A stretch of DNA of 64,000 nt from Flavobacterium saccharophilum (lineage in GTDB: Bacteria > Bacteroidota > Bacteroidia > Flavobacteriales > Flavobacteriaceae): assembly GCF_900142735.1 (NCBI RefSeq), contig NZ_FRBY01000006.1, positions 248,001 to 312,000 of the forward strand, given 5' to 3'. Below the pieces are notes generated by a model. That model was given only the letters and a program-made list of their open reading frames with translations, ran no database searches and was not told where the DNA came from. Positions 1 to 64,000 of this stretch are shown piece by piece. How positions within the stretch are numbered: position 1 is the stretch's first letter; each line of letters starts with the position of its first letter. Both the position numbers and the translations under genes were made by a program.

Positions 1-588
1 TACTACGACAATATCGGCCATGCTTTTAAGAGCGAAATTGTATTAACTGAAATCGAGAACGCAGCCCTAAATGTCGATTATACCAAAAAGGATGAGTACG
101 GATTTAATATCGGGATTACACTTTTGGGAGAAATTTTGAAAACACTTGGACTCGGAACACTCGGAATAACGTCAAAAATACAATCCGGGAAATCGGTAAC
201 GATTAGTTATGGCAATTCGGTTACCAAAGAATATACAATTGGTAATCTTGAAGAATATTTTTATGGAGCCGATTTTCTGCATCCGAATCCTTCTCTTCTA
301 AAAAACATCAATCAAAATTATCTTTTGTTGACAACAGGAACCGTTTTTGCTCAAAACCTTGTGGTTGATATTGAAACTGATTTTACCTTAAATGCAGATT
401 TTGTTGCCAGCCTTAATGAAACTGCCGAAGGCAAACTTGATTTTTCAACAAGCAATCTGAATAAATTAAAAATGAACTCAAATGTGGGTATTTCATTTCC
501 GATCGCGGTTAAAGCAAGCCGAATTGATTATGACAGAAGCCGATTTAAAAAATTAATTCAGGTTACAGATACTAATAATATATTTTGA
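1..588 (+). CDS. Hypothetical protein, C-terminal part (cut by window start)
   Basis: The reading frame is open from the first base of the window and ends with TGA at 586-588, so only the last 195 residues are seen and the true start lies upstream. A TTG at 124 could be read as a start, but the frame before it codes protein of the same style (YYDNIGHAFKSEIVL...), so it is internal. The visible part is polar with alternating hydrophobic residues, as in a beta-rich protein, and has no membrane span. I recognise no family or catalytic motif. The next gene follows after 56 bases on the same strand. Confidence 0.7.
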   Translation, partial: YYDNIGHAFKSEIVLTEIENAALNVDYTKKDEYGFNIGITLLGEILKTLGLGTLGITSKIQSGKSVTISYGNSVTKEYTIGNLEEYFYGADFLHPNPSLLKNINQNYLLLTTGTVFAQNLVVDIETDFTLNADFVASLNETAEGKLDFSTSNLNKLKMNSNVGISFPIAVKASRIDYDRSRFKKLIQVTDTNNIF

Positions 589-644
589 TACAAGGATTCA
601 AAATATTTAAAAACCTTACTACTCGCCTTAACATACTCTAAAAT

Positions 645-1301
645 ATGACAATGAAAAACTGCATTCTAATTTCAACTCTTTTTGCATTCCTTACAAGCTG
701 TGCTCCAAAACTGAGCACCGCAACTCAAACTGAACTAAAAACAGAACTTAAAGAAATGGTCAAAATTGATCAGGTTGCTGCTTCGCCGCCAAAAAACGGA
801 AATACAAATTATGATAAAGAAAAATGGAAATCTTTTAAAGACAGTGTTTTTACAGTTACCAAAAATCAACTCGAAAAAATCTATAAAAAATATGGTTTTT
901 TAGGTTTTGACCAGGTTGGAAAAGATGGCTCAAATGATTTCTGGCTTTTAATACAGCACTTAGATAAATATCCTGAATTTCAGCAACAGGTTTTAGGATC
1001 GATGCAAAAAGAAGTTAAAAAAAGAAATGCCAATCCAGAAAATTATGCGTTTTTGTATGACAGAATAAAAGTAAATGCAGGCGAAAAACAGCTGTTTGGA
1101 ACCCAGGTAACTTATGAAGTTAAAGCAACAGTTAGTGCTATTCCTAAAAATGGGCTTTCAGATCCAGATCACGTTGATGCGCTAAGAAAAGAATACAATC
1201 TAGAGCCCTTAAAGGAGTATTTGAATGCAATGACTGAAATGCATTTTGAAATGAACAAGGCCCGATATGAAAAAATAGGAGTAACCAAACCAAATTTATA
1301 G
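645..1301 (+). CDS. DUF6624-like lipoprotein
   Basis: A 218-residue protein with a lipoprotein signal: a hydrophobic stretch ending in LTSC, with the lipidated Cys at residue 19. The first ATG (645) is followed two codons later by ATG AAA AAC (651), which gives the more typical MKN... signal peptide and may be the real start. The mature part contains GSNDFWLLIQHLDKYPEFQ followed by a conserved YDRI...G..Q.FGTQ block. I recognise this pattern from the DUF6624 family, whose function is unknown. It is probably anchored to a membrane on the periplasmic side. Family assignment is from memory of the motif and moderately sure. Confidence 0.75.
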   Translation: MTMKNCILISTLFAFLTSCAPKLSTATQTELKTELKEMVKIDQVAASPPKNGNTNYDKEKWKSFKDSVFTVTKNQLEKIYKKYGFLGFDQVGKDGSNDFWLLIQHLDKYPEFQQQVLGSMQKEVKKRNANPENYAFLYDRIKVNAGEKQLFGTQVTYEVKATVSAIPKNGLSDPDHVDALRKEYNLEPLKEYLNAMTEMHFEMNKARYEKIGVTKPNL

Positions 1302-1356
1302 TAATACAATTAGTTACAAAAAATTCAATAGATTTACATACCTAAATCCAAAAAAA

Positions 1357-1821
1357 ATGAGAACTTTAGACCAATGGTTTGCAGAATATGCTGTAAGCCA
1401 TCAAAACCCGAAAAACAAAGCGATTCATTATGTTTGCGTGCCTGCTATTTACTTTTCGATAGTGGGTTTATTGATGAGTATTCCAAGCGGAATAATTGCT
1501 AGTACTTTAAAACTGAACGCTCCTATTATCGAAAATTGGGCAACTGTTTTTTTAATTTTTGTGCTCGTTTTTTACATTCGCTTGTCAGTTGCGATGGCGA
1601 TTAAAATTGCTGTATTCTCTACTATTTGTCTGGTGGTGAATTATTATATCGGCCAGTTGGTACCGTTGTGGATGTTCTCCATAGGCGTGTTTGTGATCGC
1701 GTGGATCGGTCAATTCTACGGACATAATATTGAAGGCAAAAAACCTTCGTTCCTAAAAGATCTTCAGTTTTTAATGATTGGCCCGGCTTGGGTTGTAGAG
1801 AATTTATTTTCAAGAAAATAA
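1357..1821 (+). CDS. Mpo1-like (DUF962) membrane protein
   Basis: A 154-residue integral membrane protein with about four hydrophobic segments. The N-terminus carries the family pattern HQNPKNKAIHYVCVP (His15, His24). The C-terminus carries GQFYGHNIEGKKPS (His123, Glu126) followed by a conserved L.GP block. These match the DUF962/Mpo1 family; yeast Mpo1 is an Fe(II)-dependent dioxygenase that shortens 2-hydroxy fatty acids, using conserved histidines. A role in lipid alpha-oxidation here is inference. The gene stands alone between a lipoprotein gene and a REP-like cruciform. Confidence 0.85.
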   Translation: MRTLDQWFAEYAVSHQNPKNKAIHYVCVPAIYFSIVGLLMSIPSGIIASTLKLNAPIIENWATVFLIFVLVFYIRLSVAMAIKIAVFSTICLVVNYYIGQLVPLWMFSIGVFVIAWIGQFYGHNIEGKKPSFLKDLQFLMIGPAWVVENLFSRK

Positions 1822-1891
1822 GTTTTTGAATACTGATTTGATAGCGTCCTACTCGCCGATTTATATGAATTACAATCACACTGCTAAAAAC

Positions 1892-1998
1892 ATAGCCAAT
1901 GGTTTCAACCATTGGGACGCAATGTATTTCCCTATGTATTTTTATGATGCAAAATACATTTCCATAATCCGTCTCCCACGGTTGAAACCGTGGGCTAT
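1892..1998. repeat. REP-like double-hairpin element
   Basis: Two small palindromes face each other. One is CCAATGG-TTTCAA-CCATTGG at 1896-1915 and the other CCCACGG-TTGAAA-CCGTGGG at 1975-1994. The outer ends ATAGCC (1892) and GGCTAT (1998) are complementary, and inside lies AATGTATTT (1921-1929) facing AAATACATT (1952-1960). The whole 107 bp can therefore fold as one imperfect cruciform with two side hairpins. This is the architecture of paired REP sequences (REPIN/BIME) mobilised by Y1 (RAYT) transposases. No transposase gene lies nearby, so it would be a non-autonomous copy. Confidence 0.75.
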
Positions 1999-2182
1999 AT
2001 TTAAATGCGAATAAAATCGTAAAATTTCAAAAGCGTTCTGGATTTACTGCACCAGTCCCTATCGCTTGAATATCATTCCTCTTAATGATACAAAGATCAC
2101 CAAACCATTATTACACGCTAACTTTCAAATACTTACAAAATAATCTCTTAACTTTATCTTTCTAAACCAAATCACATTGGCT

Positions 2183-2935
2183 ATGAAGATGAAGTTCAAC
2201 AACGAAGAAGTTAAAATTGAAAGCTTTGATATTTTTACCTACAGAAGAATCAGGCGTGCTATTGGGTATTTAGGCATTAGTCTGCCGATACTTTTAGTTG
2301 GGTTATCTTATATCTCTTTTTTCAAAACGCCGCTTCAGCCTTCTATAAGCAATTATTATTATACCAATCTCAGGGAAATTTTTACGGGAACTTTGGCTGC
2401 AGTTGGATTGTTTTTAATTCGGTACAAAGGTCATGGTAATGCTTCTATTTGGAAAAATGACAACCTATTAACCAATATCGCCGGAATTATGGCGATTGGC
2501 GTTGCACTGTTTCCTATGAATCCGGAAGATTCTTTCAATAAAATTTATACGTTGATTCCATACGCTGAAAAGTGGCTGGGCTGGCTTCATTATGGTTTTG
2601 CAGCTTTACTTTTCTTAATCATGGCTTTACTGGCCATTAACGTTTTTACGATTGGTCAGGAAAATGAAACCAGAGATCCAAAAAGCATGTTAAACGAAAA
2701 CAATATTTATCGCTTTTGTGGTTATTCGATTATTGTTTTTGTGATTCTGGTTCCCATTTCTGAGACTTTTAAACTGTTCCGATATTCTACTTTGATTCTC
2801 GAGGCTCTTGCCCTATTTGCTTTTGGAAGCGCCTGGCTGATTAAAGGTCGTGCTTTGGGCGACAGTGGTGAAATTGGTAAAAAACTATATCAGGAAAATA
2901 ATCCGGTGGATACTGAAAAGGTTTTTGAAGAATAG
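2183..2935 (+). CDS. Hypothetical integral membrane protein (six predicted TM segments)
   Basis: A 250-residue protein. I chose the ATG at 2183 (MKMKFNNEEVK...) over the in-frame TTG at 2177. After a short polar cytoplasmic-like N-terminus there are about six hydrophobic segments, near residues 27-48, 68-83, 98-113, 133-155, 178-194 and 202-217, and a polar, acidic C-terminus. A loop with PSISNYYYTNLRE follows the first segment. The overall shape resembles DUF998-type membrane proteins, but I cannot name the family with certainty. Nothing in the neighbours suggests a role. Confidence 0.75.
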   Translation: MKMKFNNEEVKIESFDIFTYRRIRRAIGYLGISLPILLVGLSYISFFKTPLQPSISNYYYTNLREIFTGTLAAVGLFLIRYKGHGNASIWKNDNLLTNIAGIMAIGVALFPMNPEDSFNKIYTLIPYAEKWLGWLHYGFAALLFLIMALLAINVFTIGQENETRDPKSMLNENNIYRFCGYSIIVFVILVPISETFKLFRYSTLILEALALFAFGSAWLIKGRALGDSGEIGKKLYQENNPVDTEKVFEE

Positions 2936-3046
2936 TTGTTTGATTATTCACAGCAACTAAAGTAGATTTCAGTGGTACATTTTTTGGATAAAAGAAGACA
3001 ACTATTTCGATTATAAGTCATTATTAATTTATAAATCTATTTTATC

Positions 3047-3727
3047 ATGAAAGTAACTTATTACGGTCATTCCTGTTTCTCTGTTTATGTCAATGGAAAA
3101 CATATTCTTTTTGATCCTTTTATTACACCCAACGAACTGGCAAAAGATGTTGACGTCGACGCCATAAAAGCAGATTATATTTTTATTTCACATGCACATT
3201 ACGACCATATTCAGGATGTGGAAAGAATCGCCAAAAATACCGGAGCGAAGGTTTTGGGGAATTTCGAAATCTATGGCTGGCTTTTAAAAAACGGAATCGA
3301 AAATGCGCATCCGATCAATCCGGGTGGGAAATTTGATTTTGATTTTGGACGCGTAAAATGCGTGATTGCGCAACATCCGAGTAGTTTTATGGATGGAAGT
3401 TATGGCGGAATTGCCTGTGGTTTTGTACTTACGACTGCAGACGGAAATTTCTATTATAGCGGCGACACAGCCCTGACATTAGACATGCAAATTATTCCAA
3501 AATTTACTAAACTTGATTTTGCTGTTTTCCCAATTGGCGACGGCCTCACGATGGGTGTTGAAGAAGCGATTGAAGCTTCAAAATTAGTTGGGGTTACCAA
3601 AATTCTGGGTGTGCATTACGACACTTTTGGTTTCATAGTAATGGATCATGAAAAAGCAATGACAGATTTTACAAATGCCAATCTGCAGCTTTATTTACCA
3701 AAAATAGGCAGTACAATAGAGATCTAA
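3047..3727 (+). CDS. UPF0173-type metal-dependent hydrolase (metallo-beta-lactamase fold)
   Basis: A 226-residue protein with the metallo-beta-lactamase fold and no signal peptide, so cytoplasmic. The metal motif HxHxDH is at residues 49-54 (HAHYDH). Further ligands fit the His in AQHPSSF, the Asp in YYSGDTAL and the His in GVHYDTFGF near the C-terminus. The start KVTYYGHSCF is typical of the UPF0173 (YtkL-like) subgroup and the length is usual for it. The substrate is unknown for the family. It is a single-gene unit with a 100-base upstream gap. Confidence 0.88.
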   Translation: MKVTYYGHSCFSVYVNGKHILFDPFITPNELAKDVDVDAIKADYIFISHAHYDHIQDVERIAKNTGAKVLGNFEIYGWLLKNGIENAHPINPGGKFDFDFGRVKCVIAQHPSSFMDGSYGGIACGFVLTTADGNFYYSGDTALTLDMQIIPKFTKLDFAVFPIGDGLTMGVEEAIEASKLVGVTKILGVHYDTFGFIVMDHEKAMTDFTNANLQLYLPKIGSTIEI

Positions 3728-3887
3728 TTTTTCTAAATATCGCTAAAGTACCTTTCCCTTAGCGAAATAAAACAGAAACCAAAACTATTAAACAGCTCCA
3801 TATCTCAAAAAAACACCGGATTATAAATATTTTAACCAAGGCATTAAAATTGTTTCTGGATTTGTCGCAAACCAAAATTCAAAGACA

Positions 3888-4796
3888 ATGAAAACATTAA
3901 AAATCTCATTTGTTTTTTTGATGCTTATAACAAATTTATATACTATGAATGCACAAAAAAGTAGCGCGCTGAATTCAACCACCGAATTTGCCGATGTTCC
4001 TGGACGTAAAATTGCGTATCGCTCTATCGGACAAGGAACGCCGATTATTTTAGTAAACAGGTTTAGAGGAACTCTTGATACCTGGGATCCTTTATTTTTA
4101 GACAAACTTGCTGATAATTATCGTGTCATCACTTTTGATTACAGCGGAATTGGTTATTCAACCGGAACTTTACCAACCGATTTAAAAGAGGTTGCCAAAG
4201 ACGTAAAAGATCTGGCCGCTTTTCTAAAAATTGAAAAAACAATCATCATGGGCTGGTCTTACGGAGGATTGGTAACTCAGGTAGCCACGCTCCTATTTGA
4301 TGATCTTATTACACAAACCGTATTGTTAGGGACTGGGCCTCCGGGCGAAAGAGTCGTTCCGTTAGGACAGGCTTTTCTGGATGCAGCCCTAAAACCTGTA
4401 AACGATTTTGATGATGAAATTGTGTTATTTTTTGAACCTTCGTCAGAAGCCAGTAAAATAGAAGCCAAAGCATCGCACGACAGAATTGCCAAACGAATTG
4501 ATGTTTCTAAAATTCCGTCGACTATGGATGTTTTTCAGCTTTATTTTCAAGGCAGTGCCGGTTTAGCCGAAGACAAAGATGATTTTAAAGGAAAACTGAA
4601 AACAACCAAAACACCAATTTTGATCATTTGCGGAGATAATGACATTAGTTTTGCAGTCGAAAACTGGTATCCTTTAACACAGCAATTACCAACAGCACAA
4701 CTTATTGTTTTGCCGCAAACCGGACATGCACCGCATCATCAGCATGTGAATTTGGTCGTAAATTATATTCATGCTTTTCTGGAAAATTCAAAATAA
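3888..4796 (+). CDS. Secreted alpha/beta hydrolase
   Basis: A 302-residue alpha/beta hydrolase with an N-terminal signal peptide ending around NAQ (residues 21-23), so exported. The nucleophile elbow is GWSYGG (Ser124). The acid is probably Asp252 in ICGDNDIS and the base His280 in QTGHAPHH, giving a complete Ser-Asp-His triad. The oxyanion region before helix 1 reads NRFRGTLDTWD rather than the common HG motif. The substrate cannot be told. The gene is followed by a structured RNA-like repeat and a terminator, so it is likely monocistronic. Confidence 0.85.
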   Translation: MKTLKISFVFLMLITNLYTMNAQKSSALNSTTEFADVPGRKIAYRSIGQGTPIILVNRFRGTLDTWDPLFLDKLADNYRVITFDYSGIGYSTGTLPTDLKEVAKDVKDLAAFLKIEKTIIMGWSYGGLVTQVATLLFDDLITQTVLLGTGPPGERVVPLGQAFLDAALKPVNDFDDEIVLFFEPSSEASKIEAKASHDRIAKRIDVSKIPSTMDVFQLYFQGSAGLAEDKDDFKGKLKTTKTPILIICGDNDISFAVENWYPLTQQLPTAQLIVLPQTGHAPHHQHVNLVVNYIHAFLENSK

Positions 4797-4830
4797 AATC
4801 GGAATACTATAAAATAGAAAAATAATACTT

Positions 4831-4930
4831 CTTTTGAAAAAGAGTCCCTAGCCCAGACAGAAGCGGCATCCTTTTGGGGCGGGGTTCGCCCCAAAAGATA
4901 TAGCGGATGGCTGGAAACAGCTCCTGAAAA
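4831..4930 (+). ncRNA. Structured RNA-like repeat, copy A (Flavo-1-like candidate)
   Basis: First of three copies in this window. The core reads CTAGCCCAGACAGAAGCGG, then ATC(C), a 10-bp hairpin TTTTGGGGCG/CGCCCCAAAA at 4872-4896, then GATATAGCGGATGGCTGG. The closing helix pairs CCAG (4853-4856) with CTGG (4911-4914), then, across an A.G mismatch, CA (4858-4859) with TG (4908-4909). The corresponding pairs differ but stay complementary in the copies at 8.4 and 45.8 kb. It lies in the 271-base gap between a hydrolase gene and the VIT gene. It resembles the Bacteroidota Flavo-1 RNA motif from memory; not verified. Confidence 0.6.
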
Positions 4931-4950
4931 AACTACTAAAAATTAAAACA

Positions 4951-4988
4951 AAACTTCTTTATAAGACTTTTTATGAAGAAGTTTTTTT
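4951..4988 (+). terminator. Rho-independent terminator candidate
   Basis: AAACTTCTT (4951-4959) pairs with AAGAAGTTT, followed by a run of seven T. The loop is about 16 nt. It could end transcription from the hydrolase gene or from the structured RNA. Confidence 0.5.
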
Positions 4989-5067
4989 ATTCGTCCCAAC
5001 CTTTTTATAAAAATAGTACTCTATAGTAATAGAGAAGTTTCTTCTGGAAAACTTAAAACTATATTTT

Positions 5068-8000
5068 ATGAAAAACATACTTCTAATTTCGCTGTTATTC
5101 TTCGGATTTTTTAGTCAGGCACAAAGTCCGCAATTGAATGTAAAAGGAAAAGATTCTTCTTTAGTCCGACTAAACCAACTTAAAGTTACCGTAAAAATCG
5201 TGGGCAATATTGCGTACACGACAACTGAAATGCATTTTTATAACGGAACCAAGCGCCAGATGGAAGCCGAATTGATGTTTCCGTTACCGGAAGGGGTTTC
5301 GGTTTCGCGATATGCGATTGATATTAACGGAAAAATGCGTGAAGCGGTTCCGGTAAATAAAAACAAAGGAAAACAGGTTTTTGAAGCCGTTGAGCATCGT
5401 CGTGTCGATCCGGGATTACTCGAAAAAGTAGAAGGAAATAATTTCAGAACCCGCATTTATCCTTTAATGCCAGGAAAAGAACGCATTGTAATTATTGGTT
5501 ACGAACAGGAATTAAGCAGTTTTGATGCGACACATTTGTCCTATCAAATGTTGAGTAGTTATTCCGGGAAACTGGATACTTTTGAGTTGAATGTCGCGGT
5601 TTTGGGGGCAACCGCGGCACCAACCATTGCTAATGATGAAGGAGTTCTGGCATTGGAAAATCAGAATCAGTCTTATGTGACTTCGGTTAAAAAAGTGAAT
5701 TATCAGCTTAAGGATAAACTAGTTATTACGATTCCAATTCGTGCTGAAATTCCGAGTGTCGTAACCCAAAGCGTTAACGATCAACATTATTTTTATGCCA
5801 ATACTATTTTGGATAATCCTAAAATTCTAAAGAAAAACCCAGCTACTATTGGTTTAATCTGGGATGTTTCACTAAGCTGCAAAAACCGAAACGTTAAGAA
5901 AGAGCTGCAATTGCTTTCCGCCTATTTTAATCAATTGAAAAACGTATCGGTGACTTTGTATTTTGCCGGTTATAACTTTGATAAAAAGAATACTTATACG
6001 ATTCAAAATGGCGATTGGTCTGCCCTGAAATCAGTTTTAGAAAACGTGGTTTATGATGGCGGTACGCGTTTCTCAAAAATCAAATTGCCGGTTCATGACG
6101 AGTATTTATTCTTTACAGATGGCTTGTCTTCTTTGAGTGCAAATCTATTGACTACAACCAAAAAACCAATTTATACGATTAGTTCGCTTGGTTCCTCAGA
6201 TTATGCTTTTCTGAATTATAATGCGATAAAAACGGGCGGAAATTTCATCAACTTAAATGAGTTAAAAATTGAAGATGCTTATGATAAATTGATGTATCAG
6301 AGTTTGAAATTTCTGGGAATCAAAGAAAATTATCTGGTAACCGATTTATATCCAATGACCGGAACACCTGTTTCAGGAAGTTTTAGCGTTGCCGGAATTT
6401 CATTAAAAAGCAAGAATGATGTGGTATTGCTTTTTGGTTATGACGAAAAACCTGTTTTAGAAAAAACAATTCATATTGATGCTACGATTCCGGTTTCGGG
6501 CGAAATTAGTATCGAAAAATTGTGGGCGCAAAAGAAAATTGCCAATCTCGAAATTCAGTACAAAACAAACGCCGATGAAATTGAAGCGCTCGGAAAACGA
6601 TACGGAATTGTAACGCAAAACACGTCGCTTATTGTATTAGAAAGTCTGCACGATTATATTCAATATGATATTATTCCGCCAGCCGAATTAAGAGCGGAGT
6701 TTGATAACGTTATGAAGCAGCAAATGGCAAGCGCTCAGGCAAAGAAATTTAGCAATTGGGAAAATGTAGCCAGTTATTACGAACAGCTTAAAATATGGTG
6801 GGACAAAAACACGAAATACACTATTCCGAAACCAGTGCCTGTGCCAAAGAATCCAAAAAATGTGAGCAATATTACTGGTAATATAAGAGGTGTTGTTTTG
6901 GATGAACGTGGTATGCCCCTGCCAGGGGCAAGTATTTTAGTAAAAGGCACTCGTCGTGGCACCACTACAGATTTTGATGGCAAATTTGGTATTGATGCTG
7001 TAAGCGGCGATAAACTGCAGGTTAGTTATATTGGGATGGATGGCCAGGAAATCAGAGTTGGAAGAGGAAGAAATTATAGCATTACACTGAAAGACGCTCA
7101 TCACGAATTACAGGAAGTTGTGACTGTTGCATACGGAATAAGCCGCAGCCAGCGAGAGGATGTTGAAGAGGATGAAGAATCAGATCGCAAAGAAAAAAGA
7201 AGTTATAGTACTGCTGCCACAACAATGGTTCGTGCAGAAAACATCACACGTCCTGCTCCGAGCATTCAAAAGGCACTGGCCGGAAAAGTAGCCGGAATTG
7301 CTGTTGGTTCTGGTACTGCAATTGCCGCTGACAATATTCAGAGTCAAAATGTTGTGGATTCCAATCTGGATGTTACTGTTGGTTATTCCAGTTTTAATCA
7401 AACAAAAACAAACACCTGGAATCCGGACCGAATTTATTTGAAAGCATTGGCCAATGCTCCTGCAGAAAAAAGATACAGTGTATATCTTGAATTGCGTGCC
7501 GACCAAATCAACAATCCGAATTTTTATTTTGATGTGGCTAACTACTTTTATGACAATGGCGACAAAGAAAAAGCCTTGTTAGTATTAAGCAACATTGCCG
7601 ATTTAGGTTTAGAGAATCATCAGTTATACAAATCGCTGACTTATGTATTACGTCAGTGGGGAACCTATGAAGATGCTTTGTTTACTGCTAGCCAGGTTGC
7701 AAAATGGAGGGAGCAGGAACCACAAGCGCACCGTGATTTGGCGTTGACGCTGGAAGACAACAAACAATATCAGGCCGCTTTTGATGAGTTGATCAAAGCC
7801 TTAGATGTAAATTATTTCGGTGAAATGAGCGGACAATATTCTGGTGTTGAAGATATTATTTTAATGGATTTGAACAGAATGATTCAGGAACACAGCGGCA
7901 TTAAAACAGACAAACTGGACAAAAAATATCTAAACAAAATGCCAGTTGCCATTCGTATTATCCTAAACTGGAATCAAATGGATACTGATATCGATCTTCA

Positions 8001-8307
8001 CATTATAGAACCAACCAACGAAGAATGTTATTACGGACATCGCGATACTGAAATAGGTGCTCGTTTCTCTAAAGATTTCACAGAAGGCTACGGTCCGGAA
8101 CAATATTTATTGAGAAACGCTGTTAAAGGAAAATACATCATCAAATCGAATTATTTCGGCGAAAGAACCTTAACCGAAAACGGCCCAACAACAGTTATGG
8201 TTGAAGTGTATACTTCTAAAAACGGTGTAACTGAGCGAAAACTGCAAACGATTCAGCTTGGTAGAATTAAAGAAAATCAAAACTTAGCAGAAGTTGTGAT
8301 TGATTAA
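5068..8307 (+). CDS. Large secreted VIT/vWA-like protein with carboxypeptidase-like, TonB-plug-like, TPR-like and DUF2135 regions
   Basis: A 1079-residue protein with a signal peptide (MKNILLISLLFFGFFSQAQ). Residues ~20-150 form a VIT domain (MFPLPEGVSVSRYAIDINGK is diagnostic). Around residue 265 a vWA-like region keeps a MIDAS-like DVSLS. Residues ~604-680 are a carboxypeptidase-D regulatory-like beta-sandwich (GMPLPGASILVKGT...GKFGI). Residues ~690-750 copy the SusC/RagA plug entrance (ELQEVVTVAYGISRSQ ... IQKALAGKVAGIAVGSG), but no beta-barrel follows. A TPR-like helical region comes next, then a DUF2135/YfaP-like domain from ~962 (LNWNQMDTDIDLHIIEP). It is probably a periplasmic or cell-surface protein; its role is unknown. 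Single gene, preceded by an inverted repeat CTCTATAGTAATAGAG. Confidence 0.85.
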   Translation: MKNILLISLLFFGFFSQAQSPQLNVKGKDSSLVRLNQLKVTVKIVGNIAYTTTEMHFYNGTKRQMEAELMFPLPEGVSVSRYAIDINGKMREAVPVNKNKGKQVFEAVEHRRVDPGLLEKVEGNNFRTRIYPLMPGKERIVIIGYEQELSSFDATHLSYQMLSSYSGKLDTFELNVAVLGATAAPTIANDEGVLALENQNQSYVTSVKKVNYQLKDKLVITIPIRAEIPSVVTQSVNDQHYFYANTILDNPKILKKNPATIGLIWDVSLSCKNRNVKKELQLLSAYFNQLKNVSVTLYFAGYNFDKKNTYTIQNGDWSALKSVLENVVYDGGTRFSKIKLPVHDEYLFFTDGLSSLSANLLTTTKKPIYTISSLGSSDYAFLNYNAIKTGGNFINLNELKIEDAYDKLMYQSLKFLGIKENYLVTDLYPMTGTPVSGSFSVAGISLKSKNDVVLLFGYDEKPVLEKTIHIDATIPVSGEISIEKLWAQKKIANLEIQYKTNADEIEALGKRYGIVTQNTSLIVLESLHDYIQYDIIPPAELRAEFDNVMKQQMASAQAKKFSNWENVASYYEQLKIWWDKNTKYTIPKPVPVPKNPKNVSNITGNIRGVVLDERGMPLPGASILVKGTRRGTTTDFDGKFGIDAVSGDKLQVSYIGMDGQEIRVGRGRNYSITLKDAHHELQEVVTVAYGISRSQREDVEEDEESDRKEKRSYSTAATTMVRAENITRPAPSIQKALAGKVAGIAVGSGTAIAADNIQSQNVVDSNLDVTVGYSSFNQTKTNTWNPDRIYLKALANAPAEKRYSVYLELRADQINNPNFYFDVANYFYDNGDKEKALLVLSNIADLGLENHQLYKSLTYVLRQWGTYEDALFTASQVAKWREQEPQAHRDLALTLEDNKQYQAAFDELIKALDVNYFGEMSGQYSGVEDIILMDLNRMIQEHSGIKTDKLDKKYLNKMPVAIRIILNWNQMDTDIDLHIIEPTNEECYYGHRDTEIGARFSKDFTEGYGPEQYLLRNAVKGKYIIKSNYFGERTLTENGPTTVMVEVYTSKNGVTERKLQTIQLGRIKENQNLAEVVID

Positions 8308-8327
8308 TTATATAATTCATTTTACTG

Positions 8328-8376
8328 AAAAAGGTTTTAATTGACGTATGAAAATATGTTTATTAAGACCTTTTTT
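8328..8376 (+). terminator. Terminator candidate after the VIT gene
   Basis: AAAAAGGT...TTAAT (from 8328) can pair with ATTAA.GACCTTTTTT, which ends at 8376 in a run of six T. The position, 20 bases after the stop codon, supports it. Confidence 0.5.
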
Positions 8377-8422
8377 CTTGTTTGTTTTTTTTATTTGGAG
8401 CAGAAGAATTTCGTTTTCAAAA

Positions 8423-8525
8423 CACGTTTCGTCCCGCTATCCGCTATATTCCCAATTAACAAAAACTACGGCTAAAAAGCCTTGTTTTTCTAAATCGGGA
8501 GATACCGCTGCTATCGGGGCTAGAT
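8423..8525 (-). ncRNA. Structured RNA-like repeat, copy B (reverse strand)
   Basis: On the minus strand the core reads CTAGCCCCGATAGCAGCGG, then TATC, a long imperfect hairpin containing AAAAAC/GTTTTTG and GGCT/AGCC, then AATATAGCGGATAGCGGG. The closing helix pairs + strand CCCG (8433-8436) with CGGG (8515-8518) and TA (8438-8439) with TA (8512-8513). The helix is thus conserved while the bases differ from copies A and C. Its variable central hairpin is longer than in the other copies. It occupies most of the 358-base gene-free gap 8308-8665. Confidence 0.55.
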
Positions 8526-8665
8526 TAGAGCGTTTGTTTTTTCATCACATTTACATCCAAAAAAAAATATAAATAATTTCTTATTCTTTCCTATCTTCGT
8601 TATTAATTATTTTTTGAAATTGTAATAAAAACGATAATTCATACACTTATAAAACACTAAAAATC

Positions 8666-8857
8666 ATGGAAAATAAAAAAGTAGTCAACTTTATCTTTTG
8701 GATTTGTGCAATCATCTTAGGCGTAACATTATTTAAGCAATTCGATTTTGAAACTTTTAAATTTGAGAAGCCGGCACTGGCAGTTATTTACTTCTTGTGT
8801 TTTGCATTTTCAGTTTTTATTTTGGTGAAGAATTCTAAAAAGGGATCTGAGAAATAG
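8666..8857 (+). CDS. Small two-TM membrane protein
   Basis: A 63-residue protein with two hydrophobic segments (about residues 7-23 and 37-53) separated by a short polar loop rich in Phe and Lys, and a basic tail. The ATG follows an A-rich leader (CACTAAAAATC) typical of this genome, and the stop is followed by non-coding sequence. I do not recognise a family. The amino-acid pattern is that of a real small inner-membrane protein, but its short length leaves some doubt. Confidence 0.6.
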   Translation: MENKKVVNFIFWICAIILGVTLFKQFDFETFKFEKPALAVIYFLCFAFSVFILVKNSKKGSEK

Positions 8858-8945
8858 GAAAAACTAGTCCTAAAAAATATAAATACAATTGAATCAGGAA
8901 CTCCAAATTAACAAAAAGGCAGTTGGATAGCCTTCTAACGAGAAT

Positions 8946-9548
8946 ATGAAAAAGCTTATATGCCTATTATTGCTATTTGTATCTTTTTTTAGCAATCTAT
9001 CCTATGCTCAAGACAAAAGAGAAGCTATAAATGACTTTTTACAAGCAATTGTTCCAGATTATAATCAAAAGATATTTATAATTCAAGAGAAGACCAGTAC
9101 CAATCATGTAATTGATATTTTCAAAGGAAAAACGTCTAAAGACTCTCTAACCAATGAATACAAAAGAGAAGAAAGAGAAGAAATCAAACCGCCTCTCTAT
9201 AATGAAGAACATTGGGCAGTAATGAAAAAAGAATATTATCTCAAAATTGAAAAACACAATTCATGGGTTGCTAATGATTTTAATTATAAAAATATTGAGT
9301 TCTTCTCATCTCATTTATTTATAGAATTTATTGTCAGTCACTTCGAAAAACATCTTCCAATCACTAATGTTTTTTCTTTTTCAGAACCTATCTTTTATAG
9401 TGCTAATAAGTATTTAGTTTTTAAAGTGGGTCAGGGAACCACTGAATCAATTAATGGCTTAACAGACAATTATTTAATAATCATGAAAAAAGAAAATGGA
9501 AAATGGATCGTAATGAGTAAATCTTACCAACTTGATCTATTTTATTAG
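8946..9548 (+). CDS. Hypothetical secreted protein
   Basis: A 200-residue protein with a clear signal peptide (MKKLICLLLLFVSFFSNLSYAQ, cleavage about residue 22). The mature part is charged, with a Lys/Glu-rich stretch near residues 55-95. It ends in a beta-rich segment (YLVFKVGQGTTES...DNYLIIMKKENGKWIVMSKS) that looks like the last strands of an NTF2- or SnoaL-like fold, although I cannot confirm that. No catalytic motif is visible. It is a single gene; the next gene starts 94 bases later. Confidence 0.75.
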   Translation: MKKLICLLLLFVSFFSNLSYAQDKREAINDFLQAIVPDYNQKIFIIQEKTSTNHVIDIFKGKTSKDSLTNEYKREEREEIKPPLYNEEHWAVMKKEYYLKIEKHNSWVANDFNYKNIEFFSSHLFIEFIVSHFEKHLPITNVFSFSEPIFYSANKYLVFKVGQGTTESINGLTDNYLIIMKKENGKWIVMSKSYQLDLFY

Positions 9549-9642
9549 ACATTACAATTTTTTTTATTTTAACTTTAAACTTATAAAAGAAAAACAACAG
9601 CTAATAAAATTTAAAGATCAGTCTAACCAAATATTAAACATT

Positions 9643-10101
9643 ATGAAAAAGTTACAATTCAAAGTAAGCATCAAGGCACCTGTAACCAAGATATATGATT
9701 TTATGCTTGGCATTACCAATAAATCAACTTACGAACAATGGACTGCCTTGTTTAACCCCACTTCTACCTACGAAGGAAGTTGGGAAAAGGGAAGTAAAAT
9801 TCTATTTATTGGTGTAGATGAAAAAGGAGAAAAGGGAGGTATGGTTTCCAGGATAGCTGTAAACGTTCCACATCAGTTTGTCTCTATTCAACATTATGGA
9901 CTTTTAAAAGATGATAAGGAAATAACTGAAGGACCAGATGTAGAAAAATGGGCAAACGGATTTGAAAACTACACCTTCGAAGAAAACAATGGAACTACAA
10001 CTGTTACTGTTGACTTAGACACAGTAGAAGAATTTGTAGATTATATGAACGAACACTATCCAAAGGCACTTGACAAGCTGAAAGAAATTTGTGAAAAGTA
10101 G
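9643..10101 (+). CDS. SRPBCC (AHSA1/START-like) family protein
   Basis: A 152-residue protein. I chose ATG 9643 (MKKLQFKVSIKAPVTKIYDFM) because the open frame upstream to 9532 is low-complexity and overlaps the previous gene. The opening strand, the 'KAPVTKIYDFMLG' segment, the W at TYEQWTALFNP and the C-terminal helix with FVDYMNEHYPKALDKLKEIC fit the helix-grip SRPBCC fold. Members bind hydrophobic ligands or modulate partners such as Hsp90; no specific role can be given. A strong terminator follows directly. Confidence 0.82.
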   Translation: MKKLQFKVSIKAPVTKIYDFMLGITNKSTYEQWTALFNPTSTYEGSWEKGSKILFIGVDEKGEKGGMVSRIAVNVPHQFVSIQHYGLLKDDKEITEGPDVEKWANGFENYTFEENNGTTTVTVDLDTVEEFVDYMNEHYPKALDKLKEICEK

Positions 10102-10106
10102 CAATT

Positions 10107-10142
10107 AAAAAAAGCCTGAGAATCTATATTCTCAGGCTTTTT
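10107..10142 (+). terminator. Strong terminator (arm 1 of a mirrored pair)
   Basis: AAAAGCCTGAGAAT pairs with ATTCTCAGGCTTTTT around a CTAT loop. The 24-mer core at 10114-10137 is the exact reverse complement of the core of the terminator at 11208-11231. Confidence 0.85.
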
Positions 10143-10258
10143 GTTTTCTATAGTTAGACTGAGGTACAGAATGTGAAGCTGTTATTAGAAGAAACTTAAA
10201 GATTATAAATTATTAAATCTTAAAATGTAACTTTAACTATGATACATAAAAAAACACA

Positions 10259-10630
10259 ATGAGATTAATAGGCGTAATTAGTGAATATAATGATGAATTG
10301 AGTGGGAAGAAATTTCATGATTATAAAATAAGAAGCGATTATCAGAATAAAGAAACGATTCTTAATTATTTGAAAAAAGGAACTTCGATCGCAGTTACTA
10401 TGCAAGTAGTAAAATCATTAATAAAAGATGATAGTTCTATAATAGGTGGAGTTAGTTATTTAACAGACGGATATTGGATTTGGCCTAATTATCTCCACTT
10501 TTATGTTGATAAGCTATCTATTGAATTACCTTCAGATTTTCTAAATTTTATTTCTAAAAATGAACAAATAAAATTAATAAGTGATGGCCAAAAGCTTGAA
10601 GCAATTAATTTTTTAAAGTTATTAAAATAG
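10259..10630 (+). CDS. Hypothetical protein, A+T-rich
   Basis: A 123-residue soluble protein without signal peptide or membrane span. It opens with MRLIGVISEYNDELSGKKFHDY and has a W/Y-rich centre (YLTDGYWIWPNYLHFYVDK) and a helical C-terminus. The size, the single-domain look and the pairing with another small unknown gene 4 bases downstream recall immunity proteins or small accessory proteins of polymorphic-toxin loci, but no toxin is present. The DNA is visibly more A+T-rich than its neighbours. I do not recognise the family. Confidence 0.65.
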   Translation: MRLIGVISEYNDELSGKKFHDYKIRSDYQNKETILNYLKKGTSIAVTMQVVKSLIKDDSSIIGGVSYLTDGYWIWPNYLHFYVDKLSIELPSDFLNFISKNEQIKLISDGQKLEAINFLKLLK

Positions 10631-10634
10631 AATT

Positions 10635-11177
10635 ATGCTTGAATATTTAACAAAACTTGAAATTAATAAAAATCTGCGAATCAATTATTCAAAAGAGTTT
10701 CTGGATAAAGAAAATACAGATTTCATCACGATGCCTTTAGAAAATTTTCTTCAAAAATATTATTCGAAATTAGATGCTTTTGATGAGGAAGTCTGGGAAA
10801 AGACACTTTTAAATTTAGTCAAATTAGCCTACGACGAAAAAACATTTAACAAGATGGTGGAAAATTTTGGTTATTCCTCTATTGAAAAACATGATTTTAA
10901 AAAACAATTTGATTTTTTTGATGAATTAAAAAATGATAATAGATTAGATATTGACACAAAAAAATTTATTGGATTTATGGCTGGCAATCATTTTTTTGAT
11001 AAATATGTTTTTTCAATTAAGGATTGGTTTAATTCATATTATTGGGCCAATCCTTATCTGTCAGTAACAAATTCAACAGAGAAAGCGAATTTTACCATAA
11101 ATCATATTTTGAGTTCACCATACGGTCTTAATTATCTAAAAAGTGTTTTACCACGATTAAATCATTGGAGGCGATAA
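10635..11177 (+). CDS. Hypothetical protein, A+T-rich
   Basis: A 180-residue soluble, mostly helical, charged protein (MLEYLTKLEINKNLRIN...), starting 4 bases after the preceding unknown gene and so probably co-transcribed with it. It contains FIGFMAGNHFFDKYVFSIKDWFNSYYWANPY and ends LPRLNHWRR. There is no signal peptide, membrane span or recognised motif. The two genes lie between mirror-image terminators (10.1 and 11.2 kb) and have higher A+T than the flanks, which suggests acquisition as a unit. Function unknown. Confidence 0.65.
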   Translation: MLEYLTKLEINKNLRINYSKEFLDKENTDFITMPLENFLQKYYSKLDAFDEEVWEKTLLNLVKLAYDEKTFNKMVENFGYSSIEKHDFKKQFDFFDELKNDNRLDIDTKKFIGFMAGNHFFDKYVFSIKDWFNSYYWANPYLSVTNSTEKANFTINHILSSPYGLNYLKSVLPRLNHWRR

Positions 11178-11200
11178 TAAAATCGATAATGTTTAAAGAT

Positions 11201-11236
11201 AAAAAAAGCCTGAGAATATAGATTCTCAGGCTTTTA
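11201..11236 (+). terminator. Strong terminator (arm 2 of a mirrored pair)
   Basis: AAAAAAAGCCTGAGAAT pairs with ATTCTCAGGCTTTT around the loop ATAG. It ends the two-gene unit and can also act on the minus strand for tRNA-Arg. The core at 11208-11231 is the reverse complement of the one at 10114-10137. Confidence 0.85.
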
Positions 11237-11246
11237 AATTTTGTAG

Positions 11247-11320
11247 TGACCGCGGAGGGGTTCGAACCCCCAACCCTCAGAGCCGAAATCTGATATTCTA
11301 TCCAGTTGAACTACGCGGTC
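11247..11320 (-). tRNA. tRNA-Arg (anticodon TCG)
   Basis: On the minus strand the 74-nt sequence folds as a complete tRNA. The acceptor is GACCGCG/CGCGGTC with discriminator A, the D stem is GTTC/GAAT, and the anticodon stem TCAGA/TCTGA holds the loop TTTCGGC with anticodon TCG. The T arm is GGGGG-TTCGAAC-CCCTC. CCA is not encoded. The anticodon reads CGA (Arg). Confidence 0.95.
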
Positions 11321-11343
11321 AAATATTAAATTCCAAATTTTTT

Positions 11344-11387
11344 AAATTCCAAATTCCAATTTGAGCATTGGAATTTGGAATTTTTTT
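11344..11387 (-). terminator. Terminator built from AATTCCAA repeats
   Basis: A perfect 16-bp stem (AAATTCCAAATTCCAA at 11344-11359 with its complement at 11368-11383) around TTTGAGCA, flanked by A and T runs on both sides. It ends the yqeY-like gene and could work in both directions. Confidence 0.75.
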
Positions 11388-11396
11388 ATTGGAATT

Positions 11397-11846
11397 TTAA
11401 ACTAATAGTTTTTTTACAATTGCCGAAATGGTTTTTCCTTCAGCAGTTCCGCCTAATTGAGCAGAGGCTAATCCCATAACTTTACCCATTGAAGCAATTC
11501 CTGAAGCTCCAGTTTCAGCAATGATTTTTGCTATTACTGCTTCTACTTCTTCCTCACTTAATTGAGCAGGCAAAAACTTCTCGATTACAGCAACCTGAGC
11601 CAATTCTGGTTCAGCTAAATCAGGACGATTTTGTTCTGTAAAAATTCTGGCACTTTCTTTACGGGTTTTAACCAGTCTTTGAAGTAATTTAACTTCATCG
11701 TCTTCTGTTAATTCTTCTTTTGATCCTGAAGCTGTTGCAGCCAGTAACATTTCAGATTTAATAGCTCTTAATGCTTCTAATGCAACTGTATCTTTTGCTC
11801 TCATGGCCGTTTTAATTTCGTCCATGATTAATGTTTGTAAACTCAT
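11397..11846 (-). CDS. GatB/YqeY domain protein
   Basis: A 149-residue protein covering one YqeY domain, start MSLQTLIMDEIKTAMRAKDT, with the typical LRAIKSEMLLA helix, the RKESARIF segment and the C-terminal GKVMGLASAQLGGTAEGKTISAIVKKLL. The family is the free-standing version of the C-terminal helical domain of GatB, the tRNA-dependent amidotransferase subunit; its own role is unclear. It lies downstream of ftsZ on the same strand but beyond the ftsZ terminator, so it probably has its own promoter. Confidence 0.92.
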   Translation of the reverse strand: MSLQTLIMDEIKTAMRAKDTVALEALRAIKSEMLLAATASGSKEELTEDDEVKLLQRLVKTRKESARIFTEQNRPDLAEPELAQVAVIEKFLPAQLSEEEVEAVIAKIIAETGASGIASMGKVMGLASAQLGGTAEGKTISAIVKKLLV

Positions 11847-11984
11847 CGTTTTATTTTATTTAAATAAGCCAGGCTTATATATTGTTATAATTATTTGAAT
11901 TATTTTCGACTTCACTTCAAATGACAATAAGATTCACTTTAAAAGTGTACTAAAGAAGTCAAATTTTAAAATTCTGTGCGAAGA

Positions 11985-12027
11985 TAAAAAAAATAACCCG
12001 AAAATTAAATCCAATTTTCGGGTTATC
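11985..12027 (-). terminator. Terminator of the ftsZ end of the dcw cluster
   Basis: On the minus strand ATAACCCGAAAATT pairs with AATTTTCGGGTTAT and is followed by TTTTTTTTAT. It starts about 20 bases after the ftsZ stop codon. Confidence 0.85.
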
Positions 12028-12047
12028 CTAATATTATGAATGTAAAA

Positions 12048-14045
12048 TTAATCTACGTTGTCGTGCAAAAATGAATTGTTTGAACGCAATTGCAAATCGT
12101 TATTACTATCAGTACCAACAGATATTCTTGAATTGGTTGTATTCGACTGATTATTTGAAAGATCGATACCTAATCTTTTGTAAGCAGGCTCTTTTTCAAG
12201 TTCATCAATTCTCGAAACATTATTATGGAATTTATAGTTAAACTCCTTTAGTTTCTTTCTTCTTTCTTCTGCTCTTAAACGTAATGTTTCTTCGATAGTT
12301 AATTCCATTGGAGAAACATTTGAAGTTGTTGAGAAATCAGCTTCCTGAGCAAAATCAACCTTTTGTTTCAACTGAATATTCAATTCAGCAGGAACAACAT
12401 CTTCTACCACTTTTTCAACTGGTTTTGATGACATTAAATTGTCCTCAACCTCCATATATTCTTCTAAAGAATATTTGATAACTCCGTTTTCAGCAACTTC
12501 TGTTACCGGTACAAATTGTACTGGATCGTTAACTTTGATATTACGAGTTTCGTTTGATAATTCGAATAAAATTTTAGTCTCCTCAACAACCGGTTCTTTT
12601 TTTACTTCTGGCTCAGATCTGAAAAGAGGCAAATCAAAAGAGAAAGTCGTTTGTTCTTCTCTTTCAAAAGTTCTTTGCTGAACTGGCTTTACTTCCTGAA
12701 CAAATTCTGCAGCAGGAGATGAAATCGTAAAATCGATATCTGTAATTGGCGAAACGATTTCAAAAGTCACATCAAGATTTTTGATAAACTCTGACATCAC
12801 CACTAATTCTTCCTGATTGATAGTTGGAGCAACTGCAACTGGAGCAACAGGAGTTGGAACTATAGGATTATGAGTATTAGCAAAAGGCTCATCTTCCATT
12901 AATTCAAAAACAACTTTTTCTTCTGATTTCGCAGTAGGTGTTTCAGCATTTAAATCAAAAGAAGTAACCGTTTTGTTCGTTAAATTATGAACACTTCTTT
13001 GCTCATCTTCTAACGTATGAATGATTTTTTTAGGTTCTGTATTTACAATTTCATTTTGTTGTTCAACATCAAAACCAGTAGCAATGATAGTTACCGCAAT
13101 AGCCTCACCAAGAGTTTCGTCTTCACCAACTCCCATGATAATATTCGCGTTGTAACCCGCTTCTGCCTGGATATGATCGTTGATTTCTCCAATCTCATCA
13201 AGCGTGATTTCATTAGATCCAGAAACGATAAGCAACAATACGTTTTTGGCTCCTGTAATTTTGTTGTCGTTTAATAACGGAGAGTCCAAAGCTGAAACAA
13301 TAGCTTCTTTCGCTCTGTTTTCACCTGTAGCAACAGAAGATCCCATGATCGCAGTTCCACTGTTTGATAAAACAGTTTTTGCATCACGTAAATCGATATT
13401 TTGAGTATAGTGGTGCGTAATTACTTCAGCAATACCTCTGGAGGCTGTTGCTAATACTTCATCCGCTTTAGAGAATCCTGCTTTAAAACCAAGATTTCCG
13501 TATACTTCTCTTAACTTATTATTATTGATTACGATTAACGAATCGACTTGTTTACGTAATTTTTCGATTCCTAAAAGAGCCTGTTCCTGACGAACTTTCC
13601 CTTCAAACTGAAATGGAATTGTTACGATACCAACCGTTAAAATCTCTCTTTCTTTTGCTAATTGTGCAATTACCGGAGCAGCACCTGTACCGGTTCCACC
13701 ACCCATACCAGCGGTAATAAATACCATCTTAGTACCACGGTCCAACATTTTTTCGATATCAGCGATACTCTCAATAGCAGATTGTTGTCCTACATCAGGA
13801 TTTGCTCCTGCTCCAAGACCCTCTGTTAGGTTCATACCTAACTGAATTTTATTTGGTACAGCACTATTCTGAAGTGCCTGCGAGTCTGTATTACAAACGA
13901 TAAAATCTACCCCTTTAATACCTTGTTTAAACATGTGGTTGATTGCGTTACTTCCGCCTCCACCTACACCTATTACCTTGATTACATTTGATTGGTTTTT
14001 TGGTAAATCAAATGAAATACTTCCAAATTCTGAGTTGCTCATCAT
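12048..14045 (-). CDS. ftsZ: Cell division protein FtsZ
   Basis: Tubulin-like GTPase that forms the cytokinetic ring. I start at the tandem ATG ATG (MMSNSEFGSISFDLPK, 665 residues); the frame extends to a TTG at 14102 but that stretch has no FtsZ similarity. The nucleotide-binding GVGGGGSNA is at residues 26-34, the GTP signature GMGGGTGTGAAP at about 113-124, and NIDLRDAKTVLSNSG comes later. The globular part ends near residue 330. A linker of about 280 residues, rich in Glu, Val, Pro and Thr, follows and ends in an ELEKEPAYKRLG motif and a further ~35-residue tail. That makes it much longer than E. coli FtsZ (383). It is the last gene of the dcw cluster, 84 bases after ftsA. Confidence 0.97.
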   Translation of the reverse strand: MMSNSEFGSISFDLPKNQSNVIKVIGVGGGGSNAINHMFKQGIKGVDFIVCNTDSQALQNSAVPNKIQLGMNLTEGLGAGANPDVGQQSAIESIADIEKMLDRGTKMVFITAGMGGGTGTGAAPVIAQLAKEREILTVGIVTIPFQFEGKVRQEQALLGIEKLRKQVDSLIVINNNKLREVYGNLGFKAGFSKADEVLATASRGIAEVITHHYTQNIDLRDAKTVLSNSGTAIMGSSVATGENRAKEAIVSALDSPLLNDNKITGAKNVLLLIVSGSNEITLDEIGEINDHIQAEAGYNANIIMGVGEDETLGEAIAVTIIATGFDVEQQNEIVNTEPKKIIHTLEDEQRSVHNLTNKTVTSFDLNAETPTAKSEEKVVFELMEDEPFANTHNPIVPTPVAPVAVAPTINQEELVVMSEFIKNLDVTFEIVSPITDIDFTISSPAAEFVQEVKPVQQRTFEREEQTTFSFDLPLFRSEPEVKKEPVVEETKILFELSNETRNIKVNDPVQFVPVTEVAENGVIKYSLEEYMEVEDNLMSSKPVEKVVEDVVPAELNIQLKQKVDFAQEADFSTTSNVSPMELTIEETLRLRAEERRKKLKEFNYKFHNNVSRIDELEKEPAYKRLGIDLSNNQSNTTNSRISVGTDSNNDLQLRSNNSFLHDNVD

Positions 14046-14129
14046 CTTTTTGGTTTTGAAATTCTTATTAAATACATTTTTTACTTCTTGACTTGGGGCC
14101 AATAGTAATCCTTTTCGTCTATTATTATT

Positions 14130-15554
14130 TTATTCTGCGTTGTCTAAAAAATCCTTGATTTTATCGACATAGCGATCAAAAAATGATCTTCTTATTTTTG
14201 TTTCGGTAGATTCTGCTTCAACCTTCGTGTTACTTCTAACTTCTCTTGGCTGTTCAATAGTTTCTACTCTTTCAACGTAGTTTTCTTCAACTTCGTATCG
14301 TTGTTGTACTGGCTGTTGTTGCTGCGGTGGAACATTTCTGTAAACCACTTTTGGCTGTTCGTTAACCAACTCCATTCTAACAGCACTTTGTGTACTGTTT
14401 TCGATGCTGTTCATTACCAAACCAACTGCAGTTGCAAACAATGGGCTAGAAATTTCTTCGCTTGAATTCCCTGCTAAATGCTCATTTGGATAACCAATTC
14501 TGGTATCCATTCCGGTAATGTATTCTACTAATTGTTTAATGTGTTTTAGTTGAGCACCACCACCTGTAAGAACGATTCCGGCAATTAATTTTTTACGAGG
14601 ATCTTCGTGTCCATAAGCCTTAATTTCTGCAAAAACCTGCTCCACAATTTCCACCACACGGGCATGAATAATTTTAGATAAGTTTTTAAGCGATATCTCT
14701 TTTGGCTCTCTGCCTCTTAATCCAGGAATAGAAACAATTTCGTTGTCTTTATTTTCTCCCGGCCAGGCTGATCCGAATTTTATTTTTAAAAGCTCAGCTT
14801 GTTTTTCAATAATTGAACAGCCTTCTTTAATATCGTCTGTAATTACATTTCCTCCAAAAGGAATTACTGCAGTGTGACGAATGATTCCATCTTTAAAAAT
14901 GGCTAAATCCGTTGTTCCGCCACCAATATCGATCAATGCTACACCAGCTTCTTTTTCTTCCTGACTCAAAACTGCATCTGCAGAAGCCAAAGGCTCTAAT
15001 GTCAATCCAGACAATTCGATTCCTGAACTCTGAATACATCTTCCAACATTTCTGATAGAAGAGGCTTGTCCAACCACTACGTGAAAACTAGATTCCAGTC
15101 TTCCACCGTACATTCCGATTGGTTCTTTAATTTCAGATTGTCCGTCGATTTTAAATTCTTGTGGCAAAACGTGAATGATTTCTTCTCCTGGTAACATAGC
15201 CAGTTTATTAACCTGGTCAATCAAAAGCTGAATATCTTTTTCGCCAATTACTTCCTCCGGATTACTACGGCTGATGTAATCTGTATGCTGAATACTTCTG
15301 ATGTGTTGTCCTGCAATACCCACGACCACATCTTTTATTTTATAACCTGAATTATTTTCTGCTTCTAAAATAGCTTGTTGAATTGATTGGATTGTTTGCG
15401 TAATGTTGTTTACAACACCTCTCGCAACTCCCAAACTTTTGGATTTCCCAATACCCAAAATTTCCAACTTGCCATACTCATTCTTCTTGCCTATCATGGC
15501 AACGATTTTGGTGGTTCCAATATCTAGACCTACTGCAATGTTATCTTTTTCCAT
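14130..15554 (-). CDS. ftsA: Cell division protein FtsA
   Basis: Actin-like ATPase of 474 residues that tethers FtsZ to the membrane. The N-terminus VGLDIGTTKIVAMIG is the phosphate-1 motif of the actin/Hsp70 superfamily. VALIDIGGGTTDLAIF (phosphate 2) and AGIVLTGGGAQLKHI (adenosine motif) are also present. After the fold comes a Gln/Glu-rich linker, then RRSFFDRYVDKIKDFLDNAE, an amphipathic helix fit for membrane targeting. It starts 6 bases after ftsQ and precedes ftsZ, as expected in a dcw cluster. Confidence 0.97.
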   Translation of the reverse strand: MEKDNIAVGLDIGTTKIVAMIGKKNEYGKLEILGIGKSKSLGVARGVVNNITQTIQSIQQAILEAENNSGYKIKDVVVGIAGQHIRSIQHTDYISRSNPEEVIGEKDIQLLIDQVNKLAMLPGEEIIHVLPQEFKIDGQSEIKEPIGMYGGRLESSFHVVVGQASSIRNVGRCIQSSGIELSGLTLEPLASADAVLSQEEKEAGVALIDIGGGTTDLAIFKDGIIRHTAVIPFGGNVITDDIKEGCSIIEKQAELLKIKFGSAWPGENKDNEIVSIPGLRGREPKEISLKNLSKIIHARVVEIVEQVFAEIKAYGHEDPRKKLIAGIVLTGGGAQLKHIKQLVEYITGMDTRIGYPNEHLAGNSSEEISSPLFATAVGLVMNSIENSTQSAVRMELVNEQPKVVYRNVPPQQQQPVQQRYEVEENYVERVETIEQPREVRSNTKVEAESTETKIRRSFFDRYVDKIKDFLDNAE

Positions 15555-15560
15555 TTTCTA

Positions 15561-16283
15561 TTATTTTGTGCAAACTACTTGTTCCGTAAACCTAAGGTCA
15601 ATCTTTTTGTATTTATATAACGAACTATCTAAAACTGCTTTTTGAAAAAAGGCCTTATAGTTTCTAAATTTCTTATCAACATTCATCGTTCTGCCAAAGT
15701 CGATGAAGTAATCATAATTTCGATTAAACATTTTTAAGCTGCCATTAGGCATAATTTGAATCGCAATGATGTTTTTTTTCAAAAACGCATCGTCATAAAT
15801 TGTGCGAAATAAAGCAGCTAAATCTTCGTTATTTTTTTCATTTATTGCCCCCGAAACAAGAGGAACCCGAGCTGTAAAATTGTCTGATAAAGGCATTTTA
15901 TGTCCTTCATAGTCAATATAAAAAGAGTTATCACCATCATAAACTCTCGCTATTGGTGTCTTCTGTTTTACTCTCGCTTTTAGAACTCCATCGATACTTA
16001 CAAAAACATCTGACTTCTCAATCATGTCTTGCGTATCAAGGTTTTTTTCTATCTTATTCAAATCTACTTCATCTTTTCGGATACTGGAAGCGTCTCTTTT
16101 ATTTTCTATTAACAATTTATTAACCGATTCCTGCTTTACAAACAGCGTGTTTTCTCCTACAAAAACAACCATAGATTTCTTCAGTTTTCGATCACCATTT
16201 CGATGCTGTGCGAACGAATACAAAAAAAGTACAAGCCCAAAAATGAGAATCAATCGAATATTTGTCCAATTAAATATTTTCAT
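15561..16283 (-). CDS. ftsQ: Cell division protein FtsQ-like
   Basis: A 240-residue bitopic protein: a short cytoplasmic N-terminus, a TM helix about residues 8-25 (IRLILIFGLVLFLYSFAQ), then periplasmic POTRA/FtsQ-like domains. It contains VFVSIDGVLKARVKQKTPIARVY, typical of the FtsQ beta domain, and ends in KIDLRFTEQVVCTK. Sequence identity to model FtsQ is low, so the call rests on topology, this motif and the position between murC and ftsA. Its start overlaps the end of murC by 14 bases, suggesting translational coupling. Confidence 0.9.
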   Translation of the reverse strand: MKIFNWTNIRLILIFGLVLFLYSFAQHRNGDRKLKKSMVVFVGENTLFVKQESVNKLLIENKRDASSIRKDEVDLNKIEKNLDTQDMIEKSDVFVSIDGVLKARVKQKTPIARVYDGDNSFYIDYEGHKMPLSDNFTARVPLVSGAINEKNNEDLAALFRTIYDDAFLKKNIIAIQIMPNGSLKMFNRNYDYFIDFGRTMNVDKKFRNYKAFFQKAVLDSSLYKYKKIDLRFTEQVVCTK

Positions 16284-17619
16284 TTAGCATTTTTTTAATT
16301 GATGGAACCATTTCACCAATATCTCCAGCTCCTATTGTTACAATTATTGGCGCATCACTGGCTTTGATTTCCGCTAATAAATCATTTTTTGCAACAATTT
16401 TCTTATTCGAACTTGTCATTTTACCTAGCAACCAATCCGATGTAATCCCTTCCATCGGTAATTCACGTGCCGGGTAAATATCCATTAAAAACACTTCATC
16501 AAATTGTGATAAACTTTCTGCAAATCCATCAGCAAAATCTCTCGTTCTGCTAAATAAATGCGGTTGAAAAATCGCCAAAACTTTACGTCCTGGATACAAT
16601 TCGCTAACAGCCTGATGTACAGCATTTATTTCTGTTGGATGATGTGCATAATCATCTATATAAACTAAATTTTCAGATTTAATCTGATAAGAAAAACGTC
16701 TTCTGATTCCGTTGAATGAAGCAATGGCTTTTGCAATTAAGTCGGTCGGGGTGCCAAAAGTCTTAGCCATTGCAATAGCCATTAATCCATTCATTAAATT
16801 GTGTTTTCCTGGTAATCCAAAATGCAAGTCTTTCATAATTTCTGATGGCGTTTGCACATCAAAAACATAACTTCCATTTTCAATACGAACATTGAACGCC
16901 TTATATACAGCATCTTCATTTATAGCACATTGCACTCCTTCAAGAGGCAATTCTTTGGTTATAAACAACTTGCTTTTATCTTCAACTTTCGAAGCAAATT
17001 CTACAAACGAAGCCTCAATAGCATCGCTGGTTCCGTAAATATCTAAATGATCAGCATCCATAGAAGTGATACAGGCAATATTTGGATGCAAATGCAAAAA
17101 TGAACGGTCAAATTCATCTGCCTCTACAACCGTTACCGTTTTTCCAGTTCCAATTAAATTAGAATTGTAATTCTCAACTATTCCACCCACAAATGCGGTA
17201 ACATCTGCTCCACTCTCATATAAAATATGTCCTAGTATACTTGAGGTTGTTGTTTTTCCGTGTGTACCGGCAACTGCAAAACTAAAAGTGTCTTTCGTAA
17301 TAATTCCTAAAACTTCAGCACGCTTTTTAATTTCGTAATTTCTTTCGATAAAGTAATTCCACTCTGAATGTGATTTTGGAACAGCAGGCGTAAAAATCAC
17401 CAATGTATTCTCTACAAAATAATCACTTGGAATCAAATTAATATTATCTTCAAAATGAATATCAATTCCACTTTCAATCAATTCATTAGTTAACATCGAA
17501 GGCGTTTTATCGTAACCTGAAACCTGTTTCCCGATATATTTAAAATAACGAGCCAGAGCACTCATTCCGATGCCTCCAATACCAATAAAATAAACGTTCT
17601 GTATTTGATTTAAATTCAT
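16270..17619 (-). CDS. murC: UDP-N-acetylmuramate--L-alanine ligase
   Basis: Cytoplasmic ligase of 449 residues that adds L-Ala to UDP-MurNAc using ATP. The N-terminal Rossmann motif FIGIGGIGMSALA is at residues 11-23. The Mur-ligase P-loop GTHGKTTT is at 118-125, and DEFDRSFLHLHP and DDYAHHPTEI, typical of MurC, follow. Length is normal. It is separated from murG by 154 bases in which I see no terminator, and it overlaps ftsQ. Confidence 0.97.
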   Translation of the reverse strand: MNLNQIQNVYFIGIGGIGMSALARYFKYIGKQVSGYDKTPSMLTNELIESGIDIHFEDNINLIPSDYFVENTLVIFTPAVPKSHSEWNYFIERNYEIKKRAEVLGIITKDTFSFAVAGTHGKTTTSSILGHILYESGADVTAFVGGIVENYNSNLIGTGKTVTVVEADEFDRSFLHLHPNIACITSMDADHLDIYGTSDAIEASFVEFASKVEDKSKLFITKELPLEGVQCAINEDAVYKAFNVRIENGSYVFDVQTPSEIMKDLHFGLPGKHNLMNGLMAIAMAKTFGTPTDLIAKAIASFNGIRRRFSYQIKSENLVYIDDYAHHPTEINAVHQAVSELYPGRKVLAIFQPHLFSRTRDFADGFAESLSQFDEVFLMDIYPARELPMEGITSDWLLGKMTSSNKKIVAKNDLLAEIKASDAPIIVTIGAGDIGEMVPSIKKMLNENI

Positions 17620-17773
17620 TTTAATTTTATTTTTTGGGCTATTTGTTTCTACTCTTATTTTGTAAAAAACTAGTAATTAAGCCTTTGTATTTTTTCTCCT
17701 TTAATAACCCAAAATGCCTAAAATAGCATTCTGTTTTCTTTTTTGTGTTGTATAATTTTAGACAAACTTTATA

Positions 17774-18859
17774 TTATAACAACTTTTTAATCTCCTCAAC
17801 AATAACTTTCGTTGCATTCGGCATCGCCAATTTTTTTATATTGGCACTCAACTGTTTTTGCTTCCCGTCATCTTTCATTAAAGCTTCAAAAACAATACTA
17901 AACTGACTGTCTAATTCTGATTCTTTCAATAAAATAGCACCTTTTGCATCTACAATAGCCTGTGCATTTTTTGTCTGATGATCTTCAGCAACATTTGGTG
18001 ATGGAATAAAAATCACTGGTTTTCCAACAATACATAATTCCGAAACCGATGATGCCCCTGCACGTGAAATAATCACATCAGCTGCAGCGTATACAAAATC
18101 CATTCTTTCAATAAAATCAACCACTCTTACGTGTTGCTGATTGTATTTTTTATAATCCTCAAAATATAATTTCCCGCATTGCCAAATGATCTGAACGTCT
18201 TGCGAAAGCATATTCTGTAATTCCTTTTCTATTAACTGATTGACTCTTCTCGCACCTAAACTTCCACCTAAAACCAATAGTGTTTTTTTATTTGGATCTA
18301 AACCGTAAAAAGCGATTGCTTCGTCTTTTTTACTTTCAATATCAATCAAATCCTGACGAACAGGATTTCCAGTCAGAACGATTTTTTCTTTTGGAAAAAA
18401 GTGCTCTAAATTTCCATAGGCTACACAAATTGCATTCGCTTTTTTGCTCAACAATTTATTTGTAATTCCGGGGAATGAATTCTGTTCCTGAATTACTGTC
18501 GGAATTCCGGATGAACCTGCTGCTTGTAATAAAGGCCCACTCGCAAAACCTCCCGTACCTATAACGACGTTAGGTTTAAACTGCTTAATGATCCTTCTTG
18601 ATTCTAATAAACTTGTTGCTAATTTTAAAGGAAACATCAAATTCTGCAATGTCAATTTTCGCTGTAAACCTGCAATCCAAAGTCCTTTTATCTCATAACC
18701 TGCCTGAGGCACTTTTTGCATTTCCATCTTATCCTGTGCCCCTACAAAAAGGAATTCTGCATCAGGAAATTGTAATTTTAATTCATTCGCAATTGCAATC
18801 GCAGGATAGATATGTCCTCCTGTACCGCCACCACTTAATATGAATTTATAATTTGTCAT
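17774..18859 (-). CDS. murG: Lipid II synthase MurG (UDP-GlcNAc transferase)
   Basis: GT28 glycosyltransferase of 361 residues that adds GlcNAc to lipid I on the inner face of the membrane. The N-terminal motif [16 protein letters not shown] is at residues 9-24. The second-domain signature [11 protein letters not shown] and the donor-binding [22 protein letters not shown] are complete. Length is typical. It lies 42 bases after ftsW and is part of the dcw cluster. Confidence 0.97.
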
Positions 18860-18901
18860 CTTTAAAAAATTTTACTCTTTAAAAACTATACTGTTCTTAA
18901 C

Positions 18902-20215
18902 TTATTTATTTAAAACCGCATTCATAGGATTTCTTGAATTGTCTTCAATCGAATACATTAATCCCTCTTCTTCATATATTTCATCAGCAGGTAAATCTTC
19001 TTCTGCTAGTTCTTTATCAATCAGTCTCTGAAGCGCTTCTTTTCTTCTTTCTTTTTCTTCTTTTTCTTCGGCAATTTCTTCATCTTTCTTAGTTACACTG
19101 ATGATAATTCCGAGTGAAAAACAAGTCATCCAAATCGAACTACCTCCACTACTAATCAACGGAAGCGTCTGACCTGTTACCGGCAATAATTCCACTGCAA
19201 CCGCCATATTAATCATCGCCTGAAATATCATCGGAAAACCGAGTCCGACGACTACTAATTTCCCAAATAACGTAGTTGCTTTATGTGATGCTATTACAAA
19301 TCGGAACAATAACAATAAATACAAAATTAAAATCGAAACTCCTCCAACTAAACCATATTCTTCAACGACAATGGCATAAATAAAATCGGAAGAAGATTGT
19401 GGCAAAAAGTTCTTCTGAACACTTTTCCCTGGGCCTAAACCTCCTAATCTTCCAGATGCAATTGCGATTTTTGCTTTTTCGATCTGGTAATCATCTTCAT
19501 CAGGTTTATCTGTGGTAAAGTTTGCAATACGACTTTCCCAGGTTGATACTCTGCTAAAGAATCTCGAATCCGGAAATGCTTTAGCTACCAAAAGGAAAAA
19601 CGCCAACATTGCAATTCCTGAACCGATAATAAAACCAATATACTTTAATGGATATTTTCCAATGAACGTTAACATCATAACCATAGCAAAAATCAATGCT
19701 GTGGTAGAAAAGTTCGCTGGTAAAATAAGTGCCAATGTGATAAAAACCGGCAACCAAAGCTGTATCAGTGAAACCTGAAAAGGTTCGTTTTCTTCTTTCG
19801 TTTTAGACAAATAACGCGCCACAAAAATAAATAGCACGATAGAAGCCAATGTCGAGGTCTGAAACGTGATTCCAATAAACGGAACCTGAATCCAACGACT
19901 CGCATTTGCTCCGGCAATTACAGTTCCTTTAAGCAATGTATAAAGCAATAAGAACCATACAATTGGTAAAGCAATTTTTGAAATCGCCCTGAAATAATGA
20001 TACGGTACTCTATGTACCCAATAAATAATCAGGAAACCAATACAAATGTGAGCCAGATGTTTTACCAAATAACCCAATGTATTCCCAGTTCCATGGCCAA
20101 TGTACGCCAAATTACTACTTGCACTAAAAACAGGCATAAACGAAAACAGTGCTAATAAAGCCACGAATGACCATATTACTCTATCTCCTTTTAATTTGTT
20201 AACCAATTCTTTCAT
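18902..20215 (-). CDS. ftsW: Peptidoglycan glycosyltransferase FtsW (SEDS family)
   Basis: A 437-residue polytopic protein with about nine or ten TM helices. SEDS signatures are visible: HRVPYHYFRAISKIALP, a loop with LGGLGPGKSVQKNFLPQSSSDFIYAIVVEEYG, and PVTGQTLPLISSGGSS near the end. A charged cytoplasmic tail of about 60 residues with a Glu/Lys-rich stretch follows. FtsW polymerises lipid II at the septum together with the class B PBP encoded upstream. Its position between murD and murG supports FtsW rather than RodA. Confidence 0.95.
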   Translation of the reverse strand: MKELVNKLKGDRVIWSFVALLALFSFMPVFSASSNLAYIGHGTGNTLGYLVKHLAHICIGFLIIYWVHRVPYHYFRAISKIALPIVWFLLLYTLLKGTVIAGANASRWIQVPFIGITFQTSTLASIVLFIFVARYLSKTKEENEPFQVSLIQLWLPVFITLALILPANFSTTALIFAMVMMLTFIGKYPLKYIGFIIGSGIAMLAFFLLVAKAFPDSRFFSRVSTWESRIANFTTDKPDEDDYQIEKAKIAIASGRLGGLGPGKSVQKNFLPQSSSDFIYAIVVEEYGLVGGVSILILYLLLLFRFVIASHKATTLFGKLVVVGLGFPMIFQAMINMAVAVELLPVTGQTLPLISSGGSSIWMTCFSLGIIISVTKKDEEIAEEKEEKERRKEALQRLIDKELAEEDLPADEIYEEEGLMYSIEDNSRNPMNAVLNK

Positions 20216-20245
20216 AGTGCTTAGTTTCAGGTTTTTCTTGTTTAA

Positions 20246-20280
20246 TGTTTCAGGTTCATCCTAATGTGAAACCTGAAACA
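20246..20280. repeat. Palindrome between murD and ftsW
   Basis: TGTTTCAGGTT (20246-20256) pairs with AACCTGAAACA (20270-20280). A further TTTCAGGTTTTTC stands just outside it (20225-20237). There is no clear T run after it on the minus strand, so it may be an RNA-processing or stability hairpin, or a repeat, rather than a terminator. Confidence 0.55.
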
Positions 20281-20291
20281 TGAAACTATTT

Positions 20292-21623
20292 TTATAAATT
20301 ATGAACAGCTTGTTTAAACTGTTTTCCACGATCTTCGTAGTTTTCGAATAAATCGAAACTTGCGCAGGCTGGAGACAATAAAACAGCATCGCCTTTTTCT
20401 GTTAATCTCTGTGCTGTTTTTACAGCATCACTCATATTATTTACTTCAACCATGATATCAACTACGTTGCCAAAAGCTTCGATAATTTTATGATTATCTA
20501 TTCCTAAACAAATAATTGCTTTTACTTTTTCACGAACTAATGACATTAATTCGTTGTAATCGTTTCCTTTATCAACACCACCAACAATCCAAACAGTTGG
20601 CACATTCATACTATCTAAAGCAAAAAAAGTAGCATTTACATTTGTTGCTTTTGAATCGTTGATATATTGAACATTCTGAATTTTTAATACTTTCTCTAAA
20701 CGGTGTTCTACACCTTGAAAATTAGATAAACTTTCGCGAATTGTTGCATTCCTAATTTGCATCAATTTCGCTACAGAGCTTGCTGCCATTGCGTTTTTCA
20801 TGTTATGTTTTCCTTCTAACGCAATGTATTCTGTTTCCATTGTAAACTCTTCTTGGTTGATCTTTATTTCCATTTTGTTGTTATTTATAGAAGCCCCTTC
20901 ATCGAATTTTTTAGTCAGCGAGAAAGGAATTAATTTTGCTTTTGTTGTGTTGTTTTTTAACCATTCTGCGCTTGCCTCATCGTCTGCATCGTAAATAAGG
21001 TAATCGCTTTCGGTCTGATTCATTGTTATTCTGAACTTTGAATCGATATACTTGTGATATTTATACTCGTATCGGTCTAAATGATCTGGACTGATATTCG
21101 TAATAATGGCAATATCCGGCCGGTATTCTATAATTCCGTCAAGCTGAAAACTACTTAACTCGAGCACGTAGGCATCGTATTTATTCTCAGCAACCTGCCA
21201 GGCAAAACTTTTTCCGATGTTTCCTCCCAAACCTACATTCAAGCCAGCTGATTTCAACAAATGATACGTCAGCATTGTTGTGGTAGTTTTACCATTGCTT
21301 CCGGTAATTCCAATTGTAAGTGCTTCTGTAAAAGGTTTTGCGAATTCAATTTCCGAAATCACTTTTACTCCGGCTGCAACCAGTTTTTTTATTATGGGAG
21401 ATTTTTCTGGAATTCCCGGACTTTTCATGACCACATCGGCATTTAAAATCAGGTCTTCAGTATGTTGCTCCTCTTCCCATGCTATTTTATTAATGATAAG
21501 AACTTCTTTATAACTCTCTTTTATCTTTCCAAAATCCGATACAAAAACATCGTATCCTTTTTTCTTCCCAAGAATAGCAGTACCTACACCACTTTCTCCT
21601 CCTCCTAAAACTACTAGCCTCAT
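20292..21623 (-). CDS. murD: UDP-N-acetylmuramoylalanine--D-glutamate ligase
   Basis: Cytoplasmic Mur ligase of 443 residues adding D-Glu to UDP-MurNAc-L-Ala. N-terminal Rossmann-like LVVLGGGESGVGTA at 3-16, P-loop GITGSNGKTTTTM at 105-117, the segment NISPDHLDRYEY, and C-terminal YINDSKATNVNATFFAL and LLSPACASFDLFENYEDRG, all diagnostic of MurD. It starts one base before the mraY stop codon region (adjacent genes, no gap), so it is probably translationally coupled to mraY. Confidence 0.97.
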   Translation of the reverse strand: MRLVVLGGGESGVGTAILGKKKGYDVFVSDFGKIKESYKEVLIINKIAWEEEQHTEDLILNADVVMKSPGIPEKSPIIKKLVAAGVKVISEIEFAKPFTEALTIGITGSNGKTTTTMLTYHLLKSAGLNVGLGGNIGKSFAWQVAENKYDAYVLELSSFQLDGIIEYRPDIAIITNISPDHLDRYEYKYHKYIDSKFRITMNQTESDYLIYDADDEASAEWLKNNTTKAKLIPFSLTKKFDEGASINNNKMEIKINQEEFTMETEYIALEGKHNMKNAMAASSVAKLMQIRNATIRESLSNFQGVEHRLEKVLKIQNVQYINDSKATNVNATFFALDSMNVPTVWIVGGVDKGNDYNELMSLVREKVKAIICLGIDNHKIIEAFGNVVDIMVEVNNMSDAVKTAQRLTEKGDAVLLSPACASFDLFENYEDRGKQFKQAVHNL

Positions 21624-22856
21624 CTATCTTAGTTTTAAAGTAACGATTGATAATATGGCTAACATAATCGCAACAATCCAGAATCGGGTAACAATTTTAC
21701 TTTCATGATATCCCTTTTTTTGATAATGGTGATGCAATGGTGACATCAGGAAAATTCTTCGTCCTTCACCGTATCTCTTTTTAGTAAATTTGAAATAACT
21801 CACCTGCAAAACCACTGAGAAATTTTCCACTAAAAAGATTCCACACAATAACGGAATCAATAATTCTTTTCTAACTGCAATTGCCAAAACGGCAATGATT
21901 CCACCAATAGTTAAACTTCCTGTATCTCCCATAAAAACAGATGCGGGATAAGAGTTGTACCAAAGAAATCCTATTAACGCTCCCACAAATGCAGATATAA
22001 AAACGGTCATTTCTCCAGAATTTGGGATATACATTATATTTAAATAATTGGAGAAAATAATATTCCCGGAAACGAACGTAAATATTCCAAGTGCGAGGAC
22101 GGATACTGCTGACGTTCCCGCGGCGAGACCATCAATACCATCTGTTAAATTAGCTCCGTTTGAAACAGCCGTTATAATAAAAATTACCACAGGAATAAAA
22201 ATCAACCAAGCCCATTTTTCATATCCTTCACCAGTAAAAGCCAATATTTCAGCATAATCAAATTCATTGTTTTTTACAAAAGGAATTGTCGTTGCAGTTG
22301 ATTTCTCCTCCACAGGAGCTGGTAAAACTACTGTTGTATTAGTCGAAGATTTAAATACATCTGTTCTTCCCGTATCAGTTCTAACTGTTACAGCTGGATT
22401 AAAATAGAGAACAGCTCCAACAATAATTCCCAAACCAACCTGGCCAATTACTTTAAAAATCCCTTTAAGACCTTCTTTATCTTTTTTGAATATTTTAATA
22501 TAATCATCTACAAAACCAATCGTTCCCATCCAAAGAGTAGTCACAATAAGTAATACAATGTAAATATTATGCAAACGAGCAAATAACAAAACAGGCACAA
22601 GGGTTGCAAAAATGATAATCAGTCCCCCCATTGTTGGAGTTCCTGCTTTTTCATTTTGCCCTTGAAGACCAAGCTCACGAACGGTTTCACCTACTTGCTG
22701 ATTTCTCAAAAAGTTAATGATTCTCTTTCCGTAAATCGTTGATAAAAGCAACGAAAGCATTAATGCTAAAGCCGATCTGAAAGTGATATACTGGAAAACA
22801 CCTGTTCCCGGTATATCTAATGTTTTGTCTAAATATTCAAATAAATAGTATAGCAT
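21624..22856 (-). CDS. mraY: Phospho-N-acetylmuramoyl-pentapeptide transferase
   Basis: Polytopic enzyme (410 residues, about ten TM helices) that transfers phospho-MurNAc-pentapeptide to undecaprenyl phosphate, giving lipid [15 protein letters not shown] is at 69-82, the catalytic DD of FVDDYIK is at 117-118, and [12 protein letters not shown] and the C-terminal [23 protein letters not shown] follow. About 50 residues around 160-215 ([20 protein letters not shown]...) form a polar loop that is absent from E. coli MraY (360 residues). Genes murE and murD flank it. Confidence 0.97.
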
Positions 22857-22937
22857 ATATCTTTTATTTTAAATTCCAATTTTGAATTAAATTCCAAATT
22901 CCAACGTCTAAATTCGAATCTGAAATTTCCTTTTTTG

Positions 22938-24401
22938 TTATTTCTTTAGTTGATCTAAAATTTCTTTTACCGTTTCCATATCATCAAAATGATGACGAAC
23001 ACCATTAATTTCCTGATACGTTTCATGACCTTTACCGGCGATTAAAATAATATCATTTGGCTGAGCCAATTGACAAGCTGTCTTAATAGCTTGTTTTCTG
23101 TCGGTAATTCTCAATATTTTTTTATAATTATGAGCTTCCACTCCTTTTTCCATTTCATCTAAAATCACTTCAGGATCCTCGTTTCTTGGATTATCAGAAG
23201 TTAAAATTGCCTTATCACTAAGATCTGAAGCAATTTTAGCCATAATTGGTCTCTTTGTTTTATCTCTGTTTCCACCACAACCCACAACTGTAATCAATTG
23301 TTCGTTTTTGGTACGGATATCATTAATTGTTTTTAATACATTGTCCAATGCATCCGGCGTATGTGCGTAATCAACAATTGCAGTAATGTTGCCTTCTGAC
23401 ACAATATATTGAAAACGACCCGAAACACTTTCTAAATCAGACAGTAAGCGTAACGCTTCAAGACTATCCATTCCTAGTTCAATTGCAGTTCCGTAAATTG
23501 CCAAAACGTTGTAAGCATTAAAGGTTCCAATCAGTTTTACCCAAACTTCATTTTCATTTACTTTTAGCAATAATCCAGACAATTGGCTCTCTAATATTGT
23601 TGCTTTAAAATCAGCATAAGATTTTAAAGCATAGGTAAATTTCCTGGCAACCGTATTTTGAAGCATTACAGTTCCGTTTTTATCATCAATGTTTGATAAA
23701 GCGAAGGCTGTTTTTGGCAGTGAATCAAAAAATGACTTTTTTACATCTCTGTATTCTGCAAAAGTTGGATGATAATCTAAATGATCATGTGAAAGATTCG
23801 TGAAAATTCCACCTACAAAATGCAAAGCTTCTGTTCTCTTTTGATGAATTCCGTGCGAACTCACTTCCATAAAACAATGTGTCACTCCAGCTTCGATCAT
23901 TTCATTTAAATAATAATTGATCGTAATAGAATCCGGCGTTGTGTGGGTTGCTTTATATTCTGTTTCATCAACCATGATTTTTACTGTTGATAATAAACCA
24001 ACTTTAAATCCTGCTTTTTCAAACAATTGAAATAATAAAGATGCTATTGTTGTTTTTCCATTTGTACCTGTGACACCCACTAATTTTAATTTTTCAGAAG
24101 GGTTTCCGAAAAAATTAGCTGCCATAAAAGCCAAAGCTGTATTTGTATCTTTTACTTTTATATACGTAATTCCTTTTTCAATATTTTCTGGTAATGTATC
24201 ACAAATAACCGCAATTGCTCCTAACTGAATTGCTTTTTCGATATAATCGTGCCCATCAGAAAGTGATCCGCGAATGGCGACAAAAACATCATTTGCTTCA
24301 ATCTTTCTTGAATCAAAATCAATTTTGTGTACGTCGATTTCTGTCGAACCTGTTACAGATTCAATCGCTACTTTATATAATATGTCTTTCAGTACTTTCA
24401 C
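22938..24401 (-). CDS. murE: UDP-MurNAc-tripeptide synthetase MurE (meso-DAP type)
   Basis: Mur ligase of 487 residues that adds the third amino acid of the stem peptide. SRKIEANDVFVAIRG at 31-45, P-loop VTGTNGKTTIAS at 110-121, and the substrate-specifying motif DNPR at about 404, in TSDNPRNEDPEVI. DNPR is the signature for meso-diaminopimelate, so this organism very likely has DAP-type peptidoglycan. The start overlaps the PBP stop by 4 bases (ATGA). The 81-base gap to mraY contains AATTCCAA repeats. Confidence 0.97.
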   Translation of the reverse strand: MKVLKDILYKVAIESVTGSTEIDVHKIDFDSRKIEANDVFVAIRGSLSDGHDYIEKAIQLGAIAVICDTLPENIEKGITYIKVKDTNTALAFMAANFFGNPSEKLKLVGVTGTNGKTTIASLLFQLFEKAGFKVGLLSTVKIMVDETEYKATHTTPDSITINYYLNEMIEAGVTHCFMEVSSHGIHQKRTEALHFVGGIFTNLSHDHLDYHPTFAEYRDVKKSFFDSLPKTAFALSNIDDKNGTVMLQNTVARKFTYALKSYADFKATILESQLSGLLLKVNENEVWVKLIGTFNAYNVLAIYGTAIELGMDSLEALRLLSDLESVSGRFQYIVSEGNITAIVDYAHTPDALDNVLKTINDIRTKNEQLITVVGCGGNRDKTKRPIMAKIASDLSDKAILTSDNPRNEDPEVILDEMEKGVEAHNYKKILRITDRKQAIKTACQLAQPNDIILIAGKGHETYQEINGVRHHFDDMETVKEILDQLKK

Positions 24402-26404
24402 GATAATTCTAATACTATGGTTGTGTTTTTACTAATAGTTTGTCCTGGCTGAATGGACTGTTTTTTCACTTTTCCAACACCAATAACTTTTACCTTCAAA
24501 TCAAGATTTTCAAGTAAAGCAATCGCATCCATTCCTGGCATTCCTTTCAAATTAGGAACCTGATTCGTTTTCTTATTTACTTCAGTGGTATATTTTTCAT
24601 AGCTGGAATCCTGCTTTGGAACTCTCGAATCCAGTTGTTTAATTTTATTTGTTGAAGGGGCATCTGTAAATATCTTTTGAGCAATTCTTTTAAAAACCGG
24701 CCCTGCAACATCGGCACCATAATAGTTATTGTTCGCTGTATTTGGTTTATGAACCACAACTATACAAGAATACTTTGGATGATCGGCCGGAAAATATCCA
24801 GCAAAAGAAGAAGCATAATACATTCCTTCTCTTCCTGCTTTACCATAATTTACCATAGCTGTTCCTGTTTTTCCTGCCATAGAAAAATCTTTCGAATATA
24901 ACTTAGAACCTGTTCCCTTTTTTACCACATTTTGCAAAACTGCTCTTACTTTTTTAAGCGTTTCTGGCGAACAAATGCTTGAATTCATTACTTCTGTATC
25001 AAACTTTTTAATCGTTTTATTCCATTCTTTAATTTCTGAAACAAATTGTGGCTTTACCATTACACCATTATTTGCCACTGCATTATATAGTGTTAAAGTC
25101 TGCATTGGTGTAACCGAAACTCCATATCCAAAAGCCATCCATGGAAGTGAAACTCCTGACCAATTTTTATCTTTTGGATGCGGAATAATAGCTCTTCCTT
25201 CTCCTTGAAAATGCAGTCCTAAAGTTTTATTCAGACCAAAATTCCTGATGTGATCTACAAATTTTGATGGATTACTTTTGTAATTATTATAAACTGCCTG
25301 AACCATCACTGTATTTGATGAAAGTTCAAATCCACGAGCTAACGAAATCTTACCATAACCACCTGTATGCGAATCACGTACAGATCTTCCGTAATACTTA
25401 ACTACTCCACCGTGACTATCATAAACAGTACTCGTATCTGCTACTTTGTCTTCTAAAATCGCCATCAAATCTACCAGCTTAAAAGTCGATCCTGGTTCGT
25501 GAGATTCTGCGACAGCATAATTTGTAGTTTCTTCATACGATCCATCTTCCATTCTTCCTAAATTGGAAATCGCTTTTACATAACCTGTTTCTGTCTCCAT
25601 TACTACAACACAACCGTGATCTGCTTCGTAATCTTCTAGCTGTTTCAATAAAGCGTGATGTGCAATATCCTGAATAAATACATCAATTGTCGAAATGACA
25701 TCATAACCATCAATCGGGTCAACTTCATTAACATCACGAATAGGTTTCCATTGTCCTTTTGCGATTTTTTGTTTTAGAATTTTACCATCTTTTCCGTTCA
25801 GATAACTTTTAAAAGCCCATTCAATCCCTTTTCCAACTTCAACGCCAGTTGCGGGATCGATTCGGTCGTAGCCTATCGTTCTTTCGGCTATTTTTCCTAT
25901 CGGATGTTTTCTAACCGTTTCCTGCTCCACTATAATTCCACCTTTGAAAGCGCCCAAATTGAATAATGGAAAACCTTTAATTTTCACATAGTCTGTGTAA
26001 CTCAATTTACGGGCAATCAAATAATAGCGGTTTTTATTGGCTCTGGCTTTTCTTAATTCCTGTTCGTAATAACCTCCCGGTCTATCGAGAACAGTAGCTA
26101 ATGAATCTGATAGTGCTTTTACGTGTTTTTCGAAAGTTTCTGTTTTTGGCGCTTTTGCATCAAATCTAATTTCATAATTAGGAATTGAGGTTGCCAGCAA
26201 ACTTCCATCAGCCGAATAAATATTTCCTTTGTTTGCCGGAATCACAAAATTTCTAACTGTACGCTGTTTCGCCAGTTTTCTATAATAATCTCCTTCAACC
26301 CATTGAATATTGGTTAATTTAACGACAATAGCAATTGCCATCACGAAGATGAAAACTGCTACGAGGTAAATTCTGTAGGATATATGTTTATCGTCTACTG
26401 CCAT
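24398..26404 (-). CDS. ftsI: Septal class B penicillin-binding protein with one PASTA domain
   Basis: A 668-residue transpeptidase with an N-terminal TM helix (residues ~9-28). The non-penicillin-binding domain contains RGYY-like 'DRPGGYYEQELRKARANKN'. The transpeptidase domain has SxxK as STFK near residue 305 (ESHEPGSTFKLVD), SxN in LSSNTVM and KTG in MAGKTGTAM near 511. A single PASTA domain (QVPNLKGMPGMDAIALLENL..., about 605-668) closes the protein. It crosslinks septal peptidoglycan together with FtsW. The position after ftsL and before murE is the canonical ftsI place. It overlaps ftsL by 10 bases. Confidence 0.95.
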   Translation of the reverse strand: MAVDDKHISYRIYLVAVFIFVMAIAIVVKLTNIQWVEGDYYRKLAKQRTVRNFVIPANKGNIYSADGSLLATSIPNYEIRFDAKAPKTETFEKHVKALSDSLATVLDRPGGYYEQELRKARANKNRYYLIARKLSYTDYVKIKGFPLFNLGAFKGGIIVEQETVRKHPIGKIAERTIGYDRIDPATGVEVGKGIEWAFKSYLNGKDGKILKQKIAKGQWKPIRDVNEVDPIDGYDVISTIDVFIQDIAHHALLKQLEDYEADHGCVVVMETETGYVKAISNLGRMEDGSYEETTNYAVAESHEPGSTFKLVDLMAILEDKVADTSTVYDSHGGVVKYYGRSVRDSHTGGYGKISLARGFELSSNTVMVQAVYNNYKSNPSKFVDHIRNFGLNKTLGLHFQGEGRAIIPHPKDKNWSGVSLPWMAFGYGVSVTPMQTLTLYNAVANNGVMVKPQFVSEIKEWNKTIKKFDTEVMNSSICSPETLKKVRAVLQNVVKKGTGSKLYSKDFSMAGKTGTAMVNYGKAGREGMYYASSFAGYFPADHPKYSCIVVVHKPNTANNNYYGADVAGPVFKRIAQKIFTDAPSTNKIKQLDSRVPKQDSSYEKYTTEVNKKTNQVPNLKGMPGMDAIALLENLDLKVKVIGVGKVKKQSIQPGQTISKNTTIVLELS

Positions 26405-26742
26405 ATTCTTTTAAAGAAACTTTTTTCTTCTTCTTTTTTAACTTCTATTTTTACTGGAGGAACTGTCGATGGAAAAATCTGTTTTTCAAGCATTTTATCC
26501 GATATCGTTGATTCCATTTTTAATTTCATTAATTCTGAACGTCGGTCTACAAATTCAGATCGCAATTCTTTTACTTCATTGTTCAGCTTTGCAATTTCAA
26601 AAACCTTTTGTTCGTATCGCTGTGTATTGGCAATCATTATTATGGCAAGCAAAATGATAAAAACAATGAATCGCCAGTTTTTAACTGCGTCATCATTTAT
26701 AAGAAACCTTGCTTTTAATATGCCAAATACTCCACCTTTCAT
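26395..26742 (-). CDS. ftsL: FtsL-like cell division protein
   Basis: A small bitopic protein (115 residues): cytoplasmic N-terminus, one TM helix at about residues 22-40 (NWRFIVFIILLAIIMIAN), then a coiled coil (residues ~42-80, KVFEIAKLNNEVKELRSEFVDRRSELMKLK) and a Lys/Glu-rich end. This topology and its place between rsmH and the PBP identify it as the FtsL equivalent, although the sequence itself is poorly conserved. It starts 15 bases after rsmH and its end overlaps the PBP gene. Confidence 0.88.
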   Translation of the reverse strand: MKGGVFGILKARFLINDDAVKNWRFIVFIILLAIIMIANTQRYEQKVFEIAKLNNEVKELRSEFVDRRSELMKLKMESTISDKMLEKQIFPSTVPPVKIEVKKEEEKSFFKRIWQ

Positions 26743-26757
26743 TTTTCTACCTTTATA

Positions 26758-27666
26758 TTATATCTTCTCAGCAATTCTTAATTTTGCACTTCTTGCTCTA
26801 TTATTAATTTTGATCTCAGCGTCATCAGGAACAATCAATTTTCCAATCGTTTTAAACGGAACTGAAAAGTTTCCATAAAAATCACGTTCCGGCTCTCCTT
26901 CAAACATTCCGTTTTTAATGAATCTTTTAACCAATCTGTCTTCTAAAGAATGATAAGAGATTACTGAAAATCTTCCTCCCGGATTTAGAATTTCTAATGA
27001 CTGCTCAATAAACTCTTTCAAAACATCCATTTCCTGATTTACCTCAATTCGAATTGCCTGATAAATCTGGGCCAATATTTTATTTTTAACTCTTTCAGGT
27101 AAATATTTTGCCAAAACTACTTTTAATTCGTCTGTCGTTTTGATTGGATATTTTTCTCTTGCTTCTACAATTGTTCTTGCCAAGGCAGGTGCGTTTTTCA
27201 ACTCCCCATAATCAAAAAAAACACGACGTAAATCCTGTTCTTCATATTCGTTAACCACCCGGTAAGCATTTAAATCATTTTTTTGACTCATCCGCATATC
27301 AAGCTCGGCATCAAATCTTGTAGAGAATCCTCTTTCCGGAACATCAAACTGATGTGATGAAACTCCTAAATCGGCCAGGATTCCATCTACTCCTTTAACA
27401 CCATGAAAACGCAAAAACCTTTTTATAAATCTAAAGTTCTCATTAATTAAGATAAACCTTTCATCCGGTAATGCGTTTGCAAGCGCATCTTCATCCTGAT
27501 CAAAAGCAAATAATTTACCGTTTGGCCCTAATCGTCTCAAAATTTCTTTTGAATGCCCACCGCCACCAAACGTAACATCTACATAAATGCCATCAGGTTT
27601 AATATTTAAACCATCAACTGTAGGATGAAGTAAAACCGGATTATGATATTCCATTGTCGTCGTCAT
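26758..27666 (-). CDS. rsmH: 16S rRNA (cytosine-1402-N4)-methyltransferase
   Basis: SAM-dependent methyltransferase of 302 residues that modifies C1402 of 16S rRNA in the P site. The motif I region VDVTFGGGGHSKEIL is at about 28-42, GILADLGVSSHQFD and RGFSTRFDAELDMRM follow, and FSVISYHSLEDRLVKRFIK is the conserved catalytic block. The start MTTTMEY overlaps the end of mraZ by 26 bases; a second in-frame ATG at 27654 would still overlap. This is the usual second gene of dcw clusters. Confidence 0.97.
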   Translation of the reverse strand: MTTTMEYHNPVLLHPTVDGLNIKPDGIYVDVTFGGGGHSKEILRRLGPNGKLFAFDQDEDALANALPDERFILINENFRFIKRFLRFHGVKGVDGILADLGVSSHQFDVPERGFSTRFDAELDMRMSQKNDLNAYRVVNEYEEQDLRRVFFDYGELKNAPALARTIVEAREKYPIKTTDELKVVLAKYLPERVKNKILAQIYQAIRIEVNQEMDVLKEFIEQSLEILNPGGRFSVISYHSLEDRLVKRFIKNGMFEGEPERDFYGNFSVPFKTIGKLIVPDDAEIKINNRARSAKLRIAEKI

Positions 27667-28114
27667 TAATATTTCCCATTACTTCTTCGGCCAGATCTGC
27701 AAAATCCATATCTTCGCCGCTTATTGATTTTTCATATAAATCCTTATCCCAAATTTCCACAATATTAACCGCAGATGAAAAAACCACATCTTTAGCAATA
27801 CCAGAAAAAGCTACCAAATCTTTTGGCACCAACAATCTCCCTAATGCATCAATTTCTACCATTTTAACTCCGGCAGTAAATCTTCGAATGAAATCATTGT
27901 TCTTTTTTACAAAACGATTCAGCTTGTTGATTTTTTGCATCATCAGGTTCCATTCCTCCATCGGATACAATTCTAAACACGGTTGAAAGACCGAGCGCTT
28001 CAAAACGAATCCGTCCTGAAGAGAAGAAGCCAATTGCTTTTTCAAAGGCGCAGGCATCATTAGCCTCCCTTTAGCATCGACTTTACACTCATATGTTCCA
28101 ACAATTGTGTTCAA
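27641..28114 (-). CDS. mraZ: Transcriptional regulator MraZ
   Basis: A 157-residue protein with two SpoVT/AbrB-like halves, each with the DxxGR motif: DAKGRLMMPAPLKKQL at about 13-28 and DALGRLLVPKDLVAFS at about 89-104. MraZ forms large rings and binds short direct repeats in its own promoter, repressing the dcw cluster in model species. Here a phased GTGGT array lies 46-103 bases upstream of the start codon, so autoregulation is likely. First gene of the cluster. Confidence 0.96.
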   Translation of the reverse strand: MNTIVGTYECKVDAKGRLMMPAPLKKQLASSLQDGFVLKRSVFQPCLELYPMEEWNLMMQKINKLNRFVKKNNDFIRRFTAGVKMVEIDALGRLLVPKDLVAFSGIAKDVVFSSAVNIVEIWDKDLYEKSISGEDMDFADLAEEVMGNINDDDNGIS

Positions 28115-28140
28115 GAAAAATCAATTAATATGTTATAGGA

Positions 28141-28148
28141 CAAAAATA
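28141..28148 (-). promoter_or_regulatory. Candidate promoter -7 element of the dcw cluster (TATTTTTG)
   Basis: On the minus strand TATTTTTG fits the Bacteroidota -7 consensus TAnnTTTG and lies 26 bases before the mraZ start codon. No exact TTG is seen at the usual -33 distance. That region is occupied by the GTGGT repeats, so a bound repressor would block it. Confidence 0.6.
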
Positions 28149-28159
28149 TAAAAAATATT

Positions 28160-28216
28160 ACCACATTTTACCACAATATACCACTTTGTTAATAAGTTTA
28201 ACCACTTTACTCCCAC
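28160..28216 (-). promoter_or_regulatory. MraZ operator candidate: phased GTGGT repeats
   Basis: On the + strand ACCAC occurs at 28160, 28170, 28180 and 28201, and CCCAC at 28212. On the minus strand these read GTGGT (or GTGGG) with spacings of 10, 10, 21 and 11 bases, so all lie on one face of the helix. Two of them are preceded by AAA, giving AAAGTGG. Known MraZ boxes are short G-rich direct repeats with about one-turn spacing (TGGGN in E. coli, AAAGTG[G/T] in mycoplasmas). The array overlaps the upstream part of the mraZ promoter. The rest of the 378-base gap 28115-28492 is A+T-rich with no gene. Confidence 0.75.
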
Positions 28217-28457
28217 CATACCTAATTTACAACCAATCAATACATTAGCTAATTATTACTGAATTTCCAATTACACTAATCAATTGAAAAAATTATGCAC
28301 CATTTTTCTTAAAAAAATGTCTATTATGCAGATTTCTTAACATTTGGCAATTCCACCAAAAACACCTCTAAAATCTGATTTTTAACCACTTAGATGTTCT
28401 ACGAAAATTATCTAGTTAAAAAACGGTAGCAAAAATTCATTTTTATTTATTAAACCC

Positions 28458-28465
28458 TATATTTG
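28458..28465 (+). promoter_or_regulatory. Candidate -7 element (TATATTTG) for the hydrolase gene
   Basis: TATATTTG matches TAnnTTTG and lies 27 bases before the start codon at 28493. No convincing -33 TTTG is present. Confidence 0.5.
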
Positions 28466-28492
28466 TCCAAATTGAAATTGGCATTAAATTAG

Positions 28493-29257
28493 ATGGACAA
28501 ACACTACAAAAAAGAAGGCAAATACAGCTATTATGAAGCTGGAGAAGGTACTCCTATCGTTATTTTACATGGCTTAATGGGAGGCCTTAGCAACTTTGAT
28601 GCTGTAGCCGAATATTTCCCAACAAAAGGATACAAAGTTGTCATCCCTGATTTGCCAATATACACTCAAAGCATTTTAAAAACGAACGTAAAAAGCTTTG
28701 CAAAATATGTAAAAGACTTTATTACTTTCAAAGGTTTTGATCAGGTAATTTTATTAGGTAACTCACTAGGAGGACATATTGCACTTTATCACACAAAATT
28801 ATATCCTGAAAAAGTAGCAGGACTTGTAATTACTGGAAGCTCTGGTCTTTACGAAAGCGCTATGGGAGATAGTTACCCAAAAAGAGGTGATTATGAATAC
28901 ATCAAAAAGAAAGCTGAAGATGTATTTTACGATCCTGCAATTGCCACTCCGGAACTTATTGATGAAGTTTATGCAACGGTAAATGACCGCATTAAATTAA
29001 TCAAAACCCTAACGATTGCCAAGAGTGCAATTCGTCATAATATGGCTAAAGATTTACCAAAAATGACAGTAGAAACCTGTATTATTTGGGGTAAAAATGA
29101 CGCTGTTACACCACCAAATGTTGCCGAAGAATTTGATAAATTATTGCCTAATTCAACTTTGTATTGGATAGACAAATGTGGACACGCTGCTATGATGGAA
29201 CATCCTCAGGAATTCAACAAACTTCTTGAAGAATGGCTCATTAAAAAGAATTTATAG
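28493..29257 (+). CDS. Alpha/beta hydrolase
   Basis: A 254-residue cytoplasmic alpha/beta hydrolase. The oxyanion motif HGLMGG is at 26-31, the nucleophile elbow GNSLGG has Ser91, the acid is the Asp in WGKNDAVTPP, and His231 lies in DKCGHAAMMEHP. The triad is complete and the cap region is short. It resembles the 2-hydroxymuconic-semialdehyde-hydrolase-like group of flavobacteria, but the substrate is unknown. It is transcribed away from the dcw cluster and lies 42 bases before engB, so the two may form an operon. Confidence 0.88.
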   Translation: MDKHYKKEGKYSYYEAGEGTPIVILHGLMGGLSNFDAVAEYFPTKGYKVVIPDLPIYTQSILKTNVKSFAKYVKDFITFKGFDQVILLGNSLGGHIALYHTKLYPEKVAGLVITGSSGLYESAMGDSYPKRGDYEYIKKKAEDVFYDPAIATPELIDEVYATVNDRIKLIKTLTIAKSAIRHNMAKDLPKMTVETCIIWGKNDAVTPPNVAEEFDKLLPNSTLYWIDKCGHAAMMEHPQEFNKLLEEWLIKKNL

Positions 29258-29299
29258 CATCTAACTTTCGACTTTTAGGAGGTTTTAAAAACAAAAAAC

Positions 29300-29920
29300 A
29301 TGAAAATTACAACCGCCGAATTTATTGTCAGCAATTCTGAAGTTGCAAAATGTCCTGCGGAATTTTTGCCGGAATATGCTTTTATCGGAAGATCAAACGT
29401 TGGTAAATCTTCGTTGATCAACATGCTTACCAATCACAAGAATTTAGCAAAAACTTCAGGAAGACCTGGAAAAACCCAATTAATAAATCACTTTAAAATC
29501 AATAACAATTGGTTTTTGGTCGATTTACCTGGTTATGGCTACGCGAAAGTGTCCAAAAAAACAAAATCAGTTTTCCAGCAATTTATTACTGATTATTTTG
29601 AAACCAGAGAGCAATTAGTTTGCGCTTTTGTTTTGATTGATATTCGTCATGAAGCTCAAAACATAGATATTGAATTTATGTCTTATATGGGTGAAAGCGA
29701 AATTCCGTTTTGTATTATTTTTACGAAAGCAGATAAAATCAGTAAAACAAAAATTGATTCACATATTGCAGCATACAAAAAACAAATGTTTGCTAATAAC
29801 TGGGAAGAAATGCCTCAATATTTTGTAACCTCATCTACAGAATCAACTGGAAAAGAAGATCTTTTATCTTATATCGATGAAGTAAATCAGGAAGTATTTA
29901 AAAACAATAGTCAGTTTTAA
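29300..29920 (+). CDS. engB: Ribosome biogenesis GTP-binding protein EngB/YsxC
   Basis: A 206-residue small GTPase with all G motifs: G1 GRSNVGKSS (30-38), G2 in the following segment with TSGRPGKTQ, G3 DLPGYG, G4 TKAD, and a final SST. The family is required for late assembly of the 50S subunit. Length is typical. An A-rich leader and AGGAGGTTTT-like sequence (AGGAGG at 29278-29283) precede the start; a good Shine-Dalgarno is unusual in this phylum. A bidirectional terminator separates it from gldC. Confidence 0.96.
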   Translation: MKITTAEFIVSNSEVAKCPAEFLPEYAFIGRSNVGKSSLINMLTNHKNLAKTSGRPGKTQLINHFKINNNWFLVDLPGYGYAKVSKKTKSVFQQFITDYFETREQLVCAFVLIDIRHEAQNIDIEFMSYMGESEIPFCIIFTKADKISKTKIDSHIAAYKKQMFANNWEEMPQYFVTSSTESTGKEDLLSYIDEVNQEVFKNNSQF

Positions 29921-29981
29921 AATTCCAATTTTAAAAATTCCAAACTCCAATCCTTCGACTTTTCTCCGGATGGCAAAAAAT

Positions 29982-30027
29982 AAAAAAATCCCAAACTCCA
30001 GTTTAATTGGAATTTGGGATTTTTTTA
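29982..30027. terminator. Bidirectional terminator between engB and gldC
   Basis: AAAAAAATCCCAAA pairs with TTTGGGATTTTTTT. Within the loop AACTCCAG faces TTGGAATT-like sequence. It is convergently placed between the engB and gldC stop codons. Confidence 0.85.
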
Positions 30028-30044
30028 TTTTTAGAATTTGAAAT

Positions 30045-30380
30045 TTATTTAGTCAACTCCAATTTCTCTGCAAAATAATCACAGAAATCTTTCATGGTAT
30101 CTGACATTTTCTCATCATCAGTTGCACGCTTAAAAGTATCTGACATCGCTACTAAAGTCTGGTGAAAGAAAATCTTCATTTCATCAACCGGCATATCTTT
30201 TGTCCACAAATCAATACGCATTGTTTCTTTAGCTTTGCTATCCCAAATAGATAACATAATTGCTTTTGCTTCTTCAGCCTGTACACCGCCATCTTGCGCG
30301 CTCCAGGTTAATTTTTCCGGAACACGGTTTTCATCTAATTCTATATTGAATTTAATTTCTGAATTTATTGTATCTGACAT
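30045..30380 (-). CDS. gldC: Gliding motility protein GldC
   Basis: A 111-residue soluble protein (MSDTINSEIKFNIELDENRVPEKLTWSAQDGG...) that I recognise as GldC. In F. johnsoniae it is an accessory gliding protein encoded directly after gldB, and its loss impairs but does not abolish gliding. No signal peptide or membrane span, so probably cytoplasmic. Its ATG shares the A of the gldB TAA stop (TAATG), so translation is very likely coupled to gldB. Confidence 0.94.
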   Translation of the reverse strand: MSDTINSEIKFNIELDENRVPEKLTWSAQDGGVQAEEAKAIMLSIWDSKAKETMRIDLWTKDMPVDEMKIFFHQTLVAMSDTFKRATDDEKMSDTMKDFCDYFAEKLELTK

Positions 30381-31336
30381 TATTTCTTAGGTTTATATTT
30401 TGACTTCTCGAAAATCTCTTTACTACTTGTTTTTAATAATTCAGGCAAAGTAACATTATTGTTCTTCATATACGAACGTACCATTTGCCATCCAATCCAC
30501 GCCCCAACTTTTCCTGGGGTATCATTATCTATTTCCAGATAAAATTTTGAAAATGGTGCGGGTGTCATAAATCGGGTTGTTAATTTAGGATCATCACTGT
30601 AGAGCATTTCTTTTTCAAGAAAATAACGCCACATATACGCTTCATTTTCTTCACACCATTTTATCTGCTCAGGGGTATAACCAATTTTATCGGCATCTGT
30701 ATATTCTGGCAATAATAAATCTTTTGCATACAATTGTTTTCCTTCAAATATCATTTGAGAAACTAAAGTTCTATCCGGAAACGCTGGAATATTTCTGTAA
30801 GCAAAACTTGAAACCACATCCGGCATAATTTGTTTTTCCTCAAAATTCTGTTTCAGATAATTTGGAAATTCATAAAATTTATGATCTTTCCCCAAATACA
30901 ACTCCAAAGCTACAATTACTAGACTATCTGCATAAATTGCTTTGGCATTATAATCCATTTCGCCAATTACAGTAATTACTTTTGGAGTTTTAGTTTTAGG
31001 AAAATAATATTTAACATGCTGAAAAAGCGAATTAAACTCCTGACGTACAGGTTCAAAATTTGCATACTTTTTCTGCACTTCTTCATATACTTCTCTCCAA
31101 ATTGGTTCCTGCATTTTCTGCAACCAAACTGAGTCATCATTACCTGCAGGAAAAAAGAAAGGATATTGTCTTTTTACTTTGGCTAAATCCTCAGGTTTTG
31201 TTTCAAAAAACACTTTATCAAAACGTTCTACTTTAATATCAACCGGAATTCCCTCTACTTCTTTTTCGACTTTGCTTTTTTGATCACAAGACAAAAAAAA
31301 CAGGGATAGAACTACTATAAAGCGATATATTTTCAT
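30380..31336 (-). CDS. gldB: Gliding motility lipoprotein GldB
   Basis: A 318-residue lipoprotein: MKIYRFIVVLSLFFLSC with the lipidated Cys at 17. The mature protein begins with the GldB pattern (VERFDKVFFETKPEDLAKVKRQYPFFFP) and contains NAKAIYADSLVIVALELYLGKDHKFYEFPNYLKQ. GldB is needed for gliding in F. johnsoniae; it acts in the cell envelope. It forms an operon with gldC and is transcribed divergently from nadE, as in other flavobacteria. Confidence 0.95.
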   Translation of the reverse strand: MKIYRFIVVLSLFFLSCDQKSKVEKEVEGIPVDIKVERFDKVFFETKPEDLAKVKRQYPFFFPAGNDDSVWLQKMQEPIWREVYEEVQKKYANFEPVRQEFNSLFQHVKYYFPKTKTPKVITVIGEMDYNAKAIYADSLVIVALELYLGKDHKFYEFPNYLKQNFEEKQIMPDVVSSFAYRNIPAFPDRTLVSQMIFEGKQLYAKDLLLPEYTDADKIGYTPEQIKWCEENEAYMWRYFLEKEMLYSDDPKLTTRFMTPAPFSKFYLEIDNDTPGKVGAWIGWQMVRSYMKNNNVTLPELLKTSSKEIFEKSKYKPKK

Positions 31337-31398
31337 TTTATTTTAATTAGATTTGTGTTGCATAAATTTAAATACAGACATACTTAAAAATATTTGTG

Positions 31399-31406
31399 CA
31401 AATATA
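31399..31406 (-). promoter_or_regulatory. Candidate -7 element (TATATTTG) for gldBC
   Basis: On the minus strand TATATTTG lies 62 bases upstream of the gldB start in the 99-base divergent gap with nadE. The sequence around it is an A+T-rich palindrome (ATATTTGTGCAAATAT), so the nadE side has a weaker mirrored copy (AATATTTG). Confidence 0.5.
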
Positions 31407-31435
31407 CATCCCTGTATCTTAAAACTTGAACTATT

Positions 31436-32242
31436 ATGGCTAAAAAAAGTACAATTCAAACAGAAAAAGTAAATACCCACATTGTAGATTGGTTAAAAAA
31501 TTATGCTAACAATGCAAAAGTAAATGGTTTTGTAATTGGAATTTCCGGCGGAGTTGATTCTGCTGTAACTTCTACATTATGTGCCCAAACGGGTTTACAG
31601 GTTTTATGTGTTGAAATGCCAATTCACCAGGCCGCAAGTCAAGTTTCAAGAGGAAGAGAACATATTGACCAATTAAAGAAACGTTTCCCAAACGTATCAA
31701 GCATAGAGACTGATTTAACAGCCACTTTTGAAGCTTTTAAAAGCTCCATTCCTAAAACAGAGGACGAGGCCAAAGTAAGCTTATCTTTAGCCAATACACG
31801 CGCTCGCATCAGAATGACGTCTTTATATTACTTAGCCGGCATTCACGGACTTTTAGTAGCCGGAACCGGGAATAAAGTGGAAGATTTTGGAGTAGGATTT
31901 TATACTAAATATGGCGATGGCGGAGTTGATTTAAGTCCAATTGCTGATTTAATGAAATCTGACGTTTATGCTCTGGGAGAATTTTTAGCAATTCCAAATT
32001 CAATTTTAACAGCAGCTCCAACAGATGGCCTTTTTGGTGATAACAGAACCGATGAAGATCAATTAGGAGCAAGTTATGATGAACTTGAATGGGCCATGTT
32101 GGCGGCGGAGTCAGGAAAAACGGCAGGTGACTTTAATGGGAGAGAAAAATCTGTCTTTGAAATTTATAAACGATTAAACACCAGCAACAAGCACAAAATG
32201 GATGCTATACCTGTCTGCATAATACCAAAAACGTTAAAATAA
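31436..32242 (+). CDS. nadE: NH3-dependent NAD+ synthetase
   Basis: A 268-residue enzyme making NAD+ from deamido-NAD+, ATP and ammonia. The PP-loop SGGVDSAVTS is at 37-46. TGNKVEDFGVGFYTKYGDGGVDLSPIADLMKSDVYALG and the C-terminal substrate-binding region are conserved. There is no glutaminase domain, so it is the ammonia-dependent short form. It is transcribed divergently from gldB, an arrangement seen in F. johnsoniae. Confidence 0.95.
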   Translation: MAKKSTIQTEKVNTHIVDWLKNYANNAKVNGFVIGISGGVDSAVTSTLCAQTGLQVLCVEMPIHQAASQVSRGREHIDQLKKRFPNVSSIETDLTATFEAFKSSIPKTEDEAKVSLSLANTRARIRMTSLYYLAGIHGLLVAGTGNKVEDFGVGFYTKYGDGGVDLSPIADLMKSDVYALGEFLAIPNSILTAAPTDGLFGDNRTDEDQLGASYDELEWAMLAAESGKTAGDFNGREKSVFEIYKRLNTSNKHKMDAIPVCIIPKTLK

Positions 32243-32338
32243 AACTTTTTAACATTTACCTTCGATTAATTACAGAATTTATTTATTAATTTTACAGCTC
32301 CAAAAACATGATAAAACAATTCTAAAAAGGTAAAAATT

Positions 32339-32968
32339 ATGATTAAAGTATGTCTTGCAGACAATCATCCTGTGACTCACTTTGGCGTTAAGTCTTATTT
32401 TAAAGACCACGATCAAATTTCAATTGTTGCCAATGTGGGCAATTTTTCAATGGTTAGAGATATTCTTCAAACGAAGGAAATTGACATCCTAATTCTAGAT
32501 TTAGAGTTAGAAGGTCTTTCTAGTATCTTTGAAGTTAAATCAATCCTGAAAAACTTCCCAAAAACAAAAATTGTAATTTTTAGTGACCTCGCTGAACAAA
32601 TGTATGCTCCAAATGCAATTAAAGCAGGAGTTTCCGGGTATGTACACAAAACTGAAAAACTTGAAACTTTAGGTCTTTCTATTATCAAAGTACATGAAGG
32701 AAAAATTATCATTAACGAGACTGTACGTAAAAACATGGCTCTAATTGCTAAACAAAGCAAAAGCGAACGTTTGTACAGAAAACTGTCAAATCGCGAGATT
32801 GAAGTTTTACGTTATTTAAGTGATGGTAAGAAAAACAATGAAATCTCTAAAATCTTAAATCTGAACGAAAAAACGATCAGCACTTACAAATTAAGATTAT
32901 TGACTAAATTGAATGTTACTAATTTAGTTGACTTAGTTAACAAAGCGAAGACTTTAGAAATTATTTAA
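32339..32968 (+). CDS. LuxR-type (NarL) response regulator
   Basis: A 209-residue two-domain regulator. The receiver domain begins MIKVCLADNHPVTHFGVKSYF. The acidic pocket is Asp8 (followed by Asn9), the phospho-acceptor is Asp54 in ILILDLELEG, Ser81 stands at the conserved Ser/Thr position (VIFSDLAEQM), and the Lys is in YVHKTEKLE. The C-terminal LuxR HTH reads RKLSNREIEVLRYLSDGKKNNEISKILNLNEKTISTYKLRLLTKL. No histidine kinase gene is adjacent. Its stop overlaps the end of the convergent dnaG gene by 4 bases. Confidence 0.92.
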   Translation: MIKVCLADNHPVTHFGVKSYFKDHDQISIVANVGNFSMVRDILQTKEIDILILDLELEGLSSIFEVKSILKNFPKTKIVIFSDLAEQMYAPNAIKAGVSGYVHKTEKLETLGLSIIKVHEGKIIINETVRKNMALIAKQSKSERLYRKLSNREIEVLRYLSDGKKNNEISKILNLNEKTISTYKLRLLTKLNVTNLVDLVNKAKTLEII

Positions 32969-35028
32969 TGGTATCTCGACATTACTCTTCCGAGTTTTTT
33001 CGAGAATGAATTAACTAAACTTGAGTAATCCATTACCATAGACAAAAGCTCTGTATTATCTGAATTATCAGGTTGTATAGAGCTTTTTAATTCTTCAATA
33101 ATTTTACCCACTAAAAACCAACGCATAGACATAACTGTTTCAGTTACATATTGCGCTATCGTTTCATGTTTTCCCTTTGTGAAAATATTCTGCCCTTCCC
33201 AATCATGTAGGCCCAATCTTTCATCTTCCATTAAAATATCTGTAACTTCCTGAGCAAAATCAGGCTGTAAACGCATTAAATATTGTTCCAGACTAAACTT
33301 TTCATTTTGGTGATAAAAAGCAATCAAATCGGTAAAAATATCTCGAAATAAATTATTTGAAAGTTCTACCTCATCTTCCTGCAAACTCAAATAAATTCGC
33401 TGGAAAACTTTATATTCTCTCTTCTCAGAGACCATGACAATCTCACCTTCTTCATTATTTTTTAAAAGTACATCTTCAAATTCTTCGGTTTTATCTCCAT
33501 AAAGCAATAAAATTTCAATTACTTTTCGTTCCAGACGATATAATATATCAACCTTTTCAGCTTGTTGCTGTTGCGGGTATCCTGGCTCTTCATAATAACC
33601 TTCAGGTGGTCCATTTCTTGGATCCTCCGGATCTCCTCCTGAAAAACCAGTATTTTTGGGATTCTGGTTTCTAACAACTTCAAAAGGTTTTTGTTCCTGC
33701 TTTTGCTTTTTATTGGCTTCTGTAAGATCTTTTTGAATCAACTGTGCCAAAGTGCTTACCAAAACCTGCTCCGAGATATCCATTATTCGGGCGCATTCCT
33801 GAGTATAAACTTCACGCTGAATACGATCCGGAATTTTCGAAATACTAACAACCATATCACGAATCAAATCGGCTTTTTTTATAGGATCGTTTTTGGCCTC
33901 TTTCATTAGGAGAGAAGCTTTAAACTGTATAAAATCTTTACTGTTCTCTTCTAAATAAGCTACTAAATCATCATGCGAATTTTTTCGGGCAAAACTGTCC
34001 GGATCTTCTCCATCAGGAAAACCACAAACTCTTACATTCATTCCTTCTTCCAGAATCAAATCGATCCCACGAATAGAAGCACGAAGTCCTGCAGCGTCGC
34101 CATCAAAAAGTACGGTAATATTTCTGGTCAAACGATTTATCAATCGGATTTGGTCCGGCGTTAAGGCTGTACCGGAAGAAGCCACAACATTCTCAATTCC
34201 AGCCTGATTAAACTGAATAACATCTGTATACCCTTCAACCAAATAACAATTATTTTGTTTTGCGATAGATTGTTTGGCCTGATAAATTCCATAAAGCACT
34301 TTACTTTTATGGTAAATATCACTTTCTGGCGAATTTAGGTACTTCGCCGCTTTTTTATCATTCGTTAAAATACGTCCTCCAAATCCCAAAACACGTCCCG
34401 ACATGCTTTCTATCGGAAACATTACACGTCCTTTAAAACGGTCAAAAGGGCGGTCTTCTCGAGGAATTGTCAAACCAGTACTTTCCAGAAATTCCAATTT
34501 ATAACCTTTACCTAAAGCTTCTTTAGTTAAAGCATCCCAGATTTCCGGAGAATAACCCAAACTAAACTTTTTAATCGTCTCATTTGTAAATCCTCTTTCT
34601 TTAAAATACGATAGTCCAATAGCTTTTCCTTCCTCCGAATTTAAAAGTGTTTTATGAAAATAATCTTTTGCAAATTCCGAAACCAAATACATACTCTCGC
34701 GAACATCGGTTATCGCTTTTTCAGCATCCGTTTGTTCTGTTTCTTCAATCTCGATATTGTATTTTTTAGCCAAGTACCGAATAGCTTCCGGATAGGTAAA
34801 TTGCGAGTGTTCCATTAGGAATTTAACAGAGTTTCCTCCTTTTCCAGTACTAAAATCTTTCCAGATTCCTTTTGCAGGCGACACCATGAACGACGGAGAG
34901 CGCTCATCTGAGAAAGGACTCAATCCTTTAAAATTACTTCCAGCACGTTTTAAATTGACAAAATCACCAATAACCTCCTCTACACGAGCAGTTTCAAAAA
35001 CAGAATCAATTGTACTTTGTGAGATCAA
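32965..35028 (-). CDS. dnaG: DNA primase DnaG lacking zinc ligands
   Basis: Replicative primase of 687 residues that makes RNA primers. I start at TTG 35028 (MISQSTIDSVFETARVEEVIGDFV), where similarity begins; the frame runs to an ATG at 35070 that adds 14 atypical residues. The CHC2 fold is recognisable (residues 33-75), but the four metal ligands are replaced: Ser37, Ser40, Asp58 and Thr61 stand where Cys, His, Cys and Cys are expected. The catalytic core is complete, with a TOPRIM segment YLVEGYTDVIQFNQAG and LFDGDAAGLRASIRG. A Pro/Gln-rich linker near residues 465-500 precedes the C-terminal helicase-interaction domain. Confidence 0.94.
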   Translation of the reverse strand: MISQSTIDSVFETARVEEVIGDFVNLKRAGSNFKGLSPFSDERSPSFMVSPAKGIWKDFSTGKGGNSVKFLMEHSQFTYPEAIRYLAKKYNIEIEETEQTDAEKAITDVRESMYLVSEFAKDYFHKTLLNSEEGKAIGLSYFKERGFTNETIKKFSLGYSPEIWDALTKEALGKGYKLEFLESTGLTIPREDRPFDRFKGRVMFPIESMSGRVLGFGGRILTNDKKAAKYLNSPESDIYHKSKVLYGIYQAKQSIAKQNNCYLVEGYTDVIQFNQAGIENVVASSGTALTPDQIRLINRLTRNITVLFDGDAAGLRASIRGIDLILEEGMNVRVCGFPDGEDPDSFARKNSHDDLVAYLEENSKDFIQFKASLLMKEAKNDPIKKADLIRDMVVSISKIPDRIQREVYTQECARIMDISEQVLVSTLAQLIQKDLTEANKKQKQEQKPFEVVRNQNPKNTGFSGGDPEDPRNGPPEGYYEEPGYPQQQQAEKVDILYRLERKVIEILLLYGDKTEEFEDVLLKNNEEGEIVMVSEKREYKVFQRIYLSLQEDEVELSNNLFRDIFTDLIAFYHQNEKFSLEQYLMRLQPDFAQEVTDILMEDERLGLHDWEGQNIFTKGKHETIAQYVTETVMSMRWFLVGKIIEELKSSIQPDNSDNTELLSMVMDYSSLVNSFSKKLGRVMSRYH

Positions 35029-35103
35029 AACGTAAAATAATTTAAAAGTTGAGAGCTTGTAAAAATACATAAATCCATCTTGAAATTTATCGATTTGTCA
35101 CAT

Positions 35104-35133
35104 AAAAAAAGCGCCTTTTTCAAAGCGCTTTCC
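35104..35133 (-). terminator. Terminator after the outer-membrane-barrel gene
   Basis: On the minus strand AAAGCGC pairs with GCGCTTT, followed by TTTTTT. It starts 24 bases after the stop codon of the gene at 35157. Confidence 0.8.
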
Positions 35134-35156
35134 TTACTAACTAATTTAATTTTTAT

Positions 35157-36248
35157 TTAATTAAAATCGAAACGTATACCTAATGAAATATTATTCTCCT
35201 TTACCGGATTGTCTTGAAATATCGGGTTCAAATCATATTTCAAATATAAACTTGTTTCCTTATAACCTATATAGGCACTTAGCCCGTAAATAAAGTTATT
35301 TGTATTAAAGTCTCCTTTCGTTTTTTGTGTCGTTTTATAATCATTGTCTTCATACTTTAAAATCTGTTTCGATTTTACATTAATTCCTGTATATCCTCCA
35401 ACTCCTAAACGAAACCCTTTATGAGTTCTAAAATAGCTTTTACCTTCATAATTACCATCTTTTGAAAAATCAAATTCTAAATGTACAGGAACCACCAAAT
35501 AAACATTTCTAAAGCGAGATTCTTTTAAATTTATAGGATTTGTAACCAATTCTGTTACAGCGCCATTAACAACAAAACTGCGATTATCTGTTGGTCTAAG
35601 GTTATTATACATTAAAGAAAGTCCGTATTTAGCATGCAATAAATTGTTATCAGCCAGTATTCTCGAATTAAATGTAAAGCCCCATTCATAGAAATGTGAA
35701 CCTATAAAACTGTAATTTGAATCCTGAAGTTTTCCGTCCACCATCGTGCTATTTAACCCGGCAGCAAACACAAATTGAGATGTCGTTCTTTTAGATTCTC
35801 TTTTAACTTTTGCCTCTTTGCCTTCATAAACTTTCATAGAGGGAATGTTAATCTCTGTTTGATTCGCTCTAATAGAATCATTGCTTCCGCCAAGTAAAAT
35901 AACGGTTCCTCCACGTTCTTTTTTATAATCTATTTTGCCGTCTACCTTTTCCTGAACTAATTCTTGTAATTTATCCTGCTCTATTGCAGTTCTGTTCTCG
36001 ATGTTACGTGCTCTAATTTCAGCAAAAGATTTCTTTTTCTTTTCAGCTTCTTCCTTAGAAATTGTTCCTTCAATTAATTGACTGTTTACCTCGTCAATTT
36101 CTTTTTTTAAAGCTGCTTTTTCCTCAGTAGTGATTTTTTCAATGCTTACAGCTATTGCTTTTGCTTTGTTCTCAAAAGTTTCCTGCCCTATCATTTTATT
36201 GACTAATAAGAAGAATAAAATAAATAAATAAATGGTAAAATTTTTCAT
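35157..36248 (-). CDS. Outer-membrane beta-barrel protein with a coiled-coil N-terminus
   Basis: A 363-residue exported protein: signal peptide (MKNFTIYLFILFFLLVNKMIGQ), then a charged helical, probably coiled-coil region (~residues 25-110, KEEAEKKKKSFAEIRARNIENRTAIEQDK), then from ~150 a series of alternating beta strands ending in NNISLGIRFDFN with a terminal Phe-x-Asn, typical of an outer-membrane barrel. It is the last gene of an operon with an ECF sigma factor and a single-TM protein. Such triads often sense the envelope. Function is otherwise unknown. Confidence 0.85.
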   Translation of the reverse strand: MKNFTIYLFILFFLLVNKMIGQETFENKAKAIAVSIEKITTEEKAALKKEIDEVNSQLIEGTISKEEAEKKKKSFAEIRARNIENRTAIEQDKLQELVQEKVDGKIDYKKERGGTVILLGGSNDSIRANQTEINIPSMKVYEGKEAKVKRESKRTTSQFVFAAGLNSTMVDGKLQDSNYSFIGSHFYEWGFTFNSRILADNNLLHAKYGLSLMYNNLRPTDNRSFVVNGAVTELVTNPINLKESRFRNVYLVVPVHLEFDFSKDGNYEGKSYFRTHKGFRLGVGGYTGINVKSKQILKYEDNDYKTTQKTKGDFNTNNFIYGLSAYIGYKETSLYLKYDLNPIFQDNPVKENNISLGIRFDFN

Positions 36249-36292
36249 GATTGTTTTTTTTTGATTGATGATTTGATTGATGATTTTAATAA

Positions 36293-37021
36293 TTAATCTT
36301 TAACATTTCTATTGGCAACAGCCACTTTGACTGTTTGATAATTTCTATTGATTTTAGAAATAAGTTTTTCTCTGAAAGAGAGTTCTAATTCTCCATCGAC
36401 CTGATTAAGCAAATCATTAGCATTTATTTTTACTCTTGATTTTGGCTTAGTCGAATTTTCAGCAATTATTGTTTTTTCGGCCGAATCCAATAATTGATCT
36501 ACTGTTTCGCTTTTAGAAGTTTCGACAACTGAAGTTTGATTGTTGATTGCTTGTTTTTCCTGATTGTTTTTGATGATGATTGAAGACTCCGCTATTTGAT
36601 TTGATTCATTTTTAATGATTTTATTTGTGTTTTGATTATGATTTATTTTTTCTGCAATTGATTTTTTTGCTGAAGTTTGGGTTCCATCTTTTTCAGAAAC
36701 GGCAATTTCCGTTTTAACCGAATCAATTATGTTTAGAGTTGGTTTTACTACTGAATCTCTCTTTTGATCTTCTTTAATTACAATAGTGTTTTTTGGCGTT
36801 TCAGCCTTGCTTTCCTTCTGATTAAAAAAGAAAGTTCCAACCAATAAAAACCCAACAAGGCTTGCTGCGATATACAACCATTTGTAATTCTTTTTTGGCT
36901 GTTTCTTTTCTTCAGCAACACTCAACATTGCATCCAATCGATCCCAGGCTTTATCGCTTGGTTCAATTTTGCGCTCGTTTAGTTTTTCACGGAAATCCTT
37001 TTCAAAATTATTCGGTTCCAT
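36293..37021 (-). CDS. Single-TM membrane protein, putative anti-sigma factor
   Basis: A 242-residue protein: an acidic and basic N-terminal part (MEPNNFEKDFREKLNERKIEPSDKAWDRLDAML), one TM helix at about 46-66 (WLYIAASLVGFLLVGTFFF), then a long low-complexity periplasmic part rich in Lys, Glu, Asn and Ser. The N-terminus resembles those of proteins encoded next to ECF sigma factors in Bacteroidota ('EKxFRxKLxxRxIxPSxxAWDRLxxML'). It overlaps the sigma gene by 14 bases. A role as anti-sigma factor is inferred from context and topology, not from a known domain. Confidence 0.8.
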   Translation of the reverse strand: MEPNNFEKDFREKLNERKIEPSDKAWDRLDAMLSVAEEKKQPKKNYKWLYIAASLVGFLLVGTFFFNQKESKAETPKNTIVIKEDQKRDSVVKPTLNIIDSVKTEIAVSEKDGTQTSAKKSIAEKINHNQNTNKIIKNESNQIAESSIIIKNNQEKQAINNQTSVVETSKSETVDQLLDSAEKTIIAENSTKPKSRVKINANDLLNQVDGELELSFREKLISKINRNYQTVKVAVANRNVKD

Positions 37022-37568
37022 TATCTTGTTTTTTTAAAATAGTAATTTGTGTTTGCAGCATCTTTTTGGCGTGCGATAATTGCGATTTCGATGTTCCTTC
37101 ATTAATCCCTAACATCTTGGCAATTTCATTATGTTTATAACCTTCAATGGCGTATAAATTGAAAACCATTTTATAGCCGTCCGGCAAAGCATCAATTAAA
37201 AACTGAATCTGATCTATTGAAAACTGACTATCAATTGCATTGAAACTTTCTTCAACATAAATTTCATCTTCAGTAAATTTTACTTTTTTCTGAACTCTTA
37301 TATAAGAGATACATTCGTTCACCATAATTCGACGAATCCAGCCTTCAAAGCTTCCTTTATGTTCAAATTTGCTTAAGTTGGTAAACACTTTCATGAAAGC
37401 GGTTATCATTACATCTTCGGCCAATTGAATGTCTTTTATATATTGTCGACAAACGCTTAACATTTTTGAAGAAAACCGACTATATATTTGCTGTTGTGCT
37501 TGCCGATTATTTTCGACAGCCAACTTTATAAGTTCGGTTTCTTCTTGATGTAAATGAATAATTTTCAT
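37008..37568 (-). CDS. ECF-type RNA polymerase sigma factor
   Basis: A 186-residue sigma-70 family factor with only regions 2 and 4. Region 2 is visible as AQQQIYSRFSSKMLSVCRQYIKDIQLAEDVMITAFMKVFTNLSKF, with WIRRIMVNECISYIR following. Region 4 reads IDALPDGYKMVFNLYAIEGYKHNEIAKMLGINEGTSKSQLSHAKKML. It heads a three-gene operon with a membrane protein and an outer-membrane barrel, so it probably answers to an envelope signal. Confidence 0.95.
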   Translation of the reverse strand: MKIIHLHQEETELIKLAVENNRQAQQQIYSRFSSKMLSVCRQYIKDIQLAEDVMITAFMKVFTNLSKFEHKGSFEGWIRRIMVNECISYIRVQKKVKFTEDEIYVEESFNAIDSQFSIDQIQFLIDALPDGYKMVFNLYAIEGYKHNEIAKMLGINEGTSKSQLSHAKKMLQTQITILKKQDNGTE

Positions 37569-37766
37569 TTATAAGCTTTTCGATTTTGGTTTACTAACAG
37601 ACTTCTATTAGCATAGACGAGTTAGGTTGAGAAATGGTTGCATCAACTGTAGAAAATTTCAATAAAAAAAATCCAAATTCCAAATTGAGATATCAAAACC
37701 CTTATTAATAAAGGAATAAATACAATTGTCTAATTGACAAATTTTCTAATTATCTAATTAAAAAAA

Positions 37767-38744
37767 TTATTTCTTTCTCTCAATTACGTAGTTCACCATC
37801 AAAGTAAGTGCAGCTTTAAACTCAGAATCAGGGTAATTCTCTAAAAGTAAAAGTGCTTCGTGCTGAAATTGCACCATTTTATTTTCGGCGTAAGCCAAAC
37901 CGTTATTATCTTTTACAAAAGCAATAACTTCTTTGACACGTTTTTTGTCTTTGTTGTGGTTTTTGATGGAGTTGATCAGCCACTTTTTTTCTTGTGGAGT
38001 ACAAGTGTTTAAAACATGGATTAAAGGCAAAGTCATTTTTTGCTCTTTAATGTCGATTCCCGTTGGTTTACCTATTGCTTCTTCGCTGTAATCGAACAAG
38101 TCATCCTTGATTTGAAAAGCCATTCCGATAAGCTCACCAAATTTTCGCATATTTTCTACCTGAATATCATCTTCAATTACCGATTTTGCACCAAGCGCAC
38201 AACAAGCCGCAATAAGTGTAGCGGTCTTTTTTCGAATAATTTCGTAATAAACATCTTCAGTAATATCGAGTCTTCTGGCCTTTTCTATCTGAAGTAATTC
38301 TCCTTCGCTCATTTCGCGAACGGCAACTGAAATAATTCGAAGTAAATCAAAATCACCATTGTCAATAGAAAGCAATAATCCTTTTGAAAGTAAATAATCC
38401 CCAACAAGAACAGCAATTTTATTTTTCCAAAGTGCATTGATCGAGAAAAATCCACGACGGCGATTACTGTCATCTACCACATCATCATGAACTAAAGTAG
38501 CGGTATGAATTAATTCAATAACCGAAGCTCCGCGATACGTTCTTTCGTTTACAATACCTTCAGAAACCATTTTTGCTGTCAGAAAAACAAACATCGGACG
38601 CATTTGTTTTCCTTTACGATTGACGATATAATACGTGATACGGTTTAGTAATGCAACCTTTGAGGTCATCGATTCATGGAACTTTTTTTCAAAAAGTTCC
38701 ATCTCGTTAAAAATGGGCTGTTTTATTTGAGAAGTAATATTCAT
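37767..38744 (-). CDS. Polyprenyl diphosphate synthase (trans-type)
   Basis: A 325-residue prenyltransferase that extends allylic diphosphates with IPP. The first Asp-rich motif is DDVVD at 87-91, in IHTATLVHDDVVDDSNRRRG. The second is QIKDDLFDYSEEAIGKPTG. The preceding GKQMRPMFVFL is also conserved. The chain length cannot be read reliably from the sequence; in this phylum such enzymes supply the menaquinone side chain. A near-leaderless promoter candidate is present (see 38753). Confidence 0.93.
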   Translation of the reverse strand: MNITSQIKQPIFNEMELFEKKFHESMTSKVALLNRITYYIVNRKGKQMRPMFVFLTAKMVSEGIVNERTYRGASVIELIHTATLVHDDVVDDSNRRRGFFSINALWKNKIAVLVGDYLLSKGLLLSIDNGDFDLLRIISVAVREMSEGELLQIEKARRLDITEDVYYEIIRKKTATLIAACCALGAKSVIEDDIQVENMRKFGELIGMAFQIKDDLFDYSEEAIGKPTGIDIKEQKMTLPLIHVLNTCTPQEKKWLINSIKNHNKDKKRVKEVIAFVKDNNGLAYAENKMVQFQHEALLLLENYPDSEFKAALTLMVNYVIERKK

Positions 38745-38752
38745 TTCGATTC

Positions 38753-38760
38753 CAAATATA
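38753..38760 (-). promoter_or_regulatory. -7 element (TATATTTG) almost touching the start codon
   Basis: On the minus strand TATATTTG is followed by only 8 bases before the ATG of the polyprenyl synthase gene, so the mRNA would have almost no leader. Confidence 0.55.
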
Positions 38761-38902
38761 CTATTTTAAATAAAAAAACGTTGTGTATTTTACGTTAGTA
38801 TATCAACAATTTGTACACTAATGTAAATTCACCACCCAAAACATAATCTGGTTAAAGCCTAATTTGAGTTCATTAATTAAAATCACGTAAAACTAATTTA
38901 TT

Positions 38903-39763
38903 ATGAAAACAAAATTTTTATTTATTGGATCATTAGTCGCTTTATCTTTTTTTATCAGCTGTAATTCTGATGAAAAAACAAATGACGGATCATCTGCAGC
39001 AATTACAAAAGATGAAATAGTTACAAATTCTAAAATTGACGCCTCAATAGATGATGTAACTAATATTGCTGAAGATCAATTTAGCGCACAACAAAATGTA
39101 ACAAGTAAACCAAGCGGACCGGTAAAAAATTTCCTTCCGAGTTGTGCTACAATAACAACTGTTTTAACTAACAATACCTGGACCAGAACAGTCGATTTTG
39201 GTATTGAAGGCTGTACATTGGAAAACGGCAATACCGTAAAAGGAAAAATGGTTATTTCGTTCTCTAATGATTTTTCGGCTTCAACACAGACCATTAGTTA
39301 TACTTTTGATGGATTTTATCATAATGGCAAAAAACTTCAGGGGAGTAAAAGCATCGTACGAACTGTAAAAACAACCGATTTACTAGCAACAGTACATCCT
39401 GTATTTACAGCTGCAATTGATATCACCATTACTTTTGATGACGGAGGTGTTTATGTCAGAAAAGGCTCTATGGTTAAAGAAATGGTAGAAGGTTATGATA
39501 CCTGGTTCAATTGGGAAGATAATGCTTATTTAGTAACCGGTAGCGGCACAACCACTTTCCCAAATGGAGATACCTTTTCAGCTGAAATCACCACTCCTTT
39601 AGAATTTAAAGCAATATGTAAAAAATCATTTGCTGTAAAAGGAATAGTTTCTGTGACTAAAAACGGTGCTTCAGCAGTTATTGACTATGGAGATGGAAGT
39701 TGCGATACGCTAGCAAAAATCACAAAAGACGGAGTAACGGAAGAAATTGATTTGAAAAAATAA
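38903..39763 (+). CDS. Hypothetical lipoprotein
   Basis: A 286-residue lipoprotein: MKTKFLFIGSLVALSFFISC with the lipidated Cys at residue 20, followed by an acidic tether (NSDEKTNDGSSAAITKDE). The mature part is beta-rich, with repeated short strands such as KMVISFSNDFSASTQTISYTF and DITITFDDGGVYVRKGS, and ends in VIDYGDGSCDTLAKITKDG. Two Cys pairs may form disulfides. Similar lipoproteins are common in flavobacteria; no function is known to me. It is a single gene ending in a good terminator. Confidence 0.8.
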   Translation: MKTKFLFIGSLVALSFFISCNSDEKTNDGSSAAITKDEIVTNSKIDASIDDVTNIAEDQFSAQQNVTSKPSGPVKNFLPSCATITTVLTNNTWTRTVDFGIEGCTLENGNTVKGKMVISFSNDFSASTQTISYTFDGFYHNGKKLQGSKSIVRTVKTTDLLATVHPVFTAAIDITITFDDGGVYVRKGSMVKEMVEGYDTWFNWEDNAYLVTGSGTTTFPNGDTFSAEITTPLEFKAICKKSFAVKGIVSVTKNGASAVIDYGDGSCDTLAKITKDGVTEEIDLKK

Positions 39764-39780
39764 GAATCCTTTTTGCCCAG

Positions 39781-39829
39781 AAAAAAAGCATTAAGAACAA
39801 GAAGATCTCTCGTTTTTAATGCTTTTTTG
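39781..39829. terminator. Terminator between convergent lipoprotein gene and rlmN
   Basis: AAAAAAAGCATTAA.GAAC pairs with GTTTTTAATGCTTTTTT. A and T runs on both sides allow it to act in both directions. Confidence 0.8.
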
Positions 39830-39850
39830 TTTATTTAAAATTTCAGGAAT

Positions 39851-40894
39851 TTATCCTTCTTTATTTGCCAATTGTCCACAGGCAGCATCAATATCTTTTC
39901 CGCGACTGCGGCGTACTTTTACCACTACTCCAATATTTTCTAAAGCTTTTATGTAGGCCATAATAGATTCTTCTGAAGCTTGTTGAAACTCACCGTCATC
40001 AATCAGATTGTATTCAATTAAATTGACTTTACAAGGTACGTATTTACAGAATTTCACCAAAGCATCAATCGAAGCTTTGTCGTCATTAATTCCTTTCCAA
40101 ACCACATATTCGTATGAGATTTTGCTTTTTGTCTTTCTGTACCAATATTCTAAGGCTTCACGTAAATCTTTTAAAGGAAAATTTACACTGAAAGGCATGA
40201 TTCGGGCGCGAATTTCGTCGATTGCCGAATGTAATGAAACTGCCAATTTGAATTTTACATCATCATCAGCCATTTTCTTAATCATTTTCGGAATTCCGGA
40301 AGTCGAAACCATGATACGTTTTGGAGACATTCCTAAACCTTCTGATGACGTAACCATATCAATAGCTTTAATGACATTATTATAGTTCATTAAAGGCTCT
40401 CCCATTCCCATAAAAACAATGTTCGAAAGCGGGTGATTGTGATACAAACGACTTTCTTTATCAATTGCCAAAATCTGATCGTAGATTTCTCCCGGCTCCA
40501 GATTACGCATTCTTTTTAATCTTGATGTCGCACAGAAATTACAATCTAAACTACAACCCACCTGACTAGAAACACAGGCTGTTGTTCTGGTATCTGTCGG
40601 AATCAAAACTGATTCGACTACCAAACCATCATGTAAACGAACTGCATTTTTTACTGTTCCGTCACTACTGCGCTGCATTGTATCAACCTTGATATGATTG
40701 ATAACAAAATTATCTTCAAGCATAGAACGTGTTGTTTTGGCAACATTCGTCATATCCTCAAAGCTATGTGCCCCCTTGCTCCACAACCATTCATAGACTT
40801 GATTTCCACGAAAAGCTTTGTCATTATTTGCGACAAAAAAATCTCGTAATTGATCTTTTGATAAGGCTCTTATGTCTTTTTTCTCGATTTGCAT
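39851..40894 (-). CDS. rlmN: Dual-specificity rRNA/tRNA adenine-C2 methyltransferase RlmN
   Basis: Radical-SAM enzyme of 347 residues that methylates C2 of A2503 in 23S rRNA and of A37 in tRNA. The 4Fe-4S motif CxxxCxxC has Cys114, Cys118 and Cys121 (GCSLDCNFCAT). The C-terminal Cys339 in DAACGQLA fits the catalytic Cys. NIVFMGMGEPLMNY is the conserved radical-SAM GEP block. Length is typical. The promoter element lies only 4 bases before the start codon. Confidence 0.96.
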   Translation of the reverse strand: MQIEKKDIRALSKDQLRDFFVANNDKAFRGNQVYEWLWSKGAHSFEDMTNVAKTTRSMLEDNFVINHIKVDTMQRSSDGTVKNAVRLHDGLVVESVLIPTDTRTTACVSSQVGCSLDCNFCATSRLKRMRNLEPGEIYDQILAIDKESRLYHNHPLSNIVFMGMGEPLMNYNNVIKAIDMVTSSEGLGMSPKRIMVSTSGIPKMIKKMADDDVKFKLAVSLHSAIDEIRARIMPFSVNFPLKDLREALEYWYRKTKSKISYEYVVWKGINDDKASIDALVKFCKYVPCKVNLIEYNLIDDGEFQQASEESIMAYIKALENIGVVVKVRRSRGKDIDAACGQLANKEG

Positions 40895-40898
40895 GGTG

Positions 40899-40906
40899 CA
40901 AATTTA
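40899..40906 (-). promoter_or_regulatory. -7 element (TAAATTTG) of rlmN, suggesting a leaderless mRNA
   Basis: On the minus strand TAAATTTG is followed by CACC and the rlmN ATG. With the usual spacing from -7 to +1, transcription would begin at or next to the start codon. Confidence 0.55.
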
Positions 40907-41208
40907 AGGATTTGTTCATTTCTAATGGTATAAACCGCCATACAATCTCAAAAATTGATAAAAAGAGGTATCCTAAAAAAGTAAAAACCACAAACTTTAA
41001 CACTCAATAATGCAATTAAAACCTATGAAAAAATTACAGAAATCGATGTAGTTATAAATATCATTTTAATAAAATTTTAACAATGATTTTTATCAGTAAA
41101 TTCTTCGGATATGAGAGATAAATTTGGTTCAAGTTAACAAAGGATGCTATTAGTACTAAGGCAGAATTGGCCCAACAGCCATAAACACTTCAATAAAATA
41201 TTATCAAA
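40907..41208. other. Gene-free gap between rlmN and the YceI operon
   Basis: About 300 A+T-rich bases without a gene. The only site I can point to is TAAATTTG at 41119-41126 on the + strand, a candidate -7 element for the YceI operon with an 82-base leader. No terminator or RNA structure stands out. Confidence 0.5.
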
Positions 41209-41778
41209 ATGAAATCAGGAAAAATAAAATTACTTGCAGTTGTAATTTCCATTTTTGGAATTACATCATTTGTCTCTGCACAAAAGAGTTACACTTTGGA
41301 TAACAAAACTACATTTTCAGTTATAGGAACTTCCACTTTACATGATTGGGAAATGAAATCCAGCGCAGGAACCGGAACTGCCAATTTTACGATCGTTAAT
41401 TCAAAACTAACTGAAATTGAATCATTATCCATAACGCTACTGGCAGAAAGCATTAAAAGTGAGAAAAAAAGTATGGACAAAGTTGCTTACGAAACTTTAA
41501 AAACAGACAAGCAAAAAAACATTAAATATGTTTTAAAATCTGCCGAAAAAGTAAATGAAACTACTTGGGAACTGACCGGAACCTACACCATTGCCGGAGT
41601 TAGTAAAATCTTAAAAACAACTGTTAAAACAGCTATCACTAAAGACGGGGTAAACATGCAGGGATCAAATAAAATCACTTTTAACGATTTTGGAATGAAA
41701 TCTCCAACTGCTTTGCTTGGAACCATCAAAACTGGTCAGGATCTGACCTTAAAATTTAATTTAAACTTTAATTTATAA
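41209..41778 (+). CDS. YceI family protein
   Basis: A 189-residue periplasmic protein with a signal peptide (MKSGKIKLLAVVISIFGITSFVSA). The lipocalin-like YceI fold is shown by TFSVIGTSTLHDWEMKSSAGTG, the central YVLKSAEKVNETTWELTGTYTIAGVSK and the closing NDFGMKSPTALLGTIKTGQDLTLKF. YceI proteins bind isoprenoid or other lipid-like ligands. First gene of a three-gene operon with a beta-barrel protein (5 bases downstream) and a second, diverged YceI-like protein. Confidence 0.9.
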   Translation: MKSGKIKLLAVVISIFGITSFVSAQKSYTLDNKTTFSVIGTSTLHDWEMKSSAGTGTANFTIVNSKLTEIESLSITLLAESIKSEKKSMDKVAYETLKTDKQKNIKYVLKSAEKVNETTWELTGTYTIAGVSKILKTTVKTAITKDGVNMQGSNKITFNDFGMKSPTALLGTIKTGQDLTLKFNLNFNL

Positions 41779-41783
41779 TCGCC

Positions 41784-43175
41784 ATGAAAAAAATCTATAT
41801 TCTGTTTATAGCCTTAACAAGTACGTTTGCTGTAAATGCACAAGTCAGTTTTGGACACATTCAAAACCAGATTCCACGAAGTCAAAAAGGAATCAATCAA
41901 TTTGATGTTAAAAAAGATACTGTCTCTTACAAAGGTTTAAGTGTTGATATGGGAGCTGCATTTGCTCTTCAATTTCAAGCCTTAAACTCATTTAATGATC
42001 AAAAAGATTTAGCAACCGCTCCGGGTTACAGATTAAATAATCTCGAAAATAATTTCAATTTACCCAATGCCAATTTCACCATTGGAGCCCAATTATATGA
42101 TGGTGTGCGTGTAAACTTAGATGTATATCTGGCTTCAAGACATCATAATGAAACCTGGGTAAAAGGTGGCTATTTGCAAATTGACAAACTAGACTTCATT
42201 AAAAAAGATTTCTTAGCCGATTTCATGCAATATACTACGATCAAAATTGGTCAGATGGAAAATAATTATGGTGATGCTCATTTTAGGAGATCAGACAATG
42301 GAAATGCTTTTATGAATCCATTTGTTGGTAATAATATTATGGACGCATTTATTACCGAAATGGGTGCTGAACTTTACTATAACAGATCTGGGTTTGTCAG
42401 CATGATTGGAGTTACAAATTCTAAACTAAATCAAAATGTTGCCGAAATTGTTCCATCTCCGACAACACCTGCAAAACCAGATGCAAACACCACTATTAGT
42501 CCTTCTATCCTTGCAAAATTAGGTTGGGACAAACAAATCAATCCCGACTTGAGAATTAGACTTACAGGGTCTTATTATCACACAGCAAATTCTAGTGGAA
42601 ATTTATATGCTTCAGACAGAGCAGGAAGCCGTTTTTATGGCGTAATGAGTCATGCTGATTATAATGTAATAAATCCTACTACAGGAAATATAATTACAGC
42701 TGTCATTAATAACTTTGATCCAACGGCAAATAAAGATACTGGAAGATTTAATCCCGCATACGGAAACTGGGCAACATCTTATATGGTTAATCCATTTATT
42801 AAATATAAAGGTCTTGAGTTTTTTGGAACTTTAGAATTTACCTCTGGCGGCGACTTCAAAGGCACTGATGACACCCGTAAAGTAAATCAATATGTTGGAG
42901 ATTTGGTATATCGTTTTGGAGAAGGAGAACGATTTTATGTGGGTGGGAAATACAATTTAGTTGATGGAAAACTTTCAAATGCAAATGCAGAAGCTATCCA
43001 AATAAATAGGTTTGAAGCCGCTGCTGGCTGGTTTATGACAAAAAATGTTTTGGCAAAAATGGAATATGTTGATCAAAATTATAAGAATTTCTCTCAATTT
43101 AATGGTGTAACTCCAAATGATCTTTTCGGAGGCAGCTTTAAGGGAATAATGTTCGAAGCGGTTATTTCATTCTGA
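41784..43175 (+). CDS. Outer-membrane beta-barrel (porin-like) protein
   Basis: A 463-residue exported protein with signal peptide MKKIYILFIALTSTFAVNA. The mature part is a series of amphipathic strands with aromatic girdles (NFTIGAQLYDGVRVNLDVYLASRHHNETWVKGGYLQIDKL, IKIGQMENNYGDAHFRRSDNGNA) and ends with a hydrophobic strand closing in Phe (IMFEAVISF), the outer-membrane insertion signal. It looks like a porin, but I cannot name a specific family. It sits between two YceI-like genes, 5 bases from each, so the three products probably act together. Confidence 0.85.
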   Translation: MKKIYILFIALTSTFAVNAQVSFGHIQNQIPRSQKGINQFDVKKDTVSYKGLSVDMGAAFALQFQALNSFNDQKDLATAPGYRLNNLENNFNLPNANFTIGAQLYDGVRVNLDVYLASRHHNETWVKGGYLQIDKLDFIKKDFLADFMQYTTIKIGQMENNYGDAHFRRSDNGNAFMNPFVGNNIMDAFITEMGAELYYNRSGFVSMIGVTNSKLNQNVAEIVPSPTTPAKPDANTTISPSILAKLGWDKQINPDLRIRLTGSYYHTANSSGNLYASDRAGSRFYGVMSHADYNVINPTTGNIITAVINNFDPTANKDTGRFNPAYGNWATSYMVNPFIKYKGLEFFGTLEFTSGGDFKGTDDTRKVNQYVGDLVYRFGEGERFYVGGKYNLVDGKLSNANAEAIQINRFEAAAGWFMTKNVLAKMEYVDQNYKNFSQFNGVTPNDLFGGSFKGIMFEAVISF

Positions 43176-43179
43176 TAAG

Positions 43180-43731
43180 ATGAAAAGTTTGTTTTTAAAT
43201 TTAATTTTGGGTTTAGTAATTTTCTTTTTCTTAGGAAGTGCTAAACCCACTTTTTTACCAGATGATTCTATCTTAGTAATTAATAAAATCAAAATTGAAA
43301 TTACAGGAAACTCTACTGTTGGTAAGTATAACTGTTCCAATTTTTTCACTAAAAAAGATACAGTTTACATAAATTCAATCAAAAAAAACATTTTCAATAC
43401 TGAAATCAAGATGTCGAATTTTGATTGTGGAAATAAAATAATGACAAAGGATCTACAAGGAACAGTAAAAATAAAACAGTTCCCAAATAGTACCGTTTGC
43501 ATTAAAGATATCAGATCAGTTGGAAAAAATTACAAATGCAACCTAAATTTTTTGATAACCAATAAAACAATCCAATATAAAGATTTTATATTGTATGCTG
43601 ATGATAATAAAATTCAAGGCTCTCTTAATCTAAAATTTTCTGACATTGAGTTAGAACCTCCAACAAAAATGGCAGGTTTAATTAAAGTTAAAGATGAAAT
43701 TGTGATCAATTTCAGTTTGTACAAAAACTAA
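43180..43731 (+). CDS. Diverged YceI-like secreted protein
   Basis: A 183-residue protein with a hydrophobic signal (MKSLFLNLILGLVIFFFLGSAKPT). Three segments align in order with the YceI protein two genes upstream: ITGNSTVGKYNCSN with VIGTSTLHDWEMKS, KIMTKDLQGTVKI with the centre, and LEPPTKMAGLIKVKDEIVINFSL with SPTALLGTIKTGQDLTLKFNL. It has additional Cys residues (YNCSN, SNFDCGN, NSTVCIKD, YKCNL) that may form two disulfides. A ligand-binding function like YceI is inference. Confidence 0.78.
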   Translation: MKSLFLNLILGLVIFFFLGSAKPTFLPDDSILVINKIKIEITGNSTVGKYNCSNFFTKKDTVYINSIKKNIFNTEIKMSNFDCGNKIMTKDLQGTVKIKQFPNSTVCIKDIRSVGKNYKCNLNFLITNKTIQYKDFILYADDNKIQGSLNLKFSDIELEPPTKMAGLIKVKDEIVINFSLYKN

Positions 43732-43803
43732 AAAAAAATAGAGTATCTTTCTTCATTAAAGAATATAAAAAACTTTAGAAGCAAACTTTCAAAATCAAAA
43801 AAA

Positions 43804-43820
43804 TTGGCACGGGAATTGTC
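43804..43820 (+). promoter_or_regulatory. Sigma-54-like -24/-12 promoter
   Basis: TTGGCACGGGAATTGTC fits TGGCACRnnnnTTGCW except that the -12 GC is GT. GG and the -12 G have the correct 10-base gap. The downstream gene starts 115 bases later. The remaining part of the gap 43732-43934 shows nothing else. Confidence 0.5.
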
Positions 43821-43934
43821 TTGCTCTTGACAGGAAAATAATCTTACAAAGAGCGCCTAATTTTAAAATTTGTACTTTTATTTTTTCAGCTTTATAACCT
43901 TTATATTTTATCAACTTTTAAAAAGAATTTAATC

Positions 43935-44267
43935 ATGAAAAAACAAATTTTAAGCCTGGCTGTTGTAGCTTTATTAGCATTCGCTGTTCAATCTTGCGAC
44001 AAGAAAGAAACTAAACCAGCAGAAGACGAATTAACTCTTGGAAACAAAGTAGATTCTCTTACAACAGATATTGAAGAAGTAAAAGACAGTGCCGTTACTA
44101 AAACTGAAAAAGCAGCTGAAGATGTTAAAGATGCTACCCAAAAAGCAGCCGATGATGTTAAAGAAGCCGCTAAAAAAGCTGCTGCAAAAGCAGAAGCTGC
44201 TGCAAAAGCTGCAAAAGACGGAACCGTAAAAACAGCTAAAGAAGTAAATGAAGAATTGAAAAAATAG
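43935..44267 (+). CDS. Ala/Lys-rich helical lipoprotein
   Basis: A 110-residue lipoprotein: MKKQILSLAVVALLAFAVQSC with the lipidated Cys at 21. The mature part is one long amphipathic helix made of 11-residue-like units (KAAEDVKDATQKAADDVKEAAKKAAAKAEAAAKAAKDG), as in LEA-type or apolipoprotein-like stress proteins. No enzymatic motif. It is preceded by a sigma-54-like site and followed by a terminator, so it is an independently regulated single gene, perhaps stress-induced (inference). Confidence 0.85.
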   Translation: MKKQILSLAVVALLAFAVQSCDKKETKPAEDELTLGNKVDSLTTDIEEVKDSAVTKTEKAAEDVKDATQKAADDVKEAAKKAAAKAEAAAKAAKDGTVKTAKEVNEELKK

Positions 44268-44290
44268 TTTCTCTTTAAATTTGTAAAATT

Positions 44291-44323
44291 AAAACCATCC
44301 TCCTACGGCGGATGGTTTTTTTT
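44291..44323 (+). terminator. Terminator after the helical lipoprotein gene
   Basis: AACCATCC pairs with GGATGGTT around TCCTACGGC, followed by TTTTTT. Confidence 0.85.
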
Positions 44324-44351
44324 ATGCAAAAAAGCGAGCCAATTTTTTTTG

Positions 44352-44359
44352 TATTTTTG
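44352..44359 (+). promoter_or_regulatory. Candidate -7 element (TATTTTTG) for the O-methyltransferase
   Basis: TATTTTTG matches TAnnTTTG and lies 25 bases before the start codon. No clear -33 element. Confidence 0.5.
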
Positions 44360-44384
44360 CTCTCAAATTTGAAGATACTACAAG

Positions 44385-45026
44385 ATGCATTTTATTTCAC
44401 AAGACTTAGAAGATTATATCGAACAACATTCTGAAAACGAACCAGAATTATTAGCAAAACTTAATAAAGAAACGTACCAGAAAATTCTTTTACCAAGAAT
44501 GTTAAGCGGACATTTTCAGGGTCGTGTTTTGAGCATGCTATCTAAATTGATTCGTCCGGTAAATATTCTTGAAATCGGAACTTATACGGGTTATGCGGCT
44601 TTGTGTCTTTGTGAAGGAATGCAGGAGAAAGGTCAATTGCATACTATTGATATCAAAGAGGAATTAATTGATTTTCAACGTAAATATTTTGATGCCTCTC
44701 CTTGGGGGAAACAAATTTTTCAGCATTTAGGAGAAGCAATTGCTATTATTCCGACTTTGGATGTAAAGTTTGATCTGGTTTTTATTGATGCCGATAAAGA
44801 AAACTACCTGAATTATTGGGAAATGATTGTTCCGAAGATGAATAAAGGCGGAATTATTTTATCTGATAATGTTTTGTGGAGTGGAAAAATCCTTGAACCA
44901 GTTCATCCGAATGATGTTAGTACGAAAGTACTTTTAGAATATAATTTACTTTTAAAAAATGATCCGCGAGTGGAAACGGTTTTGTTGCCCATTCGTGATG
45001 GATTGACTGTTAGTCGCATTCTTTAA
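44385..45026 (+). CDS. SAM-dependent O-methyltransferase (COMT/CCoAOMT-like)
   Basis: A 213-residue class I methyltransferase of the catechol/caffeoyl-CoA type. SAM motif I is ILEIGTYTGYAALCL (about 65-79). LHTIDIKEELIDFQRKYF binds the ribose, DLVFIDADKENYLNYWEMI holds the catalytic metal-binding Asp, and GGIILSDNVLWSG the second metal ligands (Asp, Asn). It probably acts on a catechol-like substrate with Mg2+; the substrate is unknown. Single gene with its own promoter candidate. Confidence 0.92.
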   Translation: MHFISQDLEDYIEQHSENEPELLAKLNKETYQKILLPRMLSGHFQGRVLSMLSKLIRPVNILEIGTYTGYAALCLCEGMQEKGQLHTIDIKEELIDFQRKYFDASPWGKQIFQHLGEAIAIIPTLDVKFDLVFIDADKENYLNYWEMIVPKMNKGGIILSDNVLWSGKILEPVHPNDVSTKVLLEYNLLLKNDPRVETVLLPIRDGLTVSRIL

Positions 45027-45109
45027 AAATAAGGTTCTAAGATACTGAGGCACTAAGGTTCTAAAATTTTTTTTTGAAAATCTGTAATTATATAAAATTT
45101 GATTTGAAA

Positions 45110-45832
45110 ATGAATTCTCTAAACGAAATAAACACTGAAGGTTTTACAATTATAAATACTGTTTATACTGAAAGTGAAATCGAAAAATTGATTTCGTTGA
45201 TTGAGAATAATACAGAAAACAGAGTGGATACAGCTACTTTTAGAAAATCTCAGGATTTATTTGCTATCAGACAATTTCACAAAGAAATACCTGAAACCTT
45301 ACCTCATATCTTCAATCAAAATTTAAAAAATATTATTGCATCGAATTTTGGAGAAGATTACTTCATAACGAAATCGATCTATTTTGACAAACCGGAAAAA
45401 TCAAATTGGTTTGTCGCTTATCATCAGGATTTAACAATTTCGGTTGATAAAAAAATTGAAATCGAAAACTTCGAAAATTGGACTATAAAACAAAATCAAT
45501 TTGCGGTTCAGCCTCCAAAAGAAATTCTGGAAAATAATTTTACTATCAGAATCCATCTTGATAACACAACCAAAGATAACGGCGCTTTAAAAGTGATAAA
45601 TGATTCACATTCAAAAGGAATTTTCAGAGTTGAAAACCTGGAAATTGAAATCGCAAAAGAAACTATTTGCGAAGTGGAAAAAGGTGGAATTATGATTATG
45701 AAACCTTTACTTTTTCACGCTTCGAACAAAACTACTAATAACGAAAGACGAAGAGTTATTCATATTGAATTTAGCAACCAAATTCTTCCAGATGGATTAG
45801 AATGGAGCGAGAAAACAATTCTTAAAGTCTAA
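45110..45832 (+). CDS. Phytanoyl-CoA dioxygenase (PhyH)-like protein
   Basis: A 240-residue Fe(II)/2-oxoglutarate oxygenase. I start at ATG 45110 (MNSLNEINTEGFTIINTVY); an in-frame TTG at 45074 is less likely. The iron triad is His105 and Asp107 in AYHQDLTI and His203 in LLFHASNKT, with a 2-oxoglutarate-binding Arg in NNERRRVIHIEF. GALKVINDSHSKG is the usual PhyH segment before the distal His. The hydroxylated substrate is unknown. Its stop is followed at once by structured repeat copy C. Confidence 0.88.
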   Translation: MNSLNEINTEGFTIINTVYTESEIEKLISLIENNTENRVDTATFRKSQDLFAIRQFHKEIPETLPHIFNQNLKNIIASNFGEDYFITKSIYFDKPEKSNWFVAYHQDLTISVDKKIEIENFENWTIKQNQFAVQPPKEILENNFTIRIHLDNTTKDNGALKVINDSHSKGIFRVENLEIEIAKETICEVEKGGIMIMKPLLFHASNKTTNNERRRVIHIEFSNQILPDGLEWSEKTILKV

Positions 45833-45836
45833 ACTT

Positions 45837-45940
45837 TCTTTTGAAAATGAGTCCCCTAGCCCGGATGGAAGCGGTATCCTTTTTCTGGCTCCTTTAGCCA
45901 GGAAAAGATATAGCGGACAGCCGGAAACAGCTCCTGAAAA
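45837..45940 (+). ncRNA. Structured RNA-like repeat, copy C (Flavo-1-like candidate)
   Basis: Near-identical in its flanks to copy A (CTTTTGAAAA...GGAAACAGCTCCTGAAAA). The closing helix pairs CCGG (45861-45864) with CCGG (45921-45924) and TG (45866-45867) with CA (45918-45919), in both cases with bases different from copy A but still paired. The inner hairpin is TTTTTCTGGCT/AGCCAGGAAAA around CCTTT. It fills the gap between the PhyH-like gene and the convergent PAP2 gene, and its end touches the PAP2 stop codon. Confidence 0.6.
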
Positions 45941-46504
45941 TTATCCCGGAAAATATTGTGGTTTTAATTTTCGATATACTAAATATATCAAAGATCCGAA
46001 AAGTGCTCCGAAGAAATATCCGGTAAGAATATCTACAGGATAATGCAATCCTAAATAAATTCGGCTGTAGGCGAAGATTAATGGCCATAAAAACAAAAAT
46101 CCCAAATACTTGAATTTACTTCTTAGTACTAAGAATAAAAATGTTGCTACCGCCATGGTATTTGCCGCATGACCAGAGAAAAAACTATAGGAAGTTCTAA
46201 CCTGCACAATACGAATAAATGACTTTATTTCGGGATTATTACACGGGCGTAAACGCTCGAAAGTGTGTTTGAATAAATTAGTCATCTGATCAGTAAAAGC
46301 GATTAATACCGCAATGAAAAGAAGTATATACAAGGTTTGCTTTATACCTACCTTTTTATAAATAAGATAAAACAGGAATAAAAAAAATGGTGTCCAATAC
46401 AGTTGATTGGTGATAATTAGCCAAAGTTTATCATATGTTTCAGAACCTAATCCATTAAGATACACAAAGAGATTGGTATCTAATTCTTGTATTTTTTCAA
46501 GCAT
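45941..46504 (-). CDS. PAP2 superfamily phosphatase
   Basis: A 187-residue membrane phosphatase with about five TM helices and the complete three-part acid-phosphatase signature: KHTFERLRP, then SFFSGHAAN (the SGH motif), then SRIYLGLHYPVD. The likely substrates are lipid phosphates such as undecaprenyl diphosphate or phosphatidic acid; this cannot be decided here. It starts one base after the tatA stop and so is probably co-transcribed with it. The 3' end meets structured repeat copy C from the other strand. Confidence 0.93.
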   Translation of the reverse strand: MLEKIQELDTNLFVYLNGLGSETYDKLWLIITNQLYWTPFFLFLFYLIYKKVGIKQTLYILLFIAVLIAFTDQMTNLFKHTFERLRPCNNPEIKSFIRIVQVRTSYSFFSGHAANTMAVATFLFLVLRSKFKYLGFLFLWPLIFAYSRIYLGLHYPVDILTGYFFGALFGSLIYLVYRKLKPQYFPG

Positions 46505-46505
46505 A

Positions 46506-46865
46506 TTACATTTGGCGTTTTACAGGTCCGGAGATGGTGTCGATATCTTCTTTTACTTTGTCGATTTCTGTAGCTGTATCACCTAACAGATTACCAGTCA
46601 AGTTAGTGGTATCACCTAACAAATTAGTTTTTGCATCGTTAATTTGGGCATTAATATTACCTGTGATATCTGTGAGAGCTCTTGAATCAAGACCGTTAGC
46701 CTCTGCTCCTTTTTGAATTTCACTTTTAATATCGTTGGTCGCGTTTTTTAATTGCGCCATAGCTTTTCCCATTGTACGAGCGATTTCAGGCACTTTGTCA
46801 GAACCAAAAAGCATAAGTACTATAAACAGTATGAAAACTAATTCTCCTCCTCCTATACCAAACAT
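46506..46865 (-). CDS. tatA: Twin-arginine translocase subunit TatA/TatE
   Basis: A 119-residue protein with one short N-terminal TM helix (MFGIGGGELVFILFIVLMLFG), then the conserved FGSDKVPEIARTMGKAMAQLK amphipathic helix and a polar, Asn/Asp-rich tail. TatA forms the pore for export of folded proteins. The C-terminal tail is longer than in short TatA and carries two repeats of the type TNLxGNLLGDT. TatB-like function is possible, since Bacteroidota often have a single TatA/B-like protein. tatC is not in the window. Confidence 0.93.
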   Translation of the reverse strand: MFGIGGGELVFILFIVLMLFGSDKVPEIARTMGKAMAQLKNATNDIKSEIQKGAEANGLDSRALTDITGNINAQINDAKTNLLGDTTNLTGNLLGDTATEIDKVKEDIDTISGPVKRQM

Positions 46866-46930
46866 ATCTTATATTTTTATGTGCCACAAAGATATTAAAT
46901 TTTGTAGCCGACTGTTTTAAAATTTACTTA

Positions 46931-46960
46931 AAAAAAAAGACTCTTTTCAGAGTCTTTTTA
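46931..46960. terminator. Terminator between the M1 peptidase and tatA
   Basis: AAAAAGACTC pairs with GAGTCTTTTT around TTTTCA, with A and T runs on both sides. It ends the M1 peptidase gene (minus strand). Confidence 0.85.
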
Positions 46961-46969
46961 GTTTTGTTC

Positions 46970-49213
46970 TTAATCAAATTTTGACTTTTCTTCTACTTTT
47001 GGCCAAGAGTTGTTGGTTACATCAATGTCAGCTGTCATCAATTTTGGATCTATCTGTATGCTTTTGATTGCTTTTTCAGTTGCGTAAACTTTCTTAGCTG
47101 TATCATTGTTTTTTCTCCAGATTTGAGCAGGATACTGGAAGTTTTGTTTTGTACCATCTTCATAAGTAATCTCAACTAAAATTGGCATAATCATTCCGCC
47201 TGGCTTGTTAAACTCTACTTCATAGAAATATTTAGGAGATTTTAAACCTGCTTTTTCTTCAGCCGAAAAAGTTTGATTTACATAATCTGCCAATAATTTA
47301 ACGTCATCTACTTTCAAAGCTTTTTTCTTTGAAGCATTAACTTCTGCATTATCACTTGCAACTAAATAAACGAATGGGCCTTTATCTAATCCAAAACGTC
47401 CTTTTCTAACCTTCACATCTTTTAAATCAGCTGTTGGAGTATCAGAAACATAATATTGTTTTACTTCTTTAATTCCGATATCTACAAAATCCGTTGAATA
47501 AAACCATCCTCTGAAAAACCAATCTAAATCTACTGCAGAAGCATCTTCCATTGTTCTGAAGAAATCTTCAGGCGTTGGATGTTTGAACTTCCATCTGTTT
47601 GAATAAGTTCTGAATGCATAATCAAATAATTCTCTTCCCATAACCACTTCTCTTAAGATATTAAGACCTGTAGCTGGTTTTCCGTAAGCATTATTTCCAA
47701 ATTGTGCTATTGTTTCAGAGTTAGACATAATTGGCTCTAAAAACTTTTGATCTCCACTCATGTAAGGAACGATATTTTTTGCAGGTCCACGTCTTGATGG
47801 GAAATTTGTATCTAATTCCTGTTCTGCCAAATATTCTAAAAATGAATTTAAACCTTCATCCATCCAGGTCCATTGACGTTCATCAGAGTTTACGATCATC
47901 GGGAAGAAAGTGTGCCCCACTTCGTGAATTACAACACCAATCATTCCGTTTTTAACTTGTTCGCTAGTAACGCCATTTTCATCAGGACGGCCAAAATTCC
48001 AACAAATCATTGGGTATTCCATTCCCTGATCTTCAGCAGAAACTGAAACTGCTTTTGGATAAGGATAATCAAAAGTATGAGAAGAATAACTTTTTAATGT
48101 GTGAGCAACTGTCATTGTAGATGTTTCTCCCCAAAGCGGATTTGCTTCTTTAGGATAAACAGACTCTGCCATAACAATTTTACCACCCAATTTTACAGCC
48201 ATTGCATCGTAAATGAATTTTCTTGAAGAAGCTATACCAAAATCACGTACGTTTTTAGCGCTAAATTTCCATGTTTTTTTCTTTTCAGAGAAACCTTTTT
48301 CTGCTGCTTCAGCCTCAGCCTGTGTAACAATTACAACAGGTTTATCGAATGATTTTTGAGCTTGTTCGTAACGTTTTACCTGTTCTGCAGTAAAAACTTC
48401 GCTTCTGTTTGTTAGTTCTCCTGTTGCATCAATAACGTGATCTGCAGGAACTGTAATGTTTACATCGAAATTTCCAAAAGGAAGAGCAAACTCTCCACTT
48501 CCCCAGAATTGCATATTTTGCCATCCTTCAACATCGTTGTAAACTGCCATTCTTGGGTAGAATTGAGCAATTACATATAATTTATTACCATCTTTTTCGA
48601 ATAATTCATAACCAGAACGTCCGCCTTCTTTTCTATAATTATTGATGTTATACCACCATTTTATAGCCAAAGCAATTTTTTCACCCGGTTTTAAAGGAGT
48701 AGCCAAATTAATACGCATCATCGTTTCGTTGATCGTATATGACATTGGATTTCCTTTTGCATCTTTTACCTGCTCAATGTTGAAACCACGCTCCAAATCT
48801 TTTTTCAGATATTTATTAGAAAAACCATCTAATGCTAATACCTGATTGATTTTTTCGCTTTCAGCTAAAGGTGACTGAGTATTGGCTTTAGCTTGATTCT
48901 GATCCAACTGAATCCATAAATATTCTAAACTATCCGGAGAATTATTTGAATACGTAATAACCTCAGAACCTGTTAATTTTGAATTTTTATCATCCAATTC
49001 GATATCAATCTTATAATCTGCCTGTTGTTGGTAATATGCAGGACCTGGCGCTCCTGAAGCCGTACGAAACATGTTTGGTGTTGCCAGCAAATCATACATT
49101 TGACTGAATTTGTTGGTATCGTACTTACCTTGTTGTTTTGGGGCAACTGTGGTATTTTTTTCCTGAGCCATTAATAAGGCCGGAAAAATTAATAATAATG
49201 AAAGTTTTTTCAT
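46970..49213 (-). CDS. M1-family metallopeptidase (aminopeptidase-like)
   Basis: A 747-residue exported peptidase; the signal peptide is MKKLSLLLIFPALLMA. The N-terminal beta domain holds YKIDIELDDKNSKLTGSEVITYSNNS. The zinc motif is HEVGH (about 431-435) followed after 18 residues by Glu in WMDEGLNSF, the M1 pattern. The exopeptidase motif reads DQGMEYPMICW instead of GAMEN, common for this subgroup. Acts in the periplasm or on the surface, probably trimming peptides. Confidence 0.92.
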   Translation of the reverse strand: MKKLSLLLIFPALLMAQEKNTTVAPKQQGKYDTNKFSQMYDLLATPNMFRTASGAPGPAYYQQQADYKIDIELDDKNSKLTGSEVITYSNNSPDSLEYLWIQLDQNQAKANTQSPLAESEKINQVLALDGFSNKYLKKDLERGFNIEQVKDAKGNPMSYTINETMMRINLATPLKPGEKIALAIKWWYNINNYRKEGGRSGYELFEKDGNKLYVIAQFYPRMAVYNDVEGWQNMQFWGSGEFALPFGNFDVNITVPADHVIDATGELTNRSEVFTAEQVKRYEQAQKSFDKPVVIVTQAEAEAAEKGFSEKKKTWKFSAKNVRDFGIASSRKFIYDAMAVKLGGKIVMAESVYPKEANPLWGETSTMTVAHTLKSYSSHTFDYPYPKAVSVSAEDQGMEYPMICWNFGRPDENGVTSEQVKNGMIGVVIHEVGHTFFPMIVNSDERQWTWMDEGLNSFLEYLAEQELDTNFPSRRGPAKNIVPYMSGDQKFLEPIMSNSETIAQFGNNAYGKPATGLNILREVVMGRELFDYAFRTYSNRWKFKHPTPEDFFRTMEDASAVDLDWFFRGWFYSTDFVDIGIKEVKQYYVSDTPTADLKDVKVRKGRFGLDKGPFVYLVASDNAEVNASKKKALKVDDVKLLADYVNQTFSAEEKAGLKSPKYFYEVEFNKPGGMIMPILVEITYEDGTKQNFQYPAQIWRKNNDTAKKVYATEKAIKSIQIDPKLMTADIDVTNNSWPKVEEKSKFD

Positions 49214-49279
49214 AAAATGTAATAGGTAATTTTATCAGGGTGTGAAAATAACAATTAAAATGATAATTTTACATATTCA

Positions 49280-49786
49280 TTAATACTTTAACACTTCTTT
49301 CCTTGAAGATTCCGTAAATAGCACACTCTTTTTAGTGCCAAATGCTGAAATATGTGTAATGTTTTGCTGCTCAGCATTCCAATCTACTAAAATGCTGTTT
49401 AAAATCTCAAGTGTCTTAAATTTTTCAACATCCTTAATTCGCGAATAACAAACCAATACATCACCAGCCTCAATTTCTTTTGACAAAAAAGTAATTGGTT
49501 TTGACTGACCATTTACTTTTATTATAAAATTTTCCGAAAGATATTTCTTGAATAATTCTAAATCTTCCGGTGTTTCCTTTTCTGTTCCGATGAAGGTTTT
49601 TTTATGGTATTTTTTCTCCATTCCGTTATTCAAATCGTCAATAAAAATGCGGGATGTAACCTGAATCATCTTCTTTTCGGCTGCATAATTCACCTGAAAA
49701 ACACCCATATAAAATTTATGAAAAGCAAATGAGGATAACGATAAAAATAATACCCCAATTAAGGGGTAGAGTACTTTATTTTTCAT
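49280..49786 (-). CDS. DUF6702 family protein
   Basis: A 168-residue protein with a signal or anchor (MKNKVLYPLIGVLFLSLSSFAFH). The start of the mature part, HKFYMGVFQVNYAAEKKMIQVTSRIFIDDLNNGMEKK, is the pattern I know from DUF6702, which in flavobacteria is typically encoded next to an M1 peptidase and carboxypeptidase-regulatory-like proteins, as here. Function unknown. It overlaps the preceding paralog gene by 11 bases and is the last gene of a four-gene operon. Confidence 0.85.
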   Translation of the reverse strand: MKNKVLYPLIGVLFLSLSSFAFHKFYMGVFQVNYAAEKKMIQVTSRIFIDDLNNGMEKKYHKKTFIGTEKETPEDLELFKKYLSENFIIKVNGQSKPITFLSKEIEAGDVLVCYSRIKDVEKFKTLEILNSILVDWNAEQQNITHISAFGTKKSVLFTESSRKEVLKY

Positions 49787-50543
49787 TTTTGGAAACAGTA
49801 ATATTCTTAAAATCTTTATTCTTATTAATCATAAAATCGATTAACTGAAACTTATCGTCTGGTTTTAAATATCGCTTTGATTCAGGATCATTGGAGCAGT
49901 ACATTAAAAACAATTCTATTTCATCATCTTTTAAATTCAATGTTTTGTTAAAAAAATCAGGAGTAAAATTATCTTTTGCATAGGCAGTGAAAGCTATATC
50001 GCTTATAACTTCTTCCTGAACGTCATCATTTTTACGCAAAAGCTTCTTAACATCCTTAAATATTCGAACAAAATCAGTTCCGTATTTAATTGTCTGATCA
50101 GAGTACATTACGGTATTTTTTGCTGTAGATTGCTGATCATCTTCAAACTGCATATCTACTATCTTCTGAGAACTACCTGCAAGTGTTTTATCTTGTAAAT
50201 CTTTATGAACCAAAACTTCTTTAAGCTGATTATTTACTAAATCCAAAGGAATTGTAAACAGAATTTGAGCACAATCACTTTCTGTCAAAACAATCTTTTT
50301 AGACTGAAATGCCATTCCGGTAAATAGCAAAGTGTCTTTTGGCTTTGCCATAATATCAAACAATCCGCCAGAACCAATAAAAGTTCTAACATTGGCATTT
50401 ATATTCATTACATATCCACTTTCTATAGCAAGCGATTTATTGGTCACTTGCCCGTGTAATGACTTCCTGGTCGAATTTTGTCCGAATGAGATTTGACAAA
50501 ACAGGCACAAAACGAGTACTCTTAGGCTATTTTTCATTTTCAA
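49776..50543 (-). CDS. Carboxypeptidase-regulatory-like domain protein (paralog 3)
   Basis: A 255-residue exported protein, start MKMKNSLRVLVLCLFCQISFGQ. Residues ~28-105 are a carboxypeptidase-D regulatory-like (CNA-B-type) beta-sandwich (LHGQVTNKSLAIESGYVMNI...GGLFDIMAKPKDTLLFTGMAF). The rest is charged and helical and ends in SKRYLKPDDKFQLIDFMINKNKDFK. It is the most diverged of three consecutive paralogs and overlaps its neighbours by 17 and 11 bases. Function unknown; probably periplasmic. Confidence 0.85.
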   Translation of the reverse strand: MKMKNSLRVLVLCLFCQISFGQNSTRKSLHGQVTNKSLAIESGYVMNINANVRTFIGSGGLFDIMAKPKDTLLFTGMAFQSKKIVLTESDCAQILFTIPLDLVNNQLKEVLVHKDLQDKTLAGSSQKIVDMQFEDDQQSTAKNTVMYSDQTIKYGTDFVRIFKDVKKLLRKNDDVQEEVISDIAFTAYAKDNFTPDFFNKTLNLKDDEIELFLMYCSNDPESKRYLKPDDKFQLIDFMINKNKDFKNITVSKNEK

Positions 50544-51252
50544 GGATTTTAAGATATTTTCTGGCTAATTCAGTTATTAAAAACATACTCATTGTTTTGT
50601 TTTTACTATTCAAAGATACGGCAAATTCAGAATCCTCTACACAATATAATTGAAATCCTTTAATATCTTCCAACGAAATCCTTAATCTTTCTGTATAATA
50701 ATTGTCATCAAAAAGATATTCCAGTTTTCTGAAAAGCATTTCCTTCTTCTCTACTTTCACTTCTTTTTTCAACATTGAACTGCGTCCTGAAATTCCGTTT
50801 AATATCTTATCTATAGAAGTAGATTTGGCAGTGTATAACTTTCTTTCGGCAGGCGTATATGTTTTTTGACCATGCGGCACAATTCCGAGATTTTCAGCCG
50901 TAATACCACCGTTGTCATTTACAACAACCTCTTTCAACTCGATTTGTTTTGCGGTCATCTTTATTTGAACTGAAGAAGAAGTCAAATCTTCTACTGTAAT
51001 TCTACGTTTTAAAGGCTCCAGATTAACAGAAGAAAAGACCAAAACATCCCCTTCTTTCACTACAATAGAAAACATACCATTTTCATCTGTAACTGCAGTA
51101 ATTTGGGTATTATTATTAATGATATTGACACCTTCAACCGAAGAAGATTCCTCAAATACCTGCCCAAGAATTTCTTTGGCACCCGAAGTTTGTCCAAACG
51201 AAATTTGAACAATCATTAAAAATAGAATTACTAAAATATTATTTGTTCTCAT
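50527..51252 (-). CDS. Carboxypeptidase-regulatory-like domain protein (paralog 2)
   Basis: A 241-residue exported protein, start MRTNNILVILFLMIVQISFGQ. It has the same plan as the gene upstream: regulatory-like domain (ILGQVFEESSSVEGVNIINNN...GMFSIVVKEGDVLVFSSVNL), then a segment ELKEVVVNDNGGITAENLGIVPHGQKTYTPAERKLYTAKS, GRSSMLKKEVKVEKKE and a helical end LITELARKYLKI. The shared blocks show recent common origin with the protein at 51239. It overlaps neighbours by 14 and 17 bases. Confidence 0.85.
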   Translation of the reverse strand: MRTNNILVILFLMIVQISFGQTSGAKEILGQVFEESSSVEGVNIINNNTQITAVTDENGMFSIVVKEGDVLVFSSVNLEPLKRRITVEDLTSSSVQIKMTAKQIELKEVVVNDNGGITAENLGIVPHGQKTYTPAERKLYTAKSTSIDKILNGISGRSSMLKKEVKVEKKEMLFRKLEYLFDDNYYTERLRISLEDIKGFQLYCVEDSEFAVSLNSKNKTMSMFLITELARKYLKILENEK

Positions 51253-51994
51253 TAGCCAATATTTCCTTGTATTTAACTGCCAATTCAGCTAATAAGAATT
51301 CTGTCGAAGTTTTATTTTTAGAATTTAAAATGACCGTAAACTTATCATTTTCCACGGCATAATACTCAAATCCCTTCACGTACTCGTTCGGAATTTTCAA
51401 TCGGTTCACAAAATGATCCAGACTAAACATATTCTCTAAAAGTTTCATGAAAAATTCCTTTTTTTCAACAGCCACTTCTTTCTTCAACATTGCAGAACGT
51501 CCAGAAAAAACATTCAATATAGGATCTAAAGAAATGGAACCACCTAATCCGACATGAGCATCTAAGTCTGTAGCAGTCCGTAATTTTCTTTCAGCTTCTG
51601 TATATGTTTTTTGATTTGAAGCAACAATTCCTAAATCTCTGGCATTAATATTATCGTAGCGTCTTACAATTACTTCTTGTAATTGATGCATTACCAAACT
51701 TAGTTTCACAGTAAAATTAAGATCTGTAAAGTTTGCACTGGTTAATAAAACCCGACTTTCCTTGAACTGAATAGAAGAGAAGACAAGCGTATCACCCGGT
51801 TTGGCCATTATCGAAAAAGATCCATCAGCACTAGTTGTCACCATAACCTCAGTTTGCGCATTTACTACATAAACACCTTCTAAATCATTTGTATTCGAAA
51901 CGATTTTACCATTTACAGTAGCACGATCCTGATCTTGAGACCAGCCAGCCTGACTCAAAACAACAACCAAAACGCATAAAACTTTGTTGATCAA
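51239..51994 (-). CDS. Carboxypeptidase-regulatory-like domain protein (paralog 1)
   Basis: A 251-residue exported protein (MINKVLCVLVVVLSQAGWSQ) and the first gene of the operon. Regulatory-like domain VNGKIVSNTNDLEGVYVVNA...GSFSIMAKPGDTLVFSSIQF, then ARDLGIVASNQKTYTEAERKLRTATDLDAHVGLGGSI, GRSAMLKKEVAVEKKEFF and the end LLAELAVKYKEILANENK. Compared with paralog 2 it has an extra Gly-rich insertion (DAHVGLGGSISLDPILN). Function unknown; the regulatory-like domain is usually at the entrance of TonB-dependent receptors, but no barrel follows. Confidence 0.85.
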   Translation of the reverse strand: MINKVLCVLVVVLSQAGWSQDQDRATVNGKIVSNTNDLEGVYVVNAQTEVMVTTSADGSFSIMAKPGDTLVFSSIQFKESRVLLTSANFTDLNFTVKLSLVMHQLQEVIVRRYDNINARDLGIVASNQKTYTEAERKLRTATDLDAHVGLGGSISLDPILNVFSGRSAMLKKEVAVEKKEFFMKLLENMFSLDHFVNRLKIPNEYVKGFEYYAVENDKFTVILNSKNKTSTEFLLAELAVKYKEILANENK

Positions 51995-52156
51995 AATGAA
52001 AAAATTATAATTACCGTTAAAAATGTAAAAATATCTTAATGTGTTCCAAAATTAGTATTAACGGCTTGGTAAAAATATGTTAATTAAACGCTGTTTTTCT
52101 AGCCCCAAAAAGGAGTTTTTAATATCTTTAACCTAAACAATTTGAGTACAAACTTT

Positions 52157-52864
52157 ATGAAAAGCATTATCATTGCCAGCACCTCTACCCTTCACGAAGG
52201 CAGTTATTTAGAATATTTATTACATACTTTACAAGTACATTTTAAAAATTGCAAAAGCATCTTATTTATTCCTTTCGCACGTCCCGGCGGAATTTCACAT
52301 AACGAGTATACTGAAAAAGCAGCACAAGCATTTGCAACGATTAACATTTCAGTAAAAGGAATTCATGAATTTGAAAATCCTGCCGAAGCAATAAAAAATG
52401 CAGAAGGAATATTTACTGGCGGAGGAAATACTTTTTTATTGGTCACTCAACTATATAAACACAATATTATGCAGCTTCTTTCTGAAACTGTAAAAAACGG
52501 AACACCTTATTTAGGAACCAGTGCAGGAAGTAATATTTGCGGTTTATCAATGCAAACAACTAATGATATGCCCATTGTATATCCACCAAGTTTTCAAACT
52601 TTAGGATTAATTCCTTTTAATTTGAATCCACATTATTTAGATCCTGACTTACAATCGAAACATATGGGGGAGACACGCGAAACCAGAATTAAAGAATTTC
52701 ACGCTTTTAATTCAATTCCAGTCTTAGGCTTGAGAGAAGGAAGCTGGCTTGAAGTAAAAGGCAATAAGATCATTTTGAAAGGAAGTTTAACCGCACGTTT
52801 GTTCAAACAAAACCAAAATCCAATAGAATTAGAAACAGAAAGTGATTTGAGCGATTTAAAATAA
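52157..52864 (+). CDS. pepE: Dipeptidase E (S51 family)
   Basis: A 235-residue cytoplasmic alpha-aspartyl dipeptidase. I start at ATG 52157 (MKSIIIASTSTLHEG); an in-frame TTG at 52142 is less likely. The nucleophile elbow is GTSAGSN with Ser122, Asp137 (TNDMPI) and His159 (NPHYLDPD) complete a triad equivalent to Ser120/Asp135/His157 of the enterobacterial enzyme. FTGGGNTFLL precedes the nucleophile. Substrates are dipeptides with N-terminal Asp. Single gene. Confidence 0.92.
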   Translation: MKSIIIASTSTLHEGSYLEYLLHTLQVHFKNCKSILFIPFARPGGISHNEYTEKAAQAFATINISVKGIHEFENPAEAIKNAEGIFTGGGNTFLLVTQLYKHNIMQLLSETVKNGTPYLGTSAGSNICGLSMQTTNDMPIVYPPSFQTLGLIPFNLNPHYLDPDLQSKHMGETRETRIKEFHAFNSIPVLGLREGSWLEVKGNKIILKGSLTARLFKQNQNPIELETESDLSDLK

Positions 52865-53297
52865 AAATTCCTAATTTTTAAATTCCAAATGCCAAATATT
52901 TACATTCATTTGTTTTAAACTTGGAATTTGCAATTTAAAAGGATCAATACAGATTGTTGTGGAGAAATATTAAAATGCTGATTTTATGTTTTTAAAATCA
53001 AATAGAAATGCAGGATCTTTTAGAATCAACGCTAGATGTTTTTGGGAAACATTGAAAATTTCATACATCTTAATTATTTTCTAACACAGAGAACACAAAG
53101 ATTTTTCGCAGAGTTCACTAATTTTTAAGTTGTATTTACACAATCTAAGTCCGCAAAGCTTTGTGAACTTTGTGTTTTTACTAAATTTAGAATATTTTAA
53201 AAAACGCTGTGTTCTCTGTGGTAATTTTTTTTTCTCTCCACAGCTTTTCGTATTGACCCATTTAAAAATATTGGAGTTTACAGAACCATATAAAAGC
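52865..53297. repeat. Repeat-rich gene-free region
   Basis: About 430 bases without a gene. At 52866-52935 there are AATTCCAA-type repeats in both orientations (AAATTCCAAATGCC ... AACTTGGAATTTGC). At 53084-53240 CACAGAGAACACAAAGATTTT (start 53086) faces a complementary AAAACGCTGTGTTCTCTGTGG near 53200-53222, with degenerate inner CAGAGTTCAC-type units. Open frames here have no protein-like pattern. Confidence 0.55.
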
Positions 53298-53330
53298 AAA
53301 AATCCCCAAACAAATTGTTTGAGGATTTTG
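53298..53330 (-). terminator. Terminator after the first tRNA-Gly
   Basis: AAAATCC pairs with GGATTTT and CAAAC with GTTTG. It lies directly after the 3' end of the tRNA on the minus strand. Confidence 0.65.
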
Positions 53331-53333
53331 AAG

Positions 53334-53406
<73 letters not shown>

Positions 53407-53418
53407 ATTAACAGGGTG

Positions 53419-53426
53419 CAAATATA
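53419..53426 (-). promoter_or_regulatory. Promoter -7 element (TATATTTG) of tRNA-Gly copy 1
   Basis: On the minus strand TATATTTG lies 12 bases before the mature 5' end of the tRNA. The same element precedes copy 2. Confidence 0.65.
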
Positions 53427-53477
53427 AATAATTAAATCATTTAAAAAAATAAAAATCAATAATTATTTAACTTTGAT

Positions 53478-53510
53478 AAAAAAACCGAAACACTGAAGTT
53501 CCGGTTTTTT
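53478..53510 (-). terminator. Terminator after the second tRNA-Gly
   Basis: AAAAACCG pairs with CGGTTTTT with an inner AAC/GTT, directly after the tRNA 3' end on the minus strand. Confidence 0.75.
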
Positions 53511-53512
53511 AG

Positions 53513-53585
<73 letters not shown>

Positions 53586-53595
53586 ATTACTGGTG

Positions 53596-53603
53596 CAAAT
53601 ATA
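53596..53603 (-). promoter_or_regulatory. Promoter -7 element (TATATTTG) of tRNA-Gly copy 2
   Basis: On the minus strand TATATTTG lies 10 bases before the mature 5' end of the tRNA, matching copy 1. Confidence 0.65.
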
Positions 53604-53719
53604 AAAAATAAGTTCAGTTCAAAACAAGCTTTTTTTCAAAAAAAATGAATAAAAAACAACAATTTCCTATAACCTATTTAAAACTAAAAAGTTATACACT
53701 AAATTATTTTTCATAAATT

Positions 53720-53827
53720 ATGATTCAAATTAAAGAAATAGCTTCAAAAGAAACTTATAGTGTTCGTCAACCGGTTCTCAGAAAAGAAAAACCTGCAGAA
53801 AGTTGTACCTTCGAAGGTGATGATTAA
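53720..53827 (+). pseudogene. GNAT acetyltransferase remnant (N-terminus only)
   Basis: A 35-codon frame starting at ATG 53720 encodes MIQIKEIASKETYSVRQPVL, then RKEKPAESCTFEGDD and stops. This matches the first residues of a common flavobacterial GNAT-type acetyltransferase (VRxPVLRKxKPxESCxFxGDD), in which another ~110 residues follow. The remaining domain is absent; the downstream sequence is ordinary A+T-rich spacer. It is therefore a truncated remnant of a gene rather than a functional one. It lies in the 475-base gap 53586-54060. Confidence 0.6.
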
Positions 53828-53903
53828 GAACAATACATAATTTTGCCATTTATAAAAGTAAAAAATTAACAAGAATTATTTCATAATTTATTAAGAGCAA
53901 GCC

Positions 53904-53911
53904 TATATTTG
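53904..53911 (+). promoter_or_regulatory. Candidate -7 element (TATATTTG) for the L,D-transpeptidase
   Basis: TATATTTG matches TAnnTTTG, about 150 bases before the start codon at 54061; the resulting leader would be long. The rest of the gap shows nothing else. Confidence 0.45.
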
Positions 53912-54060
53912 CGATGCAAAATCAAACGCAAATCTGAGAAATAGCCATTTTAGAAACACGCCAAAATAAAGATCAGCTTAAATTTTAATACAAGCCCTAG
54001 ATTAAACCATTTGATATGAAAGATGTTAGCAAACACTATTTGATGTATAAAAAATACAAA

Positions 54061-55662
54061 ATGAGGAATATTTACTTTCTTATCATCTTATCTATTTTTG
54101 TTTGTTGCAAAAAAGAGGAACCAAAAGTTATCCCTGTAAAAAAAGCAACGCCACCTCCTGCAATCATACTTACAGATGAAAGAACAGTTTCTATCGATAC
54201 TACCCTTATTGGAATTTTTAAAAGCAAAACGCTTCAGGAATTTTACAATTCCTCCAATAATAAAACCGTATGGGGAAATCTCAAAAAAAGAACTTATGTT
54301 TTGTCGCAAATAAAAAATTGTGAAAAATTAGGTTTGAATCCGGATGATTATAAATCTTCAACGCTTGAAAAATACGAAAAAAGAATCAGCAAACTTAATG
54401 ATAAGGAACTAGCAACTTATGACATTTTGCTCACTTATAATTTTGAATTGTATCTGAATCATTTACACAAAGGCAAACTAGATCCAAAAAAATTGTATAC
54501 AGATTGGGATCTCACAGACAAAAACCTGGACGTTAATAGTGTTCTGATAAAAGCATTTAACAAAAACAAATTAGACAGCATTGTTGAAAATATCCAACCA
54601 AAATCAGAAACTTACAGAGAGCTTTTAAAAGCACTTGAAATTATTAATACTTATCCGGAGGACGATATCGGAATGATTACAGTTGACTCTTTGACAAAGA
54701 AAATATCATTAAATGATACCAATGTTGCTTTAATCAATATCAAAAAAAGACTTTTGTTTTGGGGAGATATGTCTGGGAAAGATAGTATAAGCAGTATCTA
54801 CAATAAAAAGACGTTTGAATCAATAAAAAGATTTCAGGAGAGACACGGCTTAGCAGCTGATGGTATAATTGGAAAAGGAACAATAAGTGCCCTTAATTAT
54901 TCGAAAGAAAAAAGAAAGCAACAAATTATTGCTAATTTAGAACGTTGGCGCTGGTATAACAATGATTTTACCGAGAACTATTTCATTATCAATATTCCGA
55001 ATTACAGTCTGAATGTTGTCGAAAGTCAGGACACGACATTAGTACGTAATATTGTCGTTGGAACAATTAAGAGAAAAACCCCCATTATCACTTCGGTATT
55101 AAAAACAGTGGTTTTTAACCCCACGTGGACCGTTCCGCCAACTATTTTAAAAGAAGATGTGGTTCCGGCCATGAAACGCAATCGTAATTACTTAAAAAAT
55201 AAAAACATTACTATATATGATACTATGGGCCATGAAGTTGATCCGAGTAAGTGGAATGAAAACAAACCTGGTAATTATAAATACGTACAAAGTCCGGGAT
55301 ATAATAATTCGTTAGGATTAATGAAAATACTATTCCCAAATCACCATAGCGTATATCTTCACGATACCAATCATCGTAATATATTTGGAAGAAATAATCG
55401 TTCGTTAAGTTCCGGTTGTGTTCGTATTGAAAATCCGTTAGAGCTTGCGGAACATATTTTGAATGATAGTATTTCGACTAATTGGCCGAAAGAAAAGATC
55501 GATTCGATTATTGAAACCGAAACCACAATCAACATTAGGATAACAAAAAAGTATGCTTTATATCAATGGTACTGGACGGCCTGGAGCAAAAAAAATCAGC
55601 TCATTTTCAGAGCTGATATTTATAATTTAGATTCGGATTTGTATGCTAAGTTAAGAGATTAG
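54061..55662 (+). CDS. L,D-transpeptidase lipoprotein (YcbB-like, with peptidoglycan-binding domain)
   Basis: A 533-residue protein. I start at ATG 54061 (MRNIYFLIILSIFVCCKKEE), a lipoprotein signal; the frame opens at 54016. A helical N-terminal domain is followed by a peptidoglycan-binding repeat (KRFQERHGLAADGIIGKGTISALN, about residues 260-285) and a YkuD catalytic domain from ~300. The catalytic motif is HDTNHRN...SLSSGCVRIENP with Cys453. This order matches YcbB-type enzymes, which form 3-3 crosslinks between DAP residues, consistent with the DAP-type MurE. The 3' end overlaps the convergent gene by 12 bases. Confidence 0.92.
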   Translation: MRNIYFLIILSIFVCCKKEEPKVIPVKKATPPPAIILTDERTVSIDTTLIGIFKSKTLQEFYNSSNNKTVWGNLKKRTYVLSQIKNCEKLGLNPDDYKSSTLEKYEKRISKLNDKELATYDILLTYNFELYLNHLHKGKLDPKKLYTDWDLTDKNLDVNSVLIKAFNKNKLDSIVENIQPKSETYRELLKALEIINTYPEDDIGMITVDSLTKKISLNDTNVALINIKKRLLFWGDMSGKDSISSIYNKKTFESIKRFQERHGLAADGIIGKGTISALNYSKEKRKQQIIANLERWRWYNNDFTENYFIINIPNYSLNVVESQDTTLVRNIVVGTIKRKTPIITSVLKTVVFNPTWTVPPTILKEDVVPAMKRNRNYLKNKNITIYDTMGHEVDPSKWNENKPGNYKYVQSPGYNNSLGLMKILFPNHHSVYLHDTNHRNIFGRNNRSLSSGCVRIENPLELAEHILNDSISTNWPKEKIDSIIETETTINIRITKKYALYQWYWTAWSKKNQLIFRADIYNLDSDLYAKLRD

Positions 55663-56373
55663 CTTTTCTTCCATCGCAAAACCTCTGGAAGGATGGTAGA
55701 TGTACAAACACGATTTATCTTTAATAATCTGAATTATTTTTCCGGTCAATTCGACTGGTAACGCAGGACAACCCTGGCTTCTGCCTAGTCTTTTATGATT
55801 TCTGATAAAAGATTCAGAAACATAATCTGCTCCGTGCACAACAACTCCCCTTTCGCGGGCATTATTGTTATAACCTCTTTCTAAACCATCTAAACGCAAT
55901 GAAGCCCCGTGTTTTCCCTGATAAATTTCGCCTGTAGCATAAAAACCAAGACTACTTTTAAAAGAGGAATTATTATTTGAAAAAGCCGATGCATATTCTT
56001 CACCAGTATTTCTACCGTGAGCAACCAAAGATTGGAACAAAACAGTGTTTGTAGCCAAATCAATTACCCAAAGACGTTTGGTATTTGATGACAAACTGAA
56101 ATCAATCAATGTCAGGATATCTTTTTGAATAACACCTTTTTCCTTCAACAGATAAAATCCTTTTAAGGCTTCTGAGAAAGTTTTAAGTTCAGGCAACTGA
56201 TAATTGTTAGGATTCAAAGCGTGATACACACCTTCAATTTTAGCTTCGACTGTAAGTTTTTCAACTCTAGCGATACTTTTAGTTGCTACTTTTTTAGTTT
56301 CGGGAGTGCTTTTTGAATCTTTACCAAAAGATAATAACAAAAACACTAGCAGTGGATAAATTTTGTAAATCAT
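55651..56373 (-). CDS. Murein L,D-transpeptidase catalytic-domain protein (YkuD_2-like)
   Basis: A 240-residue exported protein (hydrophobic N-terminus MIYKIYPLLVFLLLSFG). The catalytic part has KRLWVIDLATNTVLFQSLVAHGRNTG, then GVVVHGADYVSESFIRNHKRLGRSQGCPALP with Cys202 and the His of the HGA block. This is the YkuD_2 type, distinct from the neighbouring YcbB-like enzyme. It could act as a transpeptidase or on Lpp-like anchoring, which cannot be decided. The gene is convergent with the YcbB-like one and overlaps it by 12 bases. Confidence 0.9.
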   Translation of the reverse strand: MIYKIYPLLVFLLLSFGKDSKSTPETKKVATKSIARVEKLTVEAKIEGVYHALNPNNYQLPELKTFSEALKGFYLLKEKGVIQKDILTLIDFSLSSNTKRLWVIDLATNTVLFQSLVAHGRNTGEEYASAFSNNNSSFKSSLGFYATGEIYQGKHGASLRLDGLERGYNNNARERGVVVHGADYVSESFIRNHKRLGRSQGCPALPVELTGKIIQIIKDKSCLYIYHPSRGFAMEEKLIS

Positions 56374-56409
56374 TGAATTTCTTTAGGTTAATAACAAATT
56401 TGGGTTTAG

Positions 56410-56417
56410 CAAAAATA
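56410..56417 (-). promoter_or_regulatory. Candidate -7 element (TATTTTTG) of the YkuD_2-like gene
   Basis: On the minus strand TATTTTTG lies 36 bases before the start codon at 56373. Confidence 0.45.
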
Positions 56418-56660
56418 GAAAAAATTTAAGGTTGAAAAAACAAAATACTGTAAATCAGGCCCTTTTTGTTTAAAATTTAACAGATCAAAAACAAAAAATT
56501 ATGATATTGAAGTAAAAATCTTATTTTTGAGCGTTATTTTAACTTTTATTACGTAGCGATATACTTACAATATTAAAAAGATATAATTTTCAGCTTTTAA
56601 AGTGTAACATTTAGCAAAATTGAATGTCTATATTATTTCAAGAATCTCTCCCCATCCAAA

Positions 56661-59090
56661 ATGAAAAAAGTAGTTTTCCTTTGTTTTCTCTTCTGTGTAT
56701 CTTTCGGCTATAGCCAAAAGAAAACCCTGCAAGCACAATCTACCCCGCAGTCTATCACTATTGATGGAAAACTAGACGAGACAGCTTGGGAAAATGTACC
56801 AATTGCCTCAGATTTTATCATGTTTGAACCTGATAACGGAAAACCCATTCCTGAAGCCCAAAAAACAGAAATCAAGGTTATCTATAACAATGACGCTATT
56901 TACATTGGCGCCATGATGTATGATGCTGAGCCTAATAGAATTTTAAAAGAAATTTCACAACGTGACAATTTTGGAACTGCCGATATTTTTGGCGTTTTCA
57001 TTAACGGCTTTAATGACGGACAACAAAACTTTGAATTTTTTGTTTCTGCGGCCGATGTCCAGGGCGATTGTATCATGACAGATGCCATTGGAGAAGACTA
57101 CTCCTGGGATGCTGTCTGGATCAGCAAAGCAAGAATAACTGATAAAGGCTGGATTGTGGAGATTAAAATACCATATGCTGCTTTGCGTTTTTCTGCGGAG
57201 AATAAACAAACCTGGGGAATTAATTTTTTCAGGGAAGTAAAAAGAGAACGCAGAAAATATACCTGGTCCTTAATTAATACCAAAATTGGAACATTTACCC
57301 AACAAAATGGTGAATTAACCGGAATTGAAAACATTAAACCTCCTACCCGATTATTTTTCATGCCGTACGCATCGTACTATTTAAACGCTTCAGATAGCCA
57401 AAAAACGTACGGAACCATAAAAGGCGGAATGGATATTAAATATGGAATTAATGACGCCTTTACTCTTGATGCTATTCTGGTTCCTGACTTTGGTCAAACC
57501 AAATACGATGATCAGATTTTGAATTTAAGTCCGTTTGAACAGCAATTCAATGAAAACCGAGCCTTTTTTACCGAAGGAACCGACTTATTTAATAAAGGCA
57601 ACATCTTTTATTCCAGACGGATTGGAGGCGCACCTTCCATAGATCCTGAATTAAATGATAATGAAGAAATACATGAAACTGTACAGAACGTCAATTTGAT
57701 CAATGCTTTGAAAGTTTCAGGAAGGACCAAAAACGGTCTGGGAATTGGTATTTTAAATGCAGTTACCGAGAAAACTTTCGCCACAATAAAAGATACTATT
57801 TCAGGCGATACCAGAAAAGTCGTGATTGAGCCCCTAACTAATTACAATGTATTGGTTTTAGATCAGCGTTTCCGAAAAAATTCTTCGGTAACTTTTATAA
57901 ACACAAACGTTACAAGAAACGGGCATTATAGAGACGCTAATGTATCAGGTCTGGCTTGGGATCTGAATACAAAAGCAAACACCTATAATTTATCCGGAAA
58001 TGTAAAATACAGTACCATCAATCTGGACGAAGATAAAACCGGAGTTTTCTCCACAATTGGTTTTGCCGAAACTACTGGAAAATATCGCTACAGTGTAGGA
58101 TCTGATTTTGTTACAAAAGGTTATGATCCAAACGATCTCGGAATCAACTTTTACACTAACTATTACAATTTCTATGGAAATGCCAATTATAGAATTCTAA
58201 ACCCAACGAAGCTTTTTAATAGTTTTAGGATTAACTATAATATGTATACCGAATTCAACAAAGAATCTGGAAAAGTGCAAGACAATAATATTGATGTAAA
58301 TGTAAACCTGAGTACGGTTAAAAATAATTATTACGGTGGCGGCATTACCGTTTTCCCTTTGGTATCGCATGATTATTATGAACCAAGAGCCGCAAATCGA
58401 TATGTTCTTATTCCGCGAAGAATGGAGGCTTGGGGAAGCATTTCTACAAATTACAACCATAAATTTGCTATCGACATAAATCCATCAATCTCTATTGCTG
58501 ACGAGCCGGGACGAATGGCATACGGTTTTGACATTGGACCGAGATATCGCTTTAGTGATAAACTTTTAATGGTTTATTCTTTTAGTTTTTTAAGAAAAAA
58601 TAACAACAAAGGATACATTGATAGCGTTGATGATGACGACAACGAAAGTACCCCGAAGACTATTGTTTTTGCAAACCGAAATGTAATTACCTACTCCAAT
58701 ACAATTACAGGAAAATACGCCTTAAACAGCACCATGACATTGAATTTAGCACTTCGCCAATATTGGTCGTATGCTGAGAATAATGATATTCTTGAACTTC
58801 AGCAAGATGGAACTTTAACACCTTATCCTCAATATACTGATAACAAAAATTCAAGTTTTTATTCCTGGAATGCTGACTTGTCTTATTCATGGTGGTTTGC
58901 TCCAGGAAGTCAGGTTTCTGTTTTATACCGTAATAGTGCCGATAATTTTGAACGTATTATTGACAAGGATTACAAAGACAATGTAAATGCCTTACTTAAT
59001 AATGAAGCCTTAAAACATGTTTTTTCAATAAGTGTTAAATATTTTATTGACTATAACGCTGTCAAAAATAAGCTCAGAAAGAGAGCTTAG
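56661..59090 (+). CDS. DUF5916 protein: CBM9-like domain plus outer-membrane barrel
   Basis: An 809-residue exported protein (signal MKKVVFLCFLFCVSFGYSQ). Residues ~30-215 are a CBM9-like beta-sandwich (ITIDGKLDETAWENVP, IKVIYNNDAIYIGAMMYD, WGINFFREVKRERRKYTWS). The remaining ~590 residues are beta strands with many aromatic residues and gap regions (DQILNLSPFEQQFNENRAFFTEGTDLFNKGNIFYSRRIGG is the family hallmark), a DUF5916 barrel. Function unknown; DUF5916 proteins are probably outer-membrane proteins handling a glycan or other ligand. Single gene. Confidence 0.9.
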   Translation: MKKVVFLCFLFCVSFGYSQKKTLQAQSTPQSITIDGKLDETAWENVPIASDFIMFEPDNGKPIPEAQKTEIKVIYNNDAIYIGAMMYDAEPNRILKEISQRDNFGTADIFGVFINGFNDGQQNFEFFVSAADVQGDCIMTDAIGEDYSWDAVWISKARITDKGWIVEIKIPYAALRFSAENKQTWGINFFREVKRERRKYTWSLINTKIGTFTQQNGELTGIENIKPPTRLFFMPYASYYLNASDSQKTYGTIKGGMDIKYGINDAFTLDAILVPDFGQTKYDDQILNLSPFEQQFNENRAFFTEGTDLFNKGNIFYSRRIGGAPSIDPELNDNEEIHETVQNVNLINALKVSGRTKNGLGIGILNAVTEKTFATIKDTISGDTRKVVIEPLTNYNVLVLDQRFRKNSSVTFINTNVTRNGHYRDANVSGLAWDLNTKANTYNLSGNVKYSTINLDEDKTGVFSTIGFAETTGKYRYSVGSDFVTKGYDPNDLGINFYTNYYNFYGNANYRILNPTKLFNSFRINYNMYTEFNKESGKVQDNNIDVNVNLSTVKNNYYGGGITVFPLVSHDYYEPRAANRYVLIPRRMEAWGSISTNYNHKFAIDINPSISIADEPGRMAYGFDIGPRYRFSDKLLMVYSFSFLRKNNNKGYIDSVDDDDNESTPKTIVFANRNVITYSNTITGKYALNSTMTLNLALRQYWSYAENNDILELQQDGTLTPYPQYTDNKNSSFYSWNADLSYSWWFAPGSQVSVLYRNSADNFERIIDKDYKDNVNALLNNEALKHVFSISVKYFIDYNAVKNKLRKRA

Positions 59091-59184
59091 CGTGAATTAA
59101 TTTTAAAAAATAAGTCCTTCTTTAATTAAATTATTATTTTTTCACATACTTCATTTTATTAAACATAAATGTAACATTGCTTTC

Positions 59185-59214
59185 TTTGCACATTTTAGAA
59201 ATGGCTTATCTTTG
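59185..59214 (+). promoter_or_regulatory. gpmI promoter (TTTG-N18-TATCTTTG)
   Basis: A -33 TTTG at 59185-59188 and a -7 TATCTTTG at 59207-59214 are separated by 18 bases, the cleanest Bacteroidota promoter in the window. The start codon is 16 bases after the -7 element. Confidence 0.75.
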
Positions 59215-59230
59215 TACAAAACAAAAAGTA

Positions 59231-60748
59231 ATGAACAAAAAAGTTATCCTTATGATTTTAGACGGTTGGGGAAAATCTCCTGACCCTAAAGTATCCGCAA
59301 TAGACAATGCAAATGTTCCTTTTATAAATAGTCTTTACAAAAATTACCCAAGCGCTCAACTTCGTACCGATGGATTAAACGTAGGTTTACCGGAAGGCCA
59401 GATGGGAAATAGCGAAGTGGGACATATGAATCTTGGTGCCGGAAGAATTGTGTATCAGGATTTAGCCAAAATAAACTTAGCAGTAGCACATCAAACTTTA
59501 GCCAAAGAACAAGTTTTGGTTGATGCTTTTACATATGCTAAAGAGAACAACAAAAAAGTACACTTTCTAGGATTAGTTTCTGACGGAGGTGTTCACTCTC
59601 ATACTTCTCATTTACGTGGACTAATCGATGCTTCTCAGGAATATGGTCTGGATCAGGTGTATGTTCACGCGTTTACAGACGGACGTGACGTTGATCCAAA
59701 ATCTGGAGCAAAATACATCCATGATTTAGAGGAACATATTAAAGATACTCCGGTGAAAATAGCTTCGATCGTTGGTCGTTATTATGCAATGGACCGTGAC
59801 AAACGTTGGGAACGTGTAAAATTAGCTTACGATTTAGTAGTTAACGGGACCGGAATTCCTTCTAAAAATGCTGTTGCGAGTATTCTTGACAGTTATGCAC
59901 ATGATGTTACTGACGAATTTATTGCACCGATTGTAATGGTTGACGAAGAACAAAAAACGCTAGCAACAATTGTTGAAGGTGATGTTGTAATCTTCTTTAA
60001 CTTTAGAACCGATAGAGGTCGTGAGCTTACTGAAGCACTTTCGCAACATGATTTCCATGAGCAGAACATGCACAAATTAAACTTGTATTATGTTACTCTT
60101 ACAAATTACGACGAAACGTACCAAAACGTAAAAGTTGTTTACAATAAAGATAATATTACCGAAACTCTTGGTGAAGTTTTAGAAAAAGCGGGTAAAACAC
60201 AAATTCGTATTGCTGAAACAGAGAAATATCCACACGTTACCTTTTTCTTTTCTGGCGGAAGAGAAACTCCTTTTGAAGGTGAATCAAGAATTTTGAGAAA
60301 TTCCCCAAAAGTTGCTACTTACGATTTACAGCCAGAAATGAGCGCCTATGAATTGACTGCCGCTCTTGTTCCTGAATTAAATAAAGGCGAAGTAGATTTC
60401 GTTTGTTTAAATTTTGCGAACGGAGACATGGTAGGTCATACCGGAATTATGAGTGCTGCAATCCTTGCCTGCGAAGCTGTTGATGCTTGTGTAAAACAAG
60501 TTATTGAAGCGGCTCTTGCCAATGATTACACTACAATTGTAATTGCCGATCACGGAAACTGCGAAACTATGATTAATCCTGACGGAAGCCCAAATACAGC
60601 ACACACAACGAATCCTGTGCCGATTATTTTAGTTGACAAAGATCTTAAAAACATTCAAAATGGTGTTTTAGGAGATATTGCCCCAACAATTTTAGAATTA
60701 ATGGGAGTTCCTCAGCCAAATGCAATGACTTGTCATTCCTTATTATAG
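59231..60748 (+). CDS. gpmI: 2,3-bisphosphoglycerate-independent phosphoglycerate mutase
   Basis: Glycolytic enzyme of 505 residues. I start at ATG 59231 (MNKKVILMILDGWGKSPDPK); the frame continues to 59177 but passes through the promoter. The Asp11 (LDGWG) and catalytic Ser61 (EGQMGNSEVGHMN) are present, then VSDGGVHSHTSHL, HAFTDGRDVDPKSG and the C-terminal metal-binding NFANGDMVGHTG and VIADHGNCETMINPDGSPNTAHT. Needs Mn2+; cytoplasmic. Single gene with a clean promoter and terminator. Confidence 0.97.
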   Translation: MNKKVILMILDGWGKSPDPKVSAIDNANVPFINSLYKNYPSAQLRTDGLNVGLPEGQMGNSEVGHMNLGAGRIVYQDLAKINLAVAHQTLAKEQVLVDAFTYAKENNKKVHFLGLVSDGGVHSHTSHLRGLIDASQEYGLDQVYVHAFTDGRDVDPKSGAKYIHDLEEHIKDTPVKIASIVGRYYAMDRDKRWERVKLAYDLVVNGTGIPSKNAVASILDSYAHDVTDEFIAPIVMVDEEQKTLATIVEGDVVIFFNFRTDRGRELTEALSQHDFHEQNMHKLNLYYVTLTNYDETYQNVKVVYNKDNITETLGEVLEKAGKTQIRIAETEKYPHVTFFFSGGRETPFEGESRILRNSPKVATYDLQPEMSAYELTAALVPELNKGEVDFVCLNFANGDMVGHTGIMSAAILACEAVDACVKQVIEAALANDYTTIVIADHGNCETMINPDGSPNTAHTTNPVPIILVDKDLKNIQNGVLGDIAPTILELMGVPQPNAMTCHSLL

Positions 60749-60766
60749 AAAACCACTTTTTTTAAT

Positions 60767-60803
60767 AAAAAAAGAGACAAGTCTTCGGATTTGTCTCTTT
60801 TTG
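60767..60803. terminator. Terminator between gpmI and the DUF445 gene
   Basis: AAAAAGAGACAA pairs with TTGTCTCTTTTT around GTCTTCGGAT, with flanking A and T runs. Convergent position suits both strands. Confidence 0.85.
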
Positions 60804-60821
60804 CTTTTAAGACCTTTTATA

Positions 60822-62075
60822 TCACATTATAAAATGATGATACGTCCATTCGACTGCATAAATTACAAGTCCAATTAGACCTCCTACTAAAGTTCCGTTA
60901 ATCCTGATATATTGAAGATCCTTTCCTATTTCTAGTTCTAATTTTTCTGAAACTTCTTTTCCATCCCAGCTTTTAACGGTTGATGAGATCAAATCACCGA
61001 TTACTTTTTTGTTGTTAAGAAGTACTGATAATAAATCATTTTTAATGAAATTATTGATTTTGTCAATCATTACATGATCTTCTTTTATTCCGTTTCCGAA
61101 GCCCTGTATTAAACTTGAAATATTCTTTTTGATAGAAGATTCATCACCTTTTTCTAAATCATTAGAAATGGATAATTTTATTTCGTCCCAAATTCCGTTG
61201 ATGTAATCCTGGACTTCTTTTTTGCTGGCAAAACCAAGAATTAAATTATTTATTTTGATTCTCATTTCTTCAGAGTTTTTTACTTTTTCGAGAAAATCAG
61301 CGATATAATCGTCTATTTTAATTCTAACAGCACTTTCCGGATTTTTGGCTTCGTCTAAGAATTCAGCCAAACCATTAAAAACGCCTTCTGAAATACTTTT
61401 ATCAGCTAAACCGAAACTCAAAAAAGGTGTTGATGCTTTTACTTTCTTCCGAATCAAATCTTTATTATTGGCCAATTCAGAACTCATTACTTCCAGAAGA
61501 TTGGTCAGCAATTGATCTTTTACATTTCCTTTCTGCAAGGGTTCTAACGCCAGCGCGACCCAATCTCCAAAATTAATTGCTTCTAATTTTTCTTTGAACT
61601 GAACCTGAATAAAGCGCTTGATATCCTCGTCTTTTATTGTTTTTAAAACTCCTGGGATAATATTCATTGCAACTGCATCAGCAATCTTATTAGCATTCTC
61701 TTCTTGCGAAAGCCACTCTGAGGCTTTTGTAGCAAAGTTGAATTCTTCTAACTTTATTTCTAATTTTTCACGATTCAGAAATTCCTCAGAAACAAAATTT
61801 CCTAAGTTTTCTCCAATTTCATTTTTCTTAGTCGGAATAATTGCGGTATGCCAAATCGGAATTCCAAGTGGATGACGAAATAAGGCAACAACCGCAAACC
61901 AATCAGCAATTCCACCCACCATTGCGGCTTCACTAAAAGCCTGTAACATTGGAATCTTAAAATAAATCGCAATTATAAAAAGGAGCACCGCAACGCCTAA
62001 AAGCGACAAAGCATTGGCCTTCATTTTTTTTAAAGCTTTTACTTTAACTATATCCTGATCAGTAGAATTTTCCAT
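60822..62075 (-). CDS. DUF445 family membrane protein
   Basis: A 417-residue protein. I start at ATG 62075 (MENSTDQDIVKVKALKKMKANALSLLG); a GTG six codons earlier is less likely. An N-terminal hydrophobic pair (residues ~20-60, LLGVAVLLFIIAIYF ... GGIADWFAVVALFRHPLG) carries the family signature GGIADWFAVVALFRHP. It is followed by IPIWHTAIIPTKKNEIGENLGNFV. A long helical part and a C-terminal TM helix (GTLVGGLIGLVIYAVEW) close the protein. Role unknown. Confidence 0.9.
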   Translation of the reverse strand: MENSTDQDIVKVKALKKMKANALSLLGVAVLLFIIAIYFKIPMLQAFSEAAMVGGIADWFAVVALFRHPLGIPIWHTAIIPTKKNEIGENLGNFVSEEFLNREKLEIKLEEFNFATKASEWLSQEENANKIADAVAMNIIPGVLKTIKDEDIKRFIQVQFKEKLEAINFGDWVALALEPLQKGNVKDQLLTNLLEVMSSELANNKDLIRKKVKASTPFLSFGLADKSISEGVFNGLAEFLDEAKNPESAVRIKIDDYIADFLEKVKNSEEMRIKINNLILGFASKKEVQDYINGIWDEIKLSISNDLEKGDESSIKKNISSLIQGFGNGIKEDHVMIDKINNFIKNDLLSVLLNNKKVIGDLISSTVKSWDGKEVSEKLELEIGKDLQYIRINGTLVGGLIGLVIYAVEWTYHHFIM

Positions 62076-62246
62076 AATTATAAACGTTTTCACTACTAAT
62101 TTACGTTTTTTCTGTCAGATAATAAGCTGAAAAACTTTGAAATCAATAAGAACAAAAAAAGGTTTGCCTCGAATTTTACTAATTTTTTCTTTTCGCAAAT
62201 TTTAAAAAAAATGAATTCTCAAAATTCAATTTTTATATTAATATTG

Positions 62247-62304
62247 AATTCGCGCTAATTCGTAAAATTCGTGACGAAAAATTTATATTAAAATTGTACT
62301 TTTG
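62247..62304 (+). promoter_or_regulatory. map promoter region with phased AATTCG repeats
   Basis: A -7 element TACTTTTG at 62297-62304 lies 21 bases before the start codon. Upstream, AATTCG occurs at 62247, 62257 and 62266, about one helical turn apart. They could be a regulator-binding array. The remainder of the 250-base gap between the divergent DUF445 and map genes shows nothing else. Confidence 0.5.
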
Positions 62305-62325
62305 CGAACTGAAAATCTGAAAAAT

Positions 62326-63144
62326 ATGATTATCCAAAAAAGTAGAGAGGAAATCGAATTAATGCGCGAAAGTGCGTTGATCGTATCTAAAACATTAGGA
62401 ATGATTGCTTCTGAAATTAAAGAAGGAGTTACCACTTTATATCTTGACAAATTAGCCGAGGAATTTATTCGTGATCATGGCGCAGTTCCAAGTTTTCTGG
62501 GATTGTATGATTTTCCGAATTCGCTTTGTATGAGCCCGAATGCTCAGGTTGTACACGGAATTCCAAACAATACACCTTTGAAAAGCGGAGACGTTATTTC
62601 AGTAGATTGTGGTGCGTTCAAAAACGGATATCATGGTGATCATGCTTATAGTTTCGAAATTGGAGAAGTTGCTCCTGAAGTTAAAAAACTTTTGCAGGTT
62701 ACTAAAGAATCCCTTTATGTTGGAATCAGAGAATTTAAAGCTGGGAATCGCGTTGAAGACGTTGGAAATGCGATTCAAAAATATACTGAGGCACACGGTT
62801 ATGGTGTTGTTCGTGAATTGGTAGGTCACGGTGTAGGACAAAAAATGCACGAAGAACCAGAAATGCCAAACTACGGAAAACGTGGTCGTGGAAAACTTTT
62901 TGTTGAAGGAATGGTGGTTGCCATTGAACCAATGATCAATATGGGAACGAGAAACATAAAACAATTAAAAGACGGCTGGACAATCTTAACCGCTGACGGA
63001 AAACCAAGCGCACATTTCGAACACGACGTGGCTTTAATTGATGGAAAACCAGAATTATTATCGACTTTTCAATACATCTACAAAGCGCTAGGAATCGAAA
63101 GCAACGAAGAAGACGAATTCAGAAAAGTGCCTTTAGTACTATAA
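62326..63144 (+). CDS. map: Methionine aminopeptidase (type I)
   Basis: Enzyme of 272 residues that removes the initiator Met. I start at ATG 62326 (MIIQKSREEIELMRESALIV) rather than the in-frame ATG-like start at 62302. Metal ligands: Asp94 (SVDCGAF), Asp105 (GYHGDHAY), the His in LVGHGVGQKMHEEP, and Glu residues in VVAIEPMINMG and HFEHDVAL; His78 in VVHGIP is the conserved active-site His. Without an N-terminal extension it is the short type Ia form. It has its own promoter and is not in a ribosomal-protein operon. Confidence 0.97.
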   Translation: MIIQKSREEIELMRESALIVSKTLGMIASEIKEGVTTLYLDKLAEEFIRDHGAVPSFLGLYDFPNSLCMSPNAQVVHGIPNNTPLKSGDVISVDCGAFKNGYHGDHAYSFEIGEVAPEVKKLLQVTKESLYVGIREFKAGNRVEDVGNAIQKYTEAHGYGVVRELVGHGVGQKMHEEPEMPNYGKRGRGKLFVEGMVVAIEPMINMGTRNIKQLKDGWTILTADGKPSAHFEHDVALIDGKPELLSTFQYIYKALGIESNEEDEFRKVPLVL

Positions 63145-63165
63145 TTACAACCCGAATCTAGCCCT

Positions 63166-63939
63166 GTGAAAAAACTATTTAAATTAGTACTTAATACAAT
63201 ACCACGTCCCCTATTAATTCGTTTGAGTTATGTCGCGCGTCCCATTTTGGCTTTATCATTAAAAGGAGATAAATTTACTGATCCTATTGATGGGAAAAGT
63301 TTCAGATCATTTTTGCCTTACGGATACGGAAAGCAACGTAATAATGTGCTGTCACCAAGTACCCTTTCATTAGAAAGACACCGTTTACTTTGGTTGTATT
63401 TAAACGATCAGACTGATTTTTTTACAGCGCCAAAAAAAGTGCTTCACTTTGCTCCGGAACAAGCTTTTTATAAATTATTCCGCAAGCAAAAAAATCTGGA
63501 TTATACCACAACCGATTTATTTTCGCCTTTGGCAGATGTAAAAGCAGATATCTGTAATTTACCATTTAAAGATAACGAATATGATGTGATTTTATGTAAT
63601 CACGTTTTAGAACATATTCCGGATGACACAAAAGCAATGCAGGAATTATTCAGAGTTTTAAAACCAGGCGGAATGGCAGTTTTGCAAATTCCACAGGATT
63701 TATCGAGAGAAGTTACTTTTGCTGATGATACAATAACAGATCAAAAAGAACGTGCTAAAATATTTGGACAATACGATCACGTACGCATTTATGGCCGTGA
63801 TTATTTTGATAAATTAAGAAGCATTGGTTTTATCGTAATCGAAGAAGATTACACCAATAAAATTGCACCAGAATTGGTAGAGAAATATTGTCTGGCAAAA
63901 GGAGAAATTATTCCGCTTTGCTTTAAACAGGAAAACTAG
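63166..63939 (+). CDS. Class I SAM-dependent methyltransferase
   Basis: A 257-residue protein starting at GTG 63166, 21 bases after the map stop, so probably co-transcribed. The N-terminal ~80 residues are helical and basic (MKKLFKLVLNTIPRPLLIRLS). The core begins with VLHFAPEQAFYKLF, then TTTDLFSPLADVKADICNLPFKDNEYDVILCNHVLEHIPDD, the Methyltransf_11 pattern, and LFRVLKPGGMAVLQIP. The substrate is unknown; it is not recognisably a named enzyme. Confidence 0.88.
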   Translation: MKKLFKLVLNTIPRPLLIRLSYVARPILALSLKGDKFTDPIDGKSFRSFLPYGYGKQRNNVLSPSTLSLERHRLLWLYLNDQTDFFTAPKKVLHFAPEQAFYKLFRKQKNLDYTTTDLFSPLADVKADICNLPFKDNEYDVILCNHVLEHIPDDTKAMQELFRVLKPGGMAVLQIPQDLSREVTFADDTITDQKERAKIFGQYDHVRIYGRDYFDKLRSIGFIVIEEDYTNKIAPELVEKYCLAKGEIIPLCFKQEN

Positions 63940-63965
63940 TTTTTTCCCACCCTATAAGTTCATTT

Positions 63966-64000
63966 AAAAAGTTTTCAAAATAGCAATAATTTGAAAACTT
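63966..64000 (+). terminator. Terminator hairpin, cut by window end
   Basis: AAGTTTTCAA (from 63969) pairs with TTGAAAACTT ending at 64000. The following T run would lie outside the window. Confidence 0.6.

Follow-up and report, generated by a model that had tools for sequence, protein, structure and literature searches.

Flavo-1 (RF01705; Weinberg et al. 2010, PMC2864571), the element found three times in the window (the whole stretch of 64,000 nucleotides of Flavobacterium saccharophilum DNA analysed here), is a structured repeat scattered along the chromosome, at intergenic positions that are mostly stable. On balance, and with some reservation, we favour the reading that Flavo-1 is not an ordinary sRNA gene but an interspersed structured repeat, the copies of which exchange their hairpins. 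Sequence comparison shows that paired changes preserve the fold at an orthologous place, that the tolerance of mismatches is strand-specific, and that the inner stem-loop changes as a block between orthologs, to a far greater extent than the sequence around it. What is new is that a known family appears to behave as an interspersed repeat with block replacement of the inner hairpin and strand-specific pairing.

The identity of the three elements was determined by a covariance-model search, in which all of them matched RF01705 over model positions 1–76 of 76. Copy 1 (4846..4921, plus strand) scored 74.2 bits (E 1.7e-14), copy 2 (8426..8525, minus strand) 49.7 bits (E 9.6e-8) and copy 3 (45854..45931, plus strand) 76.8 bits (E 3.4e-15), against a gathering score of 42 bits. 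The name Flavo-1, which the original prediction had put forward as a resemblance, was therefore right for three of three copies, and the intervals given there were slightly longer than the Rfam spans. The shared segments CTAGCCC, AGCGG and ATATAGCGGA described there are present in every copy, the variable pair is indeed A4855-T4912, C8516-G8435 and G45863-C45922 in copies 1, 2 and 3, respectively, and the neighbouring pairs CA/TG, TA/TA and TG/CA were all found beyond the A.G mismatch. The inner hairpins differ among the three, as had been stated. Copies 1 and 3 have the outer context that we call type A, and copy 2 has type B. The minimum-energy folds of copies 2 and 3 are the Flavo-1 fold, and that of copy 1 kept the apical hairpin but not the outer Flavo-1 pairs. 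By RNA folding alone, the copies were only moderately better than shuffled sequences (z -1.6, -3.2 and -1.9 for copies 1, 2 and 3). Their predicted location in intergenic gaps near gene ends was borne out: copy 1 follows a same-strand gene at a distance of 49 nt, copy 2 lies 118 nt beyond the end of a 1079-aa gene on the opposite strand, and copy 3 lies between two convergent gene ends, 21 and 9 nt away. The window also holds two tRNA genes of identical sequence on the minus strand (53334-53406 and 53513-53585).

Read along its strand, the element shows YTAG, followed by a short outer stem with the variable pair, the A.G mismatch and two more pairs. Inward of these lie two purine-rich internal loops split by two pairs, and then an apical hairpin that varies in both length and sequence. 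In bare Rfam coordinates, the A.G mismatch was found at the fixed offset in 147 of 170 hits (80 of 95 from the own genome and 67 of 75 from the sister genome, G177); by eye, the hits without it are, with one exception, copies of context C or otherwise weak ones, for which this offset does not apply. The second inner pair in 163 parsed copies was AT in 96, GC in 48, AA in 10, TA in 8 and GG in 1. By eye, many copies carry roughly GNA-RY-GGA on both arms, which gives a near two-fold symmetry, and a class with all-purine arms (GGGAGGGAAAA) is a frequent exception. Among 91 parsed copies of the own genome, a script assigned 53 to outer context A, 25 to B and 13 to C, the last being the form in which CCC/GGG is replaced by an outer GGG/CCC. 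In contexts A and B the stem is preceded mostly by CTAG or TTAG, as judged by eye. Identical inner types were found under all three contexts; the inner part of copy 2 (context B), for example, shares 97% identity with that of a type C copy at another site of the own genome. The parsing patterns fix several outer letters and overlook some copies, such as an element visible by eye at locus L328. Some Flavo-1 arms also contain a smaller repeat, TTACTTCACTT...AGTGAACTTCGTTTG, with a length of about 46 bases (G000:C5:604757, C6:241073, C7:431334 and C7:240396; G177:C3:366906). Over 635 kb of own loci, one of its end motifs was found 3 times and the other 4 times, in each case within Flavo-1 or next to it.

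With 150 of 1527 candidates scored, the own genome of 5.2 Mb gave 95 matches with E at most 0.001, of which 87 were above the cut-off. A match was present in 40 of 60 related genomes, own included, and in 34 of the 36 other members of the genus, with 1 to at least 65 per genome. With up to 150 candidates scored, the counts were 77 for G177, 108 for G126 and 81 for G036, so that the copy number within the genus runs from 0 to 108. Collections of phages and plasmids gave no match in either with window copy 3 as the query, and one exact Flavo-1 pattern led to one viral contig. A metagenome-assembled contig labelled Bifidobacterium breve (L206) has the pattern too, and is probably mislabelled or from a contaminated bin. 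Type C copies were noted at some contig ends (L037, L053 and L079), on the same strand as a 5S rRNA gene and about 500–580 bases beyond it; several other contig ends have type A copies nearby.

Conservation of the fold was analysed in the gap between folE and cysS, names that were assigned from the gene sequences. Flavo-1 was present in 27 of 30 loci, in the same orientation and 22–50 nt before cysS; this is not a prevalence, because the loci are the top-scoring ones from 249 genomes for a query that already contained the element. Some outer letters are fixed in the pattern by which the rows were picked, but it lost no element at this place, as the other three loci have none by eye. In the 27 loci (26 distinct rows), 97.9% of 436 cells were paired and 12 of 17 pairs had double-sided changes; none of 500 shuffles was as high in either measure. 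The covariation score was 0.365, compared with 0.130 (sd 0.014) in the shuffles, none of which reached it, and partners slid out of register scored at most 0.087. The weakest of the five measures was the number of further pair types (20 versus 17.0; 14 of 500 shuffles as high). One column contained all four Watson-Crick pairs (GC 12, AU 8, UA 5 and CG 1 of 26 rows). From the paired changes in 12 of 17 pairs and the 97.9% pairing, we conclude that the fold is selected, and part of the paired changes may come from block replacement. The original prediction had argued for selection on base-paired structure from three paralogs in one genome, which is weak evidence: between orthologs the inner hairpin differs as a unit, so that a single event can alter both arms. 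The orthologous folE-cysS loci now support that claim, with covariation above background in this larger alignment. In a side observation made by eye, TTAATCG-type repeats fill the folE-cysS spacer where Flavo-1 is missing (L297, L299, L305 and G177:C20 near 16640-16700).

Replacement of the inner hairpin was measured against G177, which is 91% identical to the window over 7 kb. A counterpart at the corresponding place was found for 64 of the 95 own copies, and these represent only 61 distinct G177 copies, because five own copies flanking rRNA operons map to two. Of the remainder, 10 had flanks but no G177 copy, and 21 were without a flank in hand. Parsing left out 3 of the 64 shared pairs, 4 of the 95 own copies and 3 of the 75 located G177 copies; 2 of the 77 G177 copies were without a locus. 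In the 61 parsed pairs, inner identity was below 80% in 23, 80–90% in 14 and at least 90% in 24. At the 20 clean places, where both 88-base flanks were at least 80% identical, the inner stem-loop was below 80% in 10 (9 of 20 in a slightly different parallel count). Among control windows, the same was true of only 13 of the 436 that lie within 250 bases (Fisher p 2e-9) and of 56 of all 2182 (Fisher p 4e-11); both values are inflated by sequence relatedness and by the overlap of the control windows. Two of the window copies lie at clean places with an inner part below 80%. The inner stem-loop of copy 1 (4859..4908, plus strand) is 71.7% identical to that of its G177 ortholog, which has another inner hairpin, between flanks of 87% and 91%. 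That of copy 2, of the long GATTTAGAAAAACAAGG type (8439..8512, minus strand), is 45% identical between flanks of 88% and 95%. Copy 3 is unchanged in the sister genome (45867..45918, plus strand, 100%).

In the alignments, the replaced block is flanked by the halves of the outer stem, usually still locus-specific, and in some pairs the replacement extends into that stem. Misalignment was rejected as the source of the swaps after alignments spanning both flanks were checked. For 7 of 9 swapped clean pairs, a cassette identical at about 94% or more was present at another copy in either genome; for the other 2, no close donor was found among the cassettes read. The left-arm and right-arm classes agreed in 257 of 263 distinct cassettes. 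Across species, Flavo-1 was found by pattern in 22 of 30 asnS, 15 of 30 lysS and 22 of 30 thrS loci, fractions that are not prevalences since these loci were selected like the folE-cysS ones with a query that held the element. The hairpins differ between genomes at the cysS, asnS, lysS and thrS places, and an all-against-all comparison of flanks gave differing hairpins at shared places too, among the matches listed. No clean insertion site with a target duplication was resolved among the 10 own copies with flanks but no G177 copy, because the spacers of the two genomes differed too much.

The mismatches that remain in the stems point to the strand that is selected. In double-stranded DNA without strand-specific selection, G.T and A.C mismatches are expected to be equally frequent. 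On the Flavo-1 strand of 146 distinct apical hairpins, taken at 14–48 bases, 43 G.T and 4 A.C were counted (32 and 3 in an overlapping earlier set); the p value of 3e-9 is overstated, because the sequences are related. The excess of G.T therefore indicates that selection sees one strand, as RNA or as single-stranded DNA, and it fits either alike. Along the chromosome, 83 copies were in lagging and 60 in leading orientation, which is not significant (p 0.065). This count was made by hand on the 150 listed rows of 189 matches in two single-contig genomes, with replichores judged from the GC skew at 20 points per genome and a boundary segment of G126 (7 copies) omitted. Since the orientation is mixed, a mutation bias of the replication strands is an unlikely cause of the G.T excess.

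Rfam gives the type of RF01705 as 'Gene; sRNA', and it is possible, if unlikely, that Flavo-1 is a functional RNA in place (3'UTR, leader or small RNA) and that the swaps are incidental. The one-strand excess of G.T over A.C and the fold conserved at the folE-cysS place would both be expected of such an RNA, and the gene surroundings lend it some further weight. Counted once per orthologous group, 45 sites were in tandem gaps on the same strand, 29 in tandem gaps on the opposite strand (p 0.08 for these two), 24 in convergent and 18 in divergent gaps, while the gaps of at least 150 bases in the same loci were 238 tandem, 79 divergent and 61 convergent. The element was in sense orientation in 86 of 86 pattern-matched cysS, asnS, lysS and thrS loci, one of which had an extra antisense match. 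In the own genome, five synthetase genes (thrS, lysS, cysS, asnS and metG; L031, L040, L049, L083 and L086) have a same-strand Flavo-1 27–238 nt upstream. They make up 5 of 63 representative same-strand downstream proteins, a raw count with names taken from the gene sequences and with no thrS row among the family rows shown; no synthetase was among the 25 Pfam families listed for the control set. The downstream protein sets omit 1 of 64 same-strand and 5 of 65 opposite-strand (short) representatives. In RNA-seq of F. psychrophilum, several 5' transcribed regions coincide with Flavo-1 hits, but according to the same source, in the part available to us, the hits are sense or antisense indiscriminately and many lie outside transcribed regions (PMC9723704). 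The promoter box TAnnTTTG (described in the same paper, PMC9723704) also speaks to some degree against this alternative, as far as this one type of box goes. Within 40 nt upstream of Flavo-1 it occurred 5 times over 120 sites, against a background of 3.9 drawn mostly from coding DNA, and the upstream sense bins of 40 nt (5, 2, 4, 3 and 0) had no peak. It peaked instead 80–120 nt downstream on the same strand, with 14 occurrences where no other bin exceeded 8; for TAnnTTTGC the peak was 9, and the other bins had 3 or fewer. In the asnS and lysS loci printed, the box sits by eye between Flavo-1 and the start codon, so that the element is outside the leader. The cysS loci, where TATATTTA, related to the promoter box, is just upstream of Flavo-1, may be an exception. 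From the positions of the box, many copies thus resemble neither genes with such a promoter nor leader elements, which agrees with the available account in PMC9723704 of sense and antisense hits often outside transcripts. A 5' leader riboregulator is not what was found, with the box after the element at asnS and lysS and a mixed gene arrangement, and for the same position of the box, 5' leader control of aminoacyl-tRNA synthetase genes is kept as a lead only. The copy number of 0 to 108 per genome likewise counts against a functional RNA in place.

If Flavo-1 were a REP-like element, moved by a Y1/RAYT (IS200/IS605-like) transposase with the folded single strand as its substrate, this would account for the high intergenic copy number and the single-strand specificity; the YTAG that directly precedes the imperfect hairpin is also reminiscent of the GTAG tag in REPs. 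We hold this to be very unlikely, because Flavo-1 adjoins none of the 22 Y1 transposase genes that were read, over 19 genomes, together with their flanks (a single flank for L446), and three genomes with at least 64 matches each (G004, G029 and G030) had no PF01797 match; for the Y1 genes read, RAYT was rejected as the mobilizer. The nearest Flavo-1 was about 1 kb from a Y1 gene (L444), and a pattern match about 1.8 kb from another (L452) was without an Rfam call. Nearly all 22 genes adjoin other hairpins by eye, and Y1 genes flanked by their own hairpin families, e.g., GCGCGGATTTGCAATCCGTGCCC and CCTGCGGTTGAAACCGCAGG, were noted at L105:3100-3360 and L441-L460. It is equally improbable that template switching within the hairpin during replication rewrites both arms with no exchange between copies. 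This process is known to create and repair hairpins (PMC8794818, in the part available), and several apical parts are perfect palindromes, some of them found elsewhere in the own loci. Nevertheless, it would be expected to remove the A.G mismatch as well, yet 147 of 170 Rfam hits retain this; it imports no block types present at other copies, and it offers no obvious reason for the strand bias of G.T over A.C. Slightly less remote, though still quite doubtful, is a dedicated hairpin-exchange system, in which fixed outer stems would dock inner cassettes moved or copied by a putative single-strand enzyme, with about 100 places and three contexts served by a shared pool.

In the favoured reading, an interspersed repeat with hairpins exchanged between copies, one strand would fold into a long stem broken by the A.G mismatch and the two purine-rich internal loops. 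Blocks may be copied mostly from other copies non-reciprocally, i.e., by ectopic gene conversion, and selection would retain only arms that can pair. The folded strand, RNA or single-stranded DNA, would be bound via its purine loops by a putative protein, and transposition by a putative enzyme, probably other than a Y1/RAYT transposase, may have given rise to the first copies. Neither an enzyme nor a binding protein was found for Flavo-1. Several points count against exchange: the homology at the borders can be about 10 bases, which is little for ordinary recombination; 2 of 9 swapped clean pairs are without a close donor among the cassettes read; and many species keep the element at the same place, which has the look of a local function that a purely selfish repeat would not require. 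If exchange is correct, what is annotated as an RNA family would have to be regarded as an interspersed repeat, with its covariation coming partly from block exchange between copies. Covariation among paralogs should then be taken with caution, as it is not proof of an sRNA gene. The comparison of the own genome with G177, in which about half of the clean places differ, provides a concrete case of rapid hairpin replacement at fixed places.

Among known systems, the BOX elements of Streptococcus pneumoniae are modular structured intergenic repeats, and their modularity lies in the number of boxB units. This number varies in BOX, whereas in Flavo-1 the inner hairpin is replaced. The bcr1 repeat has a conserved fold and traits of mobile elements, its sequence is not known to be related to Flavo-1, and hairpin exchange is not known for it. 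Like Flavo-1, bcr1 of the Bacillus cereus group is a chromosomal interspersed repeat (PMC2267715, in the part available). REP/BIME sequences with RAYT resemble Flavo-1 as short intergenic imperfect palindromes present in tens of copies and folding as a single strand, but according to the available parts of PMC3733652 and PMC6006769 they are 20–40 bases long with a GTAG or CGTC tag, compared with about 76–120 bases and YTAG in Flavo-1. Flavo-1 also differs in that no cognate transposase was found (22 Y1 genes) and in its stable places with hairpin replacement. In the portions at hand of the open-access literature naming Flavo-1 or RF01705, a scope that leaves subscription papers and supplements outside, no description of hairpin exchange was found. 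The window copies share with Flavo-1 of RF01705 the fold, the conserved letters and a Bacteroidetes host; to the table row for the motif in PMC2864571, the present analysis adds the hairpin exchange, the three outer contexts, the strand-biased mismatches and the fixed orthologous places.
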